Assembly: GCA_000155435.1 (NCBI GenBank)
Contig: DS990260.1
Location: 154,606 to 218,605, forward strand
Length of the DNA: 64,000 nucleotides
DNA from: Clostridiales bacterium 1_7_47FAA
Lineage (GTDB): Bacteria; Bacillota; Clostridia; Lachnospirales; Lachnospiraceae
Direction: 5' to 3'
Shown: piece after piece, positions 1-64,000 of the stretch
Position numbering within the stretch: the first letter of the stretch is position 1
Layout of the letters: each line of letters opens with the position of its first letter
Notes under the pieces: model-generated
What the model saw: only the letters and a program-made list of their open reading frames with translations
Databases searched by the model: none
Told to the model about the DNA's origin: nothing
Program-made: the position numbers and the translations under genes

Positions 1-904
1 CCATATGGTTGAATACATTGGGCAGGGTGATGAAAATCAAGGCAGGCCCTGATTTGGACTCAATGTTATAGGCAAAGCAGGCAGGGAAGATAATGAGTCC
101 CGCCATAAATGCAACCATGGTGTCTAAAAGCGCAACACTGACCGCCTCCCCTGTCAGGGACCGTTCCTTGCCGATATAGCTTCCAAAGATAGCCAGGGCG
201 CCGATTCCAATACTCAGCGTAAAAAAGGATTGTCCCAGGGCAGCGAACACGGCTTCCCCCACTCCGGCTTCCTTCATCTTGCCGAAATCAGGCTTTAGGT
301 AAAACTCCAGCCCCGGACCTCCGCCCGGAAGAATCATGGAATGGACAGCCAGCACGATCATCAGCCCCAAAAGGCACACCATCATGACCTTGGTAATGCG
401 CTCCACCCCCTGCTGAAGGCCCATGGCACACACGCCGAAACACAGCAATACCACGACCACCATAAAGCTTCCCATCAATGCGGGGTTTCCCAGCATGGTG
501 TTAAATTCCCCTGCCACGGCCTCTGCCTCAAGGCCGGCAAAGTCACCCATGAGCATTTTGAAAAAATAAAGGACCATCCAACCGCCAACCGTGGTGTAAA
601 ACATCATCAGGATATAGTTGCCTGCCATGGCAGGATACTTTGTCAGATGCCATTTACTCCCTTTTGGTTCCAGCACATCAAAGGACAGGGCCGCGCTTTT
701 CCTGCTGGCCCGTCCAACCGCAAACTCCATTACTACAATCGGCAGTCCCAATATCAGAAGGAATGCAAGGTAGACCAGCACGAATGCCGCGCCTCCGTAT
801 TCACCTACGATATATGGGAAACGCCATACATTGCCAAGGCCAATGGCACATCCTGCGGATATAAGGATGAAGCCAAGCCTGGACGAAAATTTTTCACGTT
901 CCAT
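1..904 (-). CDS. Sodium-dependent transporter, NSS (SNF) family, 5' part
   Basis: The reading frame starts at ATG 904-902 behind a GGGGGA ribosome binding site and stays open to the window edge, so about 301 N-terminal residues are seen and the C-terminus is missing. The N-terminus reads MEREKFSSRLGF and then carries the NSS signature GLGNVWRFPY in TM1, which binds Na+ and substrate in this family, followed by GGAAFVLVY. NSS proteins are inner-membrane Na+/amino-acid symporters with 11-12 TMs; the bacterial members usually take tryptophan, tyrosine, leucine or similar. The substrate cannot be read from the sequence. It has its own promoter and leader hairpin upstream. Confidence 0.9.
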   Translation of the reverse strand, partial: MEREKFSSRLGFILISAGCAIGLGNVWRFPYIVGEYGGAAFVLVYLAFLLILGLPIVVMEFAVGRASRKSAALSFDVLEPKGSKWHLTKYPAMAGNYILMMFYTTVGGWMVLYFFKMLMGDFAGLEAEAVAGEFNTMLGNPALMGSFMVVVVLLCFGVCAMGLQQGVERITKVMMVCLLGLMIVLAVHSMILPGGGPGLEFYLKPDFGKMKEAGVGEAVFAALGQSFFTLSIGIGALAIFGSYIGKERSLTGEAVSVALLDTMVAFMAGLIIFPACFAYNIESKSGPALIFITLPNVFNHM

Positions 905-930
905 GATTATATATCCCCCATCTCGTAATA

Positions 931-979
931 AAAGCGCCTTCTACCAGAGCAGCTTCTAAACATGCTCTCAGGGCGCTTT
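931..979 (-). promoter_or_regulatory. Leader hairpin upstream of the NSS transporter
   Basis: On the minus strand AAAGCGCC pairs with GGCGCTTT, with an inner GAGAGCA/TGCTCT pairing, followed by TTTTATTA and then the ribosome binding site. It lies wholly between the promoter and the start codon, so it may be an attenuator or a stabilising leader. No known riboswitch class was recognised. Confidence 0.45.
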
Positions 980-982
980 CAT

Positions 983-1011
983 ATATTACCATATTATCAC
1001 ATAAATAGCAA
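983..1011 (-). promoter_or_regulatory. Promoter of the NSS transporter
   Basis: TTGCTA and TAATAT are separated by 17 bp with an extended -10 (TATGG) on the minus strand, about 80 bp before the transporter start. Confidence 0.5.
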
Positions 1012-1320
1012 CCATATGAAACCACCCAAACCACTTTACTAGAGCCTGTTTGATTAGGGTTTATCAAGTAAAGTGTGTAAATTTTTAAATTTTCTGCCAG
1101 AGGTCTTATGACCTCCGATGTATAGATGTATATTATGGCTTTTGATTCCTTTGGCAGAGAATGGCTTTGTGGAGCTGCTCGGTCTGCTCCATCTGGCATT
1201 TGGTACCTTCTGGGCGATGGCTGTCTTTGCAAACTCAATGGTTAATACTCCATCGATTACCTCAACTGCCCTTTCAGCCCCTGCTCTCATTCTCTGTCAT
1301 TGCCGTGTCCTCCTTGATTT
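1012..1320. other. Intergenic region without a supportable gene
   Basis: Several overlapping short frames exist on both strands but none has a ribosome binding site or a recognisable product. The minus-strand frame at 1054-1290 could be debris of a mobile element; I could not identify it. Confidence 0.4.
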
Positions 1321-1371
1321 ATTGTATCAACCTTATGTGCTTATTATATACCCGATTTGAGTTGATACAAT
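1321..1371 (+). promoter_or_regulatory. Promoter flanked by an 11-bp inverted repeat (probable operator)
   Basis: ATTGTATCAAC (1321-1331) and its exact reverse complement GTTGATACAAT (1361-1371) bracket a candidate promoter TTGTAT, 17 bp, TATATA. The first arm covers the -35 and the second lies just after the -10. This is a classic layout for autorepression by the small XRE regulator encoded 40 bp downstream. Confidence 0.6.
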
Positions 1372-1410
1372 TAGTAAGAGGTGCTATAGCAGAAACAGAG
1401 TTAAAACTAT

Positions 1411-1632
1411 ATGCTAAAATACAAAATTGACATTCCTGCCGCGTTAAAAGAAAATGAATATACTACTTATCACATACGACAGGAGAAACTTATTGGCGAA
1501 GCACAAATGCAAAAAATCCGTAAAGGTGAAATTGCAAGCAAGGAAACGCTTAATAAACCATGTGAATTGCTCAACTGTCAACCAGGAGATTTGTTGGAGT
1601 ATATAGAGGAAGACCATTCAGCAAAAACATAA
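1411..1632 (+). CDS. Small XRE-type helix-turn-helix regulator
   Basis: The 73-residue protein consists of a single Cro/C1-type HTH domain. The run KLIGEAQMQKIRKGEIASKETL is helix 2-turn-helix 3, and the ending LLNCQPGDLLEY is typical of the small HTH_26/YozG-like regulators of Firmicutes. It probably dimerises and binds the inverted repeat at 1321-1371, repressing its own gene. The usual 'NINTIC' segment before LLNCQPGD reads LNKPC here, a small departure from the family. It sits next to a toxin-antitoxin locus but has its own promoter, so a functional link is not shown. Confidence 0.8.
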   Translation: MLKYKIDIPAALKENEYTTYHIRQEKLIGEAQMQKIRKGEIASKETLNKPCELLNCQPGDLLEYIEEDHSAKT

Positions 1633-1753
1633 TGAAATAAGCCCCGAGACGCAATTCGGGACAGCAGAATGACAATATAATATACTTACCAAGGGAACCG
1701 ATGGGGCGATATGTCCAGCCACCTACTTATACAAAAGAAAGGGGCTGGTGCTC

Positions 1754-1837
1754 ATGTATGTTACATATGGCGATTTATTCACCTTTGTAATTATGCTATG
1801 CGCAGTTATAACTCTTGTTTATCTGCATAAAAAATAG
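1754..1837 (+). CDS. Holin-like toxin peptide (type I toxin, Hol_Tox-like)
   Basis: This 27-residue ORF begins MYVTYGDLFTF, contains one hydrophobic membrane-spanning stretch (roughly residues 7-24) and ends in HKK. That pattern matches the 'putative holin-like toxin' peptides of Firmicutes, which insert in the membrane when overproduced. A GAAAGGGG ribosome binding site lies 10 nt before ATG. A convergent antisense RNA with its own strong promoter overlaps the 3' part of the transcript, which supports a type I toxin-antitoxin module like txpA/ratA. The family call rests on pattern and context, not a search. Confidence 0.75.
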   Translation: MYVTYGDLFTFVIMLCAVITLVYLHKK

Positions 1838-1921
1838 CGCCCCCACCTGGACAGTGTAGCGCTATTTAAGTAATTATACACCGAGGTGGCTAGGCTATAT
1901 CTAGTCATCGGTTCTCTTGTT
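1828..1921 (-). ncRNA. Predicted antisense antitoxin RNA
   Basis: A consensus promoter on the minus strand would start RNA near 1921. The RNA would end at the hairpin TAGCGC...GCGCTA (1835-1865) followed by TTTTTT on the minus strand, giving roughly 90 nt. It overlaps the end of the toxin ORF and its 3' untranslated region over its whole length, as antitoxin RNAs of the RatA type do. Confidence 0.65.
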
Positions 1922-1927
1922 AAGTAT

Positions 1928-1956
1928 ATTATATCGGTTCGCCAAACTATTGTCAA
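1928..1956 (-). promoter_or_regulatory. Strong promoter of the antisense RNA
   Basis: TTGACA, 17 bp, TATAAT on the minus strand: a perfect sigma-A consensus. There is no coding frame downstream of it, which argues for an RNA product. Confidence 0.75.
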
Positions 1957-2054
1957 CACATTTTTGACTGGCTACCTAACCGTAACGGCTATGATACGAC
2001 AGTTGGCTTTCCTGGCTCTATCTGTTATCCTAAAAGCTGCTACCCGACGCACAA

Positions 2055-2090
2055 AACCGCAACCTTTTGAGGGCTGCGGTTCTTGTTTTT
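2055..2090 (+). terminator. Rho-independent terminator of the toxin mRNA
   Basis: AACCGCAACC pairs with GGGCTGCGGTT over a TTTTGA loop, followed by CTTGTTTTTT. It would end the toxin transcript about 220 nt after its stop codon, beyond the antisense promoter, so the two RNAs overlap completely. Confidence 0.65.
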
Positions 2091-2451
2091 TAGTGGGCAG
2101 GTATAAGGTAAGTATATCCATATAGAAGGATTTCGGGATTTTGTCATGACTGCCAGCATTTTCTCCAGTTCATTAATCTTTATATCCCCAAAAATCTTGG
2201 CATATAGCAATTTTTGCCTGTCCTTTCGGAGCTGACCTGACATAATCCGAAGCATGGTCTGAACCATTGTCTTTTTCCAATCCGTGCAAACATAATAGCC
2301 TGCTGACAGATATGTCTGACGTGTATCTCTAAAAGTGTCACAAAACCTCTCCCATGAAAAATATATCCAACATCAGAGCCTGTTTACAAACTGGCATTTT
2401 ACAAAAAAGAGAACATCCACTACGATTGATTTTAAAATCTAAATCGAACTC
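2091..2451. other. Intergenic region, nothing firmly supported
   Basis: A minus-strand frame (2040-2267) has no ribosome binding site and no recognised family. I see no convincing terminator for the ABC transporter operon that ends at 2452. Confidence 0.35.
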
Positions 2452-3405
2452 CTATCTCTGTCCCTTATCATACGGCACGCCGGATGCCCGTGGCGCCTGG
2501 GAATTCCTGGAGGTGAATACAAGTACGATCAGGGTAGCCAGATAGGGAATCATCTTATACACATAACTCGGTATCCCTGTGGCTGCAAGGAAGGGGATAC
2601 CGGAATAAGCCGCCGCCACCGCCTTCATAAGGCCGAAGAACAGGGATGCCCACATGATCCTCACCGGCTTCCATTGCCCGAATATAAGCACGGCCAATGC
2701 CAGGAAACCATATCCGGCCACGTCCGCATTAAAGTTGGTGGAGGTCGGAACCACGAACACCAGGCCGCCCAGGCCGCCCAGCACACCGGATATCAGGACT
2801 CCCGCATACTGCATCCTGTACACATTGATTCCCGCCGCGTCCGCTGCCTGGGGGTGTTCACCGCAGGAACGCAGGCGCAGGCCGAACCTGGTGCGGTACA
2901 GCACAAGGGTCGAAACAATCAGGATCAGGATGCCCAGATAGGTAGTGATATACGTATTCTGGAACAGCAGCGGTCCTAAGAATGGAATCCTTCCAAGCAC
3001 CGGAACCGACTCAATACGGAATGTATTACTGAACTGTATCTGCTGGACTCCCTGGATGACCCTTGCCACAAAGATGGCGAATGCAGGCGCGAACATGTTA
3101 AGCGCCGTTCCGCTGATGGTCTGGTTGGCCTTCATATTGATGGAGGCATATGCGTGGAAAAAAGCAAAAGCCGCGCCTGTGGCCGTTGAAATCAAGATAG
3201 CCAGGAACAGCTGGAGCTGCCCGCCCATCTTTCCTCCGGTCATGTTCAGGAACAGGATTCCCGTAAATGCCCCCATGGTCATGATACCTTCCAGGGCAAT
3301 GTTCACAACGCCGCTGCGCTCGGAAAACATGCCGCCCAGCGCCACAATCATCAGGGGAATCGTAAACAGCATGGTCTGCTGGAAAATAAAGTATACAACA
3401 CTCAT
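2452..3405 (-). CDS. ABC transporter permease, nucleoside type (NupQ/YufQ-like)
   Basis: This 317-residue polytopic membrane protein is the second permease of a BMP-type importer. The N-terminal FSERSGVVNIALEGIM motif is characteristic of the branched-chain/nucleoside permease family (BPD_transp_2). It would form the membrane channel with the product of 3402-4502. Its start codon overlaps the stop of that gene by 4 bp (ATGA), indicating translational coupling. It is the last gene of the operon lipoprotein-ATPase-permease-permease, the arrangement of the B. subtilis nupNOPQ guanosine transporter. The substrate is inferred to be nucleosides or purines. Confidence 0.9.
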   Translation of the reverse strand: MSVVYFIFQQTMLFTIPLMIVALGGMFSERSGVVNIALEGIMTMGAFTGILFLNMTGGKMGGQLQLFLAILISTATGAAFAFFHAYASINMKANQTISGTALNMFAPAFAIFVARVIQGVQQIQFSNTFRIESVPVLGRIPFLGPLLFQNTYITTYLGILILIVSTLVLYRTRFGLRLRSCGEHPQAADAAGINVYRMQYAGVLISGVLGGLGGLVFVVPTSTNFNADVAGYGFLALAVLIFGQWKPVRIMWASLFFGLMKAVAAAYSGIPFLAATGIPSYVYKMIPYLATLIVLVFTSRNSQAPRASGVPYDKGQR

Positions 3406-4502
3406 GACTGCCCGCCTCCTTTCTCCCTGTTCTTGTTGACACGGGTCAGGATGGTCTTCACAATCAGTGCAAATGCGCTGAAATAAATGATGACTGCAAC
3501 AATGATATCAATGATTTCCGTGGAAAATTCAAAAAGCTGCAGATAGAATCCGCCCGCCGTCAGGTAGGCGATAAAAATACCCGAGAACAGTACGCCGATG
3601 GGATGGCTCAGTCCCAGAAGGGCCACGGAGATTCCCGTAAAGCCTTCGGACGCCAACACATCCTTTATCTCAATGTGCTTCCCTGTCCCGGCCAGGTACA
3701 AAAGTCCGCCCGCCATACCGGCTATGGCGCCTGCAATCACCATGCTCATGATGATGCTTTTCTTCTCATTAATGCCCGCATACTTACTGGCATCCCGGTT
3801 AAAACCAACCGCCTTCAGTTCATATCCGAAGGTGGTCCTGTTCAGGATGACCCAGATAAGGATCACGGTTGCAATAGCAATCAGGATTCCCCCGTTCACA
3901 CTGGATTCCGGGAACAGGCGGTCCATGCCCATCTTGGGAATCTGGGCCGTGGAAGCCACGTTCCTGGATTCATTCCTCAAGTTATTAAACAGGGGTTTAT
4001 AGCTCTTCACAATCCAGTTAACCATATACATGCCGATGTAATTCATCATGATGGAGGCAATTACCTCATTTACATTAAAGTATGCCTTCAAAAGCCCCGG
4101 AACCATGCCCCACAGCGCGCCGCCAAGGACCGCCGCCAGAAGGGCCGCTGCCCAGTGGACAGGTCCCAGCCCTTTCCACATGATGCCCACATAGACCGCC
4201 GCAAATGCGCCCACAATGAACTGCCCCGGCGTACCGATATTGAACAACCCTGTCTTAAACGCAAATCCCACGGAAAGACCGGTAAGGATAATGGGCGTTG
4301 CATAATAGAACACCTGCCCCACGCCCTTTAAACCGTGGGTCAATGCGCCTGTAAGTATGGTGATGAATCCCGGCACTGCCTGGGAAGGATTACTGAAAAG
4401 CAGTATGGCAAATCCCACCAGCAGTCCGATGATGATTGCAAATACGGAGGATAATACCCCCACATAATCGCGCTTTTTCCGTGTCTTAGGCCTGCTCATC
4501 AT
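3402..4502 (-). CDS. ABC transporter permease, nucleoside type (NupP/YufP-like)
   Basis: The 366-residue protein has a short basic N-terminus (KTRKKRDYVG), then about nine hydrophobic segments, with GLSVGFAFKTGLFNIGTPGQ near the first cytoplasmic loop, typical of BMP-associated permeases. It pairs with the product of 2452-3405. Four-base overlaps with both neighbouring genes show tight operon organisation. Confidence 0.9.
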   Translation of the reverse strand: MMSRPKTRKKRDYVGVLSSVFAIIIGLLVGFAILLFSNPSQAVPGFITILTGALTHGLKGVGQVFYYATPIILTGLSVGFAFKTGLFNIGTPGQFIVGAFAAVYVGIMWKGLGPVHWAAALLAAVLGGALWGMVPGLLKAYFNVNEVIASIMMNYIGMYMVNWIVKSYKPLFNNLRNESRNVASTAQIPKMGMDRLFPESSVNGGILIAIATVILIWVILNRTTFGYELKAVGFNRDASKYAGINEKKSIIMSMVIAGAIAGMAGGLLYLAGTGKHIEIKDVLASEGFTGISVALLGLSHPIGVLFSGIFIAYLTAGGFYLQLFEFSTEIIDIIVAVIIYFSAFALIVKTILTRVNKNREKGGGQS

Positions 4503-6175
4503 GCATCACCTGCCTTTCCTGGAGTGTCGCTGCCTTCTGCATCTTCTCCCTGTACATCCTGGCTCTCCGCGCCATTTCCCTGTACATCCCGGCCTTCTGC
4601 GCCATTTCCCTGTACATCCTGGCCTTCTTCATCCCGCCCGGCCGTCATATCCTGCCGCTTGGAACCAGCCATGTAAAGCCCCAGTTCCTGGACCGTGACC
4701 TCGCCCGGGTCAAGGTCCGCCACGATCCCGCCTTCAAACATCACAAGGATACGGTCGCTTAAGTTCATGACCTCATCCAGTTCCAGGGATATGAGAAGGA
4801 TGGCAGCGCCCTCATCCCGCTGCCTCACAAGCATCTGGTGGATATATTCGATGGCGCCCACATCCAGGCCCCTGGTCGGCTGCACTGCCAGAAGGATATC
4901 GTGGTCCCGGGAAATCTCCCTTGCCACGATTGCCTTCTGCTGGTTGCCTCCGGACATGCTCCGCGTGACCGTTTCCGCGCCTTCACCGCTCCGGATATCA
5001 AAGTCGGCAATCAGCCGGTCCGCATATCTGTATATCTCATCATCCTGCAGGAAACCGGCCTTCTGGAATCCCGGTTCAAAATATTGCTGCAGGACCAGGT
5101 TATATGCCAGATTATAATCCAGCACCAGGCCGTGTTTGTGCCTGTCCTCAGGGATATGGCTCAGGCCGGACGTGTTCCTGTGCCGTATGCTCTTCTTCGT
5201 CACATCCTCGCCGTTTAACAGGATCCGGCCCCGGGCAGCTTCCCCAAGCCCGGTGATGGCATGGACCAGTTCGGTCTGCCCATTGCCGTCGATTCCCGCA
5301 ATACAGACAATCTCACCGCTGCGCACCTCAAAGCTTACATCGTTGACCAGCAGCTTGGTATGTCCCTCTATGTGGGACTGTACCGATACATGCTCCACTT
5401 CCAGTATGGTCCTGCCGGGGGACGCCGGGGTCTTCTCAACCGTAAGGCTTACCTTGCGGCCCACCATCATCTCCGACATTTCCTCCTTGGAAATGGAGGC
5501 CACATCAACGGTACCTATGTATTTACCGCGGCGCAGCACGGAACACCGGTCCGCAACCGCCTTGATTTCATCCAGCTTATGGGTGATGAACAGGATGGAC
5601 TTGCCTTCGGCCACTAAGCTTTGCATGATCTCCATAAGCTCGTCAATCTCCTGTGGCGTAAGCACGGCAGTGGGTTCGTCAAAAATCATGATTTCATTGT
5701 CCCGGTAAAGCATTTTCAGGATTTCCACCCTCTGCTGCATCCCCACCGTGATATCCTGGATCAGGGCGTCCGGGTCAATGTACAGGCCGTACCGCTCACT
5801 GAGTCCCACTACCTTTTTCCTTGCATCATCCATTTTCAAAAATCCATGCCTGACCGTCTCCATGCCCAGGACGATATTCTGCAGGACCGTAAAATTATGC
5901 ACCAGCTTAAAATGCTGGTGTACCATGCCGATGCCCAGGGCATTGGCATCCAGGGGGCCTTTGATTTTCACTTCCTGTCCCCTGACCTTAATCACACCCT
6001 TTTCCGGCTGGTAAAGCCCGAACAGCACGCTCATCAGCGTGGACTTACCCGCTCCGTTCTCACCCAGCAGGGCGTGGATTTCCCCTTTCTTAAGCTGAAG
6101 GGTGATATTGTCATTCGCTATAATACCGGGAAATTCCTTTGTGATGCCCAGCATCTCAATAATATAATCGTCCAT
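4499..6175 (-). CDS. ABC transporter ATP-binding protein, tandem NBD (NupO/YufO-like)
   Basis: The 558-residue protein has two nucleotide-binding domains. NBD1 carries GENGAGKST (Walker A), a signature VGMQQRVEI and IFDEPTAVLTPQE. NBD2 has GIDGNGQTE in place of Walker A, MSGGNQQKAIVAREI, and VQPTRGLDVG where a DEP would stand. Such an atypical second site is normal for monosaccharide/nucleoside importers. Residues after about 510 form an acidic tail of 10-residue repeats with a VQGNGAE core, encoded by a 30-bp DNA tandem repeat. The tail is unusual for the family and probably dispensable. The gene powers uptake by the two downstream permeases. Confidence 0.92.
   Translation of the reverse strand: MDDYIIEMLGITKEFPGIIANDNITLQLKKGEIHALLGENGAGKSTLMSVLFGLYQPEKGVIKVRGQEVKIKGPLDANALGIGMVHQHFKLVHNFTVLQNIVLGMETVRHGFLKMDDARKKVVGLSERYGLYIDPDALIQDITVGMQQRVEILKMLYRDNEIMIFDEPTAVLTPQEIDELMEIMQSLVAEGKSILFITHKLDEIKAVADRCSVLRRGKYIGTVDVASISKEEMSEMMVGRKVSLTVEKTPASPGRTILEVEHVSVQSHIEGHTKLLVNDVSFEVRSGEIVCIAGIDGNGQTELVHAITGLGEAARGRILLNGEDVTKKSIRHRNTSGLSHIPEDRHKHGLVLDYNLAYNLVLQQYFEPGFQKAGFLQDDEIYRYADRLIADFDIRSGEGAETVTRSMSGGNQQKAIVAREISRDHDILLAVQPTRGLDVGAIEYIHQMLVRQRDEGAAILLISLELDEVMNLSDRILVMFEGGIVADLDPGEVTVQELGLYMAGSKRQDMTAGRDEEGQDVQGNGAEGRDVQGNGAESQDVQGEDAEGSDTPGKAGDA
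4546..4635. repeat. 30-bp tandem repeat encoding the NupO C-terminal tail
   Basis: TGTACATCC recurs at 4551, 4581 and 4611 with largely identical 30-bp units around it. The period is a multiple of three, so repeat-number changes would keep the frame open. Confidence 0.75.
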
Positions 6176-6250
6176 GCGGTTCCCCCTCGCAACAAACCAG
6201 CCTGTGCGGCCTTGCCTTCACCGCCCGGCGGGATGAAGGCCTGAAAATAC

Positions 6251-6283
6251 CACAGGGCGCCGTTGTTATCCGGCACCCTGTGT
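6251..6283 (-). terminator. Hairpin between the lipoprotein gene and the ATPase gene
   Basis: CACAGGGCGCCG pairs with CGGCACCCTGTG (some mismatch) around a short loop; on the minus strand only a weak TATTTTC follows. Placed inside the operon after the binding-protein gene, it likely acts as a partial terminator or RNA-stability element that gives more lipoprotein than membrane components. Confidence 0.55.
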
Positions 6284-6308
6284 GTCAATGAAGCTTCAGC
6301 CGCCTCTC

Positions 6309-7493
6309 CTACTCTACATATGTGACTTTGGTGTTGGTCAACCCTGTCAGATCCTTTGTCGGGTCATTGTTGTCCTCTGAGAACTGTACCAGCGTTATAT
6401 CGCCGTCAGCCAGCTTCTTATATATGGCATCATACTGCTCCTGTGAGAACTTCTCAAACTTGGAGGTCTCCATGGGAAGTCCGACGCCGTTATTCCCAAC
6501 CGTGAACACGGAGGTCTTGCCGCCCGGGAACCTGCCATCGTAGAAATCCTTTACCCCGTCATATACGGAGTTGGAAAGCAGCTTCATGGCAGAGGTGATG
6601 ACCGTGTCGGATTCACTGCTCTGGTCAACGTCCACGCCAATGGTTTTGGCATTCTTCTCCTGGGCCGCCGCCATCACGGAATTGCCCACGGCGCCTCCGC
6701 AGCCGAATATGACCTCGGTGCCGTTCTGATACCAGGAAGCAGCCATGGACTGAGCTTCCGGGGTAGCTGCAAATCCGCCGGTATAATTGTACATGACCTC
6801 AACGCCTGTGATGCCGTCTTCCTCGGCAGCAAACTCAGCGCCCTGGACAAATCCGTAGCCGAAACGGATGACGGCCGGAACCGCCATGCCGCCCATGAAG
6901 CCCAGCTTTGTATAGCCGTCCTTCACAGCCGCATAACCGGCCAGGAAGCCTGCCTGGTCCTCCTGGAACAGGATGGGCATGACATTATCGCCTGTCTTGT
7001 AATTATATTCCGCATCATGAGGCTCCCCGTCCAGCAGGATGAAGTGGACGTCCGGATACTTATCCTGGGCAATGTAAATCGGCTCCTCAAACAGGAAACC
7101 AGGGCATACCACCAGCTTCGCGCCGCCCTCTATGGCCAGTCCGATGGTTTCCAGGTAGGCGTCCGTGGTGCCTTCCTGGGGCTGGTAATACTTATATGTG
7201 ATACTGTTCTCTTCCGCATACTTCTTAAGGCCTTCCCAGGCCCCCTGGTTAAAGGACTTATCGTCAATGGTGCCAAGGTCGGTGACCAGGGCCAGCTCAT
7301 AGCCGCCTGACTGGGATGCGGCTGCCTCCGTGGCCGCCTCACCCTCCGTCTTGCCCTCATCCTTGCTCTCAGCAACCGGTGCTTCTGTCCCGGCAGGCGC
7401 CTGTGTCGGCTCTGTCTTCGGTGAACCGCCGCATGCTGCCAGGGAACCGGCCATCACTGCCGCCAGCGCCATTGCCAATATTCTTTTTTTCAT
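6309..7493 (-). CDS. BMP family nucleoside-binding lipoprotein (NupN/PnrA-like)
   Basis: The 394-residue protein has a lipoprotein signal peptide with lipobox LAAC (Cys at about residue 21), a Pro/Glu/Ala-rich linker to about residue 65, and then a BMP-type periplasmic-binding fold beginning YELALVTDLGTIDDKSFNQG, a hallmark of PnrA/Med-type purine nucleoside receptors. The motif FQEDQAGFLAGYAA also fits. It would capture ligand outside the membrane for the permeases. It is the first gene of the operon, with a promoter at 7547-7575. Confidence 0.93.
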   Translation of the reverse strand: MKKRILAMALAAVMAGSLAACGGSPKTEPTQAPAGTEAPVAESKDEGKTEGEAATEAAASQSGGYELALVTDLGTIDDKSFNQGAWEGLKKYAEENSITYKYYQPQEGTTDAYLETIGLAIEGGAKLVVCPGFLFEEPIYIAQDKYPDVHFILLDGEPHDAEYNYKTGDNVMPILFQEDQAGFLAGYAAVKDGYTKLGFMGGMAVPAVIRFGYGFVQGAEFAAEEDGITGVEVMYNYTGGFAATPEAQSMAASWYQNGTEVIFGCGGAVGNSVMAAAQEKNAKTIGVDVDQSSESDTVITSAMKLLSNSVYDGVKDFYDGRFPGGKTSVFTVGNNGVGLPMETSKFEKFSQEQYDAIYKKLADGDITLVQFSEDNNDPTKDLTGLTNTKVTYVE

Positions 7494-7546
7494 AAGCTTG
7501 ATTCCTCCTCTTCGATTCCAGATGAATAGTGTCCAAGTACATTTCT

Positions 7547-7575
7547 AATTTACCATAAATTACAAATTATTGCAA
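7547..7575 (-). promoter_or_regulatory. Promoter of the nucleoside transporter operon
   Basis: TTGCAA, 17 bp, TAAATT on the minus strand with extended -10 TATGG, about 55 bp before the lipoprotein start. Confidence 0.5.
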
Positions 7576-7644
7576 TATTTTAAGGAATTATTTGTAAATT
7601 ATGCCGAACATGTTGAAAAATGCACATACACATCCCAATGTCCA

Positions 7645-10600
7645 TTACAAATCAAACAGGGACAGCTGGTTGGAACGGGGCAGGTCCTTCAGCAGCCCCA
7701 TATCCGCCATCAGGGTGCACAGGGTGCCGTTTACCTTGGCCCTGCTGCTGAAATCCTCAATGGACAGGAAGATGCCGTCCTTTACCGCATCCACCACTGC
7801 GTCCGCAGCTTTCTCGCCCAGTCCGTCAATACTGCTGAGGGAAGGCATCAGCTTGCCGTCTATGATCTGGAAATGCCTTGCCTTGGCCCTGTAGATATCC
7901 AGGGGCATGAAGTCATACCCCCTTGCATACATTTCCTGGACAATACGCATGTCCCTGAGGGTGTCCTGCTCCTTTTTAGAAAGGGTATCCGCCCGCTTCT
8001 TATAGTCAGCCAGATAATATTCCAGCTTATCCCTGCCCTGGCACATGATTTCATAGGAAAATGCGCTGGCGCGGATACTGAAGAACGCGGCATAATAGGC
8101 CAATGGATAAAATATCTTACAGTACGCAATACGCCACGCCATCATTACGTAGGCAGCCGCATGGGCCTTGGGAAACATATATTTGATTTTCTTACAGGAC
8201 CAGATATACCAGTCCGGCACGCCGTGGGCCGTCATCTCCTCCTCCCACTCAGGCTTCAGCCCCTTGCCCTTACGCACGCTCTCCATGATGGTGAAGGACA
8301 GGCCCTCCTCCAGGCCCTGGGCAATCAGGTAAACCATGATGTCATCACGCGTACAGATGGCTGTCTGGATGGTGGCCTTTCCTTCCTGGATCAGGGTCTG
8401 GGCATTGCCCAGCCATACGTCCGTACCATGGGCAAGCCCGGCAATACGCACCAGGTCCGAAAAGTACTTGGGCTTGGTGTCCAGAAGCATCTGCATGGCA
8501 AAATCCGTGCCGAACTCAGGCACCCCAAGGGCGCCCAGTGGACACCCGCCGATGTCATCAGGCAGTATCCCAAGGGCCGAGGTGTCCTGGAACAGGCTCA
8601 TGACCTCCCGGCTGTCCAAAGGAATATCCTTAACCGGGTCAATGCCGATCAGGTCCTGAAGCATACGTATCATGGTAGGATCATCGTGTCCCAGGATATC
8701 CAGCTTCAGCAGGTTATGGTCAATGGAGTGATAGTCAAAGTGTGTGGTCACCGTAGAGGTGGTCATATCATTGGCCGGGTGCTGGACCGGGGTAAAGGAA
8801 TAAATCTCCTCCCCCAGGGGAAGCACGATAATGCCCCCGGGGTGCTGTCCCGTGGTACGGCGCACGCCCACGCAGCCCTGCACGATCCGGTTAATCTCAC
8901 AGTTGCGCTTGCGTGTGCCCCGCTCCTCGTAGTACTTCTTCACGTAGCCAAAGGCCGTCTTATCCGCCAGGGTGCCGATGGTGCCAGCGCGGAAGGTCTG
9001 CCCTTTTCCAAAGATGACCTCGGTGTAATCATGGGCCTTACTCTGGTACTCACCGGAGAAGTTAAGGTCGATATCCGGCTCCTTATCCCCCTTAAACCCA
9101 AGGAATGTCTCAAAGGGGATGTCAAATCCGTCCTTCTCAAGAGGGGTCCCGCACACGGGACAGGACTTATCCGGCATATCGCAGCCCGCCATACCGGAGA
9201 ACTTCCTTACCTCCTCGGAATCAAAATCATAATAACGGCAGTTGGGACAGTGGTAATGGGGGCTTAAGGGATTCACCTCCGTGATACCGGACATGGTCGC
9301 CACGAAGGAGGAACCGACCGAGCCTCGTGAACCGACCAGGTAGCCGTCCTCATTGGACTTCCACACCAGCTTCTGGGCAATGATGTACATAACCGCGAAC
9401 CCGTTGGTGATGATGGAGTGAAGCTCCCGTTCCAGACGGTCCACAACAATCTTTGGCAGGTTCTCGCCGTACATCTCATGGGCCCTGTCATAGCAGATCT
9501 TGGTCAGGGTCTTATCTGAATCCTCAATCACGGGCGGGCACTTGTCCGGGCGCACAGGCGCGATTTTCTCACACATGTCCGCAACCTTCCTGGTATTGGT
9601 CACAACCACCTCATGTGCCTTATCCGGTCCCAGATAGGAAAATTCCTTTATCATCTCCTCCGTGGTCCGCAGATACAGGGGCGCCTGGTCATCGGAATCC
9701 TTAAAGCCCTGTCCCGCCATGATGATCCTGCGGTACACCTCGTCCTGGGGATCCAGGAAATGCACGTCGCAGGTAGCGCATACCAGCTTATTGAACTGCA
9801 TGCCAAGTTCCACGATTTTCTTATTGATTTCAATCAGGTCGGCTTCCGATTTCACCGTGCTCTTCTCATCCCGGAGCATGAAGGAGTTGTTGCCAAGAGG
9901 CTGTATCTCCAGATAATCGTAGAAATTCACAAGCCTTGCAATCTCCGCGTCCGGCGCGCCGCGCAGCAGCGCCTGGTACAGTTCCCCGGCCTCGCAGGCA
10001 GAACCGATGATCAGGCCTTCCCGGTACTTATCCAGGATACTCTTTGGTATCCTGGGCCTTCTGGCATAATACTCCAGGTGGGACCAGCTCACCAGACGGT
10101 ACAGGTTGACACGGCCGATATCATTCTTGGCAAGGATGATCACGTGGTATGTAGGCAGCTTGCGGATGGTATTCGTATCCATGGTGCTCATTCCGTTGAG
10201 GGCTTCCAAATCAGTCACCCCCCGGTCCCGGAGCATCCTGACAAACGCTGCAAATATCTCAGCCGTTGCCCCTGCATCGTCCACCGCCCGGTGATGGTTG
10301 GCCAGGGAGATATTCAGCGCCTTTGCCACCGTATCCAGCTTAAAGCGGTTCAGGTTGGGAAGGAGCAGCCTTGCAATGGTCACGGTATCCAATACCGTAG
10401 GATTAAAATGCAGACCCTGTTCCTCCGCAAAATGGCTGATGAACCCTACGTCAAAGCTGGCGTTATGGGCCACCAGGACGGCATCCCCCACAAAGTCCAG
10501 GAACTGCGGCAGGATCACATCGATTTTGGGGTACGGAAGCACCATGGAATCGTTGATGCCCGTCAGCTTCTCTATGTCAAAGGGGATGGGCACATCCGGA

Positions 10601-12309
10601 TTGACGAAGGAGGAAAAACGGTCTGTTATCTTTCCGTCCACCACCTTCACGGCGCCTATCTCGATAATCTTGTTCTTCTTGGGGCTGAAACCCGTGGTTT
10701 CTATATCAAACACCACAAAGGTATCCTCAAAGCCCTGTCCCCCCGGATTCTCCACCAGCTGTTTCGTATCATCCACCAGGTAGCCTTCCACCCCATATAT
10801 GATTTTAAACGTGTCCCCCTTATCCAGGGCATGGTTGGCATCCGGGAAGGCCTGGACACATCCGTGGTCCGTCACCGCAATGGCCGGCATGCCCCACTGT
10901 TTGGCCCTCTTGATGATGCTCTTGACCTCGGACACGCCATCCATATCGCTCATCTTGGTATGGCAGTGAAGCTCAATCCTCTTATCCAGGCTGTTGTCCA
11001 TGCGCTTGCTGGTAAAATCATCTGTTTTCTTGATTCCCACAATGGATCCCAGGGTCAGTTCGCCGTCAAACTTGTCAATGGTGGTCACACCCTTGACCTT
11101 GATGAAGATGCCGGGACTGATAACCGCCTTGACCTCGTCAAAAAGCTCGGGACGGATGAACATCTTCACGGTTATGGTATCCGTAAAGTCGCTGACATCA
11201 AAGGTCAGGATGAACTTGCCGCTGCGCAGCTCCCTGTTCTCACAGGTAAGCACCTTGCCCCTTAAGGTAACCTCCCCAATCTCCCCGTCAATCTTCTCAA
11301 TCTCCATGGGTTCGTCCTCAAAGTCACGGCCATAGAGCACATCCGGGTTATTGGAACGTTTGACCGAATACTTCTTATCCTCGCCAAACCCATTATCCCT
11401 GTCCTTGCCCCAGCCCTTCCGGCCCTTGTTAAGCTGCGGCTTGTCCTTTTGCCCGCCTGCCTGTTTCAGGCCGGACGCCTGGGCAGCGCCCTTTGATGAG
11501 GTCCCGTCAAAGCCTGCTGCATTTCCCTGTCCTGTATCTCCATCGCTTCCCACGTCGCCTGCCGAGGCCTGGGCCATGAGCATGTCCCAGGGCGCGCTTT
11601 CAGGCACGCCTGCGCCTGGATCCATGAAGCCATTGCCTGCATTTCCCTGTCCTCCGGTTCCCTGGACCAGCTCCTGTCCCTCCAGGCCTTCCGTTGAAAA
11701 GGAACCGCCCATGGCAGCCAGTTCCTCCTTGTGGTTCTGCCAGTAGATGGCCTGGGCTTCCCGCTCCATCTTCAGTTCAATCTGCCTTCTGCGGTCATTG
11801 CCCTGGGGCGGCACAAAGGTAAATCCCACCTCAACCGGGAGGCCGCAGCGCTCCGTAAATACCTTCTCGATGACGCGCTTTAGCTCCCCTGTCCTGTCCC
11901 GGTTCACCATGGTGTCCTCCACGGACAGGACCATCAGGTCTTCCTTGTCAAAGTTAATCTGTGCCTTCCGGAACATGGTGTACTCAATGATGCTGTAGTT
12001 CTTAAGTTCCAGCAGCAGGCTCTCCTTATACATGTCCAGCAGCTTTTTAGGGGTATACTGGTCGGACAGCCTGTATTTTTCCTGAATCTTGATGGCCACC
12101 TGTTTGTCCGGGAACAGCTGGTCCTTAATCCCCTTTTCCAAATCATATATATTCTGTTTATGTATGAGCCTAGGGCTTTTCAGATAAATGCGGATAGAGC
12201 TTCTATCCCTGGTGGTGGTCACCTTTTCCACCTGCACCAGACCTAAAAGCTCTTTTAAGGGTTCCGCAATCTTTAAAGTTGGAAATACTTCCAGAAAACA
12301 TTTTGCCAT
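7645..12309 (-). CDS. polC: DNA polymerase III alpha subunit, PolC type
   Basis: This is the replicative polymerase with built-in 3'-5' exonuclease used by low-GC Gram-positives. At 1554 residues it is about 100 longer than usual PolC; the excess is a Gly/Gln/Ala-rich linker around residues 200-320. Domain order: N-terminal domain (1-200), linker, OB fold (about 335-440), PHP domain opening with HCHTKMSDMDG (about 450), DnaQ-like exonuclease opening FDIETTGFS (about 535), the rest of PHP, then the polymerase core with a zinc module CPNC...CPVC and the catalytic PDIDLNFSG motif (about 1078). It is read together with the isoprenoid/phospholipid cluster upstream. Confidence 0.98.
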   Translation of the reverse strand: MAKCFLEVFPTLKIAEPLKELLGLVQVEKVTTTRDRSSIRIYLKSPRLIHKQNIYDLEKGIKDQLFPDKQVAIKIQEKYRLSDQYTPKKLLDMYKESLLLELKNYSIIEYTMFRKAQINFDKEDLMVLSVEDTMVNRDRTGELKRVIEKVFTERCGLPVEVGFTFVPPQGNDRRRQIELKMEREAQAIYWQNHKEELAAMGGSFSTEGLEGQELVQGTGGQGNAGNGFMDPGAGVPESAPWDMLMAQASAGDVGSDGDTGQGNAAGFDGTSSKGAAQASGLKQAGGQKDKPQLNKGRKGWGKDRDNGFGEDKKYSVKRSNNPDVLYGRDFEDEPMEIEKIDGEIGEVTLRGKVLTCENRELRSGKFILTFDVSDFTDTITVKMFIRPELFDEVKAVISPGIFIKVKGVTTIDKFDGELTLGSIVGIKKTDDFTSKRMDNSLDKRIELHCHTKMSDMDGVSEVKSIIKRAKQWGMPAIAVTDHGCVQAFPDANHALDKGDTFKIIYGVEGYLVDDTKQLVENPGGQGFEDTFVVFDIETTGFSPKKNKIIEIGAVKVVDGKITDRFSSFVNPDVPIPFDIEKLTGINDSMVLPYPKIDVILPQFLDFVGDAVLVAHNASFDVGFISHFAEEQGLHFNPTVLDTVTIARLLLPNLNRFKLDTVAKALNISLANHHRAVDDAGATAEIFAAFVRMLRDRGVTDLEALNGMSTMDTNTIRKLPTYHVIILAKNDIGRVNLYRLVSWSHLEYYARRPRIPKSILDKYREGLIIGSACEAGELYQALLRGAPDAEIARLVNFYDYLEIQPLGNNSFMLRDEKSTVKSEADLIEINKKIVELGMQFNKLVCATCDVHFLDPQDEVYRRIIMAGQGFKDSDDQAPLYLRTTEEMIKEFSYLGPDKAHEVVVTNTRKVADMCEKIAPVRPDKCPPVIEDSDKTLTKICYDRAHEMYGENLPKIVVDRLERELHSIITNGFAVMYIIAQKLVWKSNEDGYLVGSRGSVGSSFVATMSGITEVNPLSPHYHCPNCRYYDFDSEEVRKFSGMAGCDMPDKSCPVCGTPLEKDGFDIPFETFLGFKGDKEPDIDLNFSGEYQSKAHDYTEVIFGKGQTFRAGTIGTLADKTAFGYVKKYYEERGTRKRNCEINRIVQGCVGVRRTTGQHPGGIIVLPLGEEIYSFTPVQHPANDMTTSTVTTHFDYHSIDHNLLKLDILGHDDPTMIRMLQDLIGIDPVKDIPLDSREVMSLFQDTSALGILPDDIGGCPLGALGVPEFGTDFAMQMLLDTKPKYFSDLVRIAGLAHGTDVWLGNAQTLIQEGKATIQTAICTRDDIMVYLIAQGLEEGLSFTIMESVRKGKGLKPEWEEEMTAHGVPDWYIWSCKKIKYMFPKAHAAAYVMMAWRIAYCKIFYPLAYYAAFFSIRASAFSYEIMCQGRDKLEYYLADYKKRADTLSKKEQDTLRDMRIVQEMYARGYDFMPLDIYRAKARHFQIIDGKLMPSLSSIDGLGEKAADAVVDAVKDGIFLSIEDFSSRAKVNGTLCTLMADMGLLKDLPRSNQLSLFDL

Positions 12310-12332
12310 ATATCCCTGCTTCTTTCTATAAC

Positions 12333-13397
12333 TTAAACCTGTTTTTGCATGGCTTCCAGTTCCGCGCGCAGCACGGCCAGCAGATGTTCCTCCGGCACCT
12401 TGCGTATGATTTCGCCTTTTTTAATCAGAAGGCCCTCTCCCACACCGCCTGCAATCCCGATATCCGCTTCCTTTGCCTCACCCGGGCCATTGACCACACA
12501 GCCCATGACAGCCACCTTCACATCCAGGTCATCAAACTCCGATACCATGGTTTCCACCTGGTTTGCAAGCCCAATCAAATCAATGCGTGTCCTTCCGCAG
12601 GTCGGACAGGATACCACCTCAATACCGCCTTTCCTCAGACCCAGCGTGCGCAGGATCAGCTTTGCCGTCTTAACCTCCTCCACCGGGTCGCCGGTCAGGG
12701 ATACCCGGATGGTGTCCCCAATACCCTGGTGCAGGATGATTCCCAGTCCCACCGAGGACTTGATATTGCCCGAATAAAGGGTTCCGGCCTCCGTGATACC
12801 CACGTGAAGGGGATATCCGGTCCTGGCTGCAATCAGTTCATGGGCTTTGACACACATCATCACATCCGAGGACTTGATGCTGATGACCAGGTTGTCATAC
12901 CCCATGTCTTCTATTAATTTCACCTTGTCAAGGGCGCTTTCCACAATACCATCCGCTGTCACGCCTCCGTACTTTTCCAGCAGCGGTTTCTCCAGTGAAC
13001 CGCTGTTCACCCCCACGCGGATGGGGATATCCCGCGCCTTAGCCGCATCCACCACTGCCTTCACCTTATGATGGTCACCGATATTGCCCGGGTTGATGCG
13101 GATCTTGTCAGCCCCATGCTCCATGGCCCCGATGGCCAGGCGGTAATCAAAATGGATATCCGCCACCAGCGGTATGTGTATCTCCTTTTTTATGCCGGAA
13201 AGGGCAATGGCGGCTTCCATGGTGGGCACCGCCACCCGGATGATGTCGCAGCCCGCCTGTTCCAGACGGTGGATCTGCTCCACCGTCGCCCTTACATCTT
13301 CTGTTTTTGTATTGCACATGGACTGGATCAGGATGGGATTCCCGCCGCCAATGACACGGCTTCCAATCCGTATTGTCTTTGTATGGTTCCTGTACAT
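12333..13397 (-). CDS. ispG: 4-hydroxy-3-methylbut-2-enyl diphosphate synthase
   Basis: IspG (GcpE) performs the penultimate step of the MEP isoprenoid pathway, reducing MEcPP to HMBPP with a [4Fe-4S] cluster. The cluster ligands are visible in CPTCGRTRIDL and MGCVVNGPGEA near the C-terminus, and the N-terminal TIM-barrel start IGGGNPILIQSMCNTKT is typical. An upstream in-frame ATG at 13418 exists, but GGAAGGGAG sits just before the ATG at 13397, which I take as the start (354 residues). It lies between rseP and polC in the conserved cluster and shares the pathway with dxr. Confidence 0.96.
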   Translation of the reverse strand: MYRNHTKTIRIGSRVIGGGNPILIQSMCNTKTEDVRATVEQIHRLEQAGCDIIRVAVPTMEAAIALSGIKKEIHIPLVADIHFDYRLAIGAMEHGADKIRINPGNIGDHHKVKAVVDAAKARDIPIRVGVNSGSLEKPLLEKYGGVTADGIVESALDKVKLIEDMGYDNLVISIKSSDVMMCVKAHELIAARTGYPLHVGITEAGTLYSGNIKSSVGLGIILHQGIGDTIRVSLTGDPVEEVKTAKLILRTLGLRKGGIEVVSCPTCGRTRIDLIGLANQVETMVSEFDDLDVKVAVMGCVVNGPGEAKEADIGIAGGVGEGLLIKKGEIIRKVPEEHLLAVLRAELEAMQKQV

Positions 13398-13429
13398 GTT
13401 TCTCCCTTCCTTTTGCATCTTGCTGCCGG

Positions 13430-14479
13430 TCAGAACAGCTTCCTCACATCGTTAAACAGGATAAGCACCATAAGGGCCAGCAACAGCATCATTCCGGCCA
13501 TATGGACCATGCCTTCCTTTTCCTTGTCAATGGGTTTACCTCTCAGGGCTTCTATGATAAGGAACACAAGGCGCCCGCCGTCCAGCGCAGGTATGGGAAG
13601 AAGGTTCATCACCCCCAGGTTGGCGCTGAGCAGTACGGTCAGCTGCACCACCATGAGGATAATGGCCATGGCACCTGCAGGCGCCACCGCATCCACCGTC
13701 TTGTCAATCTCCACCACGATTCCCACAGGACCGCTGATATCATTGAGGCTTACCATGCCCCGGACCATCATGGACAGGGTGTCAAATACATATTGTATCT
13801 GGAACCGCACCTGATACAGTCCCTGTACCAGCAGTTCGCCCGGATTCTGCACGGCCCTCGGCATTGCATCAAATCCCACGCCTATGACGTAGCTGCCGCT
13901 GTCCTTAACGTAGATTGGCGTAACCCTGGCGCTGTAGGATTCCTCCTTGCCTGACGGGTCCGTCCTGCGCCAGGTCAGGTCAAGGTCCTTTTGAGGATGG
14001 GTAAACAGATACGCCTTGAACTCATCAAAGGAATGGACCTTCCTGCCATTGACGGATGTTATCACATCCCCTGCCTGGAGTCCCGCCAGCTGGGCCGGAT
14101 ACCCCTCGGTCACGCTGAGGAGCTTCGTAGTATTGTAACCCAGCGCGCCTACCAGGACCAGGGACAGGAGGAATGCGAGAATGAAATTAAAAACAGGCCC
14201 TGCTGCCACCACGGATATCCTGGCCCACACGGACTTGTTGTTAAATGCATGTTCATCCGAATCATTTTCATCCTCTCCCAGCATCATACAGGAGCCGCCG
14301 AAGGGCAGCGCCTTAAACGAATACCTGGTGCCTCCTTTTTCACAGCTCCATATCCTGGGGCCCATCCCCAGTGAAAATTCAATCACACCAATTCCGTTCA
14401 GCTTTGCAAATAAAAAATGGCCAAATTCGTGAATCATTATAATGATTCCCAGCATCAGCACCGCTATAATCAGACTCAT
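13430..14479 (-). CDS. rseP: Site-2 intramembrane zinc metalloprotease RseP
   Basis: The 349-residue membrane protein carries the S2P active-site motif HEFGH (residues 17-21) in TM1, a PDZ domain in the middle (VTEGYPAQLAGLQAGDVITSVNG split here as TEGYPAQLAGL and AGDVITSVNG) and the second zinc-site motif NLLPIPALDGG in the C-terminal TM. It cleaves membrane-embedded substrates such as anti-sigma factors and signal-peptide remnants. Its place between dxr and ispG is conserved in Clostridia. Confidence 0.95.
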   Translation of the reverse strand: MSLIIAVLMLGIIIMIHEFGHFLFAKLNGIGVIEFSLGMGPRIWSCEKGGTRYSFKALPFGGSCMMLGEDENDSDEHAFNNKSVWARISVVAAGPVFNFILAFLLSLVLVGALGYNTTKLLSVTEGYPAQLAGLQAGDVITSVNGRKVHSFDEFKAYLFTHPQKDLDLTWRRTDPSGKEESYSARVTPIYVKDSGSYVIGVGFDAMPRAVQNPGELLVQGLYQVRFQIQYVFDTLSMMVRGMVSLNDISGPVGIVVEIDKTVDAVAPAGAMAIILMVVQLTVLLSANLGVMNLLPIPALDGGRLVFLIIEALRGKPIDKEKEGMVHMAGMMLLLALMVLILFNDVRKLF

Positions 14480-14519
14480 CCGGCAATAACCTTTCTGTCT
14501 TAATCACTGTTTTTACATT

Positions 14520-15671
14520 CTATGCGTTCCATCTGTCCTTTATAAACCCATATGTCTCCTGTTCCGCTTTAAGGATTCCCTCCACATCCGGATCAGCCTG
14601 CACCTTATGGACGGCCATGGCTTCCCCAATTATGTCCACGATGTCCAGATATCCAATCCTGCCATCTAAAAACAGGGAGACCGCCATCTCATTGGCGGCA
14701 TTGAATACCGTGGGCATGGAGCCGCCCTTCCGTCCGGCCTCATAGGCCAGTTTAAGCCCGCGGAAATTCTCCATGTCCGGGACTGAGAATTCAATCTGCC
14801 TGAGTTTTGTAAAATCCAGCCTGCCGCCAGGAAGATGGCGCCGCTGGGGATAATAGAGGGCGTACTGGATGGGAAGCTTCATATCCGGGGTCCCGAGCTG
14901 GGCAATCACTGCCCCGTCCTCAAACTCCACCATGGAATGGATGACGCTGGTGGGCTGTACCACCACCTGCACCTGGTCAAGGTCCACATCAAAGAGCCAG
15001 CGGGCCTCCATGACCTCCAGTCCCTTATTCACCATGGTTGAGGAATCAATGGTAATCTTATGGCCCATGGACCAGTTGGGGTGCTTTAAGGCATCCTCCA
15101 CCTTAACTCCAGCCATCTGCTCCCTGGTCCATCCCCGGAACGGGCCGCCGGAAGCAGTCAGAAGGATCTTATGGACAGGATTGCCCGCTGCCCCCTGAAG
15201 GCATTGGAAAATGGCGGAATGCTCAGAATCCACCGGAAGTATCCTGACACCGGCCTTCTCTGCCAGGGGCATGATGATATGGCCCGCTGTCACCAGTGTT
15301 TCCTTGTTGGCCAGGGCAATGTCCTTGCCTGCTTCCATGGCCGCGATGGTCGGACGGATGCCAATCATGCCCACCACTGCAGTGACCACCATCTCAGCAG
15401 AGTCCTCCACCGCTGCCTCAATCAGGCCTTCCATCCCGCTTACCACCTTCACATCCAGGTCCGCCACCAGGGTCCTTAGAAGGGATGCCTTTTCCTCTTC
15501 CCACAGACAGGCCAGCCTTGGCCTGAACTCCCGTATCTGCTGTTCCATCAGACGTACATTACTGCCCGCTGCCAGGGCTGTGACGCGCAGGTCCTGATTG
15601 TATCTCACAATATCCAATGTCTGGGTGCCGATGGAACCAGTGGAACCCAGGATTGCAATGTTCTTCATCAT
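14520..15671 (-). CDS. dxr: 1-deoxy-D-xylulose 5-phosphate reductoisomerase
   Basis: The 383-residue enzyme converts DXP to MEP, the first committed step of the MEP pathway, using NADPH and a divalent metal. The dinucleotide-binding motif GSTGSIG lies at residues 9-15, PVDSEHSAIFQCL and LTASGGPFRG mark the catalytic region, and NMGH-type SMGHKITIDSSTMVNKGLE is conserved (here NWSMGHKITIDS then TMVNKGLEVMEA). Length matches the family. Confidence 0.97.
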   Translation of the reverse strand: MMKNIAILGSTGSIGTQTLDIVRYNQDLRVTALAAGSNVRLMEQQIREFRPRLACLWEEEKASLLRTLVADLDVKVVSGMEGLIEAAVEDSAEMVVTAVVGMIGIRPTIAAMEAGKDIALANKETLVTAGHIIMPLAEKAGVRILPVDSEHSAIFQCLQGAAGNPVHKILLTASGGPFRGWTREQMAGVKVEDALKHPNWSMGHKITIDSSTMVNKGLEVMEARWLFDVDLDQVQVVVQPTSVIHSMVEFEDGAVIAQLGTPDMKLPIQYALYYPQRRHLPGGRLDFTKLRQIEFSVPDMENFRGLKLAYEAGRKGGSMPTVFNAANEMAVSLFLDGRIGYLDIVDIIGEAMAVHKVQADPDVEGILKAEQETYGFIKDRWNA

Positions 15672-15715
15672 AACTTATATTCTCCCTATCCTGAAGAAAT
15701 ACTCTTCTTATTCAT

Positions 15716-16516
15716 TTATTTTAAGAATGTAAGGGCAAAATAAATGGCAGGCGCAGTGAATATCATGCTGTCAAACCGGTCCAGGATACCTCCGTGCCCC
15801 GGAATCAGCCGTCCGTAATCCTTGATTCCATGGTTCCTCTTAATGGCGGACGCAGCCAGGTCCCCAATCTGGGATATGACGGCCGCAATGGCGCATGCAA
15901 CGGCACAGACCAGCTGGGGGTTATCCACCCCGGACATGTTCCTGCCGAAAAGAGCCGCATAGATGAACCCCAGAAGCGCGGCGCCCGCTGCTCCCCCCAC
16001 GGCCCCCTCAATGGATTTCTTCGGACTCAGGACAGGGGCCAGCTTATGGCGGCCCAGCAGCATGCCGCTGCAGTAGGCGCATGTGTCACATCCCCATGAG
16101 CTTAAGAAAATCAGCCAGACCAGATAGGCCCCGTCATTCATGACCCTTGTCTGGTAGAGGAAGGACAGCATCACAGGCACATAACACACGCCGAAAAAGG
16201 CGGCCGTCACTTCTTCTGTCTTATACTTTGGAAATGTAAACACGTAAAGCGCCATCATCACCATCAGTGATGCAATGATCATTAATGTGATGTACTTCTG
16301 TCCCTCAAACCACAGGATCCCGTAATAGGAACACGCCGTGGCGTACCCCACGGCCGCCAGGGATTTCCTCTCAATGCCAAGCACCCGGTATAGTTCAAAC
16401 AGGCCTATGGCGGAAATCAATGCTGTGACGCCGAACAGAAGGGCGCCGCCCTGTCCGACAACCACAACGGACAGAAGCACCAGTATGATTCCGCTTATCA
16501 ATCGGGTCGTAAACAT
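15716..16516 (-). CDS. cdsA: Phosphatidate cytidylyltransferase
   Basis: This polytopic protein makes CDP-diacylglycerol from phosphatidic acid and CTP, feeding phospholipid synthesis. About eight hydrophobic segments are seen, and the C-terminal half holds the family signature region CDTCAYCSGMLLGR, SPKKSIEGAVGG and KDYGRLIPGHGGILDRFDS. A longer frame begins at 16546, but AAAGGAGAGG precedes ATG 16516, giving the typical MFTTRLISG start and 266 residues. Confidence 0.96.
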   Translation of the reverse strand: MFTTRLISGIILVLLSVVVVGQGGALLFGVTALISAIGLFELYRVLGIERKSLAAVGYATACSYYGILWFEGQKYITLMIIASLMVMMALYVFTFPKYKTEEVTAAFFGVCYVPVMLSFLYQTRVMNDGAYLVWLIFLSSWGCDTCAYCSGMLLGRHKLAPVLSPKKSIEGAVGGAAGAALLGFIYAALFGRNMSGVDNPQLVCAVACAIAAVISQIGDLAASAIKRNHGIKDYGRLIPGHGGILDRFDSMIFTAPAIYFALTFLK

Positions 16517-16608
16517 GGCCCTCTCCTTTCCCACATCCCAACACATCTTTGCTCAGGACCTTCCGCTAATACATACGGAAAATCAGCGCCTGCGCAAACA
16601 TGGACTGG

Positions 16609-17328
16609 TTATTTTACCGTACCGAACCGCCGGTCTCTTTTATTATACTGCACGATGGCTTTTTCTAATTCCTCCTGATTGAAATCAGGCCACAGGCAGT
16701 CGGTGACAACAATCTCCGTATAGGCCAGCTGCCACAGCAGGTAATTGGAAAGCCTGAGCTCCCCGCTGGTCCGGATTAAAAGATCCGGGTCCGGCATACC
16801 GGCCGTGTCCAGATAAGATGAAAAGAGGGACTCGTCAATCTGGTCCGTATCCACTTTCCCATCCGCACAGTCCTTTGCCAGCCTGGCCGCCGCCCTGCGT
16901 ATCTCGTCGCGCCCGCCGTAGTTAACCGCAATCACAAAGGTCAGTCCCGTATTATCCTTTGTCTGGCTTTCCAGACGGTTGATACCCTCTATGATGTCCG
17001 CCGCAAACCTGCTCCTGTCGCCAATCATCCTGACACGCACATTATTGGCAGATGCAATCTTCAGAAGACGCACCATATAATACCGGAAAAGCTGCATCAA
17101 TGCCCCCACCTCTTCGGCGGAACGCTTCCAGTTCTCCGTGGAAAAACCATATACGGTCAAATAGCGGATTCCCATCCTCGCAGCTATCTCCACCGTCTTC
17201 TCCACCGTGACGCAACCTTCCTTGTGGCCCATGGTCCGGGGAAGCCCCCGCCTTTTCGCCCATCTTCCATTGCCGTCCAGTATGAGGGCCACATGCCCCG
17301 GTATCACCATATTTTCATCTAATGCCAT
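16609..17328 (-). CDS. uppS: Isoprenyl transferase (undecaprenyl diphosphate synthase)
   Basis: The 239-residue cis-prenyltransferase elongates FPP with IPP to the C55 lipid carrier for cell-wall synthesis. The catalytic Asp is in ILDGNGRWAK (D18), followed by GHKEGC; the C-terminal DLLIRTSGELRLSNYLLWQLAY and TDCLWPDF segments are diagnostic. It uses isoprenoids from the dxr/ispG pathway encoded alongside. Confidence 0.97.
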   Translation of the reverse strand: MALDENMVIPGHVALILDGNGRWAKRRGLPRTMGHKEGCVTVEKTVEIAARMGIRYLTVYGFSTENWKRSAEEVGALMQLFRYYMVRLLKIASANNVRVRMIGDRSRFAADIIEGINRLESQTKDNTGLTFVIAVNYGGRDEIRRAAARLAKDCADGKVDTDQIDESLFSSYLDTAGMPDPDLLIRTSGELRLSNYLLWQLAYTEIVVTDCLWPDFNQEELEKAIVQYNKRDRRFGTVK

Positions 17329-17350
17329 ACTTATCCGCCTTTCCTGTGTA

Positions 17351-17506
17351 CTTTCCCGGCAGGTCCTTCCCTACTTCTCAACCGTTCCTGCCATACTTCC
17401 TGACAGGTCCATCTGTACTCCTCAACCGGTTCCTGCCATACTTCCCGACAGGTCCTTCTGTAATCCTCAACCGTTTCTGCCGCACTTCCCGGCAAGTCCT
17501 GCCACA
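17351..17506. repeat. 45-bp tandem repeat between uppS and frr
   Basis: Three units of 45, 45 and 44 bp (17351-17395, 17396-17440, 17441-17484) and a partial fourth share the core ACAGGTCC...CTCAACCG...TGCC. It sits in the roughly 300-bp gap between two normally close genes. Because 45 is a multiple of three, a minus-strand frame across it reads as 15-residue repeats, but that frame has no ribosome binding site. Confidence 0.8.
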
Positions 17507-17587
17507 TTTTTCCTGAAACATCCTGCCTGTCCTGCCATTCATGTGAAGCTGCCGCCAGCCGGCTGTGCCGCGGCCCATTACATAGAA

Positions 17588-17617
17588 CAGGAGGCAGGAG
17601 TCCCTCCTGCCCCCTGT
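17588..17617 (-). terminator. Hairpin after frr
   Basis: ACAGG-GGCAGGAG pairs with CTCCTGCC-CCTGT with a 3-nt loop. It lies 16 bp after the frr stop. Only a poor T-tract (TTCTATG) follows on the minus strand, so it may be a weak terminator or processing site separating pyrH-frr from uppS. Confidence 0.5.
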
Positions 17618-17632
17618 ATTCACTTATATGGA

Positions 17633-18184
17633 TTAAACTGTCATGATTTCCTTTGTCTTCTCTTCAACAGCCTTGTCTACTTTCTCCACCATCTTATCGG
17701 TCAGCTTCTGCATCTTCTCAGTTGCCTCCTTCAGGTCGTCCTCCGACATATCCCCTGCCTTCTCTGCTTTCTTAAAAGCTTCATTGGCATCACGGCGGAT
17801 ATTGCGCAGCGCTACCTTGGCGCCCTCACCCTTTTTCTTTACGTCCTTGGAAACTTCTTTTCTGCGGTCCTCTGTCATCTCAGGGAATACAAGTCGGATG
17901 CAGTTACCGTCATTGGTTGGGTTGATTCCAAGTTCAGAGGTCAGGATAGCCTTCTCAATGGGTTTTAAGAGGCTCTTCTCCCATGGCTGGATTACAATCA
18001 TGCGGGCCTCAGGAACAGAGACATTGCCCACCTGCTGGAGAGGGGTCGGCGTCCCGTAATAGTCCACCTTAAGCTTATCCAACACATGGGGATTGGCACG
18101 TCCTGCCCGGATGGTTCCGAAGTCAGATAACAGCACATCCAGCGTCTTATTCATCTTGTCCTCATAAATTTTCAGTTCTTCCAT
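17633..18184 (-). CDS. frr: Ribosome recycling factor
   Basis: The 183-residue protein splits post-termination 70S ribosomes together with EF-G. It shows the typical three-helix bundle plus hinge: LLSDFGTIRAGRANPHVLDK near residue 20, YYGTPTPLQQVGNVSVPEAR (about 45-65), WEKSLLKPIEKAI, and INPTNDGNCIRLVFPEMTEDRR. Length matches the family (185). It follows pyrH by 68 bp. Confidence 0.98.
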   Translation of the reverse strand: MEELKIYEDKMNKTLDVLLSDFGTIRAGRANPHVLDKLKVDYYGTPTPLQQVGNVSVPEARMIVIQPWEKSLLKPIEKAILTSELGINPTNDGNCIRLVFPEMTEDRRKEVSKDVKKKGEGAKVALRNIRRDANEAFKKAEKAGDMSEDDLKEATEKMQKLTDKMVEKVDKAVEEKTKEIMTV

Positions 18185-18251
18185 AAGTTCCTCCTGTTAA
18201 TGCAGTCTTGCCTGCTGCTTAATATTGTTCCTTCCCACTTTCAAACACGCC

Positions 18252-18953
18252 CTAAGCCGTCACAATGGTGCCGTTGATACGCCCCTGCATTGCATTGGCA
18301 ATTCCATCCTGCTCATTGAGACTGAATACCGCCATCGGCATCCTGTGCTCCATACACATGATGGATGCAGTAAGGTCCACCACGGCCAGCTGCCTGTCAA
18401 TCACTTCCTGTATGGAGATGGTATCGTACTTCTTAGCCTGAGGATTAATCTTCGGGTCACTGTCATATACCCCGTCAATGGCCTTGGCCAGAAGGATGCA
18501 GTCCGCGTCCATCTCAATAGCCCTCAGGGCAATTCCGGTATCCGTTGAAAAATACGGATGGCCTGTCCCGCCTGCAAAGAACACCACCATGCCCTTCTCA
18601 AAGTACTTATTGGCCCTGTCCTTGGAAAACAGTTTAGTCATGGAGCCGCACTCAAAGGGGGTCAGTATCTGTGTCATCATCCCTGCGCCCCGGAATATTT
18701 CCGATACATAGATGCAGTTCATCACCGTGGCCAGCATTCCAATCTGATCTGCCTTTGTCCGGTCAATGGCCTCGCTGGTACGTCCCCTCCAGAAATTACC
18801 TCCGCCAATCACAATACCTACCTGTATACCTGCGTCTACAGAGAGCTTTACCTGCCTGGCCACTTCCTTAACCGTCTCTTCATCAAAACCGGTTTTTTTA
18901 GGTCCTGCCAGGGCCTCTCCGCTTAATTTTAAAAACACGCGATTCATCTTCAT
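18252..18953 (-). CDS. pyrH: UMP kinase
   Basis: This 233-residue amino-acid-kinase-fold enzyme phosphorylates UMP to UDP. FLKLSGEALAG is the N-terminal ATP-binding segment, GIVIGGGNFWRG the glycine loop, and FFAGGTGHPYFSTDT the UMP-site signature. First gene of the pyrH-frr unit, with a promoter at 18988-19016. Bacterial PyrH is a hexamer regulated by GTP and UTP. Confidence 0.97.
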   Translation of the reverse strand: MKMNRVFLKLSGEALAGPKKTGFDEETVKEVARQVKLSVDAGIQVGIVIGGGNFWRGRTSEAIDRTKADQIGMLATVMNCIYVSEIFRGAGMMTQILTPFECGSMTKLFSKDRANKYFEKGMVVFFAGGTGHPYFSTDTGIALRAIEMDADCILLAKAIDGVYDSDPKINPQAKKYDTISIQEVIDRQLAVVDLTASIMCMEHRMPMAVFSLNEQDGIANAMQGRINGTIVTA

Positions 18954-18987
18954 AAAGCCTTTTCTCCTTGTTGCAATATCTGTCGCT

Positions 18988-19016
18988 ATTATAACATAGT
19001 TGGGTCAATTTGCAAA
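18988..19016 (-). promoter_or_regulatory. Candidate pyrH promoter
   Basis: TATAAT with extended -10 TATGT on the minus strand; a weak TTTGCA -35 lies 17 bp away. It is 35 bp upstream of the pyrH start. Confidence 0.4.
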
Positions 19017-19072
19017 GAAAAAGAAATTATTTCTGTTTTTTTCCTTTTCGTCTCACATTTCATAAATAAAAA

Positions 19073-19101
19073 TTGAGATTTTCTGGCTTTTATATTATAA
19101 T
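19073..19101 (+). promoter_or_regulatory. Promoter of the GGDEF-EAL-like gene
   Basis: TTGAGA, 17 bp, TATAAT, about 60 bp before the start at 19160, which has the ribosome binding site AAAGGAGG. Confidence 0.6.
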
Positions 19102-19159
19102 GGAGGAAATGCAATTGCAGGCAGTCTGCTGTCTGTGAATTAAAAAGGAGGAAACAATC

Positions 19160-20533
19160 ATGGGTTTGTTTCAGCACAAAAAAGATAAAACCACGGCAGA
19201 ACTGCCGCCCACACCACCTGCATTCACTCCTGCGGAGCCAGCTGGGGAAGGAAGGGCCCTCTGTCTGCAAAGGCTGGAGGAAGTCTTGGGAGCCCCCTCT
19301 TCCAAGGGCGTTGTCCTGAAACTTTATTTGGAAAACTTTAAAAGCCTGAACAAGACCTTCGGTTATGACTACTGTGAAGAACTTCTTTCACAGATAAAGG
19401 GATACCTGGGTGAGATGGCCGAGGGTAACATATACCGCTACATAGGCGTTGAGTTCATCATCATCCTGGAACAATACAGCGAAGGCCAGGCTTCTGATTT
19501 GGCGGATGAGATACTGGAACGTTTTGAGAATGTATGGAAGATACGCGGCGTGGACTGCCTGTGCTCTGCACAGATAGGTCTCTGTTCCTATCCGGGCCAT
19601 GCGGCTAACGTGGACGAGCTTCTTAAGCGGCTGGACCTTGCCGTTGCTTCTGCCGCCGAATGCGGCCCCAACCAGATGTCCGTGTATGACAGCAACATGC
19701 ATACGCAGTTTGTGCGCCGCCAGTCCATTGCCATGTATCTGCAGACCGCACTGGAGAAGCACGAACTGGAAGTCCGCTACCGTCCCACCTACTGTCTGAA
19801 GGAAGGCCGGTTCACAAGGGCTGATTCCTACATGCGGATATTCATCCAGGGAATCGGTCTTGTGGGCGCCGCTGAATTCCTGCCGATTGCAGAAGACTCA
19901 GGACAGATCCGTGCCATTGGATACTATGCCCTGGACCACGCGGGAAAGAGCATTGCAGAGCTGCTGGCCTCGGGCAATGAATTTGATTCCATCTGCATCC
20001 CGGTCTCCCCTATCCTTCTGGTACAGGAGGATTTCATAGACCAGGTAAAGCGGGTAATCGAGACCTACCAGATTCCGGAAGGTAAGCTGGCGCTGGAGGT
20101 GGATGACACCGCCCTGTCCAGTGTATACCTGAATGTGAACATCACCATGCAGGAGCTGTACGATATGGGCGTGGAACTGGTCATGAACAACTTCGGTTCA
20201 GGCTGCGCACCTGTGACCAGTATCCTGGACCTTCCGGTCAACACAGTCAAGCTGGAGCGCATGTTCGTATGGCAGCTGGAAACCAATCCAAAGTCCGCGT
20301 CCATTGCAGGCGGATTGATTCAGATTGCAAAGGAGCTGGGCATACATATCATTGCCGAGGGCGTGGAGACAGAGAACCAGCTGAATGCGCTCAACAGCTA
20401 CGAATGTGAATACCAGCAGGGCTTCTACTACGCCCCTACCATGGAATTCGATGTACTTAAAAAGGTACTTGGAACCACACTGGATGAGTCACGGGTAACG
20501 ATTGAGGAAGAAAAGCTGAAGATGAAGAGATAA
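19160..20533 (+). CDS. Degenerate GGDEF-EAL protein, probably catalytically inactive
   Basis: The 457-residue cytosolic protein has a GGDEF-like domain (about 35-170) and an EAL-like domain (about 185-450). In the first, the GGDEF motif reads IGVEF, so cyclase activity is not expected. In the second, EALLRW is replaced by DSYMRIF, DDFGTGYSS by NNFGSGCAP, the KID region by KLE, while AEGVET is retained. Several metal-binding residues are thus lost, so phosphodiesterase activity is unlikely. In known families such proteins act as c-di-GMP sensors or protein scaffolds. It is a single-gene unit divergent from pyrH, with a terminator at 20582-20613. Confidence 0.85.
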   Translation: MGLFQHKKDKTTAELPPTPPAFTPAEPAGEGRALCLQRLEEVLGAPSSKGVVLKLYLENFKSLNKTFGYDYCEELLSQIKGYLGEMAEGNIYRYIGVEFIIILEQYSEGQASDLADEILERFENVWKIRGVDCLCSAQIGLCSYPGHAANVDELLKRLDLAVASAAECGPNQMSVYDSNMHTQFVRRQSIAMYLQTALEKHELEVRYRPTYCLKEGRFTRADSYMRIFIQGIGLVGAAEFLPIAEDSGQIRAIGYYALDHAGKSIAELLASGNEFDSICIPVSPILLVQEDFIDQVKRVIETYQIPEGKLALEVDDTALSSVYLNVNITMQELYDMGVELVMNNFGSGCAPVTSILDLPVNTVKLERMFVWQLETNPKSASIAGGLIQIAKELGIHIIAEGVETENQLNALNSYECEYQQGFYYAPTMEFDVLKKVLGTTLDESRVTIEEEKLKMKR

Positions 20534-20581
20534 GTAGGATTGACGGTTGATATGTAAAATGAATATATGATTATATAATGC

Positions 20582-20613
20582 AGGCTGCCCGGTACTCATT
20601 TACCGGGCAGCCT
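20582..20613 (+). terminator. Terminator of the GGDEF-EAL-like gene
   Basis: AGGCTGCCCGGTA and TACCGGGCAGCCT form a perfect 13-bp stem with a 6-nt loop, 49 bp after the stop codon. No long T-tract follows on either strand. It lies between convergent genes and may serve both. Confidence 0.65.
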
Positions 20614-20643
20614 GTGTCTGTGTCTGAATCTGCAGTTCTGAAT

Positions 20644-20783
20644 CTGTGTCTTCGGCCCTGCATCTATGCCTTCGGCCCTGCATCTATGTCTTCGGCCCTG
20701 CACCTGTGTCTTCGGTTTTGTATCTGTATCTTCGGTTTTGCATCTGTGTCTTCGGTTTTGTATCTGTGTCTTCGGTTTTGTAT
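20644..20783. repeat. 20-bp tandem repeat, seven units
   Basis: Seven consecutive 20-bp units with core TCTTCGG fill the gap between the terminator and the end of the mscS gene. The first three read ...CTTCGGCCCTGC and the last four ...CTTCGGTTTTGT, suggesting two rounds of expansion. There are no spacers, so it is not CRISPR. The period is not a multiple of three, so it is unlikely to be coding. Confidence 0.85.
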
Positions 20784-20791
20784 CAGCTTCA

Positions 20792-21601
20792 TCAATTCCC
20801 ATCTTCCGTATCCGTCACGACATGTACATGCCGGTACGGGATGGAAATGCCTTTTGCATCAAAATTCATCTTAATCAGCCTCCTGATATCGCTGCAGGCC
20901 GCGAAATTATCGTCAAGATTCCTGGTCCATACCGTGGCCTTCAGGATGATTCCATCATCTCCCAGCTCCTTGACAGCCACGTTCACCTTATTCCCTTCGG
21001 TCTGGTCCGTCCGGATATCCGTCACCAGGGGATGGGATGCAATGGTATCACGCATGACTTCCATGGCTAGTTCCAGGTTACTTTCATAGCTGACCGCTAT
21101 TTCCATATAATTACCGATATAATCATTGTTATAATTACTGTTTTCTATGATTGCCTTGTTAATCACGCTGTTGGGTATGATCATCCGGCTGTTGTGATAT
21201 GTGCGGATGACCGTATGGCGCACCGTCATGTCCTCCACAATCCCCGATATCCCCAGACTGCTGATATTAACCTTCTCCCCCAGGTTAAAGGGCCTGGACC
21301 AGCTGAGCATGATGCCGCTGATTACATCGGCCAATACCTGCTGGGCCGCAAAACCCACGATGGCGACCAGGAGGGAAGAACTGGTCAGCAGGGTTGCACT
21401 CAGCGCCTTTGTGGTGGTAAACAGGCCGCTGATACAGATACATGCCACAATGGACAATAAGACCTTTGACATGCTTCTTAAGAATTTGATGTGAATCTGT
21501 TCCTTGCGTTTCAGGATAATCCCGAATATTTTGTTAATAGCAAACATGCCGGCGCTCCAAAGTCCGCCGATGACTGCTATCTTAATGAGAAGTATTTCCA
21601 T
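20792..21601 (-). CDS. Small-conductance mechanosensitive channel, MscS family
   Basis: The 269-residue membrane protein has an N-terminal TM, a second around residues 45-70, and the pore-lining helix region VGFAAQQVLADVISGIMLSW followed by the beta domain with SRPFNLGEKVNI, the standard MscS signature. It would open under membrane tension to release solutes in hypo-osmotic shock. A promoter lies at 21637-21665; it is a single gene convergent with the EAL-like gene. Confidence 0.93.
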   Translation of the reverse strand: MEILLIKIAVIGGLWSAGMFAINKIFGIILKRKEQIHIKFLRSMSKVLLSIVACICISGLFTTTKALSATLLTSSSLLVAIVGFAAQQVLADVISGIMLSWSRPFNLGEKVNISSLGISGIVEDMTVRHTVIRTYHNSRMIIPNSVINKAIIENSNYNNDYIGNYMEIAVSYESNLELAMEVMRDTIASHPLVTDIRTDQTEGNKVNVAVKELGDDGIILKATVWTRNLDDNFAACSDIRRLIKMNFDAKGISIPYRHVHVVTDTEDGN

Positions 21602-21636
21602 TCAGACATCCTTTCCTTTTATGACTGCCGCCTATC

Positions 21637-21665
21637 AGTCTATCATAAAGACCGGGAATTGACAA
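21637..21665 (-). promoter_or_regulatory. Promoter of the MscS gene
   Basis: TTGTCA, 17 bp, TAGACT on the minus strand, 36 bp before the start codon. Confidence 0.55.
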
Positions 21666-21706
21666 TCCTGGCTTTCTTTAAGCCGGCATCCATATTCTTC
21701 CATCCC

Positions 21707-22252
21707 TCACCGTCTCAATCCAATTTTTTCCATTAATCCCCGTGCTAAACCACAAAGCTTTCCACCCCTTTTATCAGGATGGGGAATTACGACCATCTGC
21801 CCTGTCTTAACCTCTTCCCCGCAGAGCAGTTTATATTCATCCAGCCAGCCATCATGCCATAAATGGAACATCTGTCCGCCAAATCTGTCATAAAGCGCGC
21901 CCCTCCGCTGTTCCCTGGAAGCATAATACTTAAAATGCAGTCCGGCCCCATGCTCCAGAAAAGCGGCCAGTCCCCTGTCCGCCGTATGGCTTATGAGCAT
22001 TTCCTCTTTGGTAAAATAGGTGAACAGCTCCATTCCCCGGATGTCAGTGAGAACCCATACCACATCATTGCCGGATACATTCGGTAAAAAATGTCCGTTC
22101 AGCATGACCGACATAAATCCTCCCCAGTCCAGCGTCCCGTCCAACATGAAATCCCGGCTGTTGTCAAAGCAGTCATCCCCCATGCATACGCTGTCGCGTG
22201 TCACATGAACCGATACCATAGATACCATACCAGCCATCACCCCCATACACAT
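21707..22252 (-). CDS. Conserved hypothetical protein
   Basis: I do not recognise this 181-residue protein. It is soluble, rich in Trp/Phe/His, and has no signal peptide. The first ATG directly follows the stop of the ABC-F gene; ATG 22228 is better placed behind GGGGGTG and is an equally likely start. The tight junction suggests co-expression with the ABC-F ATPase. Confidence 0.6.
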   Translation of the reverse strand: MCMGVMAGMVSMVSVHVTRDSVCMGDDCFDNSRDFMLDGTLDWGGFMSVMLNGHFLPNVSGNDVVWVLTDIRGMELFTYFTKEEMLISHTADRGLAAFLEHGAGLHFKYYASREQRRGALYDRFGGQMFHLWHDGWLDEYKLLCGEEVKTGQMVVIPHPDKRGGKLCGLARGLMEKIGLRR

Positions 22253-24166
22253 CTAATCAATCCCATCACCGATATCCATACAGTACACGCCGGTATCCCC
22301 GGCCGTGTCCAGCCACTCCATACATGCTTCATGCCATCCCCTGAATGCTTCCTCATACTGTCCGGCAAGTTCCTGGTAGAGTCCCATCTCAGGCCAGTCC
22401 CCTCCTGCCCAGAAGGCCTCTGAGTCCAGCCAGCGCCCATATAATTCCTGCATCCGTATCTGCGCCGCTTCTGCCTTTTCCCCTGCCGCGGCAAGACGTT
22501 CCAGGGCCAGGTTCATTTTCCAGTCCGCATAAGCTGACTCAGTGGAAATTTCCCGGAGACGGTGGCGCTCTGCCTTTGGCACCGCACGCATACCGGCAAT
22601 CAGGGCCTGCTCCTCGGCCTTAATCTGGGCCCCGATGGTGGCTCCCTCCTCCTGCTTCTTCTTCCGTTCCAGATAATGTTCGTATCCAAACGGATAATAC
22701 ATCACGGCCTGGTTTTCAAATATCAGCACGGCATCCGCTATCTGCCGTATGAAGTACCGGTCATGGGACACAAAAAGTATGGTTCCTTTATAAGCACGGA
22801 ATGCGGATTCCAGGTTCTCCTTTGCCCGTATATCCATGTGGTTGGTAGGCTCGTCCAGGACCAGGAAATTCGGACGGCTCTGCAGCAGTTCAGCCAGGAC
22901 CAGCCTTGCCTTTTCCCCGCCGGACAGGGAAGACACCTTCTTCTCCGCCTCCCGGCCTCCGAACAGATAGGCGCCCAGAATGCTTCTGGCGTCCTTCTGC
23001 GTAAGGGAGGGAAATACACCTGTAAAATGTTCAAATACGGTTTTCCCTGACTGAAGTCCCGCGCTGTGCTGGTCAAAATATCCGATAGTGGTATGGTTCC
23101 CCAGTGAGAATTCTCCATCCACAGGCGGAAGGAAGCCTGCCACGGTCTTTAAGAACGTTGTCTTCCCTGCCCCGTTGGAACCAAGAATTGCTATTTTCTG
23201 CCCCTTGCGTATGCGCATTGTTATTTCCAGCAGCGCCTTGTCATAACCGACCTTCAGATGTTCAGAAGTGAACACCCACTTGCTCCCTGGGACCTCCGGT
23301 ATTATCTCTCCAGTGAAGATATGGCTGTCATCCTCCTGGGGCCTGTCCACCCGCTCCATACGCTCCATGGCCTTGCGCTTTGCCCGTGCAAAGGATGCCT
23401 TATTGGGCTTATGCTTAAAACGCTCCACCAGGCCGCCCAGACGCTCCAGTTCCTCCTGCTGCCGCTCATAAGCCTTTTTCTGGATCTGTATCTTCTTAAG
23501 CTTCTCTTCCCTGTAATGCGTGTAATTTCCCGGATACCTTGTAAGCCTGCCCTCCGACAGTTCATAGACCACATCCGCCGTGCGGTCCAGAAAAAAGCGG
23601 TCGTGGGAAACCATCACAACCGCCCTGCCGTACTGTCCCATATAACCCTCCAGCCATTCACAGGTCTCCGTGTCCAGATGGTTGGTAGGTTCATCCAGCA
23701 GAAGGATATCCGGTTTTTCAAGCAGGAGGCGGATTAAGGCAATCTTGGTCTGTTCCCCTCCTGAAAACCGGGATATGGGCTTTTTCTTGTCCTCTTTTGC
23801 AAATCCAAGGCCGGTAAACAGCCTGTCATATTCCCGTTCATACTCAAACCGCTCCCGTTCAAAGCTGTCCCTAAAGGGGCAGGACCACAAAAGCAGTTCC
23901 TCCACGGTCCGGTGTTCATTCGCAAACGCCTGCTGGGACAGCATTCCGGTAATCACCTTCCTGGAACACAAAATCCCCGGCCCCATCCTTTTATCATCAC
24001 GGTCCAAAGGGATTGCCCCTGCAATCACATTCAATAAGGTGGTCTTACCCGCCCCATTTTTCCCAACCACTGCAATCTTCTCTGTTCCGTGTATCTCAAA
24101 ATCAATGTGGGACAGGATGACCTTTCCCCCTGCCGACACAGTTCCGTCCTTTATCTGGTATAACAT
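22253..24166 (-). CDS. ABC-F family ATPase
   Basis: Two ABC domains in one chain with no membrane segments: NBD1 GKNGAGKTT, FSGGEQTK, LLLDEPTNHLD; NBD2 GSNGAGKTT, LSGGEKAR, LVLDEPTNHMD. Between them lies the charged linker typical of ABC-F translation factors (KAYERQQEELERLGGL region), and a C-terminal helical extension of about 130 residues follows NBD2. ABC-F proteins act on the ribosome, either as translation factors (Uup/YdiF-like) or as antibiotic protection proteins. Sequence alone does not decide which. The start at 24166 (637 residues) is chosen because GKVILSHIDF alignment begins there; an ATG at 24217 lies inside the upstream gene. Confidence 0.9.
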   Translation of the reverse strand: MLYQIKDGTVSAGGKVILSHIDFEIHGTEKIAVVGKNGAGKTTLLNVIAGAIPLDRDDKRMGPGILCSRKVITGMLSQQAFANEHRTVEELLLWSCPFRDSFERERFEYEREYDRLFTGLGFAKEDKKKPISRFSGGEQTKIALIRLLLEKPDILLLDEPTNHLDTETCEWLEGYMGQYGRAVVMVSHDRFFLDRTADVVYELSEGRLTRYPGNYTHYREEKLKKIQIQKKAYERQQEELERLGGLVERFKHKPNKASFARAKRKAMERMERVDRPQEDDSHIFTGEIIPEVPGSKWVFTSEHLKVGYDKALLEITMRIRKGQKIAILGSNGAGKTTFLKTVAGFLPPVDGEFSLGNHTTIGYFDQHSAGLQSGKTVFEHFTGVFPSLTQKDARSILGAYLFGGREAEKKVSSLSGGEKARLVLAELLQSRPNFLVLDEPTNHMDIRAKENLESAFRAYKGTILFVSHDRYFIRQIADAVLIFENQAVMYYPFGYEHYLERKKKQEEGATIGAQIKAEEQALIAGMRAVPKAERHRLREISTESAYADWKMNLALERLAAAGEKAEAAQIRMQELYGRWLDSEAFWAGGDWPEMGLYQELAGQYEEAFRGWHEACMEWLDTAGDTGVYCMDIGDGID

Positions 24167-24185
24167 ATCGTTATCCTGCTCTTTC

Positions 24186-25001
24186 TTATACGCCGTCTGC
24201 CGGCATGATGCTTTCAATAAAATGCATGACCTTTTCTTCAGACTCCGGTCTGTCAGGATAGGAAAATGTCATATCCATAACCATATCATCCACTTTTCTT
24301 TTAAATTGGATATGACCATAACCCCAGCCGTAAAACCTGGTTGCGCTGAATCCATGTCCTCCTACCGTCAGTTCCATCTCCACAAACGGTTCCGGGTAAT
24401 TGTACCGGTGTATCAAATCATAATTGTGTTTCCTCATCTGACTGGATGCCGGTATCCCGGGTTCACTATCCTTATAATACCAGATGAACATGGAAAAGCT
24501 GCCCTGCTCATCCGTTGTAAGCATATTGAGGTCATAATGCTCCGGGTCCGCCTCCGTGGCCTCCATGTATGCCACCGTATCCTTCATATCACTGCCCGGA
24601 GGGATGACAATGCGGTAATCCGACCATTCATTGGAAAGGACGCTGCCATTTAAGGATGCCATGCCAAATGGCCTGCCTGTCCCATCCCGCTGGATTGTCC
24701 GGGTCTGCAGGACGCCATCCTCAACCCATGCCCCGGAGGAATCCACTGTATATCCATCGGGTGTAACCGTGTTCTGGTACATGTTTCCCTGTGCATCAAA
24801 ACAATAGCATTCAGCCGTCCCATCCAGATTCCCGTCAATCCAGTACCAGTTGTCCTTTAACAAATCCCCGTCATGATACCTGTAACTCCAGATTCCCAGA
24901 TTATCCTGCTCCCACTGCCCTGCCAGGGAAACCATCCCTGTCAAAGGAAGCATGATACATACAAGCAATGACATGATAACATTTTTAATTGCATTCCTCA
25001 A
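24186..25001 (-). CDS. Secreted protein with cell-wall-binding-like repeats
   Basis: The 271-residue protein has a clear signal peptide (cleavage near LAG-Q, residue 28). Residues about 30-95 contain Trp/Gly/Tyr-rich segments such as NWYWIDGNLDGTAECYCFD and GNMYQNTVTPDG, resembling choline-binding/CW_binding repeats that attach proteins to the wall. The C-terminal about 160 residues form an unrecognised globular domain. It lies 20 bp before the ABC-F start and may be co-transcribed with it. Confidence 0.75.
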   Translation of the reverse strand: MRNAIKNVIMSLLVCIMLPLTGMVSLAGQWEQDNLGIWSYRYHDGDLLKDNWYWIDGNLDGTAECYCFDAQGNMYQNTVTPDGYTVDSSGAWVEDGVLQTRTIQRDGTGRPFGMASLNGSVLSNEWSDYRIVIPPGSDMKDTVAYMEATEADPEHYDLNMLTTDEQGSFSMFIWYYKDSEPGIPASSQMRKHNYDLIHRYNYPEPFVEMELTVGGHGFSATRFYGWGYGHIQFKRKVDDMVMDMTFSYPDRPESEEKVMHFIESIMPADGV

Positions 25002-25026
25002 AACAATACACCTCCCTTTAAGGGGA

Positions 25027-25055
25027 ATTATACCATAAATGATTATATTTCCACA
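25027..25055 (-). promoter_or_regulatory. Candidate promoter of the secreted-protein gene
   Basis: TATAAT with extended -10 (TATGG) on the minus strand and a poor -35 (TGTGGA) at 17 bp. Further upstream TCATATTT repeats at 25056, 25090 and 25111 may be regulator sites. Confidence 0.45.
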
Positions 25056-25190
25056 TCATATTTCATTTACAAACTTCTTACAATCTGTTCATATTTCATC
25101 TATAATCTGCTCATATTTGATGGATATACTAGAAAACATAAAGAACATTGCTTTATATGACATTGCTTATAAGACTTTTTTTCATAATAC

Positions 25191-25228
25191 AGCCGGAGGG
25201 AGTAATCCCTGCCGGCTCCTCCCTTTTT
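25191..25228 (+). terminator. Hairpin with plus-strand T-tract
   Basis: AGCCGG...CCGGCT encloses an inner GGGA/TCCC pairing, followed by CCTCCCTTTTTAT on the plus strand. No plus-strand gene precedes it, so it may end an unseen small RNA or be a relic. Confidence 0.45.
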
Positions 25229-25261
25229 ATAGAGGCTTTCAAGTACATGGTATCCGCTAAC

Positions 25262-25320
25262 CTGCCGGACTGCCTTTCCGCCGGACTTCTGTTCCGCCGG
25301 ACTGCTTTTCCGCCAGACCG
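25262..25320. repeat. Short degenerate tandem repeat (16-17 bp)
   Basis: CGCCGGACT recurs about every 17 bp, three to four times, with Cs and Ts between. Confidence 0.55.
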
Positions 25321-25491
25321 CTAAGCCTCATCAAAACAGATATTGCCTTTCATACATTGGCGTGGTAAAATAATCCCATCACACCAGTTCCGGGAGGAGT
25401 GCGGTTCTGCCCGTATCGCAGGTGTCCGGTCTCACACTGAAAATCCCGGGAACACGCTGCGGCTGGTGTGTTTTTTGTCCGCGCAGGCTGC

Positions 25492-25809
25492 TCAAAAAGT
25501 GTCTTTAATATGTTTTTCTATGAACTCATCCAAATCCCTGACAGGAATCCCCAATGCCTCAGATAGTTGACCATACAGCAGTTCCCTGGCCCTGCCCGCT
25601 GATTCCATTTCCGATTCATCCGGATATCGCCTTGCTGTCTTGTCGTTCTGCCGGATGTAGTTGGTTTTTATCACTTTAATCCATTCTACCGGGTCATTGG
25701 ATGCCAAGGCACCCTGATACAGTTCCAGACGCAGTTTGTCATTTGCCACCATGATTGTCCTTATATACGGCATCCTCTCCACTAATTCCAATGCTTCTTC
25801 CCTGGTCAT
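25492..25809 (-). CDS. Stand-alone CarD-type C-terminal domain protein
   Basis: The 105 residues match the helical C-terminal half of Lachnospiraceae CarD/CdnL regulators: MTREEALELVERMPYIRT, then EWIKVIKTNYIRQ, then ELLYGQLSEALGIP. In full CarD proteins this part binds DNA next to the RNA polymerase promoter complex, while an N-terminal Tudor-like domain (absent here) contacts RNA polymerase beta. The protein could modulate CarD action or be a remnant. It starts at ATG 25809 and lies just outside the terminator of the first array cassette. The assignment is from memory of the family. Confidence 0.7.
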   Translation of the reverse strand: MTREEALELVERMPYIRTIMVANDKLRLELYQGALASNDPVEWIKVIKTNYIRQNDKTARRYPDESEMESAGRARELLYGQLSEALGIPVRDLDEFIEKHIKDTF

Positions 25810-25850
25810 ATCCTACCTCCATTATCCATTGCTTCAACTGACAGATACAA

Positions 25851-25890
25851 AAAACGGGCAGCCTGACAACTGGACTTACGCTGTCAGGCT
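25851..25890 (-). terminator. Terminator at the left edge of the cassette array
   Basis: AGCCTGACA/TGTCAGGCT (9 bp, perfect) followed on the minus strand by GCCCGTTTTTTG. It ends the transcript of the GNAT cassette at 26009-26491. Confidence 0.8.
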
Positions 25891-26008
25891 ACTCGCTGTG
25901 TTTATATTATAGTGGAGATTTCTGGATTTTTCCAGTCTTTTCTCAATTCAGCCATGCATTCCATAGTGCTTTACAGCAGGATCTGAAAATTTTCATATAA
26001 TGGACAAG

Positions 26009-26491
26009 CTATGGTTCCATTGATAACTCCAAGCACTTCCATTCCTCATTCATCACACAGTATGTTTCCACATGATTGGAAATCATATCCTGGAAGCCTA
26101 CCGCTTTGTAACAATGATAGGCTGACGGATTATTCTCGAACACCCCCAGCGAAACCCTTCTGGCACCATATATCTGAAATGCAAACTTTAATCCCTGCCG
26201 TATCATTGCCTTTCCGTATCCCTTGCCGCGCTTTTGCGGGTCTACAATCACAAACCCAAACCGCAGTTCATTTACTGATTTACCTGGATTCCGCAAAGTA
26301 AAAAAGCCGACTATACCAGACTCATCAAATGCTGTAAAGGGTATCAATGATTTAACAAAATCAAATTCCTTTCTCGTAATAGGATAAGTTCCAAGCACCC
26401 CGGCTGTCCATTTATAAAAATCCTCTTCATTATTGCACCAGGATAGGATTATATCAGCGTCTTCATCTTTAAAAGGTCTTAATCGAACCAT
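26009..26491 (-). CDS. GNAT family N-acetyltransferase
   Basis: The protein of 160 residues shows the GNAT fold: N-terminal MVRLRPFKDEDADIILSWCNN, acetyl-CoA loop DPQKRGKGYGKAMIRQGLKFA (Q/R-x-x-G-x-G/A type: KRGKGYG) and C-terminal GVFENNPSAYHCYKAVGF. It would acetylate a small molecule or protein amine. The start at 26491 follows GGGAGGAG. It is the leftmost minus-strand cassette, driven by the conserved minus promoter at 26678-26706. Confidence 0.88.
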   Translation of the reverse strand: MVRLRPFKDEDADIILSWCNNEEDFYKWTAGVLGTYPITRKEFDFVKSLIPFTAFDESGIVGFFTLRNPGKSVNELRFGFVIVDPQKRGKGYGKAMIRQGLKFAFQIYGARRVSLGVFENNPSAYHCYKAVGFQDMISNHVETYCVMNEEWKCLELSMEP

Positions 26492-26677
26492 CTGCACTCC
26501 TCCCAATTCCGCTTCTTTATAACCACTTTCCTTGACACTGCAAAAACTTCTCTTACTCTTTGCATTTTTTCATTCTTAACCTGTCATGTACAGACAGCTT
26601 ATCCCTATGCCAATCATAAAGCGGTATAAAACAAGCCAATCACACAAGCCTCTCCTGTCTCAACCCTAATTAAGCAA

Positions 26678-26706
26678 AGTATAACAAATACGCCATTAAA
26701 AGTGAA
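26678..26706 (-). promoter_or_regulatory. Conserved minus-type array promoter, copy 1
   Basis: TTCACT, 17 bp, TATACT on the minus strand, with flanking sequence shared with copies at 29398, 32263, 36118 and 48649. It drives the GNAT cassette. Confidence 0.75.
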
Positions 26707-27214
26707 GCATTTCATTTTCTGCAGGCTGGAAGCCAAGGTAAATGCCATGGTTTGACATTTTCCACATCTTTGTCATCCCGCTTGTCCATATCAGCAGAGA
26801 CCATGGGCAGCCTGATTATCCATACTCCCCCACCCTGTAACAGAAGGATAAAAAGAACATAGAAAGATAGAACGAAAATGTGGATGGCAACATGGACGGT
26901 TTTTCCGCATTATGGTAAAATAGAAACAGGATGCTCATGGAAGAACCGGAAAGCTTACCGTGACAAGATAGATGAATTAGATAAAATGGCGCGGATCAGA
27001 GACATCCATCTGTTCCGTCCATATTATCCAAAAGCAATTGCAGATAGTTGGGACCGTTCAAATCCATTGGCAATCCGATTGCTGGAATTATCCGGGCTAT
27101 ATCGGAACCTGTAATCGTATCAAGGCATCTTATAGCTTATACAGATATTGAACAGGACATAAAATCAATATTTACGTATAACCATATTCTTTATCTTAAA
27201 GGAGGAATTCATAT
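26707..27214. other. Spacer with a conserved promoter and a probable cassette remnant
   Basis: The plus frame from 26878 to 27114 begins upstream of the promoter -35, so its first part cannot be translated from that promoter. The in-frame ATG at 26986 would give 42 residues (MARIRDIHLFRPYYPKAI...) with no good ribosome binding site. Probably debris of an older cassette. Confidence 0.45.
26893..26921 (+). promoter_or_regulatory. Conserved plus-type array promoter, copy 1
   Basis: TGGACG, 17 bp, TAAAAT with extended -10 (TATGG). The 29-bp core is shared with seven other sites in the array. Confidence 0.8.
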
Positions 27215-27676
27215 ATGCAGGATTTTTTTGAAGCCCTGAGGAGTGAAGGAAAAAATACAGCGCTGCCCGAAGCGTTTGATTATTTTGGAAAACTGATTGG
27301 CAGTTGGCAGATTGACTATGTTGAGAGTAACAGTTCCCGCACAATCAGAGGCGAATGGCATTTTTCATGGGTTCTTGAAGGAATGGCCATACAGGACGTC
27401 ATCATCCTGCCTGATTATGAATACGGAACATCACTGCGGATCTTCAATCCTGATACACAGGCATGGGATGTCGCTTATGGTTATACGGGGAAAATAATAC
27501 GGCTTGAAGCAAGAAAACAGGGAGAAATGATAGTCCTTACATATATCAGTGACCAAAATAGAAAGTGGGTTTTTGTCAAGATTGATGAGGATAAATTCCA
27601 TTGGCAGAATGTTACTGTCAAAGATGATGGAGAATGGCATATAAATGCAGATATATACGCCGAACGTATCAAATAA
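27215..27676 (+). CDS. DUF1579-like beta-barrel protein
   Basis: The 153-residue soluble protein reads FGKLIGSWQIDYVESNSSRT, then GEWHFSWVLEGMAIQDV, a pattern of antiparallel strands recalling DUF1579 / nitrobindin-like small barrels. Ligand and role are unknown. The start at 27215 follows AAAGGAGG. It is the cargo of the first plus-strand unit. Confidence 0.6.
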   Translation: MQDFFEALRSEGKNTALPEAFDYFGKLIGSWQIDYVESNSSRTIRGEWHFSWVLEGMAIQDVIILPDYEYGTSLRIFNPDTQAWDVAYGYTGKIIRLEARKQGEMIVLTYISDQNRKWVFVKIDEDKFHWQNVTVKDDGEWHINADIYAERIK

Positions 27677-27749
27677 GCATGCCTGAGCGTGGGTAATCCT
27701 CATGCGGCCAACAATATTACCATCCCACTCATTTTTACTTTCTGTTATA

Positions 27750-28364
27750 TCATTTCCGCAAAAATAAAAGGCCCTTCCTCCCCTTAACCATATGCCGGAT
27801 ATCATATATGGAATCCTCATGGCTGATTCCCATATCCTCCACAATGGCAAAGGGGCAGCTATGCGGGCATCCGCCTCCAGCTAATTTTGTAAGGCTGGCT
27901 GCCCCGTCATTGCCTTCCAGGCCTGTCTGTATGGCCTTGACAGGTAAAAACTGCCATATACACCTGGAAAGTCCCAGAAGCTCCCCAATCTTATCTTCTT
28001 TAAATCCAGCTGATTCCCCTTCTTCCAACACATCTGATTCCGGTATGATGATTTCATAGGTAAACGCCCCATCTTCCGGGTAATTGTTCATCCAGAAGCC
28101 CCGCACCTCAGAATAACCGCCGAACCCATATATCACCTGTTTATAATCATGTGAATGATGTTCCGTGAACCCAAGGTTAAAATCGCCTTCCAGCTTCCTT
28201 TGGTTCCATTCAATGTTTTCCTCCAGGGTATCATTTTCAAAACCCCAGTAACCTGATTGGAAGGCCATGCCGGCCTTGTCGAGCATTGCATAAAAATCCC
28301 TGACAAATGAAGGATAAAGGTCCTCCCTTCTGAACTGGACGGATAGATTGAAATATGCAGGCAT
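27750..28364 (-). CDS. Hypothetical immunity-like protein
   Basis: I do not recognise this 204-residue soluble acidic protein. It has no signal peptide, and a small CxxxC motif (GGGCPHSCPFA) lies near residue 165. Size, acidity and single-gene placement resemble polymorphic-toxin immunity proteins. GGGAGGTG precedes the ATG, and it has its own promoter at 28393-28421. Confidence 0.65.
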   Translation of the reverse strand: MPAYFNLSVQFRREDLYPSFVRDFYAMLDKAGMAFQSGYWGFENDTLEENIEWNQRKLEGDFNLGFTEHHSHDYKQVIYGFGGYSEVRGFWMNNYPEDGAFTYEIIIPESDVLEEGESAGFKEDKIGELLGLSRCIWQFLPVKAIQTGLEGNDGAASLTKLAGGGCPHSCPFAIVEDMGISHEDSIYDIRHMVKGRKGLLFLRK

Positions 28365-28392
28365 ACCATCACCTCCCTTTTTTATACTGCAG

Positions 28393-28421
28393 ATTATACC
28401 ATACAGAGGTATTTACGGCAA
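28393..28421 (-). promoter_or_regulatory. Promoter of the 27750-28364 cassette
   Basis: TTGCCG, 17 bp, TATAAT with extended -10 (TATGG) on the minus strand. The -10 region CTCTGTATGGTATAAT resembles the plus-type array promoter. Confidence 0.65.
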
Positions 28422-28460
28422 CAGCCGGACAGAAGCGGAAATTGTTGTGGGAACATGAGG

Positions 28461-28694
28461 ATGTCATGGAAACTAATTATGATAGCCGTCCTTACAGTAT
28501 CCGTCGCTGCAATTTTATCCATGCTGCTGGTTGTGATGAGAAACCGGACTGCGGCGCAAAGGAAGCTTGAGTTCGCGGAGGACGGTTTACTGGCGGAAAT
28601 GCGTTCTTCTCCCCTTTGGGATGGCGGACAGGGGGAATGGGTGTTTTATTACACCGTCTATCAGGTGTATAATGACATTCTGCTCCATACTTAA
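28461..28694 (+). CDS. Small membrane protein, possibly truncated
   Basis: 77 residues with one N-terminal TM (LIMIAVLTVSVAAILSMLLVV) and a short polar tail ending WVFYYTVYQVYNDILLHT. The ribosome binding site is weak and no promoter was found, so it could be a 3'-truncated cassette. Confidence 0.4.
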   Translation: MSWKLIMIAVLTVSVAAILSMLLVVMRNRTAAQRKLEFAEDGLLAEMRSSPLWDGGQGEWVFYYTVYQVYNDILLHT

Positions 28695-28700
28695 TCCCAT

Positions 28701-29282
28701 CTATTCTTTTAGTTTTTTCCGTATAAAGAGCGCCGTTAAAAGGTCTAACCCAATAACTACAGAGAAAATCATGCCGAAAATTGTCCCCGATAATCCTAGT
28801 TTCTGTGTTTTCCTCAAATGAAGGATTAACGGTATTGCATAAAATGCACCTGATAGATTTAGGGCGGGCAGGGAAAGTAAGATTGAAAGAAATATATGCT
28901 CATTCCTGCTTGGCCCCAATAAAAAGAATATTCCCAGAATCATCCCCCAGAATAATGCAGGATAAAGCAGAAGGGACATGAAACGGATTCTGTAAAATGC
29001 GGATTGTAAATCCCCAATTCTTTTTTTGAGGGACAGGGAGACAGCATTCCCAAGATTTACAAGCACTGCCATCACAAGCATACTATAAAGCAGGAAAGGT
29101 ATGTCCTCAAGAATCAGATCCATCAAATCATCATATAAAGCTATCTGGAAAAATGCCTCAATCCAAGCAAGAGGCAACATTATCAGGGTAAAAGGCGGGA
29201 TAAAGAGAACCAAAAAAAGCATTGGACAGATGATGACCAAATCAGGAAATAACAGGTTCCATTTTTCTGTGTTAGTATTCAT
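28701..29282 (-). CDS. Polytopic membrane protein of unknown function
   Basis: About 193 residues with five to six hydrophobic segments and no recognised motif. Three consecutive ATGs are possible starts; 29282 is best spaced from GAAGAGG. It is driven by the conserved minus-type promoter at 29398-29426. A membrane immunity protein or a small transporter-like protein are both possible. Confidence 0.65.
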   Translation of the reverse strand: MNTNTEKWNLLFPDLVIICPMLFLVLFIPPFTLIMLPLAWIEAFFQIALYDDLMDLILEDIPFLLYSMLVMAVLVNLGNAVSLSLKKRIGDLQSAFYRIRFMSLLLYPALFWGMILGIFFLLGPSRNEHIFLSILLSLPALNLSGAFYAIPLILHLRKTQKLGLSGTIFGMIFSVVIGLDLLTALFIRKKLKE

Positions 29283-29397
29283 CATCATTTCCCTCTTCAC
29301 ACATGCAGGACACCTCCCCGTAATTAAATATGGCTTTTATGGAATCCTCATCTTATATACTGTAGCCAAAATAGTTTAGAAAAATCCAGTCAAACAA

Positions 29398-29426
29398 AGT
29401 ATAACAAAAAAGGGGTTAAAAGTGAA
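29398..29426 (-). promoter_or_regulatory. Conserved minus-type array promoter, copy 2
   Basis: TTCACT, 17 bp, TATACT on the minus strand (17-bp spacer includes GGTT/CCCC in place of the GGC of other copies). Confidence 0.75.
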
Positions 29427-29518
29427 GCATTACCTTTGCCATATATGCAGCTTATCCTTCCTCCCCTCTCCTACTGACAAATTTCCTTTCCTGCAGAAGG
29501 TAAAAAGCGCGGGCGGCA

Positions 29519-29547
29519 TAGACGGATTTACCGTATTATGGTAAAAT
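29519..29547 (+). promoter_or_regulatory. Conserved plus-type array promoter, copy 2
   Basis: TAGACG, 17 bp, TAAAAT. The following leader (GATAGAAACAGCTTCG, ACAAAGTATC, CTTTGGGGC) is nearly identical to that after copy 6 at 40534. Confidence 0.8.
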
Positions 29548-29711
29548 ATTTATGATAGAAACAGCTTCGTGACAAAGTATCTTGCCCTTTGGGGCTATCT
29601 TCTTAAACTTGAATAAGTGGATCAGTTGATTCAGATATGCGAAAGGAGGCCCCTTGGATACACATAATACATTGGAACAAAGAAAATGTCCATACCGGTT
29701 AAGGGGGATTT

Positions 29712-30143
29712 ATGCTATATCAGCTCATATTGACAGACCTGGAATTATCTTATGACAATTTCTCAGAAGATTTTCATATCGGTTTATTCGAAACTGAAAG
29801 ACAGGCTGAGGATACGGCCCTGTATTATCTTAAAAGCATAAAAGGCTTTTGCGATTTTCCCTGTACATACCGCATTGTAAAAAAGGAGGTGGTTGGCGGC
29901 TTCAACAATCGTAACCCTGATTTTATATGGATGGTGCAAGGATGGAACCTGAATGAAAATCTCGATGAAATAGATATAATAAAAAGTCCATGTTTTCTGA
30001 CAGAAGAGCAGGCTGGTTCTGAACTCCAGGTTTTAAAGGGAAAATATCAACGGGCGGAATGGTCTTTAGACAAATACAGAATAGGCGCATTGGAATGGTG
30101 TGACGGATTTGTCAGGATGGCTGGTGGTGTGCCCGCCAATTAG
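29712..30143 (+). CDS. Immunity-like protein, paralogue of 57549-57980
   Basis: 143 acidic residues beginning LYQLILTDLELSYDNFSED and containing FCDFPCTYRIVKKEVVGGF. It is clearly homologous along its length to the protein at 57549-57980 in the same array. I do not recognise the family. AAGGGGGA precedes the start. Two diverged copies in one array fit immunity genes kept against related toxins. Confidence 0.7.
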   Translation: MLYQLILTDLELSYDNFSEDFHIGLFETERQAEDTALYYLKSIKGFCDFPCTYRIVKKEVVGGFNNRNPDFIWMVQGWNLNENLDEIDIIKSPCFLTEEQAGSELQVLKGKYQRAEWSLDKYRIGALEWCDGFVRMAGGVPAN

Positions 30144-30305
30144 GTTTTAGTTTATAGGGATATTAAAGGATATGCCCTGGGGATGCCATGCCACCAGAGA
30201 ACATCCTAAAGACGATTGGATTATCAGGAAACGGTAATTCCCTGTTTACGGAAATATTGGACAGGGAGCAGCATAGACATTTTAACTCAGAAGGAGGATC
30301 TGAAT

Positions 30306-30716
30306 ATGACTACATACAATGTAAAGACTATGATTCAATGTGATATTCATAAAGTCTGGGAAACTGTATCGGCAGTAGGGCGTTATCATGAATGGCGGAG
30401 TGATGTAAGCAAAACAGAATTGACAGATGGGAAACAGTTTATAGAATATACCCAAAATGGCTATTCAACTATGTTTACAATTACCAAGGCTGAACCGCCC
30501 AAACGTTGGGAGCTTGATGTGGAAAACAGCCATGCAAAGGGACACTGGAGTATCGAATTTACGTCCAAAGGCAGTGAAACACAAATCGACTTTACAGCGT
30601 CTGTGGAAGCGAAACAGCTTTCTACGAGACCGGTTGGTAAAAGTGTATTTGAACAAACGTATTTGAAAAAGGCACAGACACAATTTGTAACGGATTTAAA
30701 GAAGGCTCTTGCTTAA
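30306..30716 (+). CDS. SRPBCC family protein
   Basis: 136 residues with the START/Bet v1-like pattern: TTYNVKTMIQCDIHKVWETV, then HEWRSDVSKTELTDG, then FTASVEAKQLSTRP. These helix-grip proteins bind hydrophobic ligands or act as cyclases. The ligand is unknown. AAGGAGGATCTGAAT precedes ATG 30306. It is followed by an ABM-domain gene, and the pair suggests a small detoxification or modification cassette. Confidence 0.8.
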   Translation: MTTYNVKTMIQCDIHKVWETVSAVGRYHEWRSDVSKTELTDGKQFIEYTQNGYSTMFTITKAEPPKRWELDVENSHAKGHWSIEFTSKGSETQIDFTASVEAKQLSTRPVGKSVFEQTYLKKAQTQFVTDLKKALA

Positions 30717-30823
30717 CAACTTCCAGGAGCCATATTGATTTGCCATAAAAGGAAATTTGATTCCAGCTTAATTTACAAGTATTGAATCGAGCGTGACATC
30801 GGGATTTCAAGGAGGATAACAAC

Positions 30824-31156
30824 ATGAGCATTACTGTAAACATATATTATACAGGTGTAAATGGAAATGCGCATAAATTTGCTGAAGAAATGCGGACAAG
30901 CGGAACCGTTTCTAAAATCCGCAAGGAAAATGGAAACCTACGATATGAATATTTCTTCCCCATGGATGACGCAGAGACAGTGTTGTTAATTGATTCCTGG
31001 GAAAACCAACAGGCACTCGACAGGCACCACGCCTCTCCCATGATGGAAACAATCACCGGACTTAGAATGAAATACGATTTGCATATGAAGGTTGAACGAT
31101 ATTTATCAGACACGGACAAGATACCCGAAACAGACAGGAAATTCATAAAAGAATAG
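30824..31156 (+). CDS. Antibiotic biosynthesis monooxygenase (ABM) domain protein
   Basis: 110 residues: MSITVNIYYTGVNGNAHKFA, LIDSWENQQALDRHHASPMM and the C-terminal MKVERY strand form the ferredoxin-like ABM fold found in quinol monooxygenases and YdhR-like proteins. It acts as a dimer in known cases. A strong AAGGAGG precedes the start. Confidence 0.82.
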   Translation: MSITVNIYYTGVNGNAHKFAEEMRTSGTVSKIRKENGNLRYEYFFPMDDAETVLLIDSWENQQALDRHHASPMMETITGLRMKYDLHMKVERYLSDTDKIPETDRKFIKE

Positions 31157-31203
31157 CACCAACACGCCCTACGGCGGAATTAACAGTAAAAAAACAGTCC
31201 TGT

Positions 31204-31446
31204 TTAATTGAATATGCATGGGAGTGTCGGAAAAAGTAACGTAGTATTCTGCATTGGGATAATCCGCATAGTCTGTCCCGGCACGACCAGCTGCCATGAC
31301 CAGCTGCCACGGCCGGCTGCCACAGTCAGGACCATCACATTGTCACGGGGATGTATTTTATAGATTACGGTGCCAACCTGCTTTACCTTGTTGATGGTCT
31401 CTTCTTCTGCTTGTTTTGCTACAATAACATCCTGATGATTCATCAT
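31204..31446 (-). pseudogene. Truncated SSB-like gene (backbone copy 1)
   Basis: The first about 45 residues (MMNHQDVIVAKQAEEETINK, PRDNVMVLTVAAGR) match the full-length gene at 45711-46400. Then a 13-bp unit (GCAGCTGGTCRTG) present in three copies instead of one shifts the frame, and the rest of the gene is missing. Confidence 0.85.
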
Positions 31447-31540
31447 GATAGGGTAACCGGAGTTGTAAGTGCGCCTTATCCCAATGGAGTATTCATTAGA
31501 TAGCGTTTAACACCTTATTTATTTGATAAACTTATTTACC

Positions 31541-32008
31541 CTATACCTTATTTACAAAATCCAAATTATATTGCACAGCACCGTGGTTTCTAAATATCGT
31601 TGCACTCGTAATACGGATTGCCAAAATAACGCAGTTTTCATCCTGTTCATTATTTGCATCGTCATACCAGTCTGCAAATACTTCACGAAGTTTCGTTCTT
31701 AGCGCAGCGTTTTTGGGGTCTAAAACCCAGCCCAGGTTTTCTCCAATGCCATGTCCGTATATCCCCTCAAAGTTAACTGAAAATGCAACTTCTTTATTTT
31801 GGGCTATCTGCTGTATTTTATTTGATTTTGCTGACGTTGTAACATAAAACACGCCATCTTCATAATAAGCGCTCACATCACGGACACTAGGACGAGGAAA
31901 ACCATCAGCACCCGGTTCCGTAGCAATAGTTGAGAGCGCGATGACATTATCTTTCTTGTTGCCACAACTTTCTTCGATTAATTTCATTCCTTCTTCATAC
32001 CTGTTCAT
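31541..32008 (-). CDS. Pyridoxamine 5'-phosphate oxidase-like flavin-binding protein
   Basis: 155 residues with the split-barrel FMN-binding fold: ALSTIATEPGADGFPRPSVR, then FYVTTSAKSNKIQQIAQNKEVAFSV. Such proteins are small FMN/F420-type reductases or oxidases, often in stress or nitro-compound detoxification. The start at 32008 follows GATGGAGG, directly preceded by an intercassette element (32017-32053). Transcribed with the small membrane gene from the minus-type promoter at 32263. Confidence 0.8.
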   Translation of the reverse strand: MNRYEEGMKLIEESCGNKKDNVIALSTIATEPGADGFPRPSVRDVSAYYEDGVFYVTTSAKSNKIQQIAQNKEVAFSVNFEGIYGHGIGENLGWVLDPKNAALRTKLREVFADWYDDANNEQDENCVILAIRITSATIFRNHGAVQYNLDFVNKV

Positions 32009-32016
32009 TGTCCATT

Positions 32017-32053
32017 CCTCCATCAATTCCGATTTTGCAGACTGATAAATAAA
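32017..32053 (-). repeat. Intercassette element
   Basis: On the minus strand: TTTATCAGTCTGCAAAATCG, then GAATTGATGGAGG. It lies exactly between the stop of one gene and the ribosome binding site of the next, and matches elements at 35093, 48400 and 58219. Confidence 0.7.
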
Positions 32054-32054
32054 A

Positions 32055-32228
32055 TTAATGCCTATTACTGCCTATCCAATAGCATCCGGCTGCCAATACA
32101 GAAGCCAATAACTCCGTTGTACGGGCATTGATATCATAAACCCCGGAACCCATAAGATAGGGCGAACCCCAGAATACAATAGCAAAAAGCATGAGTGCAA
32201 TAACAATCCGCTTAATTTCTTCCTTCGT
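32055..32228 (-). pseudogene. 57-residue membrane protein gene with lost start codon
   Basis: The frame encodes KEEIKRIVIALMLFAIVFWG...YDINARTTELLASV, nearly identical to 48441-48614, but the ATG is ACG here. The ribosome binding site GGAGGTG is intact. Unless ACG is used, this copy is silent. It sits right behind minus-type promoter copy 3. Confidence 0.75.
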
Positions 32229-32262
32229 CGCAAAACACCTCCATTCAATTCCAATTAAACAA

Positions 32263-32291
32263 AGTATAGCAAAGAAGCCTTTGAAAGTGAA
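32263..32291 (-). promoter_or_regulatory. Conserved minus-type array promoter, copy 3
   Basis: TTCACT, 17 bp, TATACT on the minus strand; spacer almost identical to copies 4 and 5. Confidence 0.78.
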
Positions 32292-32412
32292 GTAAAACCC
32301 TCCAGGTAAGCGAAAAGTCTGGTATCAGCCGTGGCTTTTTGTATCTTCTAATCTTGACTATGATTTCCAGCGTTTATATACTTATCCATATATGAAAAAA
32401 CGGAGGGGTTAA

Positions 32413-32640
32413 ATGTATCGCAAAAAGATAAGAATTGACCAGCTTTTAGACGAATACAATCAGGTGCAGGAATGGGGGTCCTGCCTTGATTGTGGCGATG
32501 ATGCATTCTGCGGGTACGATGAATATGACAAAGGCTATTCATTTAGCTGTCACAATGAAGACTGTCCGCACCATTGGCCCCAAAAAATTGCAAAGAACAA
32601 AGAGGATGTACCTGATTGGTTTGCATGGCCATTACCATAA
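32413..32640 (+). CDS. Small Cys-rich acidic protein, paralogue of 48799-49026
   Basis: 75 residues: basic MYRKKIRIDQLLDEYNQ start, then CLDCGDDAFC and CHNEDCPHHW, suggesting one small zinc site, and the end DWFAWPLP. A near-identical copy at 48799-49026 has mainly conservative substitutions, so both are likely functional or recently duplicated. GGAGGGG precedes the start. Function unknown; its position next to the Rad50-like gene marks it as part of the backbone. Confidence 0.75.
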   Translation: MYRKKIRIDQLLDEYNQVQEWGSCLDCGDDAFCGYDEYDKGYSFSCHNEDCPHHWPQKIAKNKEDVPDWFAWPLP

Positions 32641-32690
32641 ATATAGTAAAATGCAGAAAGCCCCGGCATCAGCCAAGGCTTCCATGAAAA

Positions 32691-32768
32691 TCAGAATGTA
32701 ATAATCTTCGCCTCGCCGCTCACGGCAGATGCCTTTGCCGCCCGTTCCAGGCTTTCATTGGCGCTGAC
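32691..32768 (-). pseudogene. 3' remnant of the Rad50-like ATPase gene (backbone copy 1)
   Basis: About 25 codons (ANESLERAAKASAVSGEAK..., stop) matching the end of 49077-49346. Everything upstream is deleted and replaced by the plus-type promoter at 32779. Confidence 0.8.
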
Positions 32769-32778
32769 GGCAGTTTCC

Positions 32779-32807
32779 TGGATGAAATATCCGCATTATG
32801 GTAGAAT
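32779..32807 (+). promoter_or_regulatory. Conserved plus-type array promoter, copy 3
   Basis: TGGATG, 17 bp, TAGAAT, followed closely by TATAAGAATCGGAATTTGA, a shortened form of the leader after copies 5 and 8. Confidence 0.8.
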
Positions 32808-32848
32808 AAAATTAATATAAGAATCGGAATTTGACAGGGAGAACGTAT

Positions 32849-33298
32849 ATGAGAGAGATTTTAAATTATCCACCTATTGAGAAGACGGAACTTGAAACAG
32901 TTAAGGCTTTGATAAATAGGATTGCAGAAGCAACACCTGATGAAAATTGCAGCAGGGCATTAAGTGAATTAAACCGTATTACTGGAAAGCTGCATGAAAC
33001 GATAGAGTTTGCAGAGTATTGGGGATGGACAGACTTAGATACATTAGCAGAAAAAGTCCTGACAGCAGAACCACCCTATATCAATGACTTAACGAAAGAT
33101 GAAATTGCAGAAATTGTGTCAATGACAAAAACATGCCTATTGTCAGGAGAGGACAATAAGGCAGACTATTATATGGAACTGCTTCATAAATCTTTGCCAT
33201 TAACAGATGTAATGCGTTATATCATGTCAGAAAAAGATGAGGAAACGATAGTAAATGACATGATTAAAGCCTCTTCAAATTCAGTCATTGCTTTATAA
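32849..33298 (+). CDS. Hypothetical helical protein, immunity-like
   Basis: 149 acidic, mostly helical residues beginning MREILNYPPIEKTELETV. No family recognised. The ATG at 32849 follows CAGGGAG; an in-frame upstream ATG (32831) is less well placed. It overlaps none of its neighbours and precedes the next gene by 11 bp. Confidence 0.65.
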   Translation: MREILNYPPIEKTELETVKALINRIAEATPDENCSRALSELNRITGKLHETIEFAEYWGWTDLDTLAEKVLTAEPPYINDLTKDEIAEIVSMTKTCLLSGEDNKADYYMELLHKSLPLTDVMRYIMSEKDEETIVNDMIKASSNSVIAL

Positions 33299-33309
33299 AT
33301 GGAGGAAAA

Positions 33310-33651
33310 ATGATTTTATACAGGCCTGTTGGCACAAAAGAATTGGAATTAATAAAGAAAAGCAATTATCGTAGCTTTCCACCCAGATTACCGGAACAGC
33401 CTATTTTTTATCCTGTCCTGAATGAACAGTACGCAACAGAGATTGCTTCCGGCTGGAATGTGAAATATAATGATGACCATAAAGGTTACGTCACAAAATT
33501 TGAAGTTGACGATAGTTATTGTGGACAGTTTGAGGTCCATCAGGTTGGGGGCGCACATCATAAGGAACTATGGGTCCCGGCAGAAAAATTAGAGGAATTT
33601 AATGAACATATTGTTGGAGAAATACAAATCATCAGCGAATTTTCAGAGTGA
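33310..33651 (+). CDS. ADP-ribosylation/crystallin J1-like small protein
   Basis: 113 residues: LYRPVGTKELELIKKS, FPPRLPEQPIFYPVLNEQYA, GYVTKFEVDDSY, HKELWVPAEKLEEFNEHIVG. This is the small family commonly labelled 'ADP-ribosylation/crystallin J1'; the label is historical and no ADP-ribosyl hydrolase site is visible. It is often found among immunity genes. A 5'-truncated paralogue lies at 55811-56080. Confidence 0.75.
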   Translation: MILYRPVGTKELELIKKSNYRSFPPRLPEQPIFYPVLNEQYATEIASGWNVKYNDDHKGYVTKFEVDDSYCGQFEVHQVGGAHHKELWVPAEKLEEFNEHIVGEIQIISEFSE

Positions 33652-33749
33652 GGGATTTTTTGGGGATACACATGATGCCTTGGAACAAATCCAATTGCTG
33701 GATACGGAAAGCCAGGACAGGCGCAAGATTCTGCTGGGAAAACCGGATA

Positions 33750-33799
33750 AACAACAGGCTGCTCTCCTACCAACCAAAGGGCAGCCTGTTGTTGTTTTT
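33750..33799 (+). terminator. Conserved array terminator, copy 1
   Basis: AACAACAGGCTGC pairs with GCAGCCTGTTGTT, followed by GTTTTTC. Shared with copies at 36938, 40442, 41833 and 54799; a plus-type promoter follows within about 90 bp each time. Confidence 0.9.
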
Positions 33800-33841
33800 C
33801 ATACCCTGCCCTGCGGCAGGTAAAAAGTATGGATGACAACA

Positions 33842-33870
33842 TGGACTGATTTTCTGTATTATGGTAGAAT
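33842..33870 (+). promoter_or_regulatory. Conserved plus-type array promoter, copy 4
   Basis: TGGACT, 17 bp, TAGAAT with extended -10 (TATGG). Confidence 0.8.
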
Positions 33871-33942
33871 ATTTGACATAATGATTGGTTTGGCTATTTA
33901 GACAGGGCGCAAAAACTGGAATTGAAAAATGATTTTGAAATC

Positions 33943-34236
33943 ATGTTACAGTTTTCTAATGGAGTATTATCAAAACAACGTATTGAGCTGTTAAAACATG
34001 TATTACAACATTATGAAAATTACACATCCATAGCAATTAAACCATTGAAATCATTCAATATTGATATAGGAGATGATTAATTTTCCTATTGTGTTTATAT
34101 TGGAGAATATAGTTTTGGAACTCACGTCTTTCATATATTTGATGGCTTCACAGTTAGCTTAAAAAGGGAAATGAGGGAAGCCGATGATTATCTTAATATG
34201 AGAGTGTATACGGTTCAGTTCAAAAATGATGGTTAG
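33943..34236 (+). pseudogene. Broken immunity-like gene with in-frame stop
   Basis: The frame MLQFSNGVLSKQRIELLKHV...NIDIGDD is interrupted by TAA at 34078 and continues as FSYCVYIGEYSFGTHVFHIF...QFKNDG to TAG 34236. Two coding-like halves in one frame suggest a single nonsense mutation. No family recognised. Confidence 0.65.
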
Positions 34237-34270
34237 CCGCTAGGTATTGATTTGTGGTTTGAATGATAAT

Positions 34271-34311
34271 TGATTGGACGGTTAAACAGAACATAAAAAC
34301 GGAATTGATTG
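34271..34311 (+). repeat. Intercassette element
   Basis: Contains TTGGACGGTTAAACAGAAC, then AAAAACGGAATTGATTGAG, between a broken cassette and the next gene. Close to the elements at 37966 and 43991. Confidence 0.65.
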
Positions 34312-34339
34312 AGTAAAATAAAGATTGATGGTGTAGGTC

Positions 34340-35083
34340 ATGAAAGAGATTATTAAGAATAGAGTTGAAGAATTACTGGAAAAGGAATATTATTGTAGTT
34401 CAAAAGAACTGAACGCTGATGATATTGTTTATTCCATTAACACAACAGCGACTAAACCGTATATAAAAATAATGGCATATAGGAATAGTGTGGTCATATG
34501 TACATCAAAAGATATATCTGCAAAAATACAATCACTTTTATTTAACAAAAACAGGGATGAAATTTTTGAATTACCATTTGTTTATGGTCAGACAATCCAT
34601 TATGTGCCAGATAACGATTATAAGGATATTAAAGCCACATTTTTAGGCTACGAATTTCAATTTCTTTTCGATAAGGACATTTTAACACTTAAAGGATTAA
34701 AGGGATTTGAAAATTCTTTAGCATTTAATGATAATGGTTTTACGCCAACAAGAGCCATTTGTATTGCAAGAAATCGAAAACAGATTGTCGGAATTTCAGG
34801 TGCAGCTTTGTCATCAGTAGATGGTCTATGGGAAATAGGGGTAGACGTTTTTCCAGTATACAGAAACTCAGGAATTGCGACATACTTAGTAAAGAGATTG
34901 ACGCAAGAATTGTTGACACAAAATATAGTTCCATTTTATTCGGCCTCTGTTACAAACATTGGTTCTCAGATGGTGGCAAGCAGATGCGGCTATATTCCTA
35001 TATGGATTGATACATTTGGAACTGTTTTTGATGGAAGCAGCGCGTATAGCGATATTACAAATGTTTTAGTTAGGGGATTTTAA
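34340..35083 (+). CDS. GNAT family acetyltransferase (FR47-like)
   Basis: 247 residues. The C-terminal half holds the GNAT core: ICIARNRKQIVGISGAALS, IGVDVFPVYRNSGIATYLV (acetyl-CoA loop RNSGIA) and ASRCGYIPIW. The N-terminal half is an extra domain as in the GNAT_acetyltr_2/ZBD-like subgroup of Firmicutes. Substrate unknown. The gene is AT-rich compared with the backbone genes. Confidence 0.82.
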   Translation: MKEIIKNRVEELLEKEYYCSSKELNADDIVYSINTTATKPYIKIMAYRNSVVICTSKDISAKIQSLLFNKNRDEIFELPFVYGQTIHYVPDNDYKDIKATFLGYEFQFLFDKDILTLKGLKGFENSLAFNDNGFTPTRAICIARNRKQIVGISGAALSSVDGLWEIGVDVFPVYRNSGIATYLVKRLTQELLTQNIVPFYSASVTNIGSQMVASRCGYIPIWIDTFGTVFDGSSAYSDITNVLVRGF

Positions 35084-35092
35084 AACAACAAA

Positions 35093-35127
35093 TCCCAGTT
35101 TATCAGACTGGCAAATCGGAAGTTGAG
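35093..35127 (+). repeat. Intercassette element with perfect palindromic head
   Basis: CCAGTTTATCAGACTGG (near-perfect inverted repeat, one G-T pair) followed by CAAATCGGAAGTTGAGG. It begins 9 bp after one stop codon and ends at the ribosome binding site of the next gene. Confidence 0.75.
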
Positions 35128-35136
35128 GTGAATATA

Positions 35137-35454
35137 ATGATTTTTCAAATGGCAAGCACATCAGCTTATGATGAGAATGAAGTTCAAGTATCTATTGTTG
35201 CTGAAAAAGGAGAAACAATTAGAAGTGGAGACATTATTACAATCCCAATGAATGACCATACTTTTGAACAACGTAAGATTACGGCTATGTATAGAGATAG
35301 AAAAAAGTGGGAAAAAGGCAAATGCTTATTCTCCGAAATAAAGGAAGGTGAATGGGCGGTATGTATAATTCATAATATTCATTCAGGAAATATTCATACA
35401 ATCAGTTCTCCTTATGATGAAGAATTGTTAAAAGATGGATGGGTATGTGGTTAA
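35137..35454 (+). CDS. Hypothetical small protein
   Basis: 105 residues, beta-rich, starting MIFQMASTSAYDENEVQVSI. No family recognised. The ATG at 35137 follows TTGAGGTG. It is the last gene of the plus-strand unit; its 3' end abuts the SSB remnant. Confidence 0.6.
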   Translation: MIFQMASTSAYDENEVQVSIVAEKGETIRSGDIITIPMNDHTFEQRKITAMYRDRKKWEKGKCLFSEIKEGEWAVCIIHNIHSGNIHTISSPYDEELLKDGWVCG

Positions 35455-35470
35455 TGCCAACAATTCAAGT

Positions 35471-35649
35471 TTATTGGACTGTTATCTTGCCAATTTCATG
35501 GCCTACCAGCGTTTCATAGCGCTGCGTCTTCCCGTCGGGTCCCTCCCTGCGCGTAGTCTGGACCATCCCATTATCGCGGGGACGGAATTTACGGATCACG
35601 CTGCCAACCAGCTTTACCTTGCTGATGGTCTCTTCTTCTGCTTGTTTGA
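35471..35649 (-). pseudogene. Internally deleted SSB-like gene (backbone copy 2)
   Basis: In one frame it joins the N-terminal KVKLVGSVIRKFRPRDNGMV to the C-terminal QTTRREGPDGKTQRYETLVG, omitting most of both OB folds; the first 12 codons are also gone. The joints fall in GACCATCCC and GCGC-TGGTCTGGA, sequences present twice in the intact gene at 45711-46400. Its C-terminus (HEIGKITVQ) is probably the original one. Confidence 0.85.
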
Positions 35650-35650
35650 A

Positions 35651-35681
35651 AATTGAAAAGGCCCCGGATTACACCGAAGCC
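35651..35681 (-). terminator. Terminator of the 35727-36068 cassette
   Basis: GGCTTCGG-TGTAAT-CCGGGGCC followed by TTTTCAATTTTC on the minus strand. The same sequence recurs at 46470-46496. Confidence 0.75.
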
Positions 35682-35726
35682 ATGTTATTACTTATATTAA
35701 ATTTCACACGCTAAAGAATGGCATGA

Positions 35727-36068
35727 TTACCATTTGAAACTTGATATCCTGTCCAAATCATCATCGTAGTATCGTTTGCTTTTAATTTTTCCATCCACTT
35801 TGATTGCATAAAAACAGCAATTTCGCTTAAAATGCCAGCCAATGCCACAAACAACTCCTATCATATCGGGATGATTACTGGGAGAAACCTGTTCCCCATA
35901 AATATGTTTGGGCGGCTCTGGTAATTCCCGGATATGTTTAATGTCCGGACTGCAGGCAGTTTTAGGCAACGTAATTACCACTTTACCGTTTTCATCTGTT
36001 TCGTATTGGATAACCTTTTGAAATAATCCATCTTGTATGACTTCACTGTCAAGGCATATCCCCCACAT
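35727..36068 (-). CDS. Hypothetical immunity-like protein
   Basis: 113 residues starting MWGICLDSEVIQDGLFQKVI and containing LPEPPKHIYGEQVSPSNHP and FYAIKVDGKIKSKRYYDDDL. It belongs to a small conserved family I recall from immunity-gene clusters but cannot name with certainty. A much longer frame continues upstream to 36797, but that part is only the reverse side of the backbone remnant; AGGAGGAAGCCTGT places the start at 36068. It is driven by minus-type promoter copy 4. Confidence 0.75.
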   Translation of the reverse strand: MWGICLDSEVIQDGLFQKVIQYETDENGKVVITLPKTACSPDIKHIRELPEPPKHIYGEQVSPSNHPDMIGVVCGIGWHFKRNCCFYAIKVDGKIKSKRYYDDDLDRISSFKW

Positions 36069-36117
36069 ACAGGCTTCCTCCTGAATACTTTTCTTCTGTA
36101 AAAATCCAACTAAACAA

Positions 36118-36146
36118 AGTATAGCAAAGAAGCCTTTGAAAATGAA
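36118..36146 (-). promoter_or_regulatory. Conserved minus-type array promoter, copy 4
   Basis: TTCATT, 17 bp, TATACT on the minus strand. Confidence 0.75.
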
Positions 36147-36210
36147 GTAAAATTCTCCAGTTAAGCAGAAAGCCCCAGCATCAGTCAAGGCTTCCATAAA
36201 AATCAGAATG

Positions 36211-36936
36211 TAATAATATTTGCCTCGCCGCTCGCGGCCGACGCCTTTGCCGTCCAGATTATCCAGCATGAGGATGAGGAACATCTGGTGGACCTGGTGG
36301 AAGCCATCTGCGAGGGCGACTGGGATTCCGTGGGGAACATGCTCATGGACAGCTACTTTGACAAAATCGAAGCCCAGCTCTCCCCTATTGAACATGTGGC
36401 GGATTATCTGAGCAACATCTTCCATGGGTTTAACGTCACCCTTGCCCAAATCGGCGAATCCTATGCTGGCCAGGATGTGGACCGCTTTGAGGCGGAACCC
36501 CAGGACATTGAAATACCCGAAGCAGATAATGCGGTTGACCGGCATATCAACGATGCGGCACCGGACATCCAAACCGGCCTGGATATGGAAACGGATGATT
36601 TTGATATGGATATGAAGCTTTCCTCCCAGGTTGAGAGCCCACGGGACTTCTTCGCAGACGTGGAAGGCATCACAGCCGGGGCTGAATCCGCCACCACGGC
36701 CGAGGAGCTGGAAGCCTCCTGGGGTCATCAAACGCCGTTCGCGCGAAGAGCCCAAACCTAAGCGCCCCAGGATAACCTGCAGGAAGCTGCACAGCAAAAT
36801 CCACAGGCAGGAAGGAGAACCCTTTTCCGAGTTCCGCTGCCATGAGACCTCCCAGGACCATACGGATACGGTTGCAAAGGCTATGGGCAGCCAGGACGAC
36901 TCCTACAGCTATATAGCCAACCATACACAAACATAA
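36211..36936 (+). pseudogene. Composite remnant of the backbone (copy 2): Rad50-like end fused to the long acidic gene
   Basis: The segment begins with the tail of the Rad50-like gene (antisense), jumps near 36267 into the sequence of 53860 onward (EEHLVDLVEAICEGDWDSVG), lacks a 132-bp in-frame block present at 53992-54124, jumps again near 36712 into 54565, and ends with the tail of the 54455-54798 gene (SQDDSYSYIANHTQT). Joints fall at GGAAC, CCTGA and GGAAGC, each present at both parent sites. The plus frame 36288-36761 is therefore a fusion product, unlikely to be functional. Confidence 0.85.
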
Positions 36937-36937
36937 A

Positions 36938-36985
36938 GCTACAGGCTGCTCTCCTATCGACCAGAAGGCAGCCTGTAGTTATTTA
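36938..36985 (+). terminator. Conserved array terminator, copy 2
   Basis: AGCTACAGGCTGC...GCAGCCTGTAGTT followed by ATTTA; the compensating GTAG/CTAC change keeps the stem paired. Confidence 0.85.
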
Positions 36986-37026
36986 CATCGCCACTGTCAA
37001 AGTCTTTGTCCTGTGATGGGATGACA

Positions 37027-37055
37027 TGGACGAAATATCTGTATTATGGTAAAAT
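37027..37055 (+). promoter_or_regulatory. Conserved plus-type array promoter, copy 5
   Basis: TGGACG, 17 bp, TAAAAT. The following about 90-nt leader is nearly identical to that after copy 8 (54890). Confidence 0.82.
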
Positions 37056-37156
37056 GATATTGCTATAAGAACCGGTTTCTGATGGTTCAAAACGAAATCG
37101 ACATCATTATGTTGGATACACACCAGCACGAATCGGAAGTTGATGGAGGGAAAACA

Positions 37157-37597
37157 ATGTTTACAAATGAAATACTGTCTACCTGCGAAAAAGCTTGCGC
37201 AGACGATTTGTCAGAACTTGAAGAGGTATACGGTTTCAAATTCCCTAATGAAATGAAATTGTTTTATCTTCAATATAATGGCGGTAATCTGAAGCGAAGG
37301 GAAGTTTGCCTGCAAAAGGAGGATTGGAAAAGCAGCACAAGTTTCCATAAATTCTATACGGTAAAGGGCGAATTTGAAAACATATTAAAAGAAGTCTATT
37401 TTGAAGATTGGTGGATAAAATGGTTGATTCCATTTGGACACGATGATGGCGGAGAACACTTCTGCTTTAGCACCAGGGATTGTGATTATGGCAGTATCTA
37501 CTATTTTGTAAGCGAGTGTATTGATGATGAAAACCCAGAGAACGCATTAGTAAAAGTGGGCGGGAATCTTATCGAATTTATTAACAATATGAAATAG
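37157..37597 (+). CDS. SMI1/KNR4 (SUKH-1) family immunity protein
   Basis: 146 residues with the SUKH pattern: ADDLSELEEVYGFKFPNEMK, LFYLQYNGGNL, WLIPFGHDDGGEHFCFSTRD, and a C-terminal FINNMK helix. SUKH proteins neutralise diverse polymorphic-toxin nucleases and other effectors. The ATG at 37157 follows GATGGAGGG; upstream ATGs lie in the conserved leader. It is the first gene after promoter copy 5. Confidence 0.88.
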   Translation: MFTNEILSTCEKACADDLSELEEVYGFKFPNEMKLFYLQYNGGNLKRREVCLQKEDWKSSTSFHKFYTVKGEFENILKEVYFEDWWIKWLIPFGHDDGGEHFCFSTRDCDYGSIYYFVSECIDDENPENALVKVGGNLIEFINNMK

Positions 37598-37634
37598 AAA
37601 ATATAAGCAATCGGAATTTGACGGAGGCTTCATT

Positions 37635-37964
37635 GTGTTAGAAACTTTTGATAAAATGGGTTATGAAGAATGGGACAAACAAGGATTTGTAACACCTAAA
37701 GACTTTTTACTTGATGAGAATAACAAATTGCACGAAGCGATAGATGTATTTTACATTGCCGGAGGGTACGACTTCTTTAAGGTTATAAATCCGGCAAAAT
37801 ATGCTTCAAACTGGTTGGACTTTGTTGGAAACCTATATTCTGAAATTGCAGATGGAAAATACAAACCAGACGGTAAATATCATAAAAATCCACTAACAGA
37901 AAAACAGAGAAATTCACTTATTGAACAAGGCGTGCCGGAAATATTTACAACTGATATAGAATAA
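37635..37964 (+). CDS. Hypothetical immunity-like protein
   Basis: 109 residues with start GTG behind ACGGAGG: LETFDKMGYEEWDKQGFVTP, VFYIAGGYDFFKVINPA. Not recognised. It is preceded by the AATCGGAATTTGA half-element and followed by a full intercassette element. Confidence 0.65.
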   Translation: MLETFDKMGYEEWDKQGFVTPKDFLLDENNKLHEAIDVFYIAGGYDFFKVINPAKYASNWLDFVGNLYSEIADGKYKPDGKYHKNPLTEKQRNSLIEQGVPEIFTTDIE

Positions 37965-37965
37965 A

Positions 37966-38013
37966 TTCCGGTTTGTATCAGTAGGTTGAACAGAGCGAAG
38001 AAATCAGGATTTG
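37966..38013 (+). repeat. Intercassette element
   Basis: TTCCGGTTTGTATCAGTAGG, then TTGAACAGAGCGAAGAAATC, then AGGATTTG. Begins right after a stop codon. Confidence 0.7.
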
Positions 38014-38037
38014 TTAAATAGAAAATGGAGTGATTAT

Positions 38038-38868
38038 ATGAAAGAGGGCTTTTATTGTTATAGAAACAATATATACTACGGTTCTTACGATGAGAAGCAA
38101 GTTTCAGGACGGGTGCGTATTTCAATGATTTCAACGAACAAATCAGAACGGATTCGGACAAATCATCCGATATCCGAAGATGACTGGGCCGTCCGGTTAT
38201 GGGACAATCACAGCCTGCTTGAACCGGAGTATGCGGATTTGCAGGAAATGTTCTTGAAAATGAGGGCGTTCATGAACCTCAGCACAGACCAGGAGGTTGA
38301 TATTTCTGCTGTGGAGAATCGGCTTGATATTTCTTTTCCCAGGGAACTAAAGCAAGTCTATCAGGCCATTCAGAACCAGGAGGAGTATTTTACAAGCACG
38401 GAACATTTCCTGCCCCTGGATGAAATTTATGTGGAGCAGGGAATCATCGTCTTCTTCAAAAAGAAACGGACGCCCATTGCAGGTTATGATATAGAGAATG
38501 GATGCCTTGCAGAGTACTACAAAAAAGATTGGCATATAGAAAGGGGCGGAATCTGCTGTTATCAGTTCTGTGCGGGCAGAATGCTAACAATCGCCATTGA
38601 GAATAAGCCCGTTTTCAAAAAGGGACGATGTAAGGGTAAATTTGTGACAACACTCAACATTGAACAGGAATTAGAAAATTTCTGCAATGAGAATTATCAC
38701 CTTTTGTCAGAGTTCCATGTGTATGGGATTGCCGTGATGTATTCAGACAATGGGCTTATCGCCTGGATTCGGAGCAATGGATTTTATGCGGATATCCATG
38801 CAGGGGCAATGGATGAGGCCCAGCTGGAAGCACTTGCTGAACATCTGGGCGCTATGGAGTGGAAATAA
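38038..38868 (+). CDS. SMI1/KNR4-like (SUKH) protein with N-terminal extension
   Basis: 276 residues. The first 85 form an unrecognised domain; then VDISAVENRLDISFPRELKQ and VYQAIQNQEEYFTSTEHFLP match the SUKH core, with a GYDIENG loop. Likely an immunity protein. The ATG at 38038 follows AAATGGAG. It is followed by a 180-bp gap with no gene. Confidence 0.75.
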   Translation: MKEGFYCYRNNIYYGSYDEKQVSGRVRISMISTNKSERIRTNHPISEDDWAVRLWDNHSLLEPEYADLQEMFLKMRAFMNLSTDQEVDISAVENRLDISFPRELKQVYQAIQNQEEYFTSTEHFLPLDEIYVEQGIIVFFKKKRTPIAGYDIENGCLAEYYKKDWHIERGGICCYQFCAGRMLTIAIENKPVFKKGRCKGKFVTTLNIEQELENFCNENYHLLSEFHVYGIAVMYSDNGLIAWIRSNGFYADIHAGAMDEAQLEALAEHLGAMEWK

Positions 38869-39051
38869 AAATGATTGTGTCGGTTCCGCCATCATGGTGT
38901 CTGAGGAATGAGCCCACAGGCATAAGGAATATATAACAAAAGTCTGCCTGGATTTGATTAATGACAAAGGATACAAATTATGTTGAGGATATCGGTTACA
39001 TTTTTAACAGCTTGAATTGCATGAGAACCCGGAATTGAAAGGATAGACAGT

Positions 39052-39432
39052 ATGATTACAACAAAAAAATTTCCACTAAACCGTTTCAATTTTTCAAATC
39101 TCATTGAACAGATTAGAACAGACGTGTTGATACCAAATATAATTACTGATAGTGAAACAGGAATAGAATTTTATGGTGCGGATACCATTTCAAAAAAAGC
39201 ACTGATAGATTTGCTTGAAAATTTTAATATGATTGATAACCTTGCTCAACAAGACAACAGACATGAATATGAAAAGCACACACAACTTGATATTAAAAAT
39301 TTTCAATTTGAACCGTCATGGGTAGAGATTACTCCTAACAATATTACCGTTGGATATGTTGGCATTTATATCAACTCTGATTTCAGTTTAACCTTTTCAA
39401 AAATCAACGATGGATGGGTTTTGATAAAATAA
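39052..39432 (+). CDS. Hypothetical immunity-like protein
   Basis: 126 residues, AT-rich, starting MITTKKFPLNRFNFSNLIEQ, with alternating short helices and strands. Not recognised. GAAAGGA precedes the start, together with the CCGGAATTGA half-element. Confidence 0.6.
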   Translation: MITTKKFPLNRFNFSNLIEQIRTDVLIPNIITDSETGIEFYGADTISKKALIDLLENFNMIDNLAQQDNRHEYEKHTQLDIKNFQFEPSWVEITPNNITVGYVGIYINSDFSLTFSKINDGWVLIK

Positions 39433-39508
39433 CAATGCAACAGAGATTGCTTGAAGCGCAGGGATGTGCGGAAGCAGTTTTTGGAATTCATCCTGAAAAG
39501 GGGGCTGA

Positions 39509-39832
39509 ATTACACTGGAAAATGCCATCCACGCCTGTGAAACGCTGCCGTAGGGAAGACCCCGGCGCATTGAGGTCTCGGCGGTGTCTTCCCCTATGTT
39601 CTGTGCCGATTTTGCCAACACCTGTGACGGGACTGTGGTATTTGACAGCGACGGCCTCCCCTCCTCCTCCGAGCCGGAGCACGGCGTGGGCACCCGCAGC
39701 ATGGCCGCCTTTTTCACAAAGCACAATGCGGTATACCAGTACAGCGTGACGGAAGACGGGATGTTCCGGCTCCGGTTTCTTATTAACCGCTCCCATGAAC
39801 AGGATGGAGGGGCGTCTGGCGTGAAGACATAA
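39509..39832 (+). pseudogene. C-terminal fragment of a GHKL-type sensor histidine kinase
   Basis: ITLENAIHACETLP is the N box (Asn-containing) of GHKL ATP-binding domains and EPEHGVGTRSMAAFFTKHNA the G box. Between them a TAG stop interrupts the frame, and everything upstream of the ATPase domain is missing. The fragment is GC-rich, unlike its neighbours, and is joined on the left to a piece resembling the 33310 gene (CAACAGAGATTGCTT). A stranded fragment from outside the array. Confidence 0.75.
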
Positions 39833-39866
39833 AAGTTCAATAGGGATTTGTGGGAGGAAGTTTAAG

Positions 39867-40394
39867 TTGACAAAATCATACATAGTTATTCAAATTATAG
39901 GCTTCATTGGAGCCATATTGTTCTTTGTATCGTTCCAGTGCCGAAACAATAAAACATTATTCCGATTTCAATTTCTATCTTACTTGTTATATACAATTCA
40001 TTTACTTCTTTTAGGAGCTATAACTGGGGGAGTAAGTTATATTATAAACGCCATTCGTTCATTTTGCTTAAGCAGCAGGTGGGACTTTGGCAGAAGCCAA
40101 AAAATGTGCATAATTCTCTGCTTTATGCAGGTTGCTGCCTTGATATTTACCTGGGTCGGATGGATTAGTATATTACCTGTTGCAGCAAATATAGCAGTTA
40201 CCATTGGAGCATATACTTATAATGCGAGAACAATACGGTTGGTGACTATGCTAATTAATTCACCACTTTGGATTATTTATAATATTATTGTTGGAACGTG
40301 GGCGGGAATAATTGATGAAGCGGTAAGCGAAATTTCCATCGGAATTTCTATTGCCAGGTATGGCTGGAAAAATCTCGGAAGTGAACAGGAATAA
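39867..40394 (+). CDS. YgjV family inner-membrane protein
   Basis: 175 residues with about five TMs: IGFIGAILFFVSFQCRNNKT, LSYLLYTIHLLLLGAITGG, NAIRSFCLSSR, INSPLWIIYNIIVG. This matches the YgjV/Imp family of small membrane proteins of unknown function. Start TTG behind GGGAGGAAG. It is the last gene before terminator copy 3. Confidence 0.82.
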   Translation: MTKSYIVIQIIGFIGAILFFVSFQCRNNKTLFRFQFLSYLLYTIHLLLLGAITGGVSYIINAIRSFCLSSRWDFGRSQKMCIILCFMQVAALIFTWVGWISILPVAANIAVTIGAYTYNARTIRLVTMLINSPLWIIYNIIVGTWAGIIDEAVSEISIGISIARYGWKNLGSEQE

Positions 40395-40441
40395 ATTCCC
40401 ATTTATCGGGCTGATAAGTCGGGAATCATGGGTCCCAGATA

Positions 40442-40489
40442 AAACAACAGGCTGCTCTTCCACCAACCAGAGGGCAGCCTGTTGTTTTT
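40442..40489 (+). terminator. Conserved array terminator, copy 3
   Basis: AACAACAGGCTGC...GCAGCCTGTTGTT with TTTTC following. Confidence 0.9.
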
Positions 40490-40533
40490 CTTCATCCCCC
40501 GCCCTGCGGCAGGTAAAAGTGTGATTGGTAACA

Positions 40534-40562
40534 TAGACGGATTTACCGTATTATGGTAGAAT
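40534..40562 (+). promoter_or_regulatory. Conserved plus-type array promoter, copy 6
   Basis: TAGACG, 17 bp, TAGAAT with extended -10. Leader matches copy 2. Confidence 0.82.
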
Positions 40563-40658
40563 ATTTGTTATAGAAACAGCTTCGCAACAAAGTATCTGGC
40601 ACTTTGGGGCAGACTTGAATAAATGGAATAGAAGTCGGTATTTTTTGAGGTATATGCC

Positions 40659-41096
40659 ATGGAACTGATAAAAGAAGAAAAACCAGCTGAGCAGGAATGG
40701 CAATGGTGTCTTGTCGGCAATATCGTTGGGGAGCATATATCTGGGGAAAGCCACGAATTAAAGTATGGGAATAAACAGTTCCGTCCACATGCAAAGGTAT
40801 ATATAAATCTAATCTATGCTGGAATGGGCCATGAAAGCATACTTGTCTTGGGTATTCCCAGACATTCCTCCAGATACATAGAAATTGTAATCGCAAGAAA
40901 GTATGTAGAGAACTTCCGTCTGCAAAAAGTTTTCAAACCAGTCGTATTAAAACAAATGAACCAGTCGAAATGGAATTGGTGGGGAAATACCGATTCAGCC
41001 CGAGACCGCTTGATTCAGTTTCTTGAATGGATAAATCCAGGCGAAGCAGAAAAAGCAAAAAGTAAGTATATAAAACCTGGCTTACCAGAATGCTGA
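40659..41096 (+). CDS. Hypothetical immunity-like protein
   Basis: 145 residues: EWQWCLVGNIVGEHISGESH, YINLIYAGMGHESILVLGIP, WNWWGNTDSARDRLIQFLEW. Not recognised by me; size and context fit an immunity protein. TGAGGT precedes the ATG. First gene after promoter copy 6. Confidence 0.68.
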   Translation: MELIKEEKPAEQEWQWCLVGNIVGEHISGESHELKYGNKQFRPHAKVYINLIYAGMGHESILVLGIPRHSSRYIEIVIARKYVENFRLQKVFKPVVLKQMNQSKWNWWGNTDSARDRLIQFLEWINPGEAEKAKSKYIKPGLPEC

Positions 41097-41197
41097 ACCG
41101 GACCTCGGCCTTATAGCTGGATGGCTGGTTAAATGTTTCCAACGGTTATGCAGAACTGTTTGATAAGGTTAGCTTAACTTTATGGGGGTAAAACAGT

Positions 41198-41734
41198 ATG
41201 CTATCACAGAACACAAAAGAATCTGTAAAAGAGAGACGCATCTTCCGATATACCCTGGCTGATGCATGGGAATATACAATATCACAAGTGGATGTGATGG
41301 AAGGTGTGGAAAAAGGAAATGTTCGATGCCTATATTTTAATACGCCCGGGATGCATGCTGACACAAACGTTGATTCCCTTATCATTACGATTAGCCAAAA
41401 CTATATAGACATGATTAAGAACGCCATGCTCTCCCACTTGGATGTCTGCAGATACAAGGAAATTGAATTTCCGATGGTGCTGGACGGGTTCATCAATACG
41501 TTTGAATTTGCGCCCAAGGAATCCTTTTCCAACATAATTACTGTTTTCAACATTTTCGCATTCAGGGATGCGGCTAATGTGGGCATAGTGGGTAATCCGC
41601 CATATAAAGGGAAAGAGGTTCTGAAATTGTATGATGATATTTCTAAAATACTGTCGGATAATGGAGTGGACCAAAAATATCTGTCGTTGGATTACCAACT
41701 GCCGCGACGACCAGAGGAGAGATTGAAGAAATAG
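41198..41734 (+). CDS. Hypothetical protein
   Basis: 178 residues: RRIFRYTLADAWEYTISQVD, NFAPKESFSNIITVF-type central strands and a Pro-rich basic end. No family recognised. GGGGG precedes the ATG. Second gene of the unit ended by terminator copy 4. Confidence 0.65.
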   Translation: MLSQNTKESVKERRIFRYTLADAWEYTISQVDVMEGVEKGNVRCLYFNTPGMHADTNVDSLIITISQNYIDMIKNAMLSHLDVCRYKEIEFPMVLDGFINTFEFAPKESFSNIITVFNIFAFRDAANVGIVGNPPYKGKEVLKLYDDISKILSDNGVDQKYLSLDYQLPRRPEERLKK

Positions 41735-41832
41735 AATATGGAAAAAATCTGATAAATTTAAAAACTCATTCCTTACTTCGTATAAGCATTGACTGGCAGG
41801 ATAGGTGCAACCCCCTGCTGGAAAGCCGGATA

Positions 41833-41880
41833 AAACAACAGGCTGCTCTCCTATCAACCAGAGGGCAGCCTGTATTTTTT
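41833..41880 (+). terminator. Conserved array terminator, copy 4
   Basis: AACAGGCTGC...GCAGCCTGT followed by ATTTTTTC. Confidence 0.9.
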
Positions 41881-41925
41881 CTTCATCCCCTGCCCTGTGG
41901 CAGATAAAAAGTGTGGATAATGACA

Positions 41926-41960
41926 TGGACGGCTTTTCCGTATTATAATTGTAAGATAAT
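41926..41960 (+). promoter_or_regulatory. Decayed plus-type array promoter, copy 7
   Basis: TGGACG and CCGTATTAT are intact but GGTAGAAT is replaced by AATTGTAAGATAAT, destroying the standard -10 spacing. Confidence 0.6.
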
Positions 41961-42066
41961 TTTAACTTTCTTCGTACCATATTTCTCCATTTTATATCTT
42001 ATAATAAAGTATACTAACCGCATGTTTTGATGTTACTATAATTAATGCAAAACAGGGGGGCTTTTG

Positions 42067-42138
42067 ATGAAAATTAAATACTTTATAGCAGGTGTGGCCG
42101 TATATTTCTTTTTTTGTTTGCTTAAGGTTATATTATAG
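42067..42138 (+). CDS. Possible 23-residue membrane peptide
   Basis: MKIKYFIAGVAVYFFFCLLK-VIL behind AGGGGGG. One hydrophobic helix. Could be a real membrane peptide or chance. Confidence 0.35.
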   Translation: MKIKYFIAGVAVYFFFCLLKVIL

Positions 42139-42173
42139 CCACAAATCAAACATGCTAAGGTACATTTCTGTAA

Positions 42174-42452
42174 TCAAATGCACTATCAAAAACGTTAAAC
42201 ATAAGCGCCTATGAAAATGAAACGCTGGTGGGCTGCCTGCGGATTCTTTCAGATGACTATTTCTTTGGAACTATTACAGAACTGCTTGTTCTTCCTGAAT
42301 ATCAGAAACAGGGAATCGGCAGCAAACTCCTCCAACTTGCCAAAGACAATACACCGACCTTGCTATATTTTGGCGCACAACCAGATGCGGAACAATTTTA
42401 CGAAAAAAATGGATGCCACAAGAGCCTACAGTCCTACCAAATAGAAAAATAG
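42174..42452 (+). pseudogene. 5'-truncated GNAT acetyltransferase
   Basis: The frame reads LNISAYENETLVGCLRILSD, LLVLPEYQKQGIGSKLLQLA and FGAQPDAEQFYEKNGCHKSL, the C-terminal two thirds of a typical GNAT with its acetyl-CoA loop. An in-frame TAA at 42171 and the missing N-terminus indicate a remnant. A plausible internal start at 42228 lacks a good ribosome binding site. Confidence 0.78.
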
Positions 42453-42522
42453 CGATAGTTATTTAGTTTTCTGTTTACTGTGAAGTTACCCGAAGGACAA
42501 ATTGGGCATTGAGGAGGGAAAG

Positions 42523-42870
42523 ATGAAAAGAAAATCTTTTATCTGTACAATCATAAGCATATTCGTAATGATTAGTTTGATAATACTTTTGAGTCTTTTT
42601 GTTATAGGAGAACCGATTGATGGAAAACAACTATACTGCACTACTTCCCTGAACGGACAAACTTTAAAATTACGAGTAGAGCCTGTAGAGTCAGGCGTTG
42701 CGCTTCGAGGCTGGAAATTCAGGAAAGATAATAATATTTTATATATCAGCGCAAGAAAAGTATTGGTATCCCCACTCTTTCATGAAGGAACTTACGAAAC
42801 ATCGATTGATTTAGAGCCGATTGAAAGTGTTATGGTTGGTGGTCAAACAATTTGGTCATATGCAGATTAA
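42523..42870 (+). CDS. Hypothetical membrane-anchored or secreted protein
   Basis: 115 residues: basic MKRKSFICT, TM (IISIFVMISLIILLSLFVIG), then about 80 extracellular residues rich in strands (CTTSLNGQTLKLRVEP). The start at 42523 follows GAGGAGGG. Unknown function; extracytoplasmic immunity protein is one option. Confidence 0.65.
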   Translation: MKRKSFICTIISIFVMISLIILLSLFVIGEPIDGKQLYCTTSLNGQTLKLRVEPVESGVALRGWKFRKDNNILYISARKVLVSPLFHEGTYETSIDLEPIESVMVGGQTIWSYAD

Positions 42871-42997
42871 ACCGTAGAAGGATGGAAAAATATGAATGGA
42901 TTCCCAATGACTATACCGGACGTGATTAGGAATAGCCTCATGAAATAGTTTGACAACGTGGGTACAAAACCTACATCATAGAAAAAAGGAGAGTTTT

Positions 42998-43189
42998 ATG
43001 AAGCGATTTATGCTACTTGCACTTATGAAAGCACTTGTCCTTACAGTAGGAACCGGTTTTTTATATGTTCTATATGGTTTAATATTTGAAAATCATTTTG
43101 AAATAAACTTAAAAATTGAAATAATACTTTTCCTGGTAATATTCTTTGTTAGCTTAATTGAATATGTATGGAAAAACCGAAAGAAGTAA
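42998..43189 (+). CDS. Small two-TM membrane protein
   Basis: 63 residues with two hydrophobic segments (LLALMKALVLTVGTGFLYVL and IEIILFLVIFFVSLIEYVW) and a basic end. AAAAGGAG precedes the start. It lies 30 bp before the CPBP protease gene. Confidence 0.65.
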   Translation: MKRFMLLALMKALVLTVGTGFLYVLYGLIFENHFEINLKIEIILFLVIFFVSLIEYVWKNRKK

Positions 43190-43219
43190 CGTTATGCCAC
43201 AACGTTAGGAAGTGAATTC

Positions 43220-44005
43220 ATGATAGACAAAAAGATTGCAGGTCAATTTACTGTAGTAACATTCGTCCTTGCTTATGCAACAGCAGGTATATTGATTTTC
43301 TTTGGACAGTTTGGTTATAGAGTCTATAACTTTACAAACACATTTAAGCAGTTTGCAGCGAATATTCCTTTTGCCATCTACATTCTGTCGCCAGCGATTG
43401 CTTCTTACTTTGTTCTCAAGAAAAATAAAAGAATCACTTGCCTTATAGAATGGCTTAAAAATGTATTTTATGTGAAAAACAACTGCTTTCCCTATTTATT
43501 TATTGTATTAGGGTTAGTGATGTATTTTGACATACACCTTGTTGTTTCGGACCATGCATTAACAGAGTTTCCATTTTATATATTTTTACTTTCTTTGCCG
43601 GGCAATCTTATTATCGGCGGTTTAGAAGAATCGGGCTGGATGTATGTATTACAACCACTGCTTGATAAAAAGTACGGATATATTCTGTCATCTGTTTTTA
43701 CCGGGGTCATTTGGATTTTTTGGCATATTCCTCTTTTCTTTATCCCTGGGACAAATCATGAATATGGGCTAATTAATTTTGGGATGTTTGCTGTTCAGTG
43801 TATAGCTTTGCGATTTTTCTTTGGAGCAGTCTACAAAGTATCAGGGAAAAGCTGCATATTTATGTGTGTGCTGTTTCACACAATGTTTAATGCAGCATCC
43901 ACTATCTTTGGAACGATAACGATGAACTGGACGGGTACGATTGTTGCAAATGCCGCGATTATTTTTGTTTCTATTACAACCATTAAGATATTATCGGACG
44001 GTTAA
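43220..44005 (+). CDS. CPBP family intramembrane glutamic endopeptidase
   Basis: 261 residues with about eight TMs. The Abi/CPBP motifs are complete: EESGWMYVLQP (EExxxR-like Glu pair), FWHIPLF and HTMFNA, giving the two Glu and two His expected of the active site. In Gram-positives such proteases give bacteriocin self-immunity or process membrane proteins, which suits the array. Followed directly by an intercassette element. Confidence 0.88.
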   Translation: MIDKKIAGQFTVVTFVLAYATAGILIFFGQFGYRVYNFTNTFKQFAANIPFAIYILSPAIASYFVLKKNKRITCLIEWLKNVFYVKNNCFPYLFIVLGLVMYFDIHLVVSDHALTEFPFYIFLLSLPGNLIIGGLEESGWMYVLQPLLDKKYGYILSSVFTGVIWIFWHIPLFFIPGTNHEYGLINFGMFAVQCIALRFFFGAVYKVSGKSCIFMCVLFHTMFNAASTIFGTITMNWTGTIVANAAIIFVSITTIKILSDG

Positions 44006-44032
44006 ACAGAGCAAAAAACGGAATTTGAAAGG
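43991..44032 (+). repeat. Intercassette element
   Basis: TTATCGGACGGTTAAACAG, then AGCAAAAAACGGAATTTGAA, AGG. It overlaps the last codons of the CPBP gene and ends at the next ribosome binding site. Confidence 0.72.
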
Positions 44033-44041
44033 ATTACCACT

Positions 44042-44410
44042 ATGAAAAAGAAACTCAAAATATCTTTGGGAATAATATTAGTTCTTGCATTAGCAATAGT
44101 ATCTTATAAGCTCATCGCTAATAATAGTATCAAAGACAAAACCTATTCACATTTAGAAACTATTGGATATACTCAAAATGATATTGACAATGTAGAGATA
44201 AAACATTCCTTTATCAATAAATTATTAGGATATAACGAATGGCGAATTTTTGTTGAGTTTGAAAGCGAACCTGATATTATTTTTGCTTTTACATATCGAG
44301 ATAAGCAAATTATAAGACAGGGTATAACAAGCAAAGTTACTCAATTAGACATAGCTGAAATTGAAGAATATGACAGTAAGTTTGATAATGGGGAATTAAA
44401 GAACAATTAG
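44042..44410 (+). CDS. DUF3139-like membrane-anchored protein
   Basis: 122 residues: N-terminal TM (LKISLGIILVLALAIVSYKL), then HLETIGYTQNDIDNVEIKHS and WRIFVEFESEPDIIFAFTY, a pattern recalling DUF3139. The outer domain is small and acidic. AAAGGA precedes the start. Confidence 0.65.
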   Translation: MKKKLKISLGIILVLALAIVSYKLIANNSIKDKTYSHLETIGYTQNDIDNVEIKHSFINKLLGYNEWRIFVEFESEPDIIFAFTYRDKQIIRQGITSKVTQLDIAEIEEYDSKFDNGELKNN

Positions 44411-44466
44411 TAACTTCATGTTTATCGGGGAGCTAAGTAGAACGCAAAATCGATATTTACGGAGGA
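44410..44466 (+). repeat. Intercassette element
   Basis: TAACTTCATGTTTATCGGGG, AGCTAAGTAGAACGC, AAAATCGATATTTACGGAGG. The following 120 bp (GGRPSTGLVPYDKAVDEYQF frame, ending 44577) look like the tail of a lost cassette. Confidence 0.68.
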
Positions 44467-44592
44467 AGGCCATCTACTGGACTTGTTCCTTATGATAAAG
44501 CGGTAGATGAATATCAGTTCGTAACCGGATTGGGGGATTTATACAGACAGCGCCCTTGCTTACAAGAGATAAAATGAGAAGGGGGATATGTT

Positions 44593-45495
44593 GTGAGTAA
44601 AATAATCTGTATGTTTGTTTGTATCTCTTTGTTGCTTAATCTAAGTTTTACATCATATGCATCGAAACGCTTGATACCTTCAGAGGGAAACGAGTATCAG
44701 GAGATTCTTTCTATGAAGGATGATGTTTTATATCATATCAATTATGGAGGAGCACGTACAGAACTCAACCGGGATGTGGAAGCGGATGAGGTGAAAATGG
44801 AAGGCGCATATAAAGTTTATGCCAATTCTGAGCTGTTAGAAACAAAAGATATTAAGAAATCATTGGAAACCAGTTATTATAAATGGCAAATTCCCGTATA
44901 CATAGACGTTTTTACGATTTTGGTTGATATAACCAAGGTAACATCCATTCCTGATGATATTCCGGAAGATGCAAAAGAAACGCTCAGACAGAAATTAAAT
45001 ATTTGGACTGTGGGAGCTGTCTATGTATACGATGCAGAAACGATTGATTATGACAGTACTGTAGCAACTTCTCTTGACAAGGCGGGGTACAACAGTGATG
45101 AATATTCATACGAAGTTGTTTCAGGACTTCCCGGAATCAGATATCCTGTAGCCATCATATTTAATGCTGATGAAAAACCTGAATTTGTGATTCCTGCGCA
45201 GAAGTCTACTACACATGCATTTATTGGGGAATGGCCCACAGCAGCAAAAAACAGTGAAAAGACAACTGCATCTTCAAATACGCAGAATAGTAATAATGAT
45301 AACACAAACGGTTTCTCCGTTTATTATTATGATGATGTTGTAAGGACATCAAATTCCTACAATCAGTCAGGAATAGGACTTTCTTACAAAAAGGATATCT
45401 TTAAAAAAAATGCCATAGCAGTGTTGATATTCGGAGCTGCCGGAATCTTATTGATTATAGGAATAAAAAAAAGAAATAAGAAGAGTGGTATATGA
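44593..45495 (+). CDS. Secreted protein with C-terminal membrane anchor
   Basis: 300 residues: signal peptide (ICMFVCISLLLNLSFTSYAS), an extracellular domain, a Ser/Thr/Asn-rich linker (about 225-250) and a C-terminal TM (AIAVLIFGAAGILLIIGI) followed by basic residues. Family not recognised. The start is GTG 44593 behind AGGGGGA. It may be a surface receptor or immunity factor. Confidence 0.65.
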   Translation: MSKIICMFVCISLLLNLSFTSYASKRLIPSEGNEYQEILSMKDDVLYHINYGGARTELNRDVEADEVKMEGAYKVYANSELLETKDIKKSLETSYYKWQIPVYIDVFTILVDITKVTSIPDDIPEDAKETLRQKLNIWTVGAVYVYDAETIDYDSTVATSLDKAGYNSDEYSYEVVSGLPGIRYPVAIIFNADEKPEFVIPAQKSTTHAFIGEWPTAAKNSEKTTASSNTQNSNNDNTNGFSVYYYDDVVRTSNSYNQSGIGLSYKKDIFKKNAIAVLIFGAAGILLIIGIKKRNKKSGI

Positions 45496-45710
45496 ACTGG
45501 AAAAAATGAACTATTACCATTTTAAGTGCCATACTAACATTGTCTATCGTGAGGTGGTATCTGAAAGAGAGATAAATCTGTAAAATTATGATTTATAAAG
45601 GCAGTCATATTCCCTGTAACTTTGTAGTTGACGTATATGCTGACTAATATGAAACAGCCGATTTCACCGTAGGCGTTTGGCTGCGCTACGAGTGATAGGA
45701 CCAGCAAAAA

Positions 45711-46400
45711 TCAACTTCCGGTTTGTCGGACTGTTGAATGGCCTATCATCGTTTCATAGCGCTGCGTCTTCCCATCGGGTCCCTCCCTGCGCTTGGTCTG
45801 GATGGAAGCCGCGATGCAGACGCAATCATTTTCGGCAAGCTTCGCTGCCTCCTGGCCGACCAGCCCAAAGCAGGTCAGCCTTGGGAAATTCACCCTGCCG
45901 TTATCAACCGTCCTGAGAGTCACGATGGTCCCAATCGGGGAACAGCCGTTGGAAGGGATTTCATATATGCCGATTACCTTTCCAAGGATGCACACCTCAT
46001 TGCAGCCTTCCAGCTTACGGGCTCCGATATTCTTTTTCCCTGTCAGGTACTCAAGGTTTGTGGGCGCCCTGCTCAACGTATAACCGACAATGTTCTGATA
46101 ATACTGGGTATGTCCGTTCATAGTGCGGCGCGTGGTCTGGACCATCCCTTCAATACACACTCTGGGATAGTTCCCCGGGACTACTTCAATCGTTTTGTCA
46201 ATGATTTCAGCTACTTCCCCGTAAAACACCACATTGGGGTAATCTGCATGGTCTGTTCCGGCACGTCCTGCTGCCACGGTTAAGACCATCCCATTGTCAC
46301 GGGGACGGAATTTATGGACCACGCTGCCAACCAGCTTTACCTTGTTGATGGTCTCTTCTTCTGCTTGTTTTGCTACGATAACATCCTGATGATTCATCAT
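45711..46400 (-). CDS. Single-stranded DNA-binding-like protein with two OB folds
   Basis: About 229 residues. Two OB-like halves: LVGSVVHKFRPRDNGMVLTV with NVVFYGEVAEIIDKTIEVVPG, and EVCILGKVIGIYEIPSNGCS with TCFGLVGQEAAKLAENDCVC, each of the SSB type. It probably binds ssDNA for element maintenance or recombination. The C-terminus (HSTVRQTGS) differs from copy 2 and is read from an intercassette element, so the native tail has been replaced. The start at 46400 follows AAGGAGG. GC-rich compared with neighbouring cassettes. Confidence 0.78.
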   Translation of the reverse strand: MMNHQDVIVAKQAEEETINKVKLVGSVVHKFRPRDNGMVLTVAAGRAGTDHADYPNVVFYGEVAEIIDKTIEVVPGNYPRVCIEGMVQTTRRTMNGHTQYYQNIVGYTLSRAPTNLEYLTGKKNIGARKLEGCNEVCILGKVIGIYEIPSNGCSPIGTIVTLRTVDNGRVNFPRLTCFGLVGQEAAKLAENDCVCIAASIQTKRREGPDGKTQRYETMIGHSTVRQTGS

Positions 46401-46469
46401 GATAGGGTCCTCCTTCATTTAATTGGGGGTGTTTCGATATAACAGTATGTCAGAACCCTATTGAGAATT

Positions 46470-46496
46470 GAAAAAGCCCCGGATTACACCGGAGCC
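46470..46496 (-). terminator. Terminator of the 46522-48614 minus-strand cassettes
   Basis: GGCTCCGG-TGTAAT-CCGGGGC then TTTTTCAATTC on the minus strand. Nearly identical to 35651-35681. Confidence 0.8.
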
Positions 46497-46521
46497 ATGT
46501 TATAAACAATATACATTCCTT

Positions 46522-46746
46522 TTATTTTTCCTTGTAATCAGATGTTGAATAATCAAGAAGCACTTTTTTACATGACTTACAAATATATGCCTCAAAGGAA
46601 AGGCCCTCAAAAACGTTATTTCCCAATAATACTTCACCTTTTTTTTGAAGCAACGATATTTTGTGTGGAGTTTTTACCCAAACCATTCGTTGACCACTTT
46701 GTAAAAAACCCGGTTCCATCTCTTCACCACATCCGGGACACCGCAT
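46522..46746 (-). CDS. Small zinc-ribbon-like protein, DUF6487-like
   Basis: 74 residues: MRCPGCGEEMEPGFLQSGQR, WVKTPHKISLLQKKGEVLLG, AYICKSCKKVLLDYS. Two CxxC pairs form a zinc ribbon. This pattern is that of PF20097-type proteins as I recall them. GGGAGGAGG precedes ATG 46746. Confidence 0.78.
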   Translation of the reverse strand: MRCPGCGEEMEPGFLQSGQRMVWVKTPHKISLLQKKGEVLLGNNVFEGLSFEAYICKSCKKVLLDYSTSDYKEK

Positions 46747-46778
46747 ATTGCACCTCCTCCCTACAAACATGAAGTTGT

Positions 46779-47335
46779 CTAATACTTATTGTATGTGTAT
46801 ACATCAACAGTTACAATTTCTTGACCTCCCCAATTTTTTTCTTGCACAGTAAAATCCTCTTTTACAAAGCCATTGTTTAATAGCACTTTTGATGAATATA
46901 AATTTTCTGGCATAACAAATGCATGAAGTGTTGTAATATTAACTTCATTTACTAAATATTCAACCATCAATTTCAAAACATTTGTTGCAATTTTCTTATT
47001 CCAATAATCCTCATTTAGACGATAACCCACTGTTATTTTATTTTCTCTCTTTTTATAGTCAAACATTTCTGCTAAACCTACAAGCCTATTAGGATTATCT
47101 TTTAAATAAACTCCTGCAATTATATACTTTTTCTTTTCAAAATCTCTTCCACCAAGATTTTTGATTGCATTCTCTAATGCTTTGTTACTTTTCTTATATA
47201 AGAATGGCGATATATACTTATAAACATTCTCGTTCTTGCTTATCTCGGACAAGGCTACAACGTCATTTAATTCCATTTTTTTATAATAATTTTTTCGTTT
47301 TCTAAATATGGAAATACACCAAATAATTCTGTCAT
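46779..47335 (-). pseudogene. GNAT acetyltransferase with frameshift in an A7 run
   Basis: The N-terminus MTELFGVFPYLENEKIIIK starts at 47335 behind GGAGG but shifts out of frame at an A7 tract (47276-47282). The remaining frame from 47276, MELNDVVALSEISKNENVYK, VGYRLNEDYWNKKIATNVLK, completes a RimJ/RimL-type acetyltransferase. One more A would restore a single 185-residue protein. Either a phase-variable gene, slippage-dependent expression, or a dead copy. Confidence 0.75.
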
Positions 47336-47357
47336 CATAACCTCCATAAATTCTAAT

Positions 47358-47882
47358 TCAGAGTCTTATTTGCTCCATAATAAGATTTGTATTTTCTCCG
47401 ATGGACTTTGTTCCATCCACTCGTATAACAGGACAGCTTAAAGATTGCAGCCATTCCTCAACATCATTTTCAGCTCTGGATTGAACACGATGAAAGAAGT
47501 TTTTTTCCTGCTCATATAAATCTCCACCCGGCAGCATTCTATTACCGAATTTCTGAAAAGAACGGTTTTTAACGCGTTGTATCCGAACATCTCTCGGAAC
47601 ATCAATCAAAACGGCATACTGAAAACAGGGATAGAGCCATTCTCCGTAATCCCCTTTTACGGAAGCAAAAACAAAATTTTCATACATTTTAATTTCATTG
47701 AAAAGGAGTTTTGCCGCTTCTTCATGGGTGCGCGGATAAGCATAACTATAAAGAGGGTCCGCCGTAAGAAAATACAGACTCTCGCTGTCAATAAAATGAA
47801 AATTTAATCTCTCTACCAAAACTTTTCCCAACGTACTCTTTCCAGTCCCGTTTAGGCCACATACAATTATTCCTGTTCCCAC
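47358..47882 (-). CDS. P-loop kinase-like protein (AAA_18/shikimate-kinase-like)
   Basis: 174 residues with Walker A GLNGTGKST at residues 9-17, FHFIDSESLYF, an LIDVPRDVRIQRVKNRSF lid-type segment and IRVDGTKSIGENTNLI at the end. Probably phosphorylates a small molecule. The start is GTG behind GGGGGGAG. An intercassette element precedes it (47918-47970). Confidence 0.8.
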   Translation of the reverse strand: MGTGIIVCGLNGTGKSTLGKVLVERLNFHFIDSESLYFLTADPLYSYAYPRTHEEAAKLLFNEIKMYENFVFASVKGDYGEWLYPCFQYAVLIDVPRDVRIQRVKNRSFQKFGNRMLPGGDLYEQEKNFFHRVQSRAENDVEEWLQSLSCPVIRVDGTKSIGENTNLIMEQIRL

Positions 47883-47917
47883 AAATTTCTCCCCCCTAAA
47901 CAGCGGTCTGCCGCGCT

Positions 47918-47970
47918 GTTCAGTTCTCCGACAAATTCTAATTTTTCAGTTTGACAAACATGAATTATAG
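47918..47970 (-). repeat. Intercassette element
   Basis: On the minus strand: ATGTTTGTCAAACTGAAAA, TTAGAATTTGTCGGAGAA, CTGAAC. The GTTTGTCAAAC head is a perfect small palindrome. Confidence 0.65.
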
Positions 47971-47980
47971 AGTTTCTGGC

Positions 47981-48391
47981 CTATGTTTCACTTGTACTTC
48001 CAATTTCAAGCAAATTCCCCTCTGGGTCAGCTACATAAAAATTGCGGATACCGAAAGGATAAGTGATGGGTTCTCCCGTGGGAAACTGCACACCCAACTT
48101 TGACAGACGCTCATACTCCAAATCTACCTCAGCAAAATTGGATAGCCAAAGGGCGATTTCAAATGTCTGATTGATACCCTTTGGAAGTACATAGTCTTCT
48201 CCTATTGCCTTTACGAATTCTTTCCTGCTATACATAAATAAGGATAGTTCTCCACTTGCAGTTTCAAAATCCGCAAAAGGTCCACCATTCCATTGAGTTT
48301 GAAAACCTAGTGTATCTCTATAAAATCGAACCATATTTTCCATATCACTGACCAGCAAACTCACACCGATACGTACATCTTTTCCATTCAT
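47981..48391 (-). CDS. VOC (glyoxalase/bleomycin-resistance) family protein
   Basis: 136 residues: VRIGVSLLVSDMENMVRFYR, DTLGFQTQWNGG, and IRNFYVADPEGNLLEIGSTS with the metal-site Glu. One VOC module; dimers bind or modify small toxic compounds. The start at 48391 follows GAGGAGG. Confidence 0.87.
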   Translation of the reverse strand: MNGKDVRIGVSLLVSDMENMVRFYRDTLGFQTQWNGGPFADFETASGELSLFMYSRKEFVKAIGEDYVLPKGINQTFEIALWLSNFAEVDLEYERLSKLGVQFPTGEPITYPFGIRNFYVADPEGNLLEIGSTSET

Positions 48392-48399
48392 TATCAATA

Positions 48400-48437
48400 C
48401 CTCCTCTACAACTTCCGATTTCATAGACTGATAAATA
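48400..48437 (-). repeat. Intercassette element
   Basis: On the minus strand: TTATCAGTCTATGAAATCGG, AAGTTGTAGAGGAGG. Same form as 32017-32053, at the same place relative to the small membrane gene. Confidence 0.72.
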
Positions 48438-48440
48438 AAA

Positions 48441-48614
48441 TTAATGCCTATTACTGCCTATCCAATAACATCCGGCTGCCAATACCGAAGCCAATAACTC
48501 CGTTGCACGGGCATTAATATCATAAACCCCGGAGCCCATAAGATAGGGCGAACCCCAGAATACAACCGCAAAAATCATGAGTGCAATAACAATCCGCTTA
48601 ATTTCTTCCTTCAT
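48441..48614 (-). CDS. 57-residue membrane protein (backbone)
   Basis: MKEEIKRIVIALMIFAVVFW, GSPYLMGSGVYDINARATEL, LASVLAAGCYWIGSNRH: two hydrophobic segments. GGAGGTG lies 8 nt before the ATG, and minus-type promoter copy 5 lies just upstream. A near-identical copy at 32055-32228 has lost its start. Conservation of the duplicated frame supports it as a real gene. Confidence 0.75.
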   Translation of the reverse strand: MKEEIKRIVIALMIFAVVFWGSPYLMGSGVYDINARATELLASVLAAGCYWIGSNRH

Positions 48615-48648
48615 CGCAAGACACCTCCATCCAATTCTAATTAAACAA

Positions 48649-48677
48649 AGTATAGCAAAGAAGCTTTTGAAAGTGAA
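48649..48677 (-). promoter_or_regulatory. Conserved minus-type array promoter, copy 5
   Basis: TTCACT, 17 bp, TATACT on the minus strand. Confidence 0.78.
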
Positions 48678-48798
48678 GCGGAACTCTCCAGGTAAGAGGA
48701 AAGTCTGGAATCTGCCATGGCTTTTTGTATCTTTAAATCTTGACTATAATTTCCAGCGTTTATATACTTATCCATATACGAAAAAATGGAGGGCTTAT

Positions 48799-49026
48799 AT
48801 GTATCGCAAAAAGAAAAGAATTGACCAGCTTTTAGACGAATACAATCAGGAACAGGAATGGGGGTCCTGCCTTGATTGTGGCGATGATGCATTCTGCGAG
48901 TACGATGAATACGACAAAGGCTATTCATTTAGCTGCCATAATGAAGACTGTCCGCACCACTGGCCACCACAGATTGTAAAGAACAAAGAGGAGGTACCTG
49001 ATTGGTTTGCATGGCCGTTACCATAA
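48799..49026 (+). CDS. Small Cys-rich acidic protein (backbone)
   Basis: 75 residues, nearly identical to 32413-32640: CLDCGDDAFCEYDEYDKGYS, CHNEDCPHHW, DWFAWPLP. The start follows TGGAGGG. Convergent with the Rad50-like gene. Confidence 0.75.
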   Translation: MYRKKKRIDQLLDEYNQEQEWGSCLDCGDDAFCEYDEYDKGYSFSCHNEDCPHHWPPQIVKNKEEVPDWFAWPLP

Positions 49027-49040
49027 ATATAGTAAAATGC

Positions 49041-49067
49041 AGAAAGCCCCGGCATCAGCCAGGGCTT
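49041..49067. terminator. Terminator between convergent backbone genes
   Basis: AAGCCC-GGC-TGAT-GCC-GGGCTT stem; copies at about 32660 and 36172 accompany the eroded backbone copies. Confidence 0.65.
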
Positions 49068-49076
49068 CCATGAAAA

Positions 49077-49346
49077 TCAGAATGTAATAATCTTCGCCTC
49101 TCCGCTCACGGCAGATGCCTTTGCCTCCCGTTCCAGGCTTTCATTGGCGCTGGCCAGGAACACATGGTCATAATCCTCCAGGTCTCTTTCTATGAGTCCA
49201 AACAGCATCTGGCACGAGGCATCATCCAGGCCGTCCAGGTTATCCAGCATGAGGATGCGGAACTGGTTTAAGGCGTTGAACATGCTCATGAGCACATAGG
49301 CTGCACGGAGCTGTTCTCCTTTGCTCAGGGATTTATAGTTTATCAT
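49077..49346 (-). CDS. C-terminal piece of a split Rad50/SMC-like ATPase
   Basis: 89 residues: MINYKSLSKGEQLRAAYVLM carries the ABC signature (LSKGEQ), and FRILMLDNLDGLDDASCQML the Walker B region (Asp then Asn, not the usual DE). This is the C-terminal lobe of an SMC/Rad50-type head, whose N-terminal lobe and coiled coil are encoded by 49343-50860. The ATG overlaps the upstream stop by 4 bp, but GGAGGG directly abuts it, so efficient re-initiation is uncertain. Confidence 0.8.
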   Translation of the reverse strand: MINYKSLSKGEQLRAAYVLMSMFNALNQFRILMLDNLDGLDDASCQMLFGLIERDLEDYDHVFLASANESLEREAKASAVSGEAKIITF

Positions 49347-50860
49347 CCCTCCGCTTTCCTTATCTGCAAAGAGAACCCGTCGCTGGTATCCAGCACCATA
49401 TCATACTTGGGAAGCACATCCTGCATCTTCTCATTGCAGTAATCCTGCAGCGGCCGGATGTGGTATTCCAGGACCTTCTGCCGGACGCCCCCTTTGGGGG
49501 ACAACTGTTCCACCAGCTCCTGCTGGATGGCGGTACTCTTACGCAGCTTAACACTGCGCTTCTCCGCCTCCTGCGCCCTGGCATATTTCGTTGCGTCATT
49601 CAGTTCATTCTTCAGTTCCATCTCCCTGTCCTGAAGTTCTGTCAAAAGCCCCAGGTCCGGTTTCACAGGCTCTGTAAAGCTGACCTTCTGCTCTTTCCCA
49701 TACTGCTCCAGGTAGACAAGCTTTGACTGATAGTCCCGCTCCTGCTTTGCAATGGCCTCCCTTGTCTTTTCCAGTTCGGCCAGTTCCTTTTCCAGGCGGG
49801 CCTTCTTCATGCGGCCACAGGCGGCAATTTCCTCCTTCTGCTCCACGCCGTCCTCCAGCTCCGAGCGGATGCCGGTCTTATCCGTGGAACACACCAGCTT
49901 ATTGCTGATAGGGCAGACAGGTTTGGCCAATGCATCCAGGACCTTTCCCATGAAGGCAATGTCCTTCTCCGCAACCTGGATGCTGGACTGTACTTCCTGG
50001 AGCACATCCCGCTTGTTCTCAATCTCTTTCTTCACGAACTCCTGCCCTGTCTTCGGCGGGGCCTTTACCTCCTTATACGCCTCCAGCTTTTCCGCCAGGG
50101 ATTCCATTGCCTTTGTGTGTGCGTCATAGGCAGCCTTCAGTTTTGTATAGGAAGCAGATTCTGATGATAACCGGCCGATTTGCTGGGAGACAGACTGCTG
50201 CTCCGTGTTGATGTTCTCCACAGAGCGAGTCGGGACAGGGCCGGCATATTTGGCTGCAGCCTCTGCCTCCGCAAGGGACTTCTTGCGTTCCGCCCTTGCC
50301 GCAAAACACATATCATAGGCTTCCTGGATATCCCCAAGGGTAATCTTCTCTGGGGCCTCCGGCAGGAGCATCCGGAGTTCATCTTCCGCGTCCTTTGAGA
50401 GGGAACACAGGGACAGGAGCTTTTCTATATCCATATCATTTTCCAGAAATCCCTCGTTCAGCAGGTATTCCGCCAGGTCCGCGCCCATCATCTGCTCCAT
50501 GAGCTCTGACGAGAACATCATGTTCATTGTCCTGCCTGAGCACCCAAGGATATCCCCCAGGTCCCTTGCGACGTCCTTTGCCGTCGTGGCCTTGCCGCAC
50601 ATCAGGGTCTTTGATTTTGAAGGGGTATACCTCCGCTCAATGGTGCCCAGCTTTTCAAGCTCCACGGCAACAGAGCTTTTGGAAGTCCCCATCGCCATAT
50701 AGTCATCCGGGGTTTTGCCGGTGATGGCGCAGCGTATGCCTTCCAGCATGCTCGTCTTCCCCATCCCATTGGGTCCGGACAGGATGTTGATTCTTGCCGG
50801 CTTTACCTCCAGACTTTCAATTCCTTTAAAATTCATAATTTTGATATTACTGATTTTCAT
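49343..50860 (-). CDS. N-terminal piece of a split Rad50/SMC-like ATPase
   Basis: 505 residues. SNIKIMNFKGIESLEVKPAR and Walker A GPNGMGKTS open the protein, followed by a long heptad-rich coiled coil with a CPISNKLVCS segment near the middle (a candidate hook, as in Rad50 CxxC hooks), then the return strand ending DTSDGFSLQIRK. The ABC signature and Walker B are in the following small frame. One added G in the GGG run at the junction would fuse both into about 595 residues. The start at 50860 follows AAAGGAG. Confidence 0.82.
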   Translation of the reverse strand: MKISNIKIMNFKGIESLEVKPARINILSGPNGMGKTSMLEGIRCAITGKTPDDYMAMGTSKSSVAVELEKLGTIERRYTPSKSKTLMCGKATTAKDVARDLGDILGCSGRTMNMMFSSELMEQMMGADLAEYLLNEGFLENDMDIEKLLSLCSLSKDAEDELRMLLPEAPEKITLGDIQEAYDMCFAARAERKKSLAEAEAAAKYAGPVPTRSVENINTEQQSVSQQIGRLSSESASYTKLKAAYDAHTKAMESLAEKLEAYKEVKAPPKTGQEFVKKEIENKRDVLQEVQSSIQVAEKDIAFMGKVLDALAKPVCPISNKLVCSTDKTGIRSELEDGVEQKEEIAACGRMKKARLEKELAELEKTREAIAKQERDYQSKLVYLEQYGKEQKVSFTEPVKPDLGLLTELQDREMELKNELNDATKYARAQEAEKRSVKLRKSTAIQQELVEQLSPKGGVRQKVLEYHIRPLQDYCNEKMQDVLPKYDMVLDTSDGFSLQIRKAEG

Positions 50861-50960
50861 AAGGTACTCTTCTCCTTTCATCGTTAAGCACTGCAAATGA
50901 GTATGTCAGATTCCCGCGCCTGGAGAACTTCGTACATACTGGACAAAAGGAGGTGCTGAT

Positions 50961-51374
50961 ATGGATGAATCAACCAATCTAAACGAAACTAAGGCTGAAC
51001 CGGAAAGTGAAGCCATAGCAGATACGCCCGATGAGGCAGCAATAGAGCCTACGGCTAACGAAGGTGCTGAACAGACCACAGCTGATGATAACCACGATGC
51101 GGATATACCCGAGGAAGATAAGGAACTTTTCACAGAGTTCGGGGAGGTCATCAGTGAAGCCATTGTAGACGCCCTGAAGGAGGTTTACGGTGAGGAAACC
51201 GCCGATGAACTTTGTACCGGCATTGCCCAGGAAGCACGGGATTCTGAGCAGCCCATCCAGGAAATCATCAGTGAGAAGGTCGCCGAGCTTGCCGGCATAG
51301 ATTTGGAGGCGCGGGTAGACACCCCCTCAATGGATATAGAGCCCCCTGCCGAACCGGAGATAAGCCGCTATTAG
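50961..51374 (+). pseudogene. Long acidic backbone protein, part 1 (ends at an amber codon)
   Basis: 137 residues, acidic low-complexity start (MDESTNLNETKAEPESEAIA), then FTEFGEVISEAIVDALKEVY. TAG at 51372 stops it, yet the same frame continues at once with SLKECYDSDKDKYLFRNTFV into part 2. AAAAGGAGG precedes ATG 50961. Divergent from the Rad50-like gene. Confidence 0.8.
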
Positions 51375-53156
51375 TCCCTGAAGGAATGCTATGATTCGGA
51401 TAAGGACAAATATCTGTTCCGCAATACCTTCGTGGTCCTGGAGCGCCTGGAGCTGAACATCGAGGCCTATAAGACCGGCGAGGATGGCGACAAAGGGCGG
51501 CCTGTCTCCGGCGGCGACATCGCCATGAACATCATAGAGCTGACGCGGAGCAATGTGTGGGAATCCATGGTGGAGATTGCAGTCCGCACCTATTTCGACG
51601 AACATTTCCCGGCAAAGGTGGATACCGGGACCACCGTGGAGGAAAAACTGGATATAGAAGCTGAACCGCCCAAGGTGGACCGCCCCGACCTGGTAAGGGA
51701 CGCAAGCGGCACTGTCCGGGATGACGGCCTTGTCTATGGGCGCAACGTGGACTTAAAAGAGCTCGGGATTGACAGCAAAAACCCCCTGGCCGGACACTAC
51801 ATGGGCGTGGACATGACCAAGGCCCCGGACCCGAAGATGTCCGATATCAGCATGGACGTCTGGAAAACCGGCCGTGGCGTCACGGATACCGTGACCATTG
51901 ACGGTGAGGCAAGCACCCTGCGCATCCCGGATATCCGGCTGGTGGAATTCAACGATGACCACTATCTCGTAGACCCCTTCGGCAAGGTGGTAGCCAGCGA
52001 TGTTGACCCCACGGAAAAAGAGCCCACAAACTACTTCAGGAGCCTTGATATCTCCAGCTTCCGGTATAATACGCCCATGGTTGAGGCCGCTGCCCAGGGC
52101 AAAGGCATTACTGTAGAGGAATACAAGGAACTGGTTTCGGATAAGGTCAAGGCGGATTTCACGGAACGCACCCTGGCAGGTTTTGACGCGCATGCGGCAT
52201 ACCTGAAGGACCAGATACCTGATATCAAAGGAACCATTGAAGCGTATACAGAAAAAATCGAAGCCCTCTCTGCAAAGGAAGAAGAACTGAAGGCCGGCAT
52301 TGAGCGCATTGACAGCCTCCCGGCCGAATCCATGACCCCAAAGGATGTCAGCACCCGGGAATCGTACGAAAAGAACCTGGTGGACATTGTGGAGGCAAAG
52401 GAACAACTGGCCTCTGCCGTTGAAAAAATGGACGCCCGGGCCGAAAAGCTGGAGGCTACCATTGAGGGATACTCACAGGCGAAGGCCGTCTGTTCCTCAG
52501 GGGCCACGGATGTGGACTCCTCCCTGGCCGTCGTGCTCCGGGCAGACATGGATGCCGGCGGCCGGACCGGCAACGAGGATTATGGCCTAAGCGTAGAGGA
52601 TATTGAGAAAATCAGCAGCGCCCTCTCCTCCCTGGAAGCCGGAGCCCCGGATGATGTAGAGGTCAAACCAGAGGACTTGGAAGCCAATCCGGACAGCCAG
52701 GAGGATAACGTGGGCACCCAAGAGGATAAGCCTCTGGATTTAGACACCGGCGCCGCCGATATGGAATCTTCCAGGGAACCAGATGCCCAAACTGCCCAGG
52801 CTGACACAGACGCACAGGTAATTGCTGATACCGAAAAAATAGATACACAGACGGAACCTGATATTGAGGATGAAGATATCGGCATAGAACTTCCCCCGTC
52901 CCCCTTTGATGAGGAAATCATTGAGGAAGCACAGGGCTATCCCTATGTTGACATAGATACTTATCAGGATGAGGTCCTGGGGCCGGATGAGGATTATATC
53001 TCTGCTGATATGGACGCCTATAAGCCGCTCCCCTACGATGGTCCTACGCCCGTGACTGAGGAAGACTGGAAATCCGCACAGCTGGAACATATTCAGGAAT
53101 CCATCTATGGACTCCAGACAGAGGGCTATTACCAGAAAATGAAACATCACCAATGA
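51375..53156 (+). pseudogene. Long acidic backbone protein, part 2
   Basis: The in-frame continuation after the amber codon: LFRNTFVVLERLELNIEAYK, SGGDIAMNIIELTRSNVWES, then a globular middle (PDIRLVEFNDDHYLVDPFGK), a coiled-coil stretch (about 52200-52480) and acidic repeats rich in Asp/Glu/Pro. An internal ATG at 51432 has no ribosome binding site. It ends at TGA 53154-53156, where removing one A from ATGAAACATC would restore NITNDIQDLGYQEFDLQPDW and join part 3. Function unknown; the composition recalls large acidic proteins of conjugative elements. Confidence 0.78.
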
Positions 53157-54441
53157 TATCCAGGACCTTGGGTATCAGGAATTCGACCTGCAGCCGGACT
53201 GGCTCTATGAAAACCTTGGGGACGATGTGGCGGATGTCCTGGCTGACTATAACGGGATGAAGGCAACCATTGAATCCATTGACCAGCGCATGGAGACGAC
53301 CGACACTTATTTAGCGCTCCTGAGTAACCCGGATGTCAGCGACGACGATAAGCTGGCAGCCTTTGACCGTATGGCCGGGAAGATGGGATTCACAGAGGAA
53401 ATGCTGGAAACCGTGTACATCAGCCGGCCGGAAGAAACCCCGGATGTGGATATCCAGACAGATGATAATGTGGATACACACGAACCTGACGCCATAGCTG
53501 CAGACGACATACCGGATATGGCAGGAACAGTACCGGATTCACCCCCTGATGAAGATGACGCCGTCATTGTGGCCTCTGAGGAGGAATCTGTGGGTTATGA
53601 GGAAATCCGGGAAGCCCTGGACCGGTTCATTGACCAGGGGCCTGATGGCACGTTCTCCCTGAAGGAAGATTTCCTGGACAAATATGCAGGGGAAATCCCG
53701 GAACAGGACTTCTTCTCCGCCTTTGCCGATAAGGTCAAGGAGATTGAGGATGAGGCAAAGGACGAGGATAAGGATGTAGACGCCAATGCCATTGAGCGCC
53801 TGGCCGATGCCTTCAGCGACATTGAAGACGCCGCCATCAGCAGCATAACTTACCAGGCGGAACATCTGGTGGACCTGGTGGAAGCCATCTGTGAGGGAGA
53901 TTGGGATTTCGTGGGGAACATGCTCATGGACAGCTACTTTGACAAAATCGAATCCCAGCTCTCCCCCATTGAGCATGTAGCAGATTACCTGAATGACAGG
54001 TTTGACCCTGAATGGCAGGCAGATTCCGAGGCCATCAAAGAGTCTATCTGTGAACGCCTGGAGGGGATATCCAATGATTCCTTTGTGGACCGTATCTGCG
54101 ACATCGCGGAAACCCTGAGCGACATCTTCCATGGGTTTGACGTCACCCTTGCCCAAATCGGCGAATCCTACGCTGGCCAGGATGTTGACCGCTTTGAGAC
54201 GGAACCCCAGGACATTGAGATTCCTGAAGCAGACAATGCGGTTGACCAGCATATCAGCGATGCGGCGCCGGATATCCAAACCAGCCTGGATATGGAAACT
54301 GACGACTTTGATATGGACATGGAGCTTTCCTCCCAGGTCGAGAGCCTGAGGGACTTCTTCGCTGACGTGGAAGGCATCACAGCCGGGGCAGAATCCGCCA
54401 CCACGGCCGAGGAGCTGGAAGCTGCTATTGCCGCCGTATAG
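53157..54441 (+). pseudogene. Long acidic backbone protein, part 3
   Basis: The +1-shifted continuation TNDIQDLGYQEFDLQPDWLY, then AEHLVDLVEAICEGDWDFVG and ending SATTAEELEAAIAAV. Highly acidic with alternating Asp-rich linkers and small helical blocks. If the amber and frameshift were absent the whole gene would encode about 1160 residues. Part of this section is duplicated, with deletions, at 36267-36712. Confidence 0.78.
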
Positions 54442-54454
54442 GAAGGAGGACAAC

Positions 54455-54798
54455 ATGGTCACAGGATATACCGTCACACTCTTCACTCTGCTCCTGCTGG
54501 GCTGCCTCATCGGGATTGCTGCTGGTTTCCACATGGCGTACACGGTGCCGATACGGATGGCCCGGCGGACCGGAAGCCTCCTGGGGTCATCAAACGCCGC
54601 TCGCGTAAAGAGCTCAAACCTAAGCGCCCCAGGAAAACCGGCAGGAAGCTGCACAGCAAAATCCACAGGCAGGAAGGAGAATCCTTTTCCGAGTTCCGCT
54701 GCCATGAGACCTCCCAGGACCATGAGGAAACGGTCTCAAAGGCCATGGGCAGCCAGGACGACTCCTACAGCTACATAGCCAATCATACGCAAACATAA
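54455..54798 (+). pseudogene. Small membrane protein gene with frameshift (backbone)
   Basis: MVTGYTVTLFTLLLLGCLIG (TM) starts behind AGGAAGGAGG. Near 54563 the frame shifts: the conserved end KRRSRKELKPKRPRKTGRKL ... SQDDSYSYIANHTQT to TAA 54798 is in another frame. The same end is open in the copy at 36936, which supports it as genuine coding. One extra G in CCCGGCGG would restore a 114-residue protein with an N-terminal TM and a basic tail. Confidence 0.72.
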
Positions 54799-54848
54799 AG
54801 CAACAGGCTGCTCTCCTATCAACATGAGGGCAGCCTATTGCTTTTTTC
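54799..54848 (+). terminator. Conserved array terminator, copy 5
   Basis: CAACAGGCTGC...GGCAGCCTATTG followed by CTTTTTTC. Confidence 0.88.
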
Positions 54849-54889
54849 ATATCCCACTGTCAAAGTCTTTGTTCTGTGGTGGGATGACA

Positions 54890-54918
54890 TGGACGAAATA
54901 TCCGTATTATGGTAGAAT
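54890..54918 (+). promoter_or_regulatory. Conserved plus-type array promoter, copy 8
   Basis: TGGACG, 17 bp, TAGAAT; the leader 54926-55012 matches that after copy 5. Confidence 0.82.
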
Positions 54919-55018
54919 GAACTTAATATAAGAACCTGTTTCTGATGGTTCAAAACGGAATCGACATCATTGCGTTGGATACCTGCCAGCACAAATCGGA
55001 ATTTGAGAGGAGAACAAA

Positions 55019-55228
55019 ATGCCTTATATTACAGTGGAAAGTGGAGCTTTATCTGATGAACAAAAGGAACAGTTGATAAAGCGTTTAACAGAGGTATCTT
55101 CTGAAATCATGAAAGTACCAAAAGAATTTTTTACAATTACCATTAAAGAATTACCAGATAAAAATTTTGGCATTGGCGGTAAAACGATTGATAAAGTAAA
55201 GGCTGAATATATGCAGACGCATAAGTAA
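55019..55228 (+). CDS. 4-oxalocrotonate tautomerase family protein
   Basis: 69 residues: after Met removal the catalytic Pro-1 begins PYITVESGALSDEQKEQLIK, with EFFTITIKELPDKNFGIGGK typical of the family. Forms small oligomers and tautomerises keto-enol substrates. First gene after promoter copy 8; ribosome binding site GAGAGGAG. Confidence 0.88.
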   Translation: MPYITVESGALSDEQKEQLIKRLTEVSSEIMKVPKEFFTITIKELPDKNFGIGGKTIDKVKAEYMQTHK

Positions 55229-55280
55229 CTTCCCATTTATCGGGGAGTTGAACAGAGAGAAAAATCGGTATTGAAGGAGA
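55226..55280 (+). repeat. Intercassette element
   Basis: TAACTTCCCATTTATCGGGG, AGTTGAACAGAGAGAAAA, ATCGGTATTGAAGGAG. It starts with the tautomerase stop codon. Confidence 0.75.
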
Positions 55281-55288
55281 AATACAAA

Positions 55289-55768
55289 ATGTATATTGAA
55301 AAATACTGGGGTAATTATATCGGGGGTACGGATGACAGCCTAACATTGCTGGATTATTTAATTGATAAACAGAAAGCCGAAATACCTCTCAGCGAAATAT
55401 TTGCGGACACTGGCTTAGATAAGCTAAACTGGAACTTTCACACAACAGACGTAGAACTTGAGTACAAAGGCCATGACGGCAGAGCACATGAGTTTGACTT
55501 TGCTATTGATTTGTTTACTGATTTGGCAGCCCTAATGCTGGAGTGCTCTATGAATGGCAGCGTGTCTTTGGGGGAACTATTGAATGATGAGAATGGCAAT
55601 ATTGTCCGTATTACTTTCACCCAAGAAGAAAAAAAAGCTATAAACAAGGCACTGGCTGACTTTGCTAAAGACCCGCTGACTTATGACCTCCATGAGATGG
55701 TACCGGACGAGGATATGCAAGAAATGGCACAGGACTGTGAAAGTCTCCGTAAAGAACTGTGTGAATAA
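55289..55768 (+). CDS. Imm51-like immunity protein
   Basis: 159 residues: MYIEKYWGNYIGGTDDSLTL, EFDFAIDLFTDLAALMLECS, NGSVSLGELLND, NKALADFAKDPLTYDLHEMV. This matches, from memory, the immunity protein 51 family found beside polymorphic toxins. The start at 55289 follows GAAGGAG. No cognate toxin is nearby. Confidence 0.75.
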   Translation: MYIEKYWGNYIGGTDDSLTLLDYLIDKQKAEIPLSEIFADTGLDKLNWNFHTTDVELEYKGHDGRAHEFDFAIDLFTDLAALMLECSMNGSVSLGELLNDENGNIVRITFTQEEKKAINKALADFAKDPLTYDLHEMVPDEDMQEMAQDCESLRKELCE

Positions 55769-55779
55769 TTCTCCGTTTC

Positions 55780-55810
55780 AACTTCCAGTTTGTCAAGGAG
55801 CTAAGTAGAA
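55780..55810 (+). repeat. Intercassette element, broken at its right half
   Basis: AACTTCCAGTTTGTCAAGG, AGCTAAGTAGAA, then an abrupt join to a truncated gene at 55811; the AATCGGAATTTGA half is absent. Confidence 0.68.
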
Positions 55811-56080
55811 CGATTACCGGAACAGCCCATTTTTTATCCTGTCCTGAATAAACAGTACGCAATAGAGATTGCTTCCGGCTGGAATGTGAAATATAACGAG
55901 GACCACAGAGGTTATGTCACAAAGTTTGAGGTAGACGACCAATATTGCAGACAGTTTGAAGTCCATCAGGTCGGGGGCGCGCAACATAAGGAGTTATGGG
56001 TCCCAGCCGAAAAGCTAGATGAATTTAATGAGCATATTATTGGGGAAATACATATTATTAAAGAATTTCCAGATAAATAG
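55811..56080 (+). pseudogene. 5'-truncated crystallin J1-like gene
   Basis: The frame starts at RLPEQPIFYPVLNKQYAIEI and runs to HIIKEFPDK, matching 33310-33651 from its residue 26 onward. The first about 25 codons are missing and were replaced by the intercassette element. An internal GTG at 55886 lacks a good ribosome binding site. Confidence 0.85.
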
Positions 56081-56127
56081 CACCTTATCGTGTTGACTGG
56101 CAGCCGAAAAATATGGTGGATAAAATG

Positions 56128-56433
56128 ACCAATTACACATTTGAGGATATAAAGGGATTGTTACTAATAAGCATCCAAGAGTATGGTTTTGAATCAGAAT
56201 TACGCTTATGCTTTCATGACAACCCGAATGAATACATGATTATAATTTATGATGACCATTGCTCTTTCCAACGATGCGGCAATCCAAAAAAAGCAAGCGG
56301 CGAATATAATTATGAATCATTGGATGAGCTGTATAAAGCCCAACAGGTTGATGGGATTGTTTTAGAAAGGGACTGGGGAAAGATTAAGGACTTAGAGTGT
56401 ACCGATTTTGACATATTGGACCTATGGGACTAA
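56128..56433 (+). CDS. Hypothetical immunity-like protein
   Basis: 101 residues: MTNYTFEDIKGLLLISIQEY, DNPNEYMIIIYDDHCSFQRC, and an acidic end. Not recognised. ATG 56128 follows GGTGG; 56113 is an alternative. Confidence 0.62.
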   Translation, partial: TNYTFEDIKGLLLISIQEYGFESELRLCFHDNPNEYMIIIYDDHCSFQRCGNPKKASGEYNYESLDELYKAQQVDGIVLERDWGKIKDLECTDFDILDLWD

Positions 56434-56508
56434 TGGCGGATTGGACACCCTCTCCCCTCTCTGCCGGATGTGAATGAAATAGAATTTATCAGGAGATGAA
56501 AATAAGCC

Positions 56509-57006
56509 ATGGAAAAATATGTCCCTTTTTCAGAAGTCAGCATTGTACTAGAGCAATTAAAACACGCCCCCTTTCTCTGCAAACTGGAGGAAGCAGATGA
56601 TAATGAACTGCACATCACCATCATGAGCGCCACAACAGGTGGCTGCGCAGACGTGCATGAAGTCTGTGAAAACACAGCTTTAGAACAAATACTGTCCCAC
56701 TGCAAACCAATCGAAGCCAACCCAGAACAGAGTTTTGAAATCATTTTTGAAAATTACATCCTGTATCAAGTGCGCAATGAATCATTCTGTTCCTATGATG
56801 CGGATGAAATACGTTCGGGAAAATTCATGATTGTTTTTGAAAAGTCGAAATTACTGGATTATCTTATGGTTTCAACGGACGCCTGCCAGCTTGACGATGG
56901 GATGTTCTATCCCGGAGAATGGAAGCATTACGGCATATACACGCAAAGCCACATAATTGATGTGGTAGCGTTGGATGAGCCTAAGGTGTTTTGCAGGGTT
57001 CAATAG
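56509..57006 (+). CDS. Hypothetical immunity-like protein
   Basis: 165 acidic residues: MEKYVPFSEVSIVLEQLKHA, TGGCADVHEVCENTALEQIL, GEWKHYGIYTQSHIIDVVAL. The central strand pattern resembles small immunity proteins but I cannot name the family. AGGAG lies 14 nt before ATG. Confidence 0.65.
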   Translation: MEKYVPFSEVSIVLEQLKHAPFLCKLEEADDNELHITIMSATTGGCADVHEVCENTALEQILSHCKPIEANPEQSFEIIFENYILYQVRNESFCSYDADEIRSGKFMIVFEKSKLLDYLMVSTDACQLDDGMFYPGEWKHYGIYTQSHIIDVVALDEPKVFCRVQ

Positions 57007-57068
57007 CCTGTCGCACGTAGATACCCTTACCACAAAGTAGCGGCTAAAACATAAAAAAGAGGTAATAT

Positions 57069-57470
57069 ATGAATAGAAAGCTTGTAAAATTACTTATCGC
57101 CATTACCAGCGCTTTTCTCTGTCTTACAGGTTGCAGAAGAAACACGGCTGAACCGATTATTCTTCCCACTGTTGATGATATCTGCTCCATAAATATCGAA
57201 CTGATTGATGGGAGGCAGATGTCTTACGAAAATTCCGAAAGCATCAAACAGATTATTTCAGCCATCTCCATAGGAAAAGCAACCAACAAGGAATCCGTGC
57301 AGGATTTTCCGTCAGAAGATGAATATGGAACGATAAACATAGAAAGTAATGATGGGACAACCACTGTTTTTTATTATGTTAATAGCGGAAAATACTTTGT
57401 GGAACAGCCATATCAAGGTATTTACGAAGCAGTGGGCAACCTTGAAAATTCCCTCATAAATGTCAAATAA
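57069..57470 (+). CDS. Small lipoprotein, DUF5301-like
   Basis: 133 residues with signal peptide and lipobox LTGC (Cys at residue 22), then IILPTVDDICSINIELIDGR and FPSEDEYGTINIESNDGTTT. Anchored outside the membrane. The domain recalls DUF5301; this is from memory. AGAGG precedes the start. Confidence 0.7.
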   Translation: MNRKLVKLLIAITSAFLCLTGCRRNTAEPIILPTVDDICSINIELIDGRQMSYENSESIKQIISAISIGKATNKESVQDFPSEDEYGTINIESNDGTTTVFYYVNSGKYFVEQPYQGIYEAVGNLENSLINVK

Positions 57471-57548
57471 CAGGAATATACAATGGATACTGCTTTCTGA
57501 CTGGTAAATTCCATAAAGAAATCTATATCGCTTTAAAAAGGAGCTCTT

Positions 57549-57980
57549 ATGCTATTTCTGCTGATATTGACTGACCCGGAATTATCTTATGATAATTACT
57601 CAGAGGATTTTTATATTGGCCTATTTGAAACTGAACAACAGGCTGAGGATACTGCCCAGCATTATCTTAAAAATATAAAAGGGTTCTGCGATTTCCCCTG
57701 TACATACCGTATCGCGAAGAAGAACGTTATTGGCGATTTTAACAGCAGGATATTTGATTTCCTATGGACTGTTCAAGGGTGGAACACAAATGAAGACCTA
57801 GATGAGATAGACATAATCGAAAGCCCATGCTTCCTCACAGAAAAACAAGCAGACGCTGAGCTTCTGGTCATGAAAAAGAAATACCAACGGGCAGAATGGA
57901 CTGTAACCAGATGGAAATTAGGCGCATTGAAATGGCATGATGGATTTGTCAGAATGATTTATGGTGAGCCTGTAAACTAA
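57549..57980 (+). CDS. Immunity-like protein, paralogue of 29712-30143
   Basis: 143 residues, alignable without gaps to 29712-30143 (shared blocks ELSYDN-SEDF, FCDFPCTYRI, QGWN-NE-LDEIDII, KYQRAEW). Divergence is spread over the whole length, so it is an old duplication or two separate acquisitions. AAAAGGAG precedes the start. Confidence 0.7.
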   Translation: MLFLLILTDPELSYDNYSEDFYIGLFETEQQAEDTAQHYLKNIKGFCDFPCTYRIAKKNVIGDFNSRIFDFLWTVQGWNTNEDLDEIDIIESPCFLTEKQADAELLVMKKKYQRAEWTVTRWKLGALKWHDGFVRMIYGEPVN

Positions 57981-58008
57981 TCGTTATATTAAAAGGAGAC
58001 AAAGAACA

Positions 58009-58218
58009 ATGAGCAAATATAATGCCCTATGGGAATATGTACAGAAAAACGGAAGCCAATCTATTAAATTGACTTTTGATGAAATTGCTGATATTGCAGG
58101 CATAGCCATAAACCATTCATTTTTGAAATATAAAAAAGAACTAACGGAGTATGGTTATCAAGTTGGTAAAATATCTATGAAAGAGCAAACGGTCATTTTT
58201 AATAAAGTCGAAGAGTAA
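58009..58218 (+). CDS. Small DUF7662-like protein
   Basis: 69 residues: MSKYNALWEYVQKNGSQSIK, LTFDEIADIAGIAINHSFLK. The N-terminal pattern (YxxLxxYLxxxG, LTFxEI) recalls DUF7662. Strong AAAAGGAG start. Confidence 0.65.
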   Translation: MSKYNALWEYVQKNGSQSIKLTFDEIADIAGIAINHSFLKYKKELTEYGYQVGKISMKEQTVIFNKVEE

Positions 58219-58258
58219 TTTCAGTTTGTCAAACTGGAAAATTGGAATTGATGGAGGC
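58219..58258 (+). repeat. Intercassette element with perfect palindromic head
   Basis: TTTCAGTTTGTCAAACTGGA, AAATTGGAATTGATGGAGG. CAGTTTGTCAAACTG is a perfect inverted repeat with a 3-nt loop. It starts right at the upstream stop codon. Confidence 0.78.
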
Positions 58259-58265
58259 GAGAATA

Positions 58266-58844
58266 ATGAGCAAAGAGTATATAATACCAGCGTGTTCAGG
58301 AATAAAAATTGATGTTCAGCAAGGACAAAATATTACAGTGGTTGACATTGAGGGCGGTCAAGTGGTTGATTTTTTTGCAGAAGTGACAGATAAACCGAAT
58401 GAATTTCTTTCAACTGGAGTGACGATTGACTGTAATGAATCTTTGAAATTAAAAATTGGGGATACTATTTATACAAACTTATATACACCTATGATGGAAG
58501 TCCTTTCTGATGATGTTGGCGAACATGATTTATTACACCCATGTTGCCGACCAGAAATGTATGATTATTTCTACCATAATGGTAAAGGACATCGAAACTG
58601 TTTCGATAATATCAATAATGCCCTTAAAGAACAACGGCCAATTATTACACCTGTCAATCTATTTATGCACACGAAAATCAATACTAACGGCAATATCTCA
58701 GTAGAGAAGCCTATTTCTGAAGCTGGAGATAAAATTATATTAAAAGCATTGTTGAATATCACATTGGGAATTGCTGCTTGCAGTGTTTCTGAAAGCCAAT
58801 GCAATAGTGGCAAATGTTCATCTGTAAAAGTAATCATTGACTAA
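58266..58844 (+). CDS. DUF1989 (urea carboxylase-associated) family protein
   Basis: 192 residues: EYIIPACSGIKIDVQQGQNI, VVDIEGGQVVDFFAEVTDKP, GDTIYTNLYTPMMEVLSDDV, GEHDLLHPCCRPEMYDYF. The DIEGGQVVDF and HDLL motifs are typical of DUF1989, a cupin-like family next to urea-carboxylase or aminotransferase genes. Here it stands alone. GATGGAGG precedes ATG 58266. Confidence 0.85.
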   Translation: MSKEYIIPACSGIKIDVQQGQNITVVDIEGGQVVDFFAEVTDKPNEFLSTGVTIDCNESLKLKIGDTIYTNLYTPMMEVLSDDVGEHDLLHPCCRPEMYDYFYHNGKGHRNCFDNINNALKEQRPIITPVNLFMHTKINTNGNISVEKPISEAGDKIILKALLNITLGIAACSVSESQCNSGKCSSVKVIID

Positions 58845-58996
58845 CGCAAATTTCCATTTGCAAGCTGACGATTTAAACATAAGGAGAATAGAATCCTAAA
58901 TGAAAACTATATATAACTGAACGGGTTAATAATATTTTATTTTGCAAACGGTAGAGTGAAGTAAAGGACAAATCGGGATTACAAGGAGATTAAATA

Positions 58997-59416
58997 GTGA
59001 ATTTCATTGATAGGGCATTTAAACAAAATTTATCAGGCGATGACTTCTTACAGGCTATGGCAGATATTTATTCAGAGCCAGAAGTTTATAGAATTTTAAA
59101 CCAATATCCACCCTTTGTAGCAGATGTGATTTCGATTATTGATTATGATACCGCTTTACAGATGGATGGATTAGACGATATTATAAGCGGCAATTTAAGT
59201 AGCAGGTATGCAGAAATCCTAAATGCGCTTAAACAATGTGGTGCCGAACAGGAAGCTGATATCTTAAAGCACGCGAAGGAATTATACGATTCAGACGAAG
59301 ATGGTTACAATGAGGAATACGATAACCTGAATAGCCAGATTGCCTTACATAATGATTATAATGGATTTTGGGACATTGTCCGGGCATATATTGATAAAAA
59401 TTTGAATTTAATCTAA
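58997..59416 (+). CDS. DMP19-like (DUF4375) protein
   Basis: 139 acidic helical residues: NLSGDDFLQAMADIYSEPEV, AEILNALKQCGAEQEADILK, DEDGYNEEYDNLNSQIALHN. The pattern fits the DMP19/DUF4375 group, including a DNA-mimic protein and many immunity-cluster proteins. GTG start behind AAGGAG. Last cassette of the array. Confidence 0.65.
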   Translation: MNFIDRAFKQNLSGDDFLQAMADIYSEPEVYRILNQYPPFVADVISIIDYDTALQMDGLDDIISGNLSSRYAEILNALKQCGAEQEADILKHAKELYDSDEDGYNEEYDNLNSQIALHNDYNGFWDIVRAYIDKNLNLI

Positions 59417-59499
59417 TCTGCACAGGTAGGTCCTTTCCATCCTGTAAAAGGGCCGCCGCCCTCATCCTGACATACTGGATGAAAGGCGGTGATTTTTTT

Positions 59500-60492
59500 A
59501 TGCGTGATTTTATACGGAACCCTAAAAACTGGATGGCCCTCTGTGTTGTGCTGGCTGTCCTCTTTGCGTTGATATACTCCTTCCTTTCCTCCACCAATGC
59601 AAACCTACCCTCCTACGTGGAGCCCCCTGCCACACCAGCCGAGCAGACGCCGGCCGTTGACATTGAGACCGTGCAGTTTACGGCCGAGGGTATCAGTCTT
59701 ACCATGTCGGCCCCGGCCAAATGGACCCATGTGATACGTCAGGAGGCCGATGCCTACATAAACCCAGCCGACGGCGCCACCCTCTTCTTCCATATCGGCG
59801 GCTACGACCCGGGCGTCAACATGGTGACCGAGGAGATTATTGCCTCAGAGCTCTCCGCCTCCGGCGGCCTCCTGGGCGGCTTCTCCAGGGACGGTAACAG
59901 CGCTTACCTGGCTATTTACGAGCAAGGGGCTGTAGATTGCTTTGAATACACCACATGGGATTTATCGACCCTGGTGCGTATCTCCCTGCAGGTCCCTGCC
60001 GAGCGGTATACGGACTACTATGACACGGCAATCTTCCTCTTTGACACCCTTAGATGGGAAAAGGAGAACCCCATTCCGGAGGGATTCTCCCTGTCCTACA
60101 GCTCCTATGGGAATTTTGAGTTCGGCGTCCCCGATGGGTGGAACGCCGTGATTGACAATGGGTCCTATGTTGCGACGGCTGCCAGCGGCTCCTGCCTCAC
60201 GGCCTCCGTCACCCAGTCCGGCCTGGACCTCTCCTCCCTCAGCCAGCTGGATTATGTGGGCGCTGCAAGCCAGGGGAAACAGAACTACCTCCTGTCCACC
60301 TATTCCAACGCCGGTTCCACGCTCATTGCAGAAGCCACTTATACCAAGGATGGTGAGACCTGGGTCAACGTGAACAACATCCTTGCCACTGGCTCCTATC
60401 TGTACGAATTCTCCTTTGACTGTAAGCAAAGCGAGTATGAGGCCGACGGCCCCAGCTTTTTAACCGCTATGAAGCTGTTCCGGGTGTTTTAG
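59500..60492 (+). CDS. Membrane-anchored extracytoplasmic protein
   Basis: 330 residues: short cytoplasmic RDFIRNPKNW, TM (WMALCVVLAVLFALIYSFL), Pro-rich linker and two similar beta-rich domains (VQFTAEGISLTMSAPAKWTH and FSLSYSSYGNFEFGVPDGWN both start a 'PxxW' unit). It is GC-rich like the transposon genes. The start at 59500 follows AAAGGCGGTG. Its last 26 bp overlap tail-to-tail with the tniQ-like gene, so it is probably part of the same element. Confidence 0.7.
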   Translation: MRDFIRNPKNWMALCVVLAVLFALIYSFLSSTNANLPSYVEPPATPAEQTPAVDIETVQFTAEGISLTMSAPAKWTHVIRQEADAYINPADGATLFFHIGGYDPGVNMVTEEIIASELSASGGLLGGFSRDGNSAYLAIYEQGAVDCFEYTTWDLSTLVRISLQVPAERYTDYYDTAIFLFDTLRWEKENPIPEGFSLSYSSYGNFEFGVPDGWNAVIDNGSYVATAASGSCLTASVTQSGLDLSSLSQLDYVGAASQGKQNYLLSTYSNAGSTLIAEATYTKDGETWVNVNNILATGSYLYEFSFDCKQSEYEADGPSFLTAMKLFRVF

Positions 60493-61720
60493 GCTCGTCC
60501 AGCTCCATTATCCGGTCCAGGGCGTAGCGCACAAACTCCGATGTGGCATGGAACCCCTTCTTTTTTGCATACTGGTCAACGCAGGCTTTCCCCGCCTGGT
60601 CATAATAGGCCTTGACGTATTTGTTCATAGACCCGGTACCGTCATTCCCCTTTTTGGCATTGGACCAGAAAGGCTCCATGCCATACCTGCCCAGGAGGAA
60701 GTCCAGCTGGTGGGGCTTTACGTTCATCTTTTCTGCTATCCCCTTTTTTGTGAGGGGCACCTCCTGTAAGGATAGCTTCACCAGCTTCTCCTCTATCCTG
60801 TCCGGTATTGGCTTTGCGCTGAAGGTCGTCCTGGGCGCCTGCCCTATCATGGTTGCAAGCAGGGCATAACGTTCCGGGGAAAGGACCGTCCAGTTCCCTA
60901 TCCTGCGCAGCTGGTAAGGCATGACCTTCTCCCCAAAGCAGCGCCGGACCAGTTCCGGCCCATAGAACCCCTCAAGCGCCTTCTTTACCATATCGGAATC
61001 AAGGATGGTGTTGAACCGCTTTGCAATCGTCATGTACCCCTTGTTGCAGAAGGCCTGTACAAGGTTATTTACTCCCTCTGTTGGTCCAACCCCAAGGGGC
61101 ATGTCCAGGTAGGCCAACAGGGTCTTAGCTAACGGCATCTCATATTTTTCTATATCAGCATTGGGCTCTGTATCCCTGCAATACAAGTTCGGAATAAAGA
61201 ACTTTTCGTTGACCTGTCCCCGGTTGAACGGTATCCGCTCCAGGCGGCATCCATGCTTCGGGCAGACAGACATAAAAGGAATCTGATGGACGGTATGCCA
61301 GTAAGTTTCCCCGTACAGGCTTACGTCCTCCTGCCGGCACAGGGGACAGTACCGTAATTCAGACGTACCGTTGGCACTGCTGTCCGTCTTCCAGAGCCAT
61401 GTAGGCGTTATTGCTGTCCCCTCACACAGTTCCTTTAACGCCTGTTCCTTCTTCTCTACCGGATTGATGCGGTAAAAGTAGGGAAACAAGGTATGGTTCA
61501 GGATGATATCCCTGATATCCAGCAATCCGGGCGGAAGCTGCCCGAGGATATCGTTTATGGCCTTGGTCGGGTAGAATGTCCCCATGGCCGCGTGCAGCCT
61601 GCCGTCAAACAGCTCCTGTATTGTAGTAGCAGATTTCATATGGCCTGTCCTCATGTGGTAGCGGCACAGCACGCTGTACCAGAGTTCGCCCGGATAAGGC
61701 GTAGGAAAGAAATTCAGCAC
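60467..61720 (-). CDS. TniQ/TnsD family target-selection protein
   Basis: 417 residues. The N-terminus FFPTPYPGELWYSVLCRYHM is the TniQ signature. The zinc finger is complete: YCPLCRQED, then WHTVHQIPFMSVCPKHGCRL. The C-terminal part is helical with HTH-like segments (LTKKGIAEKMNVKPHQLDFL). TnsD-type members bind a specific attachment site and recruit TnsC; shorter TniQ members work with other targeting modules. Which kind this is cannot be decided here. It overlaps tnsC by 7 bp. Confidence 0.88.
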   Translation of the reverse strand: MLNFFPTPYPGELWYSVLCRYHMRTGHMKSATTIQELFDGRLHAAMGTFYPTKAINDILGQLPPGLLDIRDIILNHTLFPYFYRINPVEKKEQALKELCEGTAITPTWLWKTDSSANGTSELRYCPLCRQEDVSLYGETYWHTVHQIPFMSVCPKHGCRLERIPFNRGQVNEKFFIPNLYCRDTEPNADIEKYEMPLAKTLLAYLDMPLGVGPTEGVNNLVQAFCNKGYMTIAKRFNTILDSDMVKKALEGFYGPELVRRCFGEKVMPYQLRRIGNWTVLSPERYALLATMIGQAPRTTFSAKPIPDRIEEKLVKLSLQEVPLTKKGIAEKMNVKPHQLDFLLGRYGMEPFWSNAKKGNDGTGSMNKYVKAYYDQAGKACVDQYAKKKGFHATSEFVRYALDRIMELDEPKTPGTAS

Positions 61721-63147
61721 TTCACCACCTCCAGCATGTTGTATTTGTCCAGGGCCGACATCATTGCCTCCGGGGACCTGGCCAGCTTCAGAAGTTCCAG
61801 CAAGTCCATAGGGTCACGCTGTGCCTTCTTCCTCCCCCTGGGCTTTGCATAGAGGCGTGGGACGGTCCCTTCCAGGCCATCTATATCAGTATTGGTCGTA
61901 ATACCCCCATGCCTCTTCTCTGCAGGCCCTTTTACTTCCTCCACATCATCAACCGGCTCATATCCGGCCTCATCCGTGAAATCGGATATATAGGAGCCTT
62001 TGGCATACTTCTTCGGTATCTCGATGGACAGCAGCCTGACCGCCCTCATGATGACCGGCTCGTCTATAATCTCCTTCCCGGTCAGAATCGCCTGCACCTG
62101 TGCCTCCTGGAATATCTTGCAGATATAAGCCGGGATGCCCCCAGAATAGTCATATATGAGGTTGGCAAGCCGGTCCGTCAGCCCTGCCCTTTTCCGGGTA
62201 AACTGATAGGCCCATATGATTTTAAGGAAGTCCCTGTATAAGCCCCCTGGCTTCAATGGAAGCAGCCGCAGGCCCCTGGTACGCCGCTTCAGATGCTCCT
62301 GGGAAATAAACAGTTCCTCGGCCATCGGTGTACCCACAAAATAGATGCTGGTGCTTGTATCGTTGGTCAGCTCCACCAGGAACTTAACCAGCGGTTTGAC
62401 CTGCTTATTCCTCTGTGCCGTGGCCACGGCGTTCTGTATCTCGTCAATGACCAGGAGCCCGATGTGGTGGTTTAAACAGATGATTTTCACCTGTGTGGCC
62501 AGGGCACTGGCGGATGTGCTCCGTATCCTTGTGGATGCCTCATAATACTGGGACCCCATGGCCCGGTCCACGGCCTCAATGATGTTGAATGCCAGGGTCT
62601 TCACAGAACAGTCGCTGGGGCATTCCACCACCAGGTGGGTTATCTGTTTCTCGTAAAACGGCTTCCCGTTGTATTTGGTATGTACAATGACCTGGGGTAT
62701 GAGGTCCAGACACCGCCGGATGGTCGAGGTCTTCCCAATCCCCGGCACACCGAGGATGGACCCGCTTTCCCCCTGGGTGGCAAAGGAAGGGCCGTTTCCC
62801 CGGGTCCCCCTGAAATCCTCATGGACGGCATTCAGCTGCCTGACTAATTCCATGGTGTTCCTGGTCGTATAGGTAGTGGTGACTGCCCGGTATAGCGTAT
62901 CATAGATGTTATACATATAGTCCATAGGGTAATAGACGCTTTGAAGGACCGGCAGATGCCTCCTTCTCTCCTCACCACTGAGTTCCGCCAGGTCATAGGG
63001 CATCGGCGGCAGGCTTGCAATCTTCTCAAAGAACATCCCCTTGTCCATCAGTTCCGGCATCGCTTCCAGGAACGGGTTCGACACCTGGCCTCCGGAGCCG
63101 ACCTTATCATATATGGCTGATACCACTGTCTTTTCCTGATATTTCAC
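61714..63147 (-). CDS. tnsC: TnsC/TniB-type AAA+ transposition regulator
   Basis: 477 residues. Walker A GVPGIGKTST (about residue 133), Walker B LLVIDEIQNA, sensor region IYFVGTPMAEELF, then a C-terminal tail with acidic and basic segments (PRGRKKAQRDPMDLLELLKL) that in Tn7 contacts TnsA/TnsB. It forms ATP-dependent filaments on target DNA and connects TniQ to the transposase. Confidence 0.92.
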   Translation of the reverse strand: MKYQEKTVVSAIYDKVGSGGQVSNPFLEAMPELMDKGMFFEKIASLPPMPYDLAELSGEERRRHLPVLQSVYYPMDYMYNIYDTLYRAVTTTYTTRNTMELVRQLNAVHEDFRGTRGNGPSFATQGESGSILGVPGIGKTSTIRRCLDLIPQVIVHTKYNGKPFYEKQITHLVVECPSDCSVKTLAFNIIEAVDRAMGSQYYEASTRIRSTSASALATQVKIICLNHHIGLLVIDEIQNAVATAQRNKQVKPLVKFLVELTNDTSTSIYFVGTPMAEELFISQEHLKRRTRGLRLLPLKPGGLYRDFLKIIWAYQFTRKRAGLTDRLANLIYDYSGGIPAYICKIFQEAQVQAILTGKEIIDEPVIMRAVRLLSIEIPKKYAKGSYISDFTDEAGYEPVDDVEEVKGPAEKRHGGITTNTDIDGLEGTVPRLYAKPRGRKKAQRDPMDLLELLKLARSPEAMMSALDKYNMLEVVKC

Positions 63148-64000
63148 GTCAATTTCCTCCTTTCATCCGCTCGGTTCTCCCTTATCTCCGCGCCCTTCTG
63201 CCTCGGCTTCTCAACACCGTCAATCTCGTCCACTATCTCCTGGATGCTCTTGATGACCGCGACCCTGGCCTCCGTGTCCTGCTGTTCCAGCTCCTTCTTC
63301 TGCTCCTTCACCTTGTCCCTGGCCATCTCATACTCCATCTGGGAAAGTCCGTTAAACTGGGCGGAGGACAATGCCAGCGGGAACGGGATATACTTCCCAT
63401 CCCTCACCCAGTACACGGCGTCAATCCTGGACGGGTCATAGGCAACTGTAAGCTCTTTATCCATCCCGACCTCCTGCAAATACCGCCTGTATTCATTGTT
63501 CATATAGCTGATTCCATCACGCACAATCCCCTTGCGCGTGAACTTCGTAACCATCCTTGGGAGGGTCATCCGGTACAGGTCCTCACCGCCTGCAGGGATG
63601 ATGTCCACTTTCCCCTGCCTCTCATGCCACTGCCAAAGGGCGGCGGATATCGGCTCCACCCGGTCTGCGCACATCTCCGGCGTAGGTATGAAATTCTTCA
63701 GTATCCTGCGCGAATTGATATAGATGACGCAGTGCAGGATGACCCTGGTAAACTCCGTCAGGTTCAGAAGGGCCTGCGACCGGTAATCCGTAGCCCAGCG
63801 CTCCTGGGCATCCCCCTCAATGACCCCCTTGCCGCGCAGGAGGGGCTTGTACTTCTGCTGCAGCACATCAAACGTCTTTTCCACCAGCCCCTTCTCGTCT
63901 GGGCGGAACGGCGGCAGGGCCTCGCGCTCCATGCCGTATATGGTACACAGCTCCCCCACCCTTGAGGTGATGAACTCCTTCCCCTGGTCCGTTATGATTT
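63144..64000 (-). CDS. tnsB: TnsB-type DDE transposase, C-terminal part
   Basis: The visible 285 residues contain the second and third catalytic residues of the RNase H fold: Asp in IITDQGKEFITS and Glu in DEKGLVEKTFDVL. They continue through the beta-barrel domain (FPLALSSAQFNGLSQMEYEM) to a charged C-terminal tail (KEQKKELEQQDTEA) that would bind TnsC. The first Asp and N-terminal DNA-binding domains lie beyond the window. The frame is open to the edge. Whether a tnsA gene follows is not visible. Confidence 0.92.
   Translation of the reverse strand, partial: IITDQGKEFITSRVGELCTIYGMEREALPPFRPDEKGLVEKTFDVLQQKYKPLLRGKGVIEGDAQERWATDYRSQALLNLTEFTRVILHCVIYINSRRILKNFIPTPEMCADRVEPISAALWQWHERQGKVDIIPAGGEDLYRMTLPRMVTKFTRKGIVRDGISYMNNEYRRYLQEVGMDKELTVAYDPSRIDAVYWVRDGKYIPFPLALSSAQFNGLSQMEYEMARDKVKEQKKELEQQDTEARVAVIKSIQEIVDEIDGVEKPRQKGAEIRENRADERRKLT

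What the first reader, a model, noticed from the sequence alone, without database searches (positions are those of the whole stretch)
1754..1956. Compact type I toxin-antitoxin locus
A 27-residue holin-like peptide, a perfect-consensus antisense promoter (TTGACA-17-TATAAT) without any coding frame, an antisense hairpin terminator inside the end of the toxin ORF and a toxin terminator beyond the antisense promoter. All parts of a TxpA/RatA-like system are visible.
Basis: partly seen in the sequence, partly recalled or inferred. Interest (0 to 1): 0.6.

Follow-up and report, generated by a model that had tools for sequence, protein, structure and literature searches.

The report
Antisense-controlled membrane-toxin gene with RNA switch
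This is a tiny gene for a probable membrane toxin kept silent by an antisense RNA, of a known kind, but relatives in many bacteria show that the toxin messenger's two ends pair in a way that should open its ribosome site, and that the antisense RNA, itself a copy of the messenger's front end, probably undoes that pairing.

Summary
The locus is real: a 27-codon membrane-peptide ORF (1754-1837) converges with an antisense RNA of about 90 nt whose promoter is perfect (unique in the window; 0 in 100 shuffles) and whose terminator straddles the stop codon. Relatives occur in 125 of 397 genomes of the host's family.

In 46 aligned relatives two leader/3'UTR helices and a hairpin over the Shine-Dalgarno (SD) site covary. 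One leader helix and the SD hairpin share three nucleotides, so they exclude each other. A hold-out of 61 related loci agrees.

Model: the 3' UTR holds the leader away from the SD (on); the antisense RNA covers the 3' UTR and frees the leader to close the SD (off), perhaps with RNase III cleavage. This resembles Bacillus BsrG/SR4 more than TxpA/RatA. The window peptide fails Pfam Hol_Tox; 18 of 30 relatives match at E<=1. Transcripts, toxicity and the mRNA 3' end are untested. New variant of a known kind.

The parts
1658..1686 (+). candidate sense (toxin) promoter GGGACA-17-TATACT, 9 of 12; a TATAAT also lies at 1676-1681
   Evidence: weak, as in relatives (best sense match 8-9 of 12 in 45 of 58)
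1675..1712 (+). left arm of the 38-nt inverted repeat (sense -10 region plus leader)
1692..1702 (+). leader arm of helix P1, pairs with 1907-1917 (window positions mapped by hand from alignment A3)
1715..1720 (+). anti-SD arm of hairpin P3, pairs with 1743-1748
1718..1724 (+). leader arm of helix P2, pairs with 1884-1890; shares 1718-1720 with P3
1739..1744 (+). Shine-Dalgarno AAGGGG; the SD side of P3 is 1743-1748
   Evidence: sequence
1754..1837 (+). toxin ORF, 27 aa MYVTYGDLFTFVIMLCAVITLVYLHKK; one membrane helix and a Lys tail judged from the sequence
1831..1920 (-). antisense antitoxin RNA, about 90 nt (ends inferred); its 5' part repeats the mRNA leader
   Evidence: promoter and terminator; folding
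1826..1867 (-). antisense terminator hairpin (1832-1867) and U-tract
1884..1890 (+). 3' UTR arm of P2
1880..1912 (+). sense-direction hairpin with poor U-tract, possible weak terminator
1907..1917 (+). 3' UTR arm of P1
1897..1934 (-). right arm of the inverted repeat (antisense -10 and leader copy)
1928..1956 (-). antisense promoter TTGACA-17-TATAAT, 12 of 12
2055..2092 (+). plausible toxin mRNA terminator beyond the antisense promoter

Best explanation
A chromosomal type I toxin-antitoxin locus with an RNA switch. The weakly promoted mRNA encodes a 27-aa membrane toxin. In the leader, a short arm (1715-1720) can close a hairpin over the SD (P3: off). If transcription reads through the stop-proximal hairpin, the 3' UTR pairs with the leader (P1, P2), takes nucleotides 1718-1720 away from P3 and opens the SD (on). 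The strongly promoted antisense RNA, whose 5' part is a near copy of the leader and which is fully complementary to 1831-1920, covers the 3' UTR. The leader is released, P3 forms and translation stops, with no antisense pairing at the ribosome site; RNase III probably destroys the duplex as well. Shown: anatomy, conservation, covariation of P1, P2 and P3. Predicted by folding: the on/off effect. Inferred: both transcripts and their ends, read-through, toxicity, RNase III.
For: P1 95.8% of cells paired, covariation 0.438 against 0.209 shuffled; P2 85.5%, 0.500 against 0.216; P3 95.6%, 0.458 against 0.285; percentage paired, doubly changed cells and covariation score reached by 0 of 500 shuffles in each. 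RNAalifold finds P1 and P3 unprompted. Among 36 clusters, swapping arms between loci never reaches the cognate value in 2000 trials; cognate arms beat those of the 5 nearest relatives in 44 of 46 loci (P1), 30 (P2) and 28 (P3). Hold-out of 61 loci: 0 of 1000 swaps reach the cognate value for any helix. SD opening cost, full mRNA against 3' end occupied: medians 3.7 and 5.8 kcal/mol, lower in 36 of 46; hold-out 2.9 and 5.6, lower in 45 of 61, and lower than with a foreign 3' UTR in 45 of 61; second subfamily lower in 57 of 62, and lower than with a foreign 3' UTR in 45 of 62. Window: 3.8 against 9.4. Positive control bsrG: 5.4 against 7.7, and the SD hairpin of the best fold lengthens, as published (PMC6562991, passage).
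Against: No transcript data; the mRNA 3' end is unknown. If most mRNA stops at the stop-proximal hairpin (sense tail mean 4.5 T of 8 against 5.6 on the antisense side), P1 and P2 form in few molecules. The window mRNA keeps P3 at probability 0.73 and P2 at 0.26 in the full-length fold, so its on state is partial. The effect is reversed in 4 of 46, 5 of 61 and 3 of 62 loci. The excess of G-U over A-C pairs, which would assign the pairing to the mRNA strand, is 63 to 9 in P1 but 12 to 9 without two columns. In the bsrG control the probability of the core SD pairs falls (0.95 to 0.6) although the opening cost rises, and the bsrG leader matches some unrelated family 3' flanks better (up to 31) than its own (26). 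A second antisense-less locus, L080, is not clearly closed: 6.3, 8.2 or 2.7 kcal/mol by the 3' end assumed.
Confidence: 0.6

Rival explanations
1. Same toxin and antisense RNA, but the antisense RNA acts only by forming an RNase III substrate with the mRNA 3' end (TxpA/RatA or BsrE/SR5 mode); the leader/3' UTR pairing merely stabilises the mRNA.
For: That is the described mode of RatA and SR5 (PMC6562991 and PMC7430163 passages); the antisense RNA is fully complementary to the mRNA over about 90 nt by position.
Against: P2 and P3 share nucleotides and both covary, and 3' occupancy closes the SD in most loci; stability alone would not need P2 to compete with P3.
Confidence: 0.24
2. The full-length end-paired mRNA is the inert form and 3' trimming activates it (hok or aapA logic).
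For: End pairing of toxin mRNAs is known for that role (PMC6733600 passages).
Against: Predicted SD opening is cheaper in the full-length mRNA than in 3'-shortened forms in 36 of 46 loci and 45 of 61 hold-out loci.
Confidence: 0.08
3. The inverted repeat is a DNA-level feature (duplicated promoters, a mobile-element end, or arms homogenised by gene conversion), not RNA pairing.
For: The repeat includes the -10 and the stretch up to the start point of both promoters, which the mRNA cannot pair; the G-U argument for RNA pairing rests on two columns.
Against: The stretch between P1 and P2 stays different between the arms yet conserved in each, unlike conversion; P1 and P2 covary; the bsrG leader also resembles the complement of its own 3' UTR without a promoter duplication.
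Confidence: 0.05
4. The peptide is not a toxin but a regulatory or holin-like membrane peptide under antisense control.
For: Toxicity has not been tested; 11 of 30 relatives match the competence inhibitor ComI at E<=1, 13 of 30 a phage 'holin' family.
Against: Relatives match Hol_Tox (18 of 30) and the type I toxin PepG1 (12 of 30) at E<=1; the locus plan is that of type I modules.
Confidence: 0.05

Closest known systems
BsrG/SR4 (Bacillus subtilis SPbeta)
   Same: Small membrane toxin; convergent antisense RNA to the mRNA 3' end; leader complementary to 3' UTR (a helix P1 is published; that it joins leader and 3' UTR is computed here); SD in a local hairpin that lengthens when the 3' end is occupied (published 4 to 8 bp, PMC6562991; same direction by folding).
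   Different: Toxin 27 aa against 38 aa; antisense about 90 nt against 180 nt; here the antisense RNA starts at the end of the paired 3' arm, so its 5' end copies the mRNA leader and the repeat runs into both -10 regions; a second leader/3' UTR helix competes with the SD hairpin, supported by covariation.
TxpA/RatA (B. subtilis skin element)
   Same: Convergent antisense RNA over the mRNA 3' end.
   Different: 59-aa toxin, 222-nt RatA, RNase III essential, no change at the SD (passages).
timP/TimR (enterobacteria)
   Same: Full-length mRNA is the active form, with mutually exclusive folds; the sRNA disrupts the active one (PMC11228461 passages).
   Different: A pseudoknot inside the 5' UTR; the sRNA binds the 5' UTR, not the 3' UTR.
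hok/Sok and aapA/IsoA
   Same: 5'-3' long-distance pairing in a toxin mRNA (PMC6733600 passages).
   Different: There the end-paired mRNA is inert; here it is predicted to be the active form.
Fst/par (Enterococcus)
   Same: Short convergent antisense RNA meeting the mRNA at a shared hairpin (recalled).
   Different: par has direct repeats that make the two leaders complementary (recalled); here the repeat is inverted and the leaders are alike.

Membership tests
Type I toxin-antitoxin system | Small hydrophobic peptide gene with an overlapping antisense RNA gene, co-conserved | tested here: met
   by sequence; antisense promoter at least 11 of 12 in 47 of 58 relatives
Type I toxin-antitoxin system | Peptide toxic unless the antisense RNA is present | not testable with these tools
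   needs expression
Hol_Tox (PF16935) | Profile match of the window peptide | tested here: not met
   no hit at E<=1; not listed in the own genome at E<=10; 18 of 30 relatives match at E<=1, best 5.5e-7
TxpA/RatA | Antisense RNA complementary to the mRNA 3' end | tested here: met
   by position and sequence; mRNA 3' end inferred
TxpA/RatA | Antisense binding leaves the SD region unchanged | tested here: inconclusive
   folding predicts a change; no probing
TxpA/RatA | RNase III essential | not testable with these tools
   experiment
BsrG/SR4 | Leader paired with 3' UTR | tested here: met
   (covariation)
BsrG/SR4 | 3' occupancy strengthens SD sequestration | tested here: inconclusive
   met in silico in 36 of 46, 45 of 61 and 57 of 62 loci and in the bsrG control; no experiment
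BsrG/SR4 | Toxin homologous to BsrG | tested here: inconclusive
   BsrG matches PF16935 at 2.5e-8, as do 18 of 30 relatives at E<=1, but not the window peptide
Fst/par | Direct repeats shared by the two RNAs | tested here: not met
   no direct repeat family in 1400-2200, one inverted pair; the feature itself is recalled
hok/aapA | Full-length mRNA inert through SD sequestration by end pairing | tested here: inconclusive
   opposite direction predicted by folding; no experiment

The most novel reading that the evidence does not exclude
A widespread class of type I modules in which the toxin mRNA's 3' UTR is a translation activator that works by capturing the anti-SD leader, only read-through transcripts can be translated, and the antitoxin is a decoy copy of the mRNA's own leader that competes for the 3' UTR. 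A second subfamily with a different leader sequence appears to run the same logic through a relay of alternating SD and anti-SD copies.
Probability: 0.45. Interest if true: 0.65.

Novelty: new variant of a known kind. Interest (0 to 1): 0.47.

Why it matters
In the reviews seen, the way an antitoxin RNA that binds the far end of an mRNA can shut its ribosome site is described for one system, bsrG/SR4. Here about a hundred natural variants (46 aligned and 61 hold-out loci), with compensatory changes in two competing helices, show which bases to change to test it, and suggest why the antisense RNA copies the leader. The family is common in the host's bacterial family (125 of 397 genomes) and also occurs on viral contigs (21 loci). 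Its ORFs are mostly 25-33 codons, so gene callers may miss them. If confirmed, such loci could serve as small genetic parts in these bacteria.

Tried and rejected
The upstream Cro/C1-type gene (1411-1632, HTH_26 at 5.5e-11) as a general third component: not supported. Among all 289 loci held, phmmer finds it only in the window's own loci and in L052 of the same genus. In L052 a truncated relative lies directly upstream of a broken toxin ORF with its antisense side in place; a C-terminal remnant also lies beside the own-genome paralogue. So the pair is linked in three loci of one genus, and not seen elsewhere; 100 of the 289 loci were fetched with only about 500 bases of flank. Rfam: no match up to E=1 in 1200-2600. 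Phage and plasmid records: no tblastn match of the window peptide, two weak ones for a relative in phages. A coding antisense RNA: rejected. G-U against A-C counts as proof of strand: weakened, they rest on two columns in P1. A rerun of the SD test with motif-based ends placed ends in only 30 of 58 and 62 of 90 loci (22 of 30 agree, 4 reversed, in the first set). In the second subfamily RNAalifold finds the end pairing and one leader hairpin in 52 of 90 loci kept by motif, but covariation is thin and the SD pairs with the ORF there. An alignment of 10 viral-contig loci with the window was made and not scored. The 12 loci dropped before alignment A3 had broken or different leaders or ends and were picked by eye (L070 L078 L080 L002 L149 L121 L161 L176 L074 L158 L134 L083), which favours the pairing counts. 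The hold-out was not filtered in that way (18 of 79 lost: 14 repeats of earlier loci, 4 at contig edges or without start), but it is the same subfamily, chosen by a peptide pattern, so it is not phylogenetically independent; 12 of its 61 loci pair poorly in P1 or P2.

Full report
Observation. The window holds, at 1754-1837, a 27-codon ORF with an SD nine bases upstream of its ATG. On the other strand a TTGACA-17-TATAAT promoter lies at 1956-1928. It is the only exact match in 64 kb and never appears in 100 shuffles. An antisense hairpin with U-tract (1826-1867, -17.3 kcal/mol, z -4.3) follows it, which gives an RNA of about 90 nt with no usable coding frame. The antisense U-tract is encoded by the toxin's last Lys codons. 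A plausible terminator for the toxin mRNA lies at about 2055-2092.

What was missed. The flanks of the ORF form an inverted repeat, 1675-1712 and 1897-1934, 38 nt, 84%. Both transcripts therefore start with nearly the same sequence, and the mRNA's leader is complementary to its 3' UTR. The mRNA to 1918 folds with z -4.8; cut at 1874, z is -1.4.

Relatives. The own genome has a second copy with 26 of 27 residues alike, whose DNA match ends just after the stop codon: its antisense half is gone. A profile of six peptides finds relatives in 9 of 17 genomes of the genus (E<=0.01) and 125 of 397 of the family (E<=0.001). In a draw from the whole class, which again included own-family genomes and the own genome, a wider profile at a stricter cut-off hits 8 of 196. 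Of 79 named contigs with the close subfamily kept by the tool (of 152 that qualified), 36 titles say Lachnospiraceae and others name genera such as Roseburia, Blautia and Anaerostipes. Twenty-one IMG/VR loci encode relatives. Of 30 diverse members 18 match Pfam Hol_Tox, 12 the type I toxin PepG1 and 11 ComI at E<=1; the window peptide matches none.

Conservation of the plan. From the 187 loci held at that point 151 distinct toxin sites were extracted. In the 147 with enough flank, the similarity of the upstream flank to the reverse complement of the downstream flank averages 29.3 against 19.5 between loci; it exceeds the between-locus mean in 131 and the best of 30 others in 59. In 58 sites of the window's subfamily, chosen by a peptide pattern, the antisense promoter matches 12 of 12 in 33 and at least 11 in 47. 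The sense promoter is weak: best match 8-9 of 12 in 45 of 58, against 8-9 in 47 of 58 for shuffled antisense flanks.

Covariation. Forty-six of the 58 were aligned (the 12 left out are named under Tried and rejected). RNAalifold, unprompted, pairs leader with 3' UTR (P1) and leader with SD (P3); 25 of its 38 pairs show double changes. A scan finds a further leader/3' UTR helix P2, 94.7% paired over seven pairs. P1: 95.8% of cells paired against 83.0% shuffled. P2 (nine pairs): 85.5% against 68.4%. P3: 95.6% against 87.3%; each 0 of 500. Other measures are less extreme: 'pairs with a change on both sides' is reached by 51 of 500 shuffles for P1, 133 for P2 and 2 for P3; 'further pair types' by 147 of 500 for P1 and none for P2 and P3. 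Whole-arm swaps among 36 clusters never reach the cognate value in 2000 trials; cognate arms pair better than those of the five nearest relatives in 44, 30 and 28 of 46 loci, equally in 1, 11 and 14, worse in 1, 5 and 4. In 61 hold-out loci the values are 90.2, 91.5 and 86.3% against 79.6, 79.3 and 79.3% swapped, 0 of 1000 each; 12 of the 61 pair poorly in P1 or P2.

Switch. P2 and P3 use the same leader nucleotides (1718-1720 in the window), so they cannot form together. Partition-function folding gives P2 a median probability of 0.72 and P3 0.03 in the full mRNA; P3 rises to 0.85 when the 3' part is missing or covered, and the cost of opening the SD rises from 3.7 to 5.8 kcal/mol (medians; lower in the full mRNA in 36 of 46, higher in 4). 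An mRNA ending at the stop-proximal hairpin is also predicted closed (6.1). Hold-out: 2.9 to 5.6, 45 of 61 lower and 5 higher; the cognate 3' UTR opens the SD more than foreign ones in 45 of 61 and less in 5. In the second subfamily the full mRNA is more open in 57 of 62 and less in 3, and more open than with a foreign 3' UTR in 45 and less in 9; its leaders carry alternating CCCTC and GGAGGG copies. For the window the costs are 3.8 and 9.4, although P3 still has probability 0.73 in its full mRNA. For the paralogue without antisense the cost is 9.2, which could explain how it is tolerated; a second antisense-less locus, L080, gives 6.3, 8.2 or 2.7 by the 3' end assumed and does not clearly agree.

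Positive control. PF16935 finds bsrG in phage SPBc2. Its leader too resembles the complement of its 3' UTR (score 26; 95% of shuffles at 25 or less; but up to 31 against family 3' flanks), and its best fold pairs the two ends. The same computation gives 5.4 and 7.7 kcal/mol, with the SD hairpin of the best fold growing when the 3' end is removed, while the probability of the four core SD pairs falls from about 0.95 to 0.6. Reviews report that SR4 binding to the bsrG 3' end lengthens the SD-sequestering helix from 4 to 8 bp, whereas RatA and SR5 do not act so (PMC6562991, PMC7430163, passages). The method thus recovers the direction of one published case; SR5, a published negative, was not computed.

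Reading. Best supported is a type I module that works like BsrG/SR4: end pairing keeps the SD open, and the antisense RNA, a leader copy, covers the 3' UTR and lets the leader shut the SD. Steps shown: parts, conservation, covariation. Steps predicted: on and off states. Steps inferred: transcripts, read-through past the stop-proximal hairpin, toxicity, RNase III. The main weakness is the unknown mRNA 3' end. 

Novelty. Nothing in the titles, abstracts and passages seen in searches (open-licence PMC full text) describes this family or an antitoxin RNA that copies the mRNA leader; a review of type I systems in Clostridia has no occurrence of 'inverted repeat' or 'long-distance' in its main text (PMC6563280, term search). 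PMC10903887, which mentions holin-like toxins, was seen only as a listing. Subscription literature was not searched. The kind is known; the compact leader-copy plan and the competing helices are a new variant.

Noticed in passing
L002 (own genome C105:257542-257742, minus): Second copy with intact toxin ORF whose antisense half and right repeat arm are missing; SD predicted closed (9.2 kcal/mol). A C-terminal remnant of the neighbouring HTH gene also remains.
   Followed up: partly
window 1411-1632; L052; L002: A Cro/C1-type HTH gene lies directly upstream of the toxin in three loci of one genus (whole, truncated, remnant) but in none of the other loci held.
   Followed up: partly
window 1675-1690 and 1919-1934: The inverted repeat runs through the -10 and up to the start point of both promoters, which RNA pairing cannot explain; seen in relatives too.
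   Followed up: no
L118, L133, L098, L031/L039: Several toxin copies close together: three in L118, two each in L133, L098 and L031/L039.
   Followed up: no
L049, L050, L051, L054, L087, L113, L171 and others: Second subfamily leader with alternating CCCTC and GGAGGG copies ahead of the SD, an attenuator-like relay.
   Followed up: partly
L189-L209: Relatives on IMG/VR contigs, several within about 2-5 kb of a contig end, as might be expected of prophage-edge genes.
   Followed up: no
own genome C106:1079023 and 1076520, C106:139577, C107:1985237, C107:1618405: Five sites over the Hol_Tox cut-off elsewhere in the same genome.
   Followed up: no
L149, L137, L080: L149 and L137 keep the antisense side but have a replaced toxin leader; L080 has lost the antisense side after the stop codon.
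   Followed up: no
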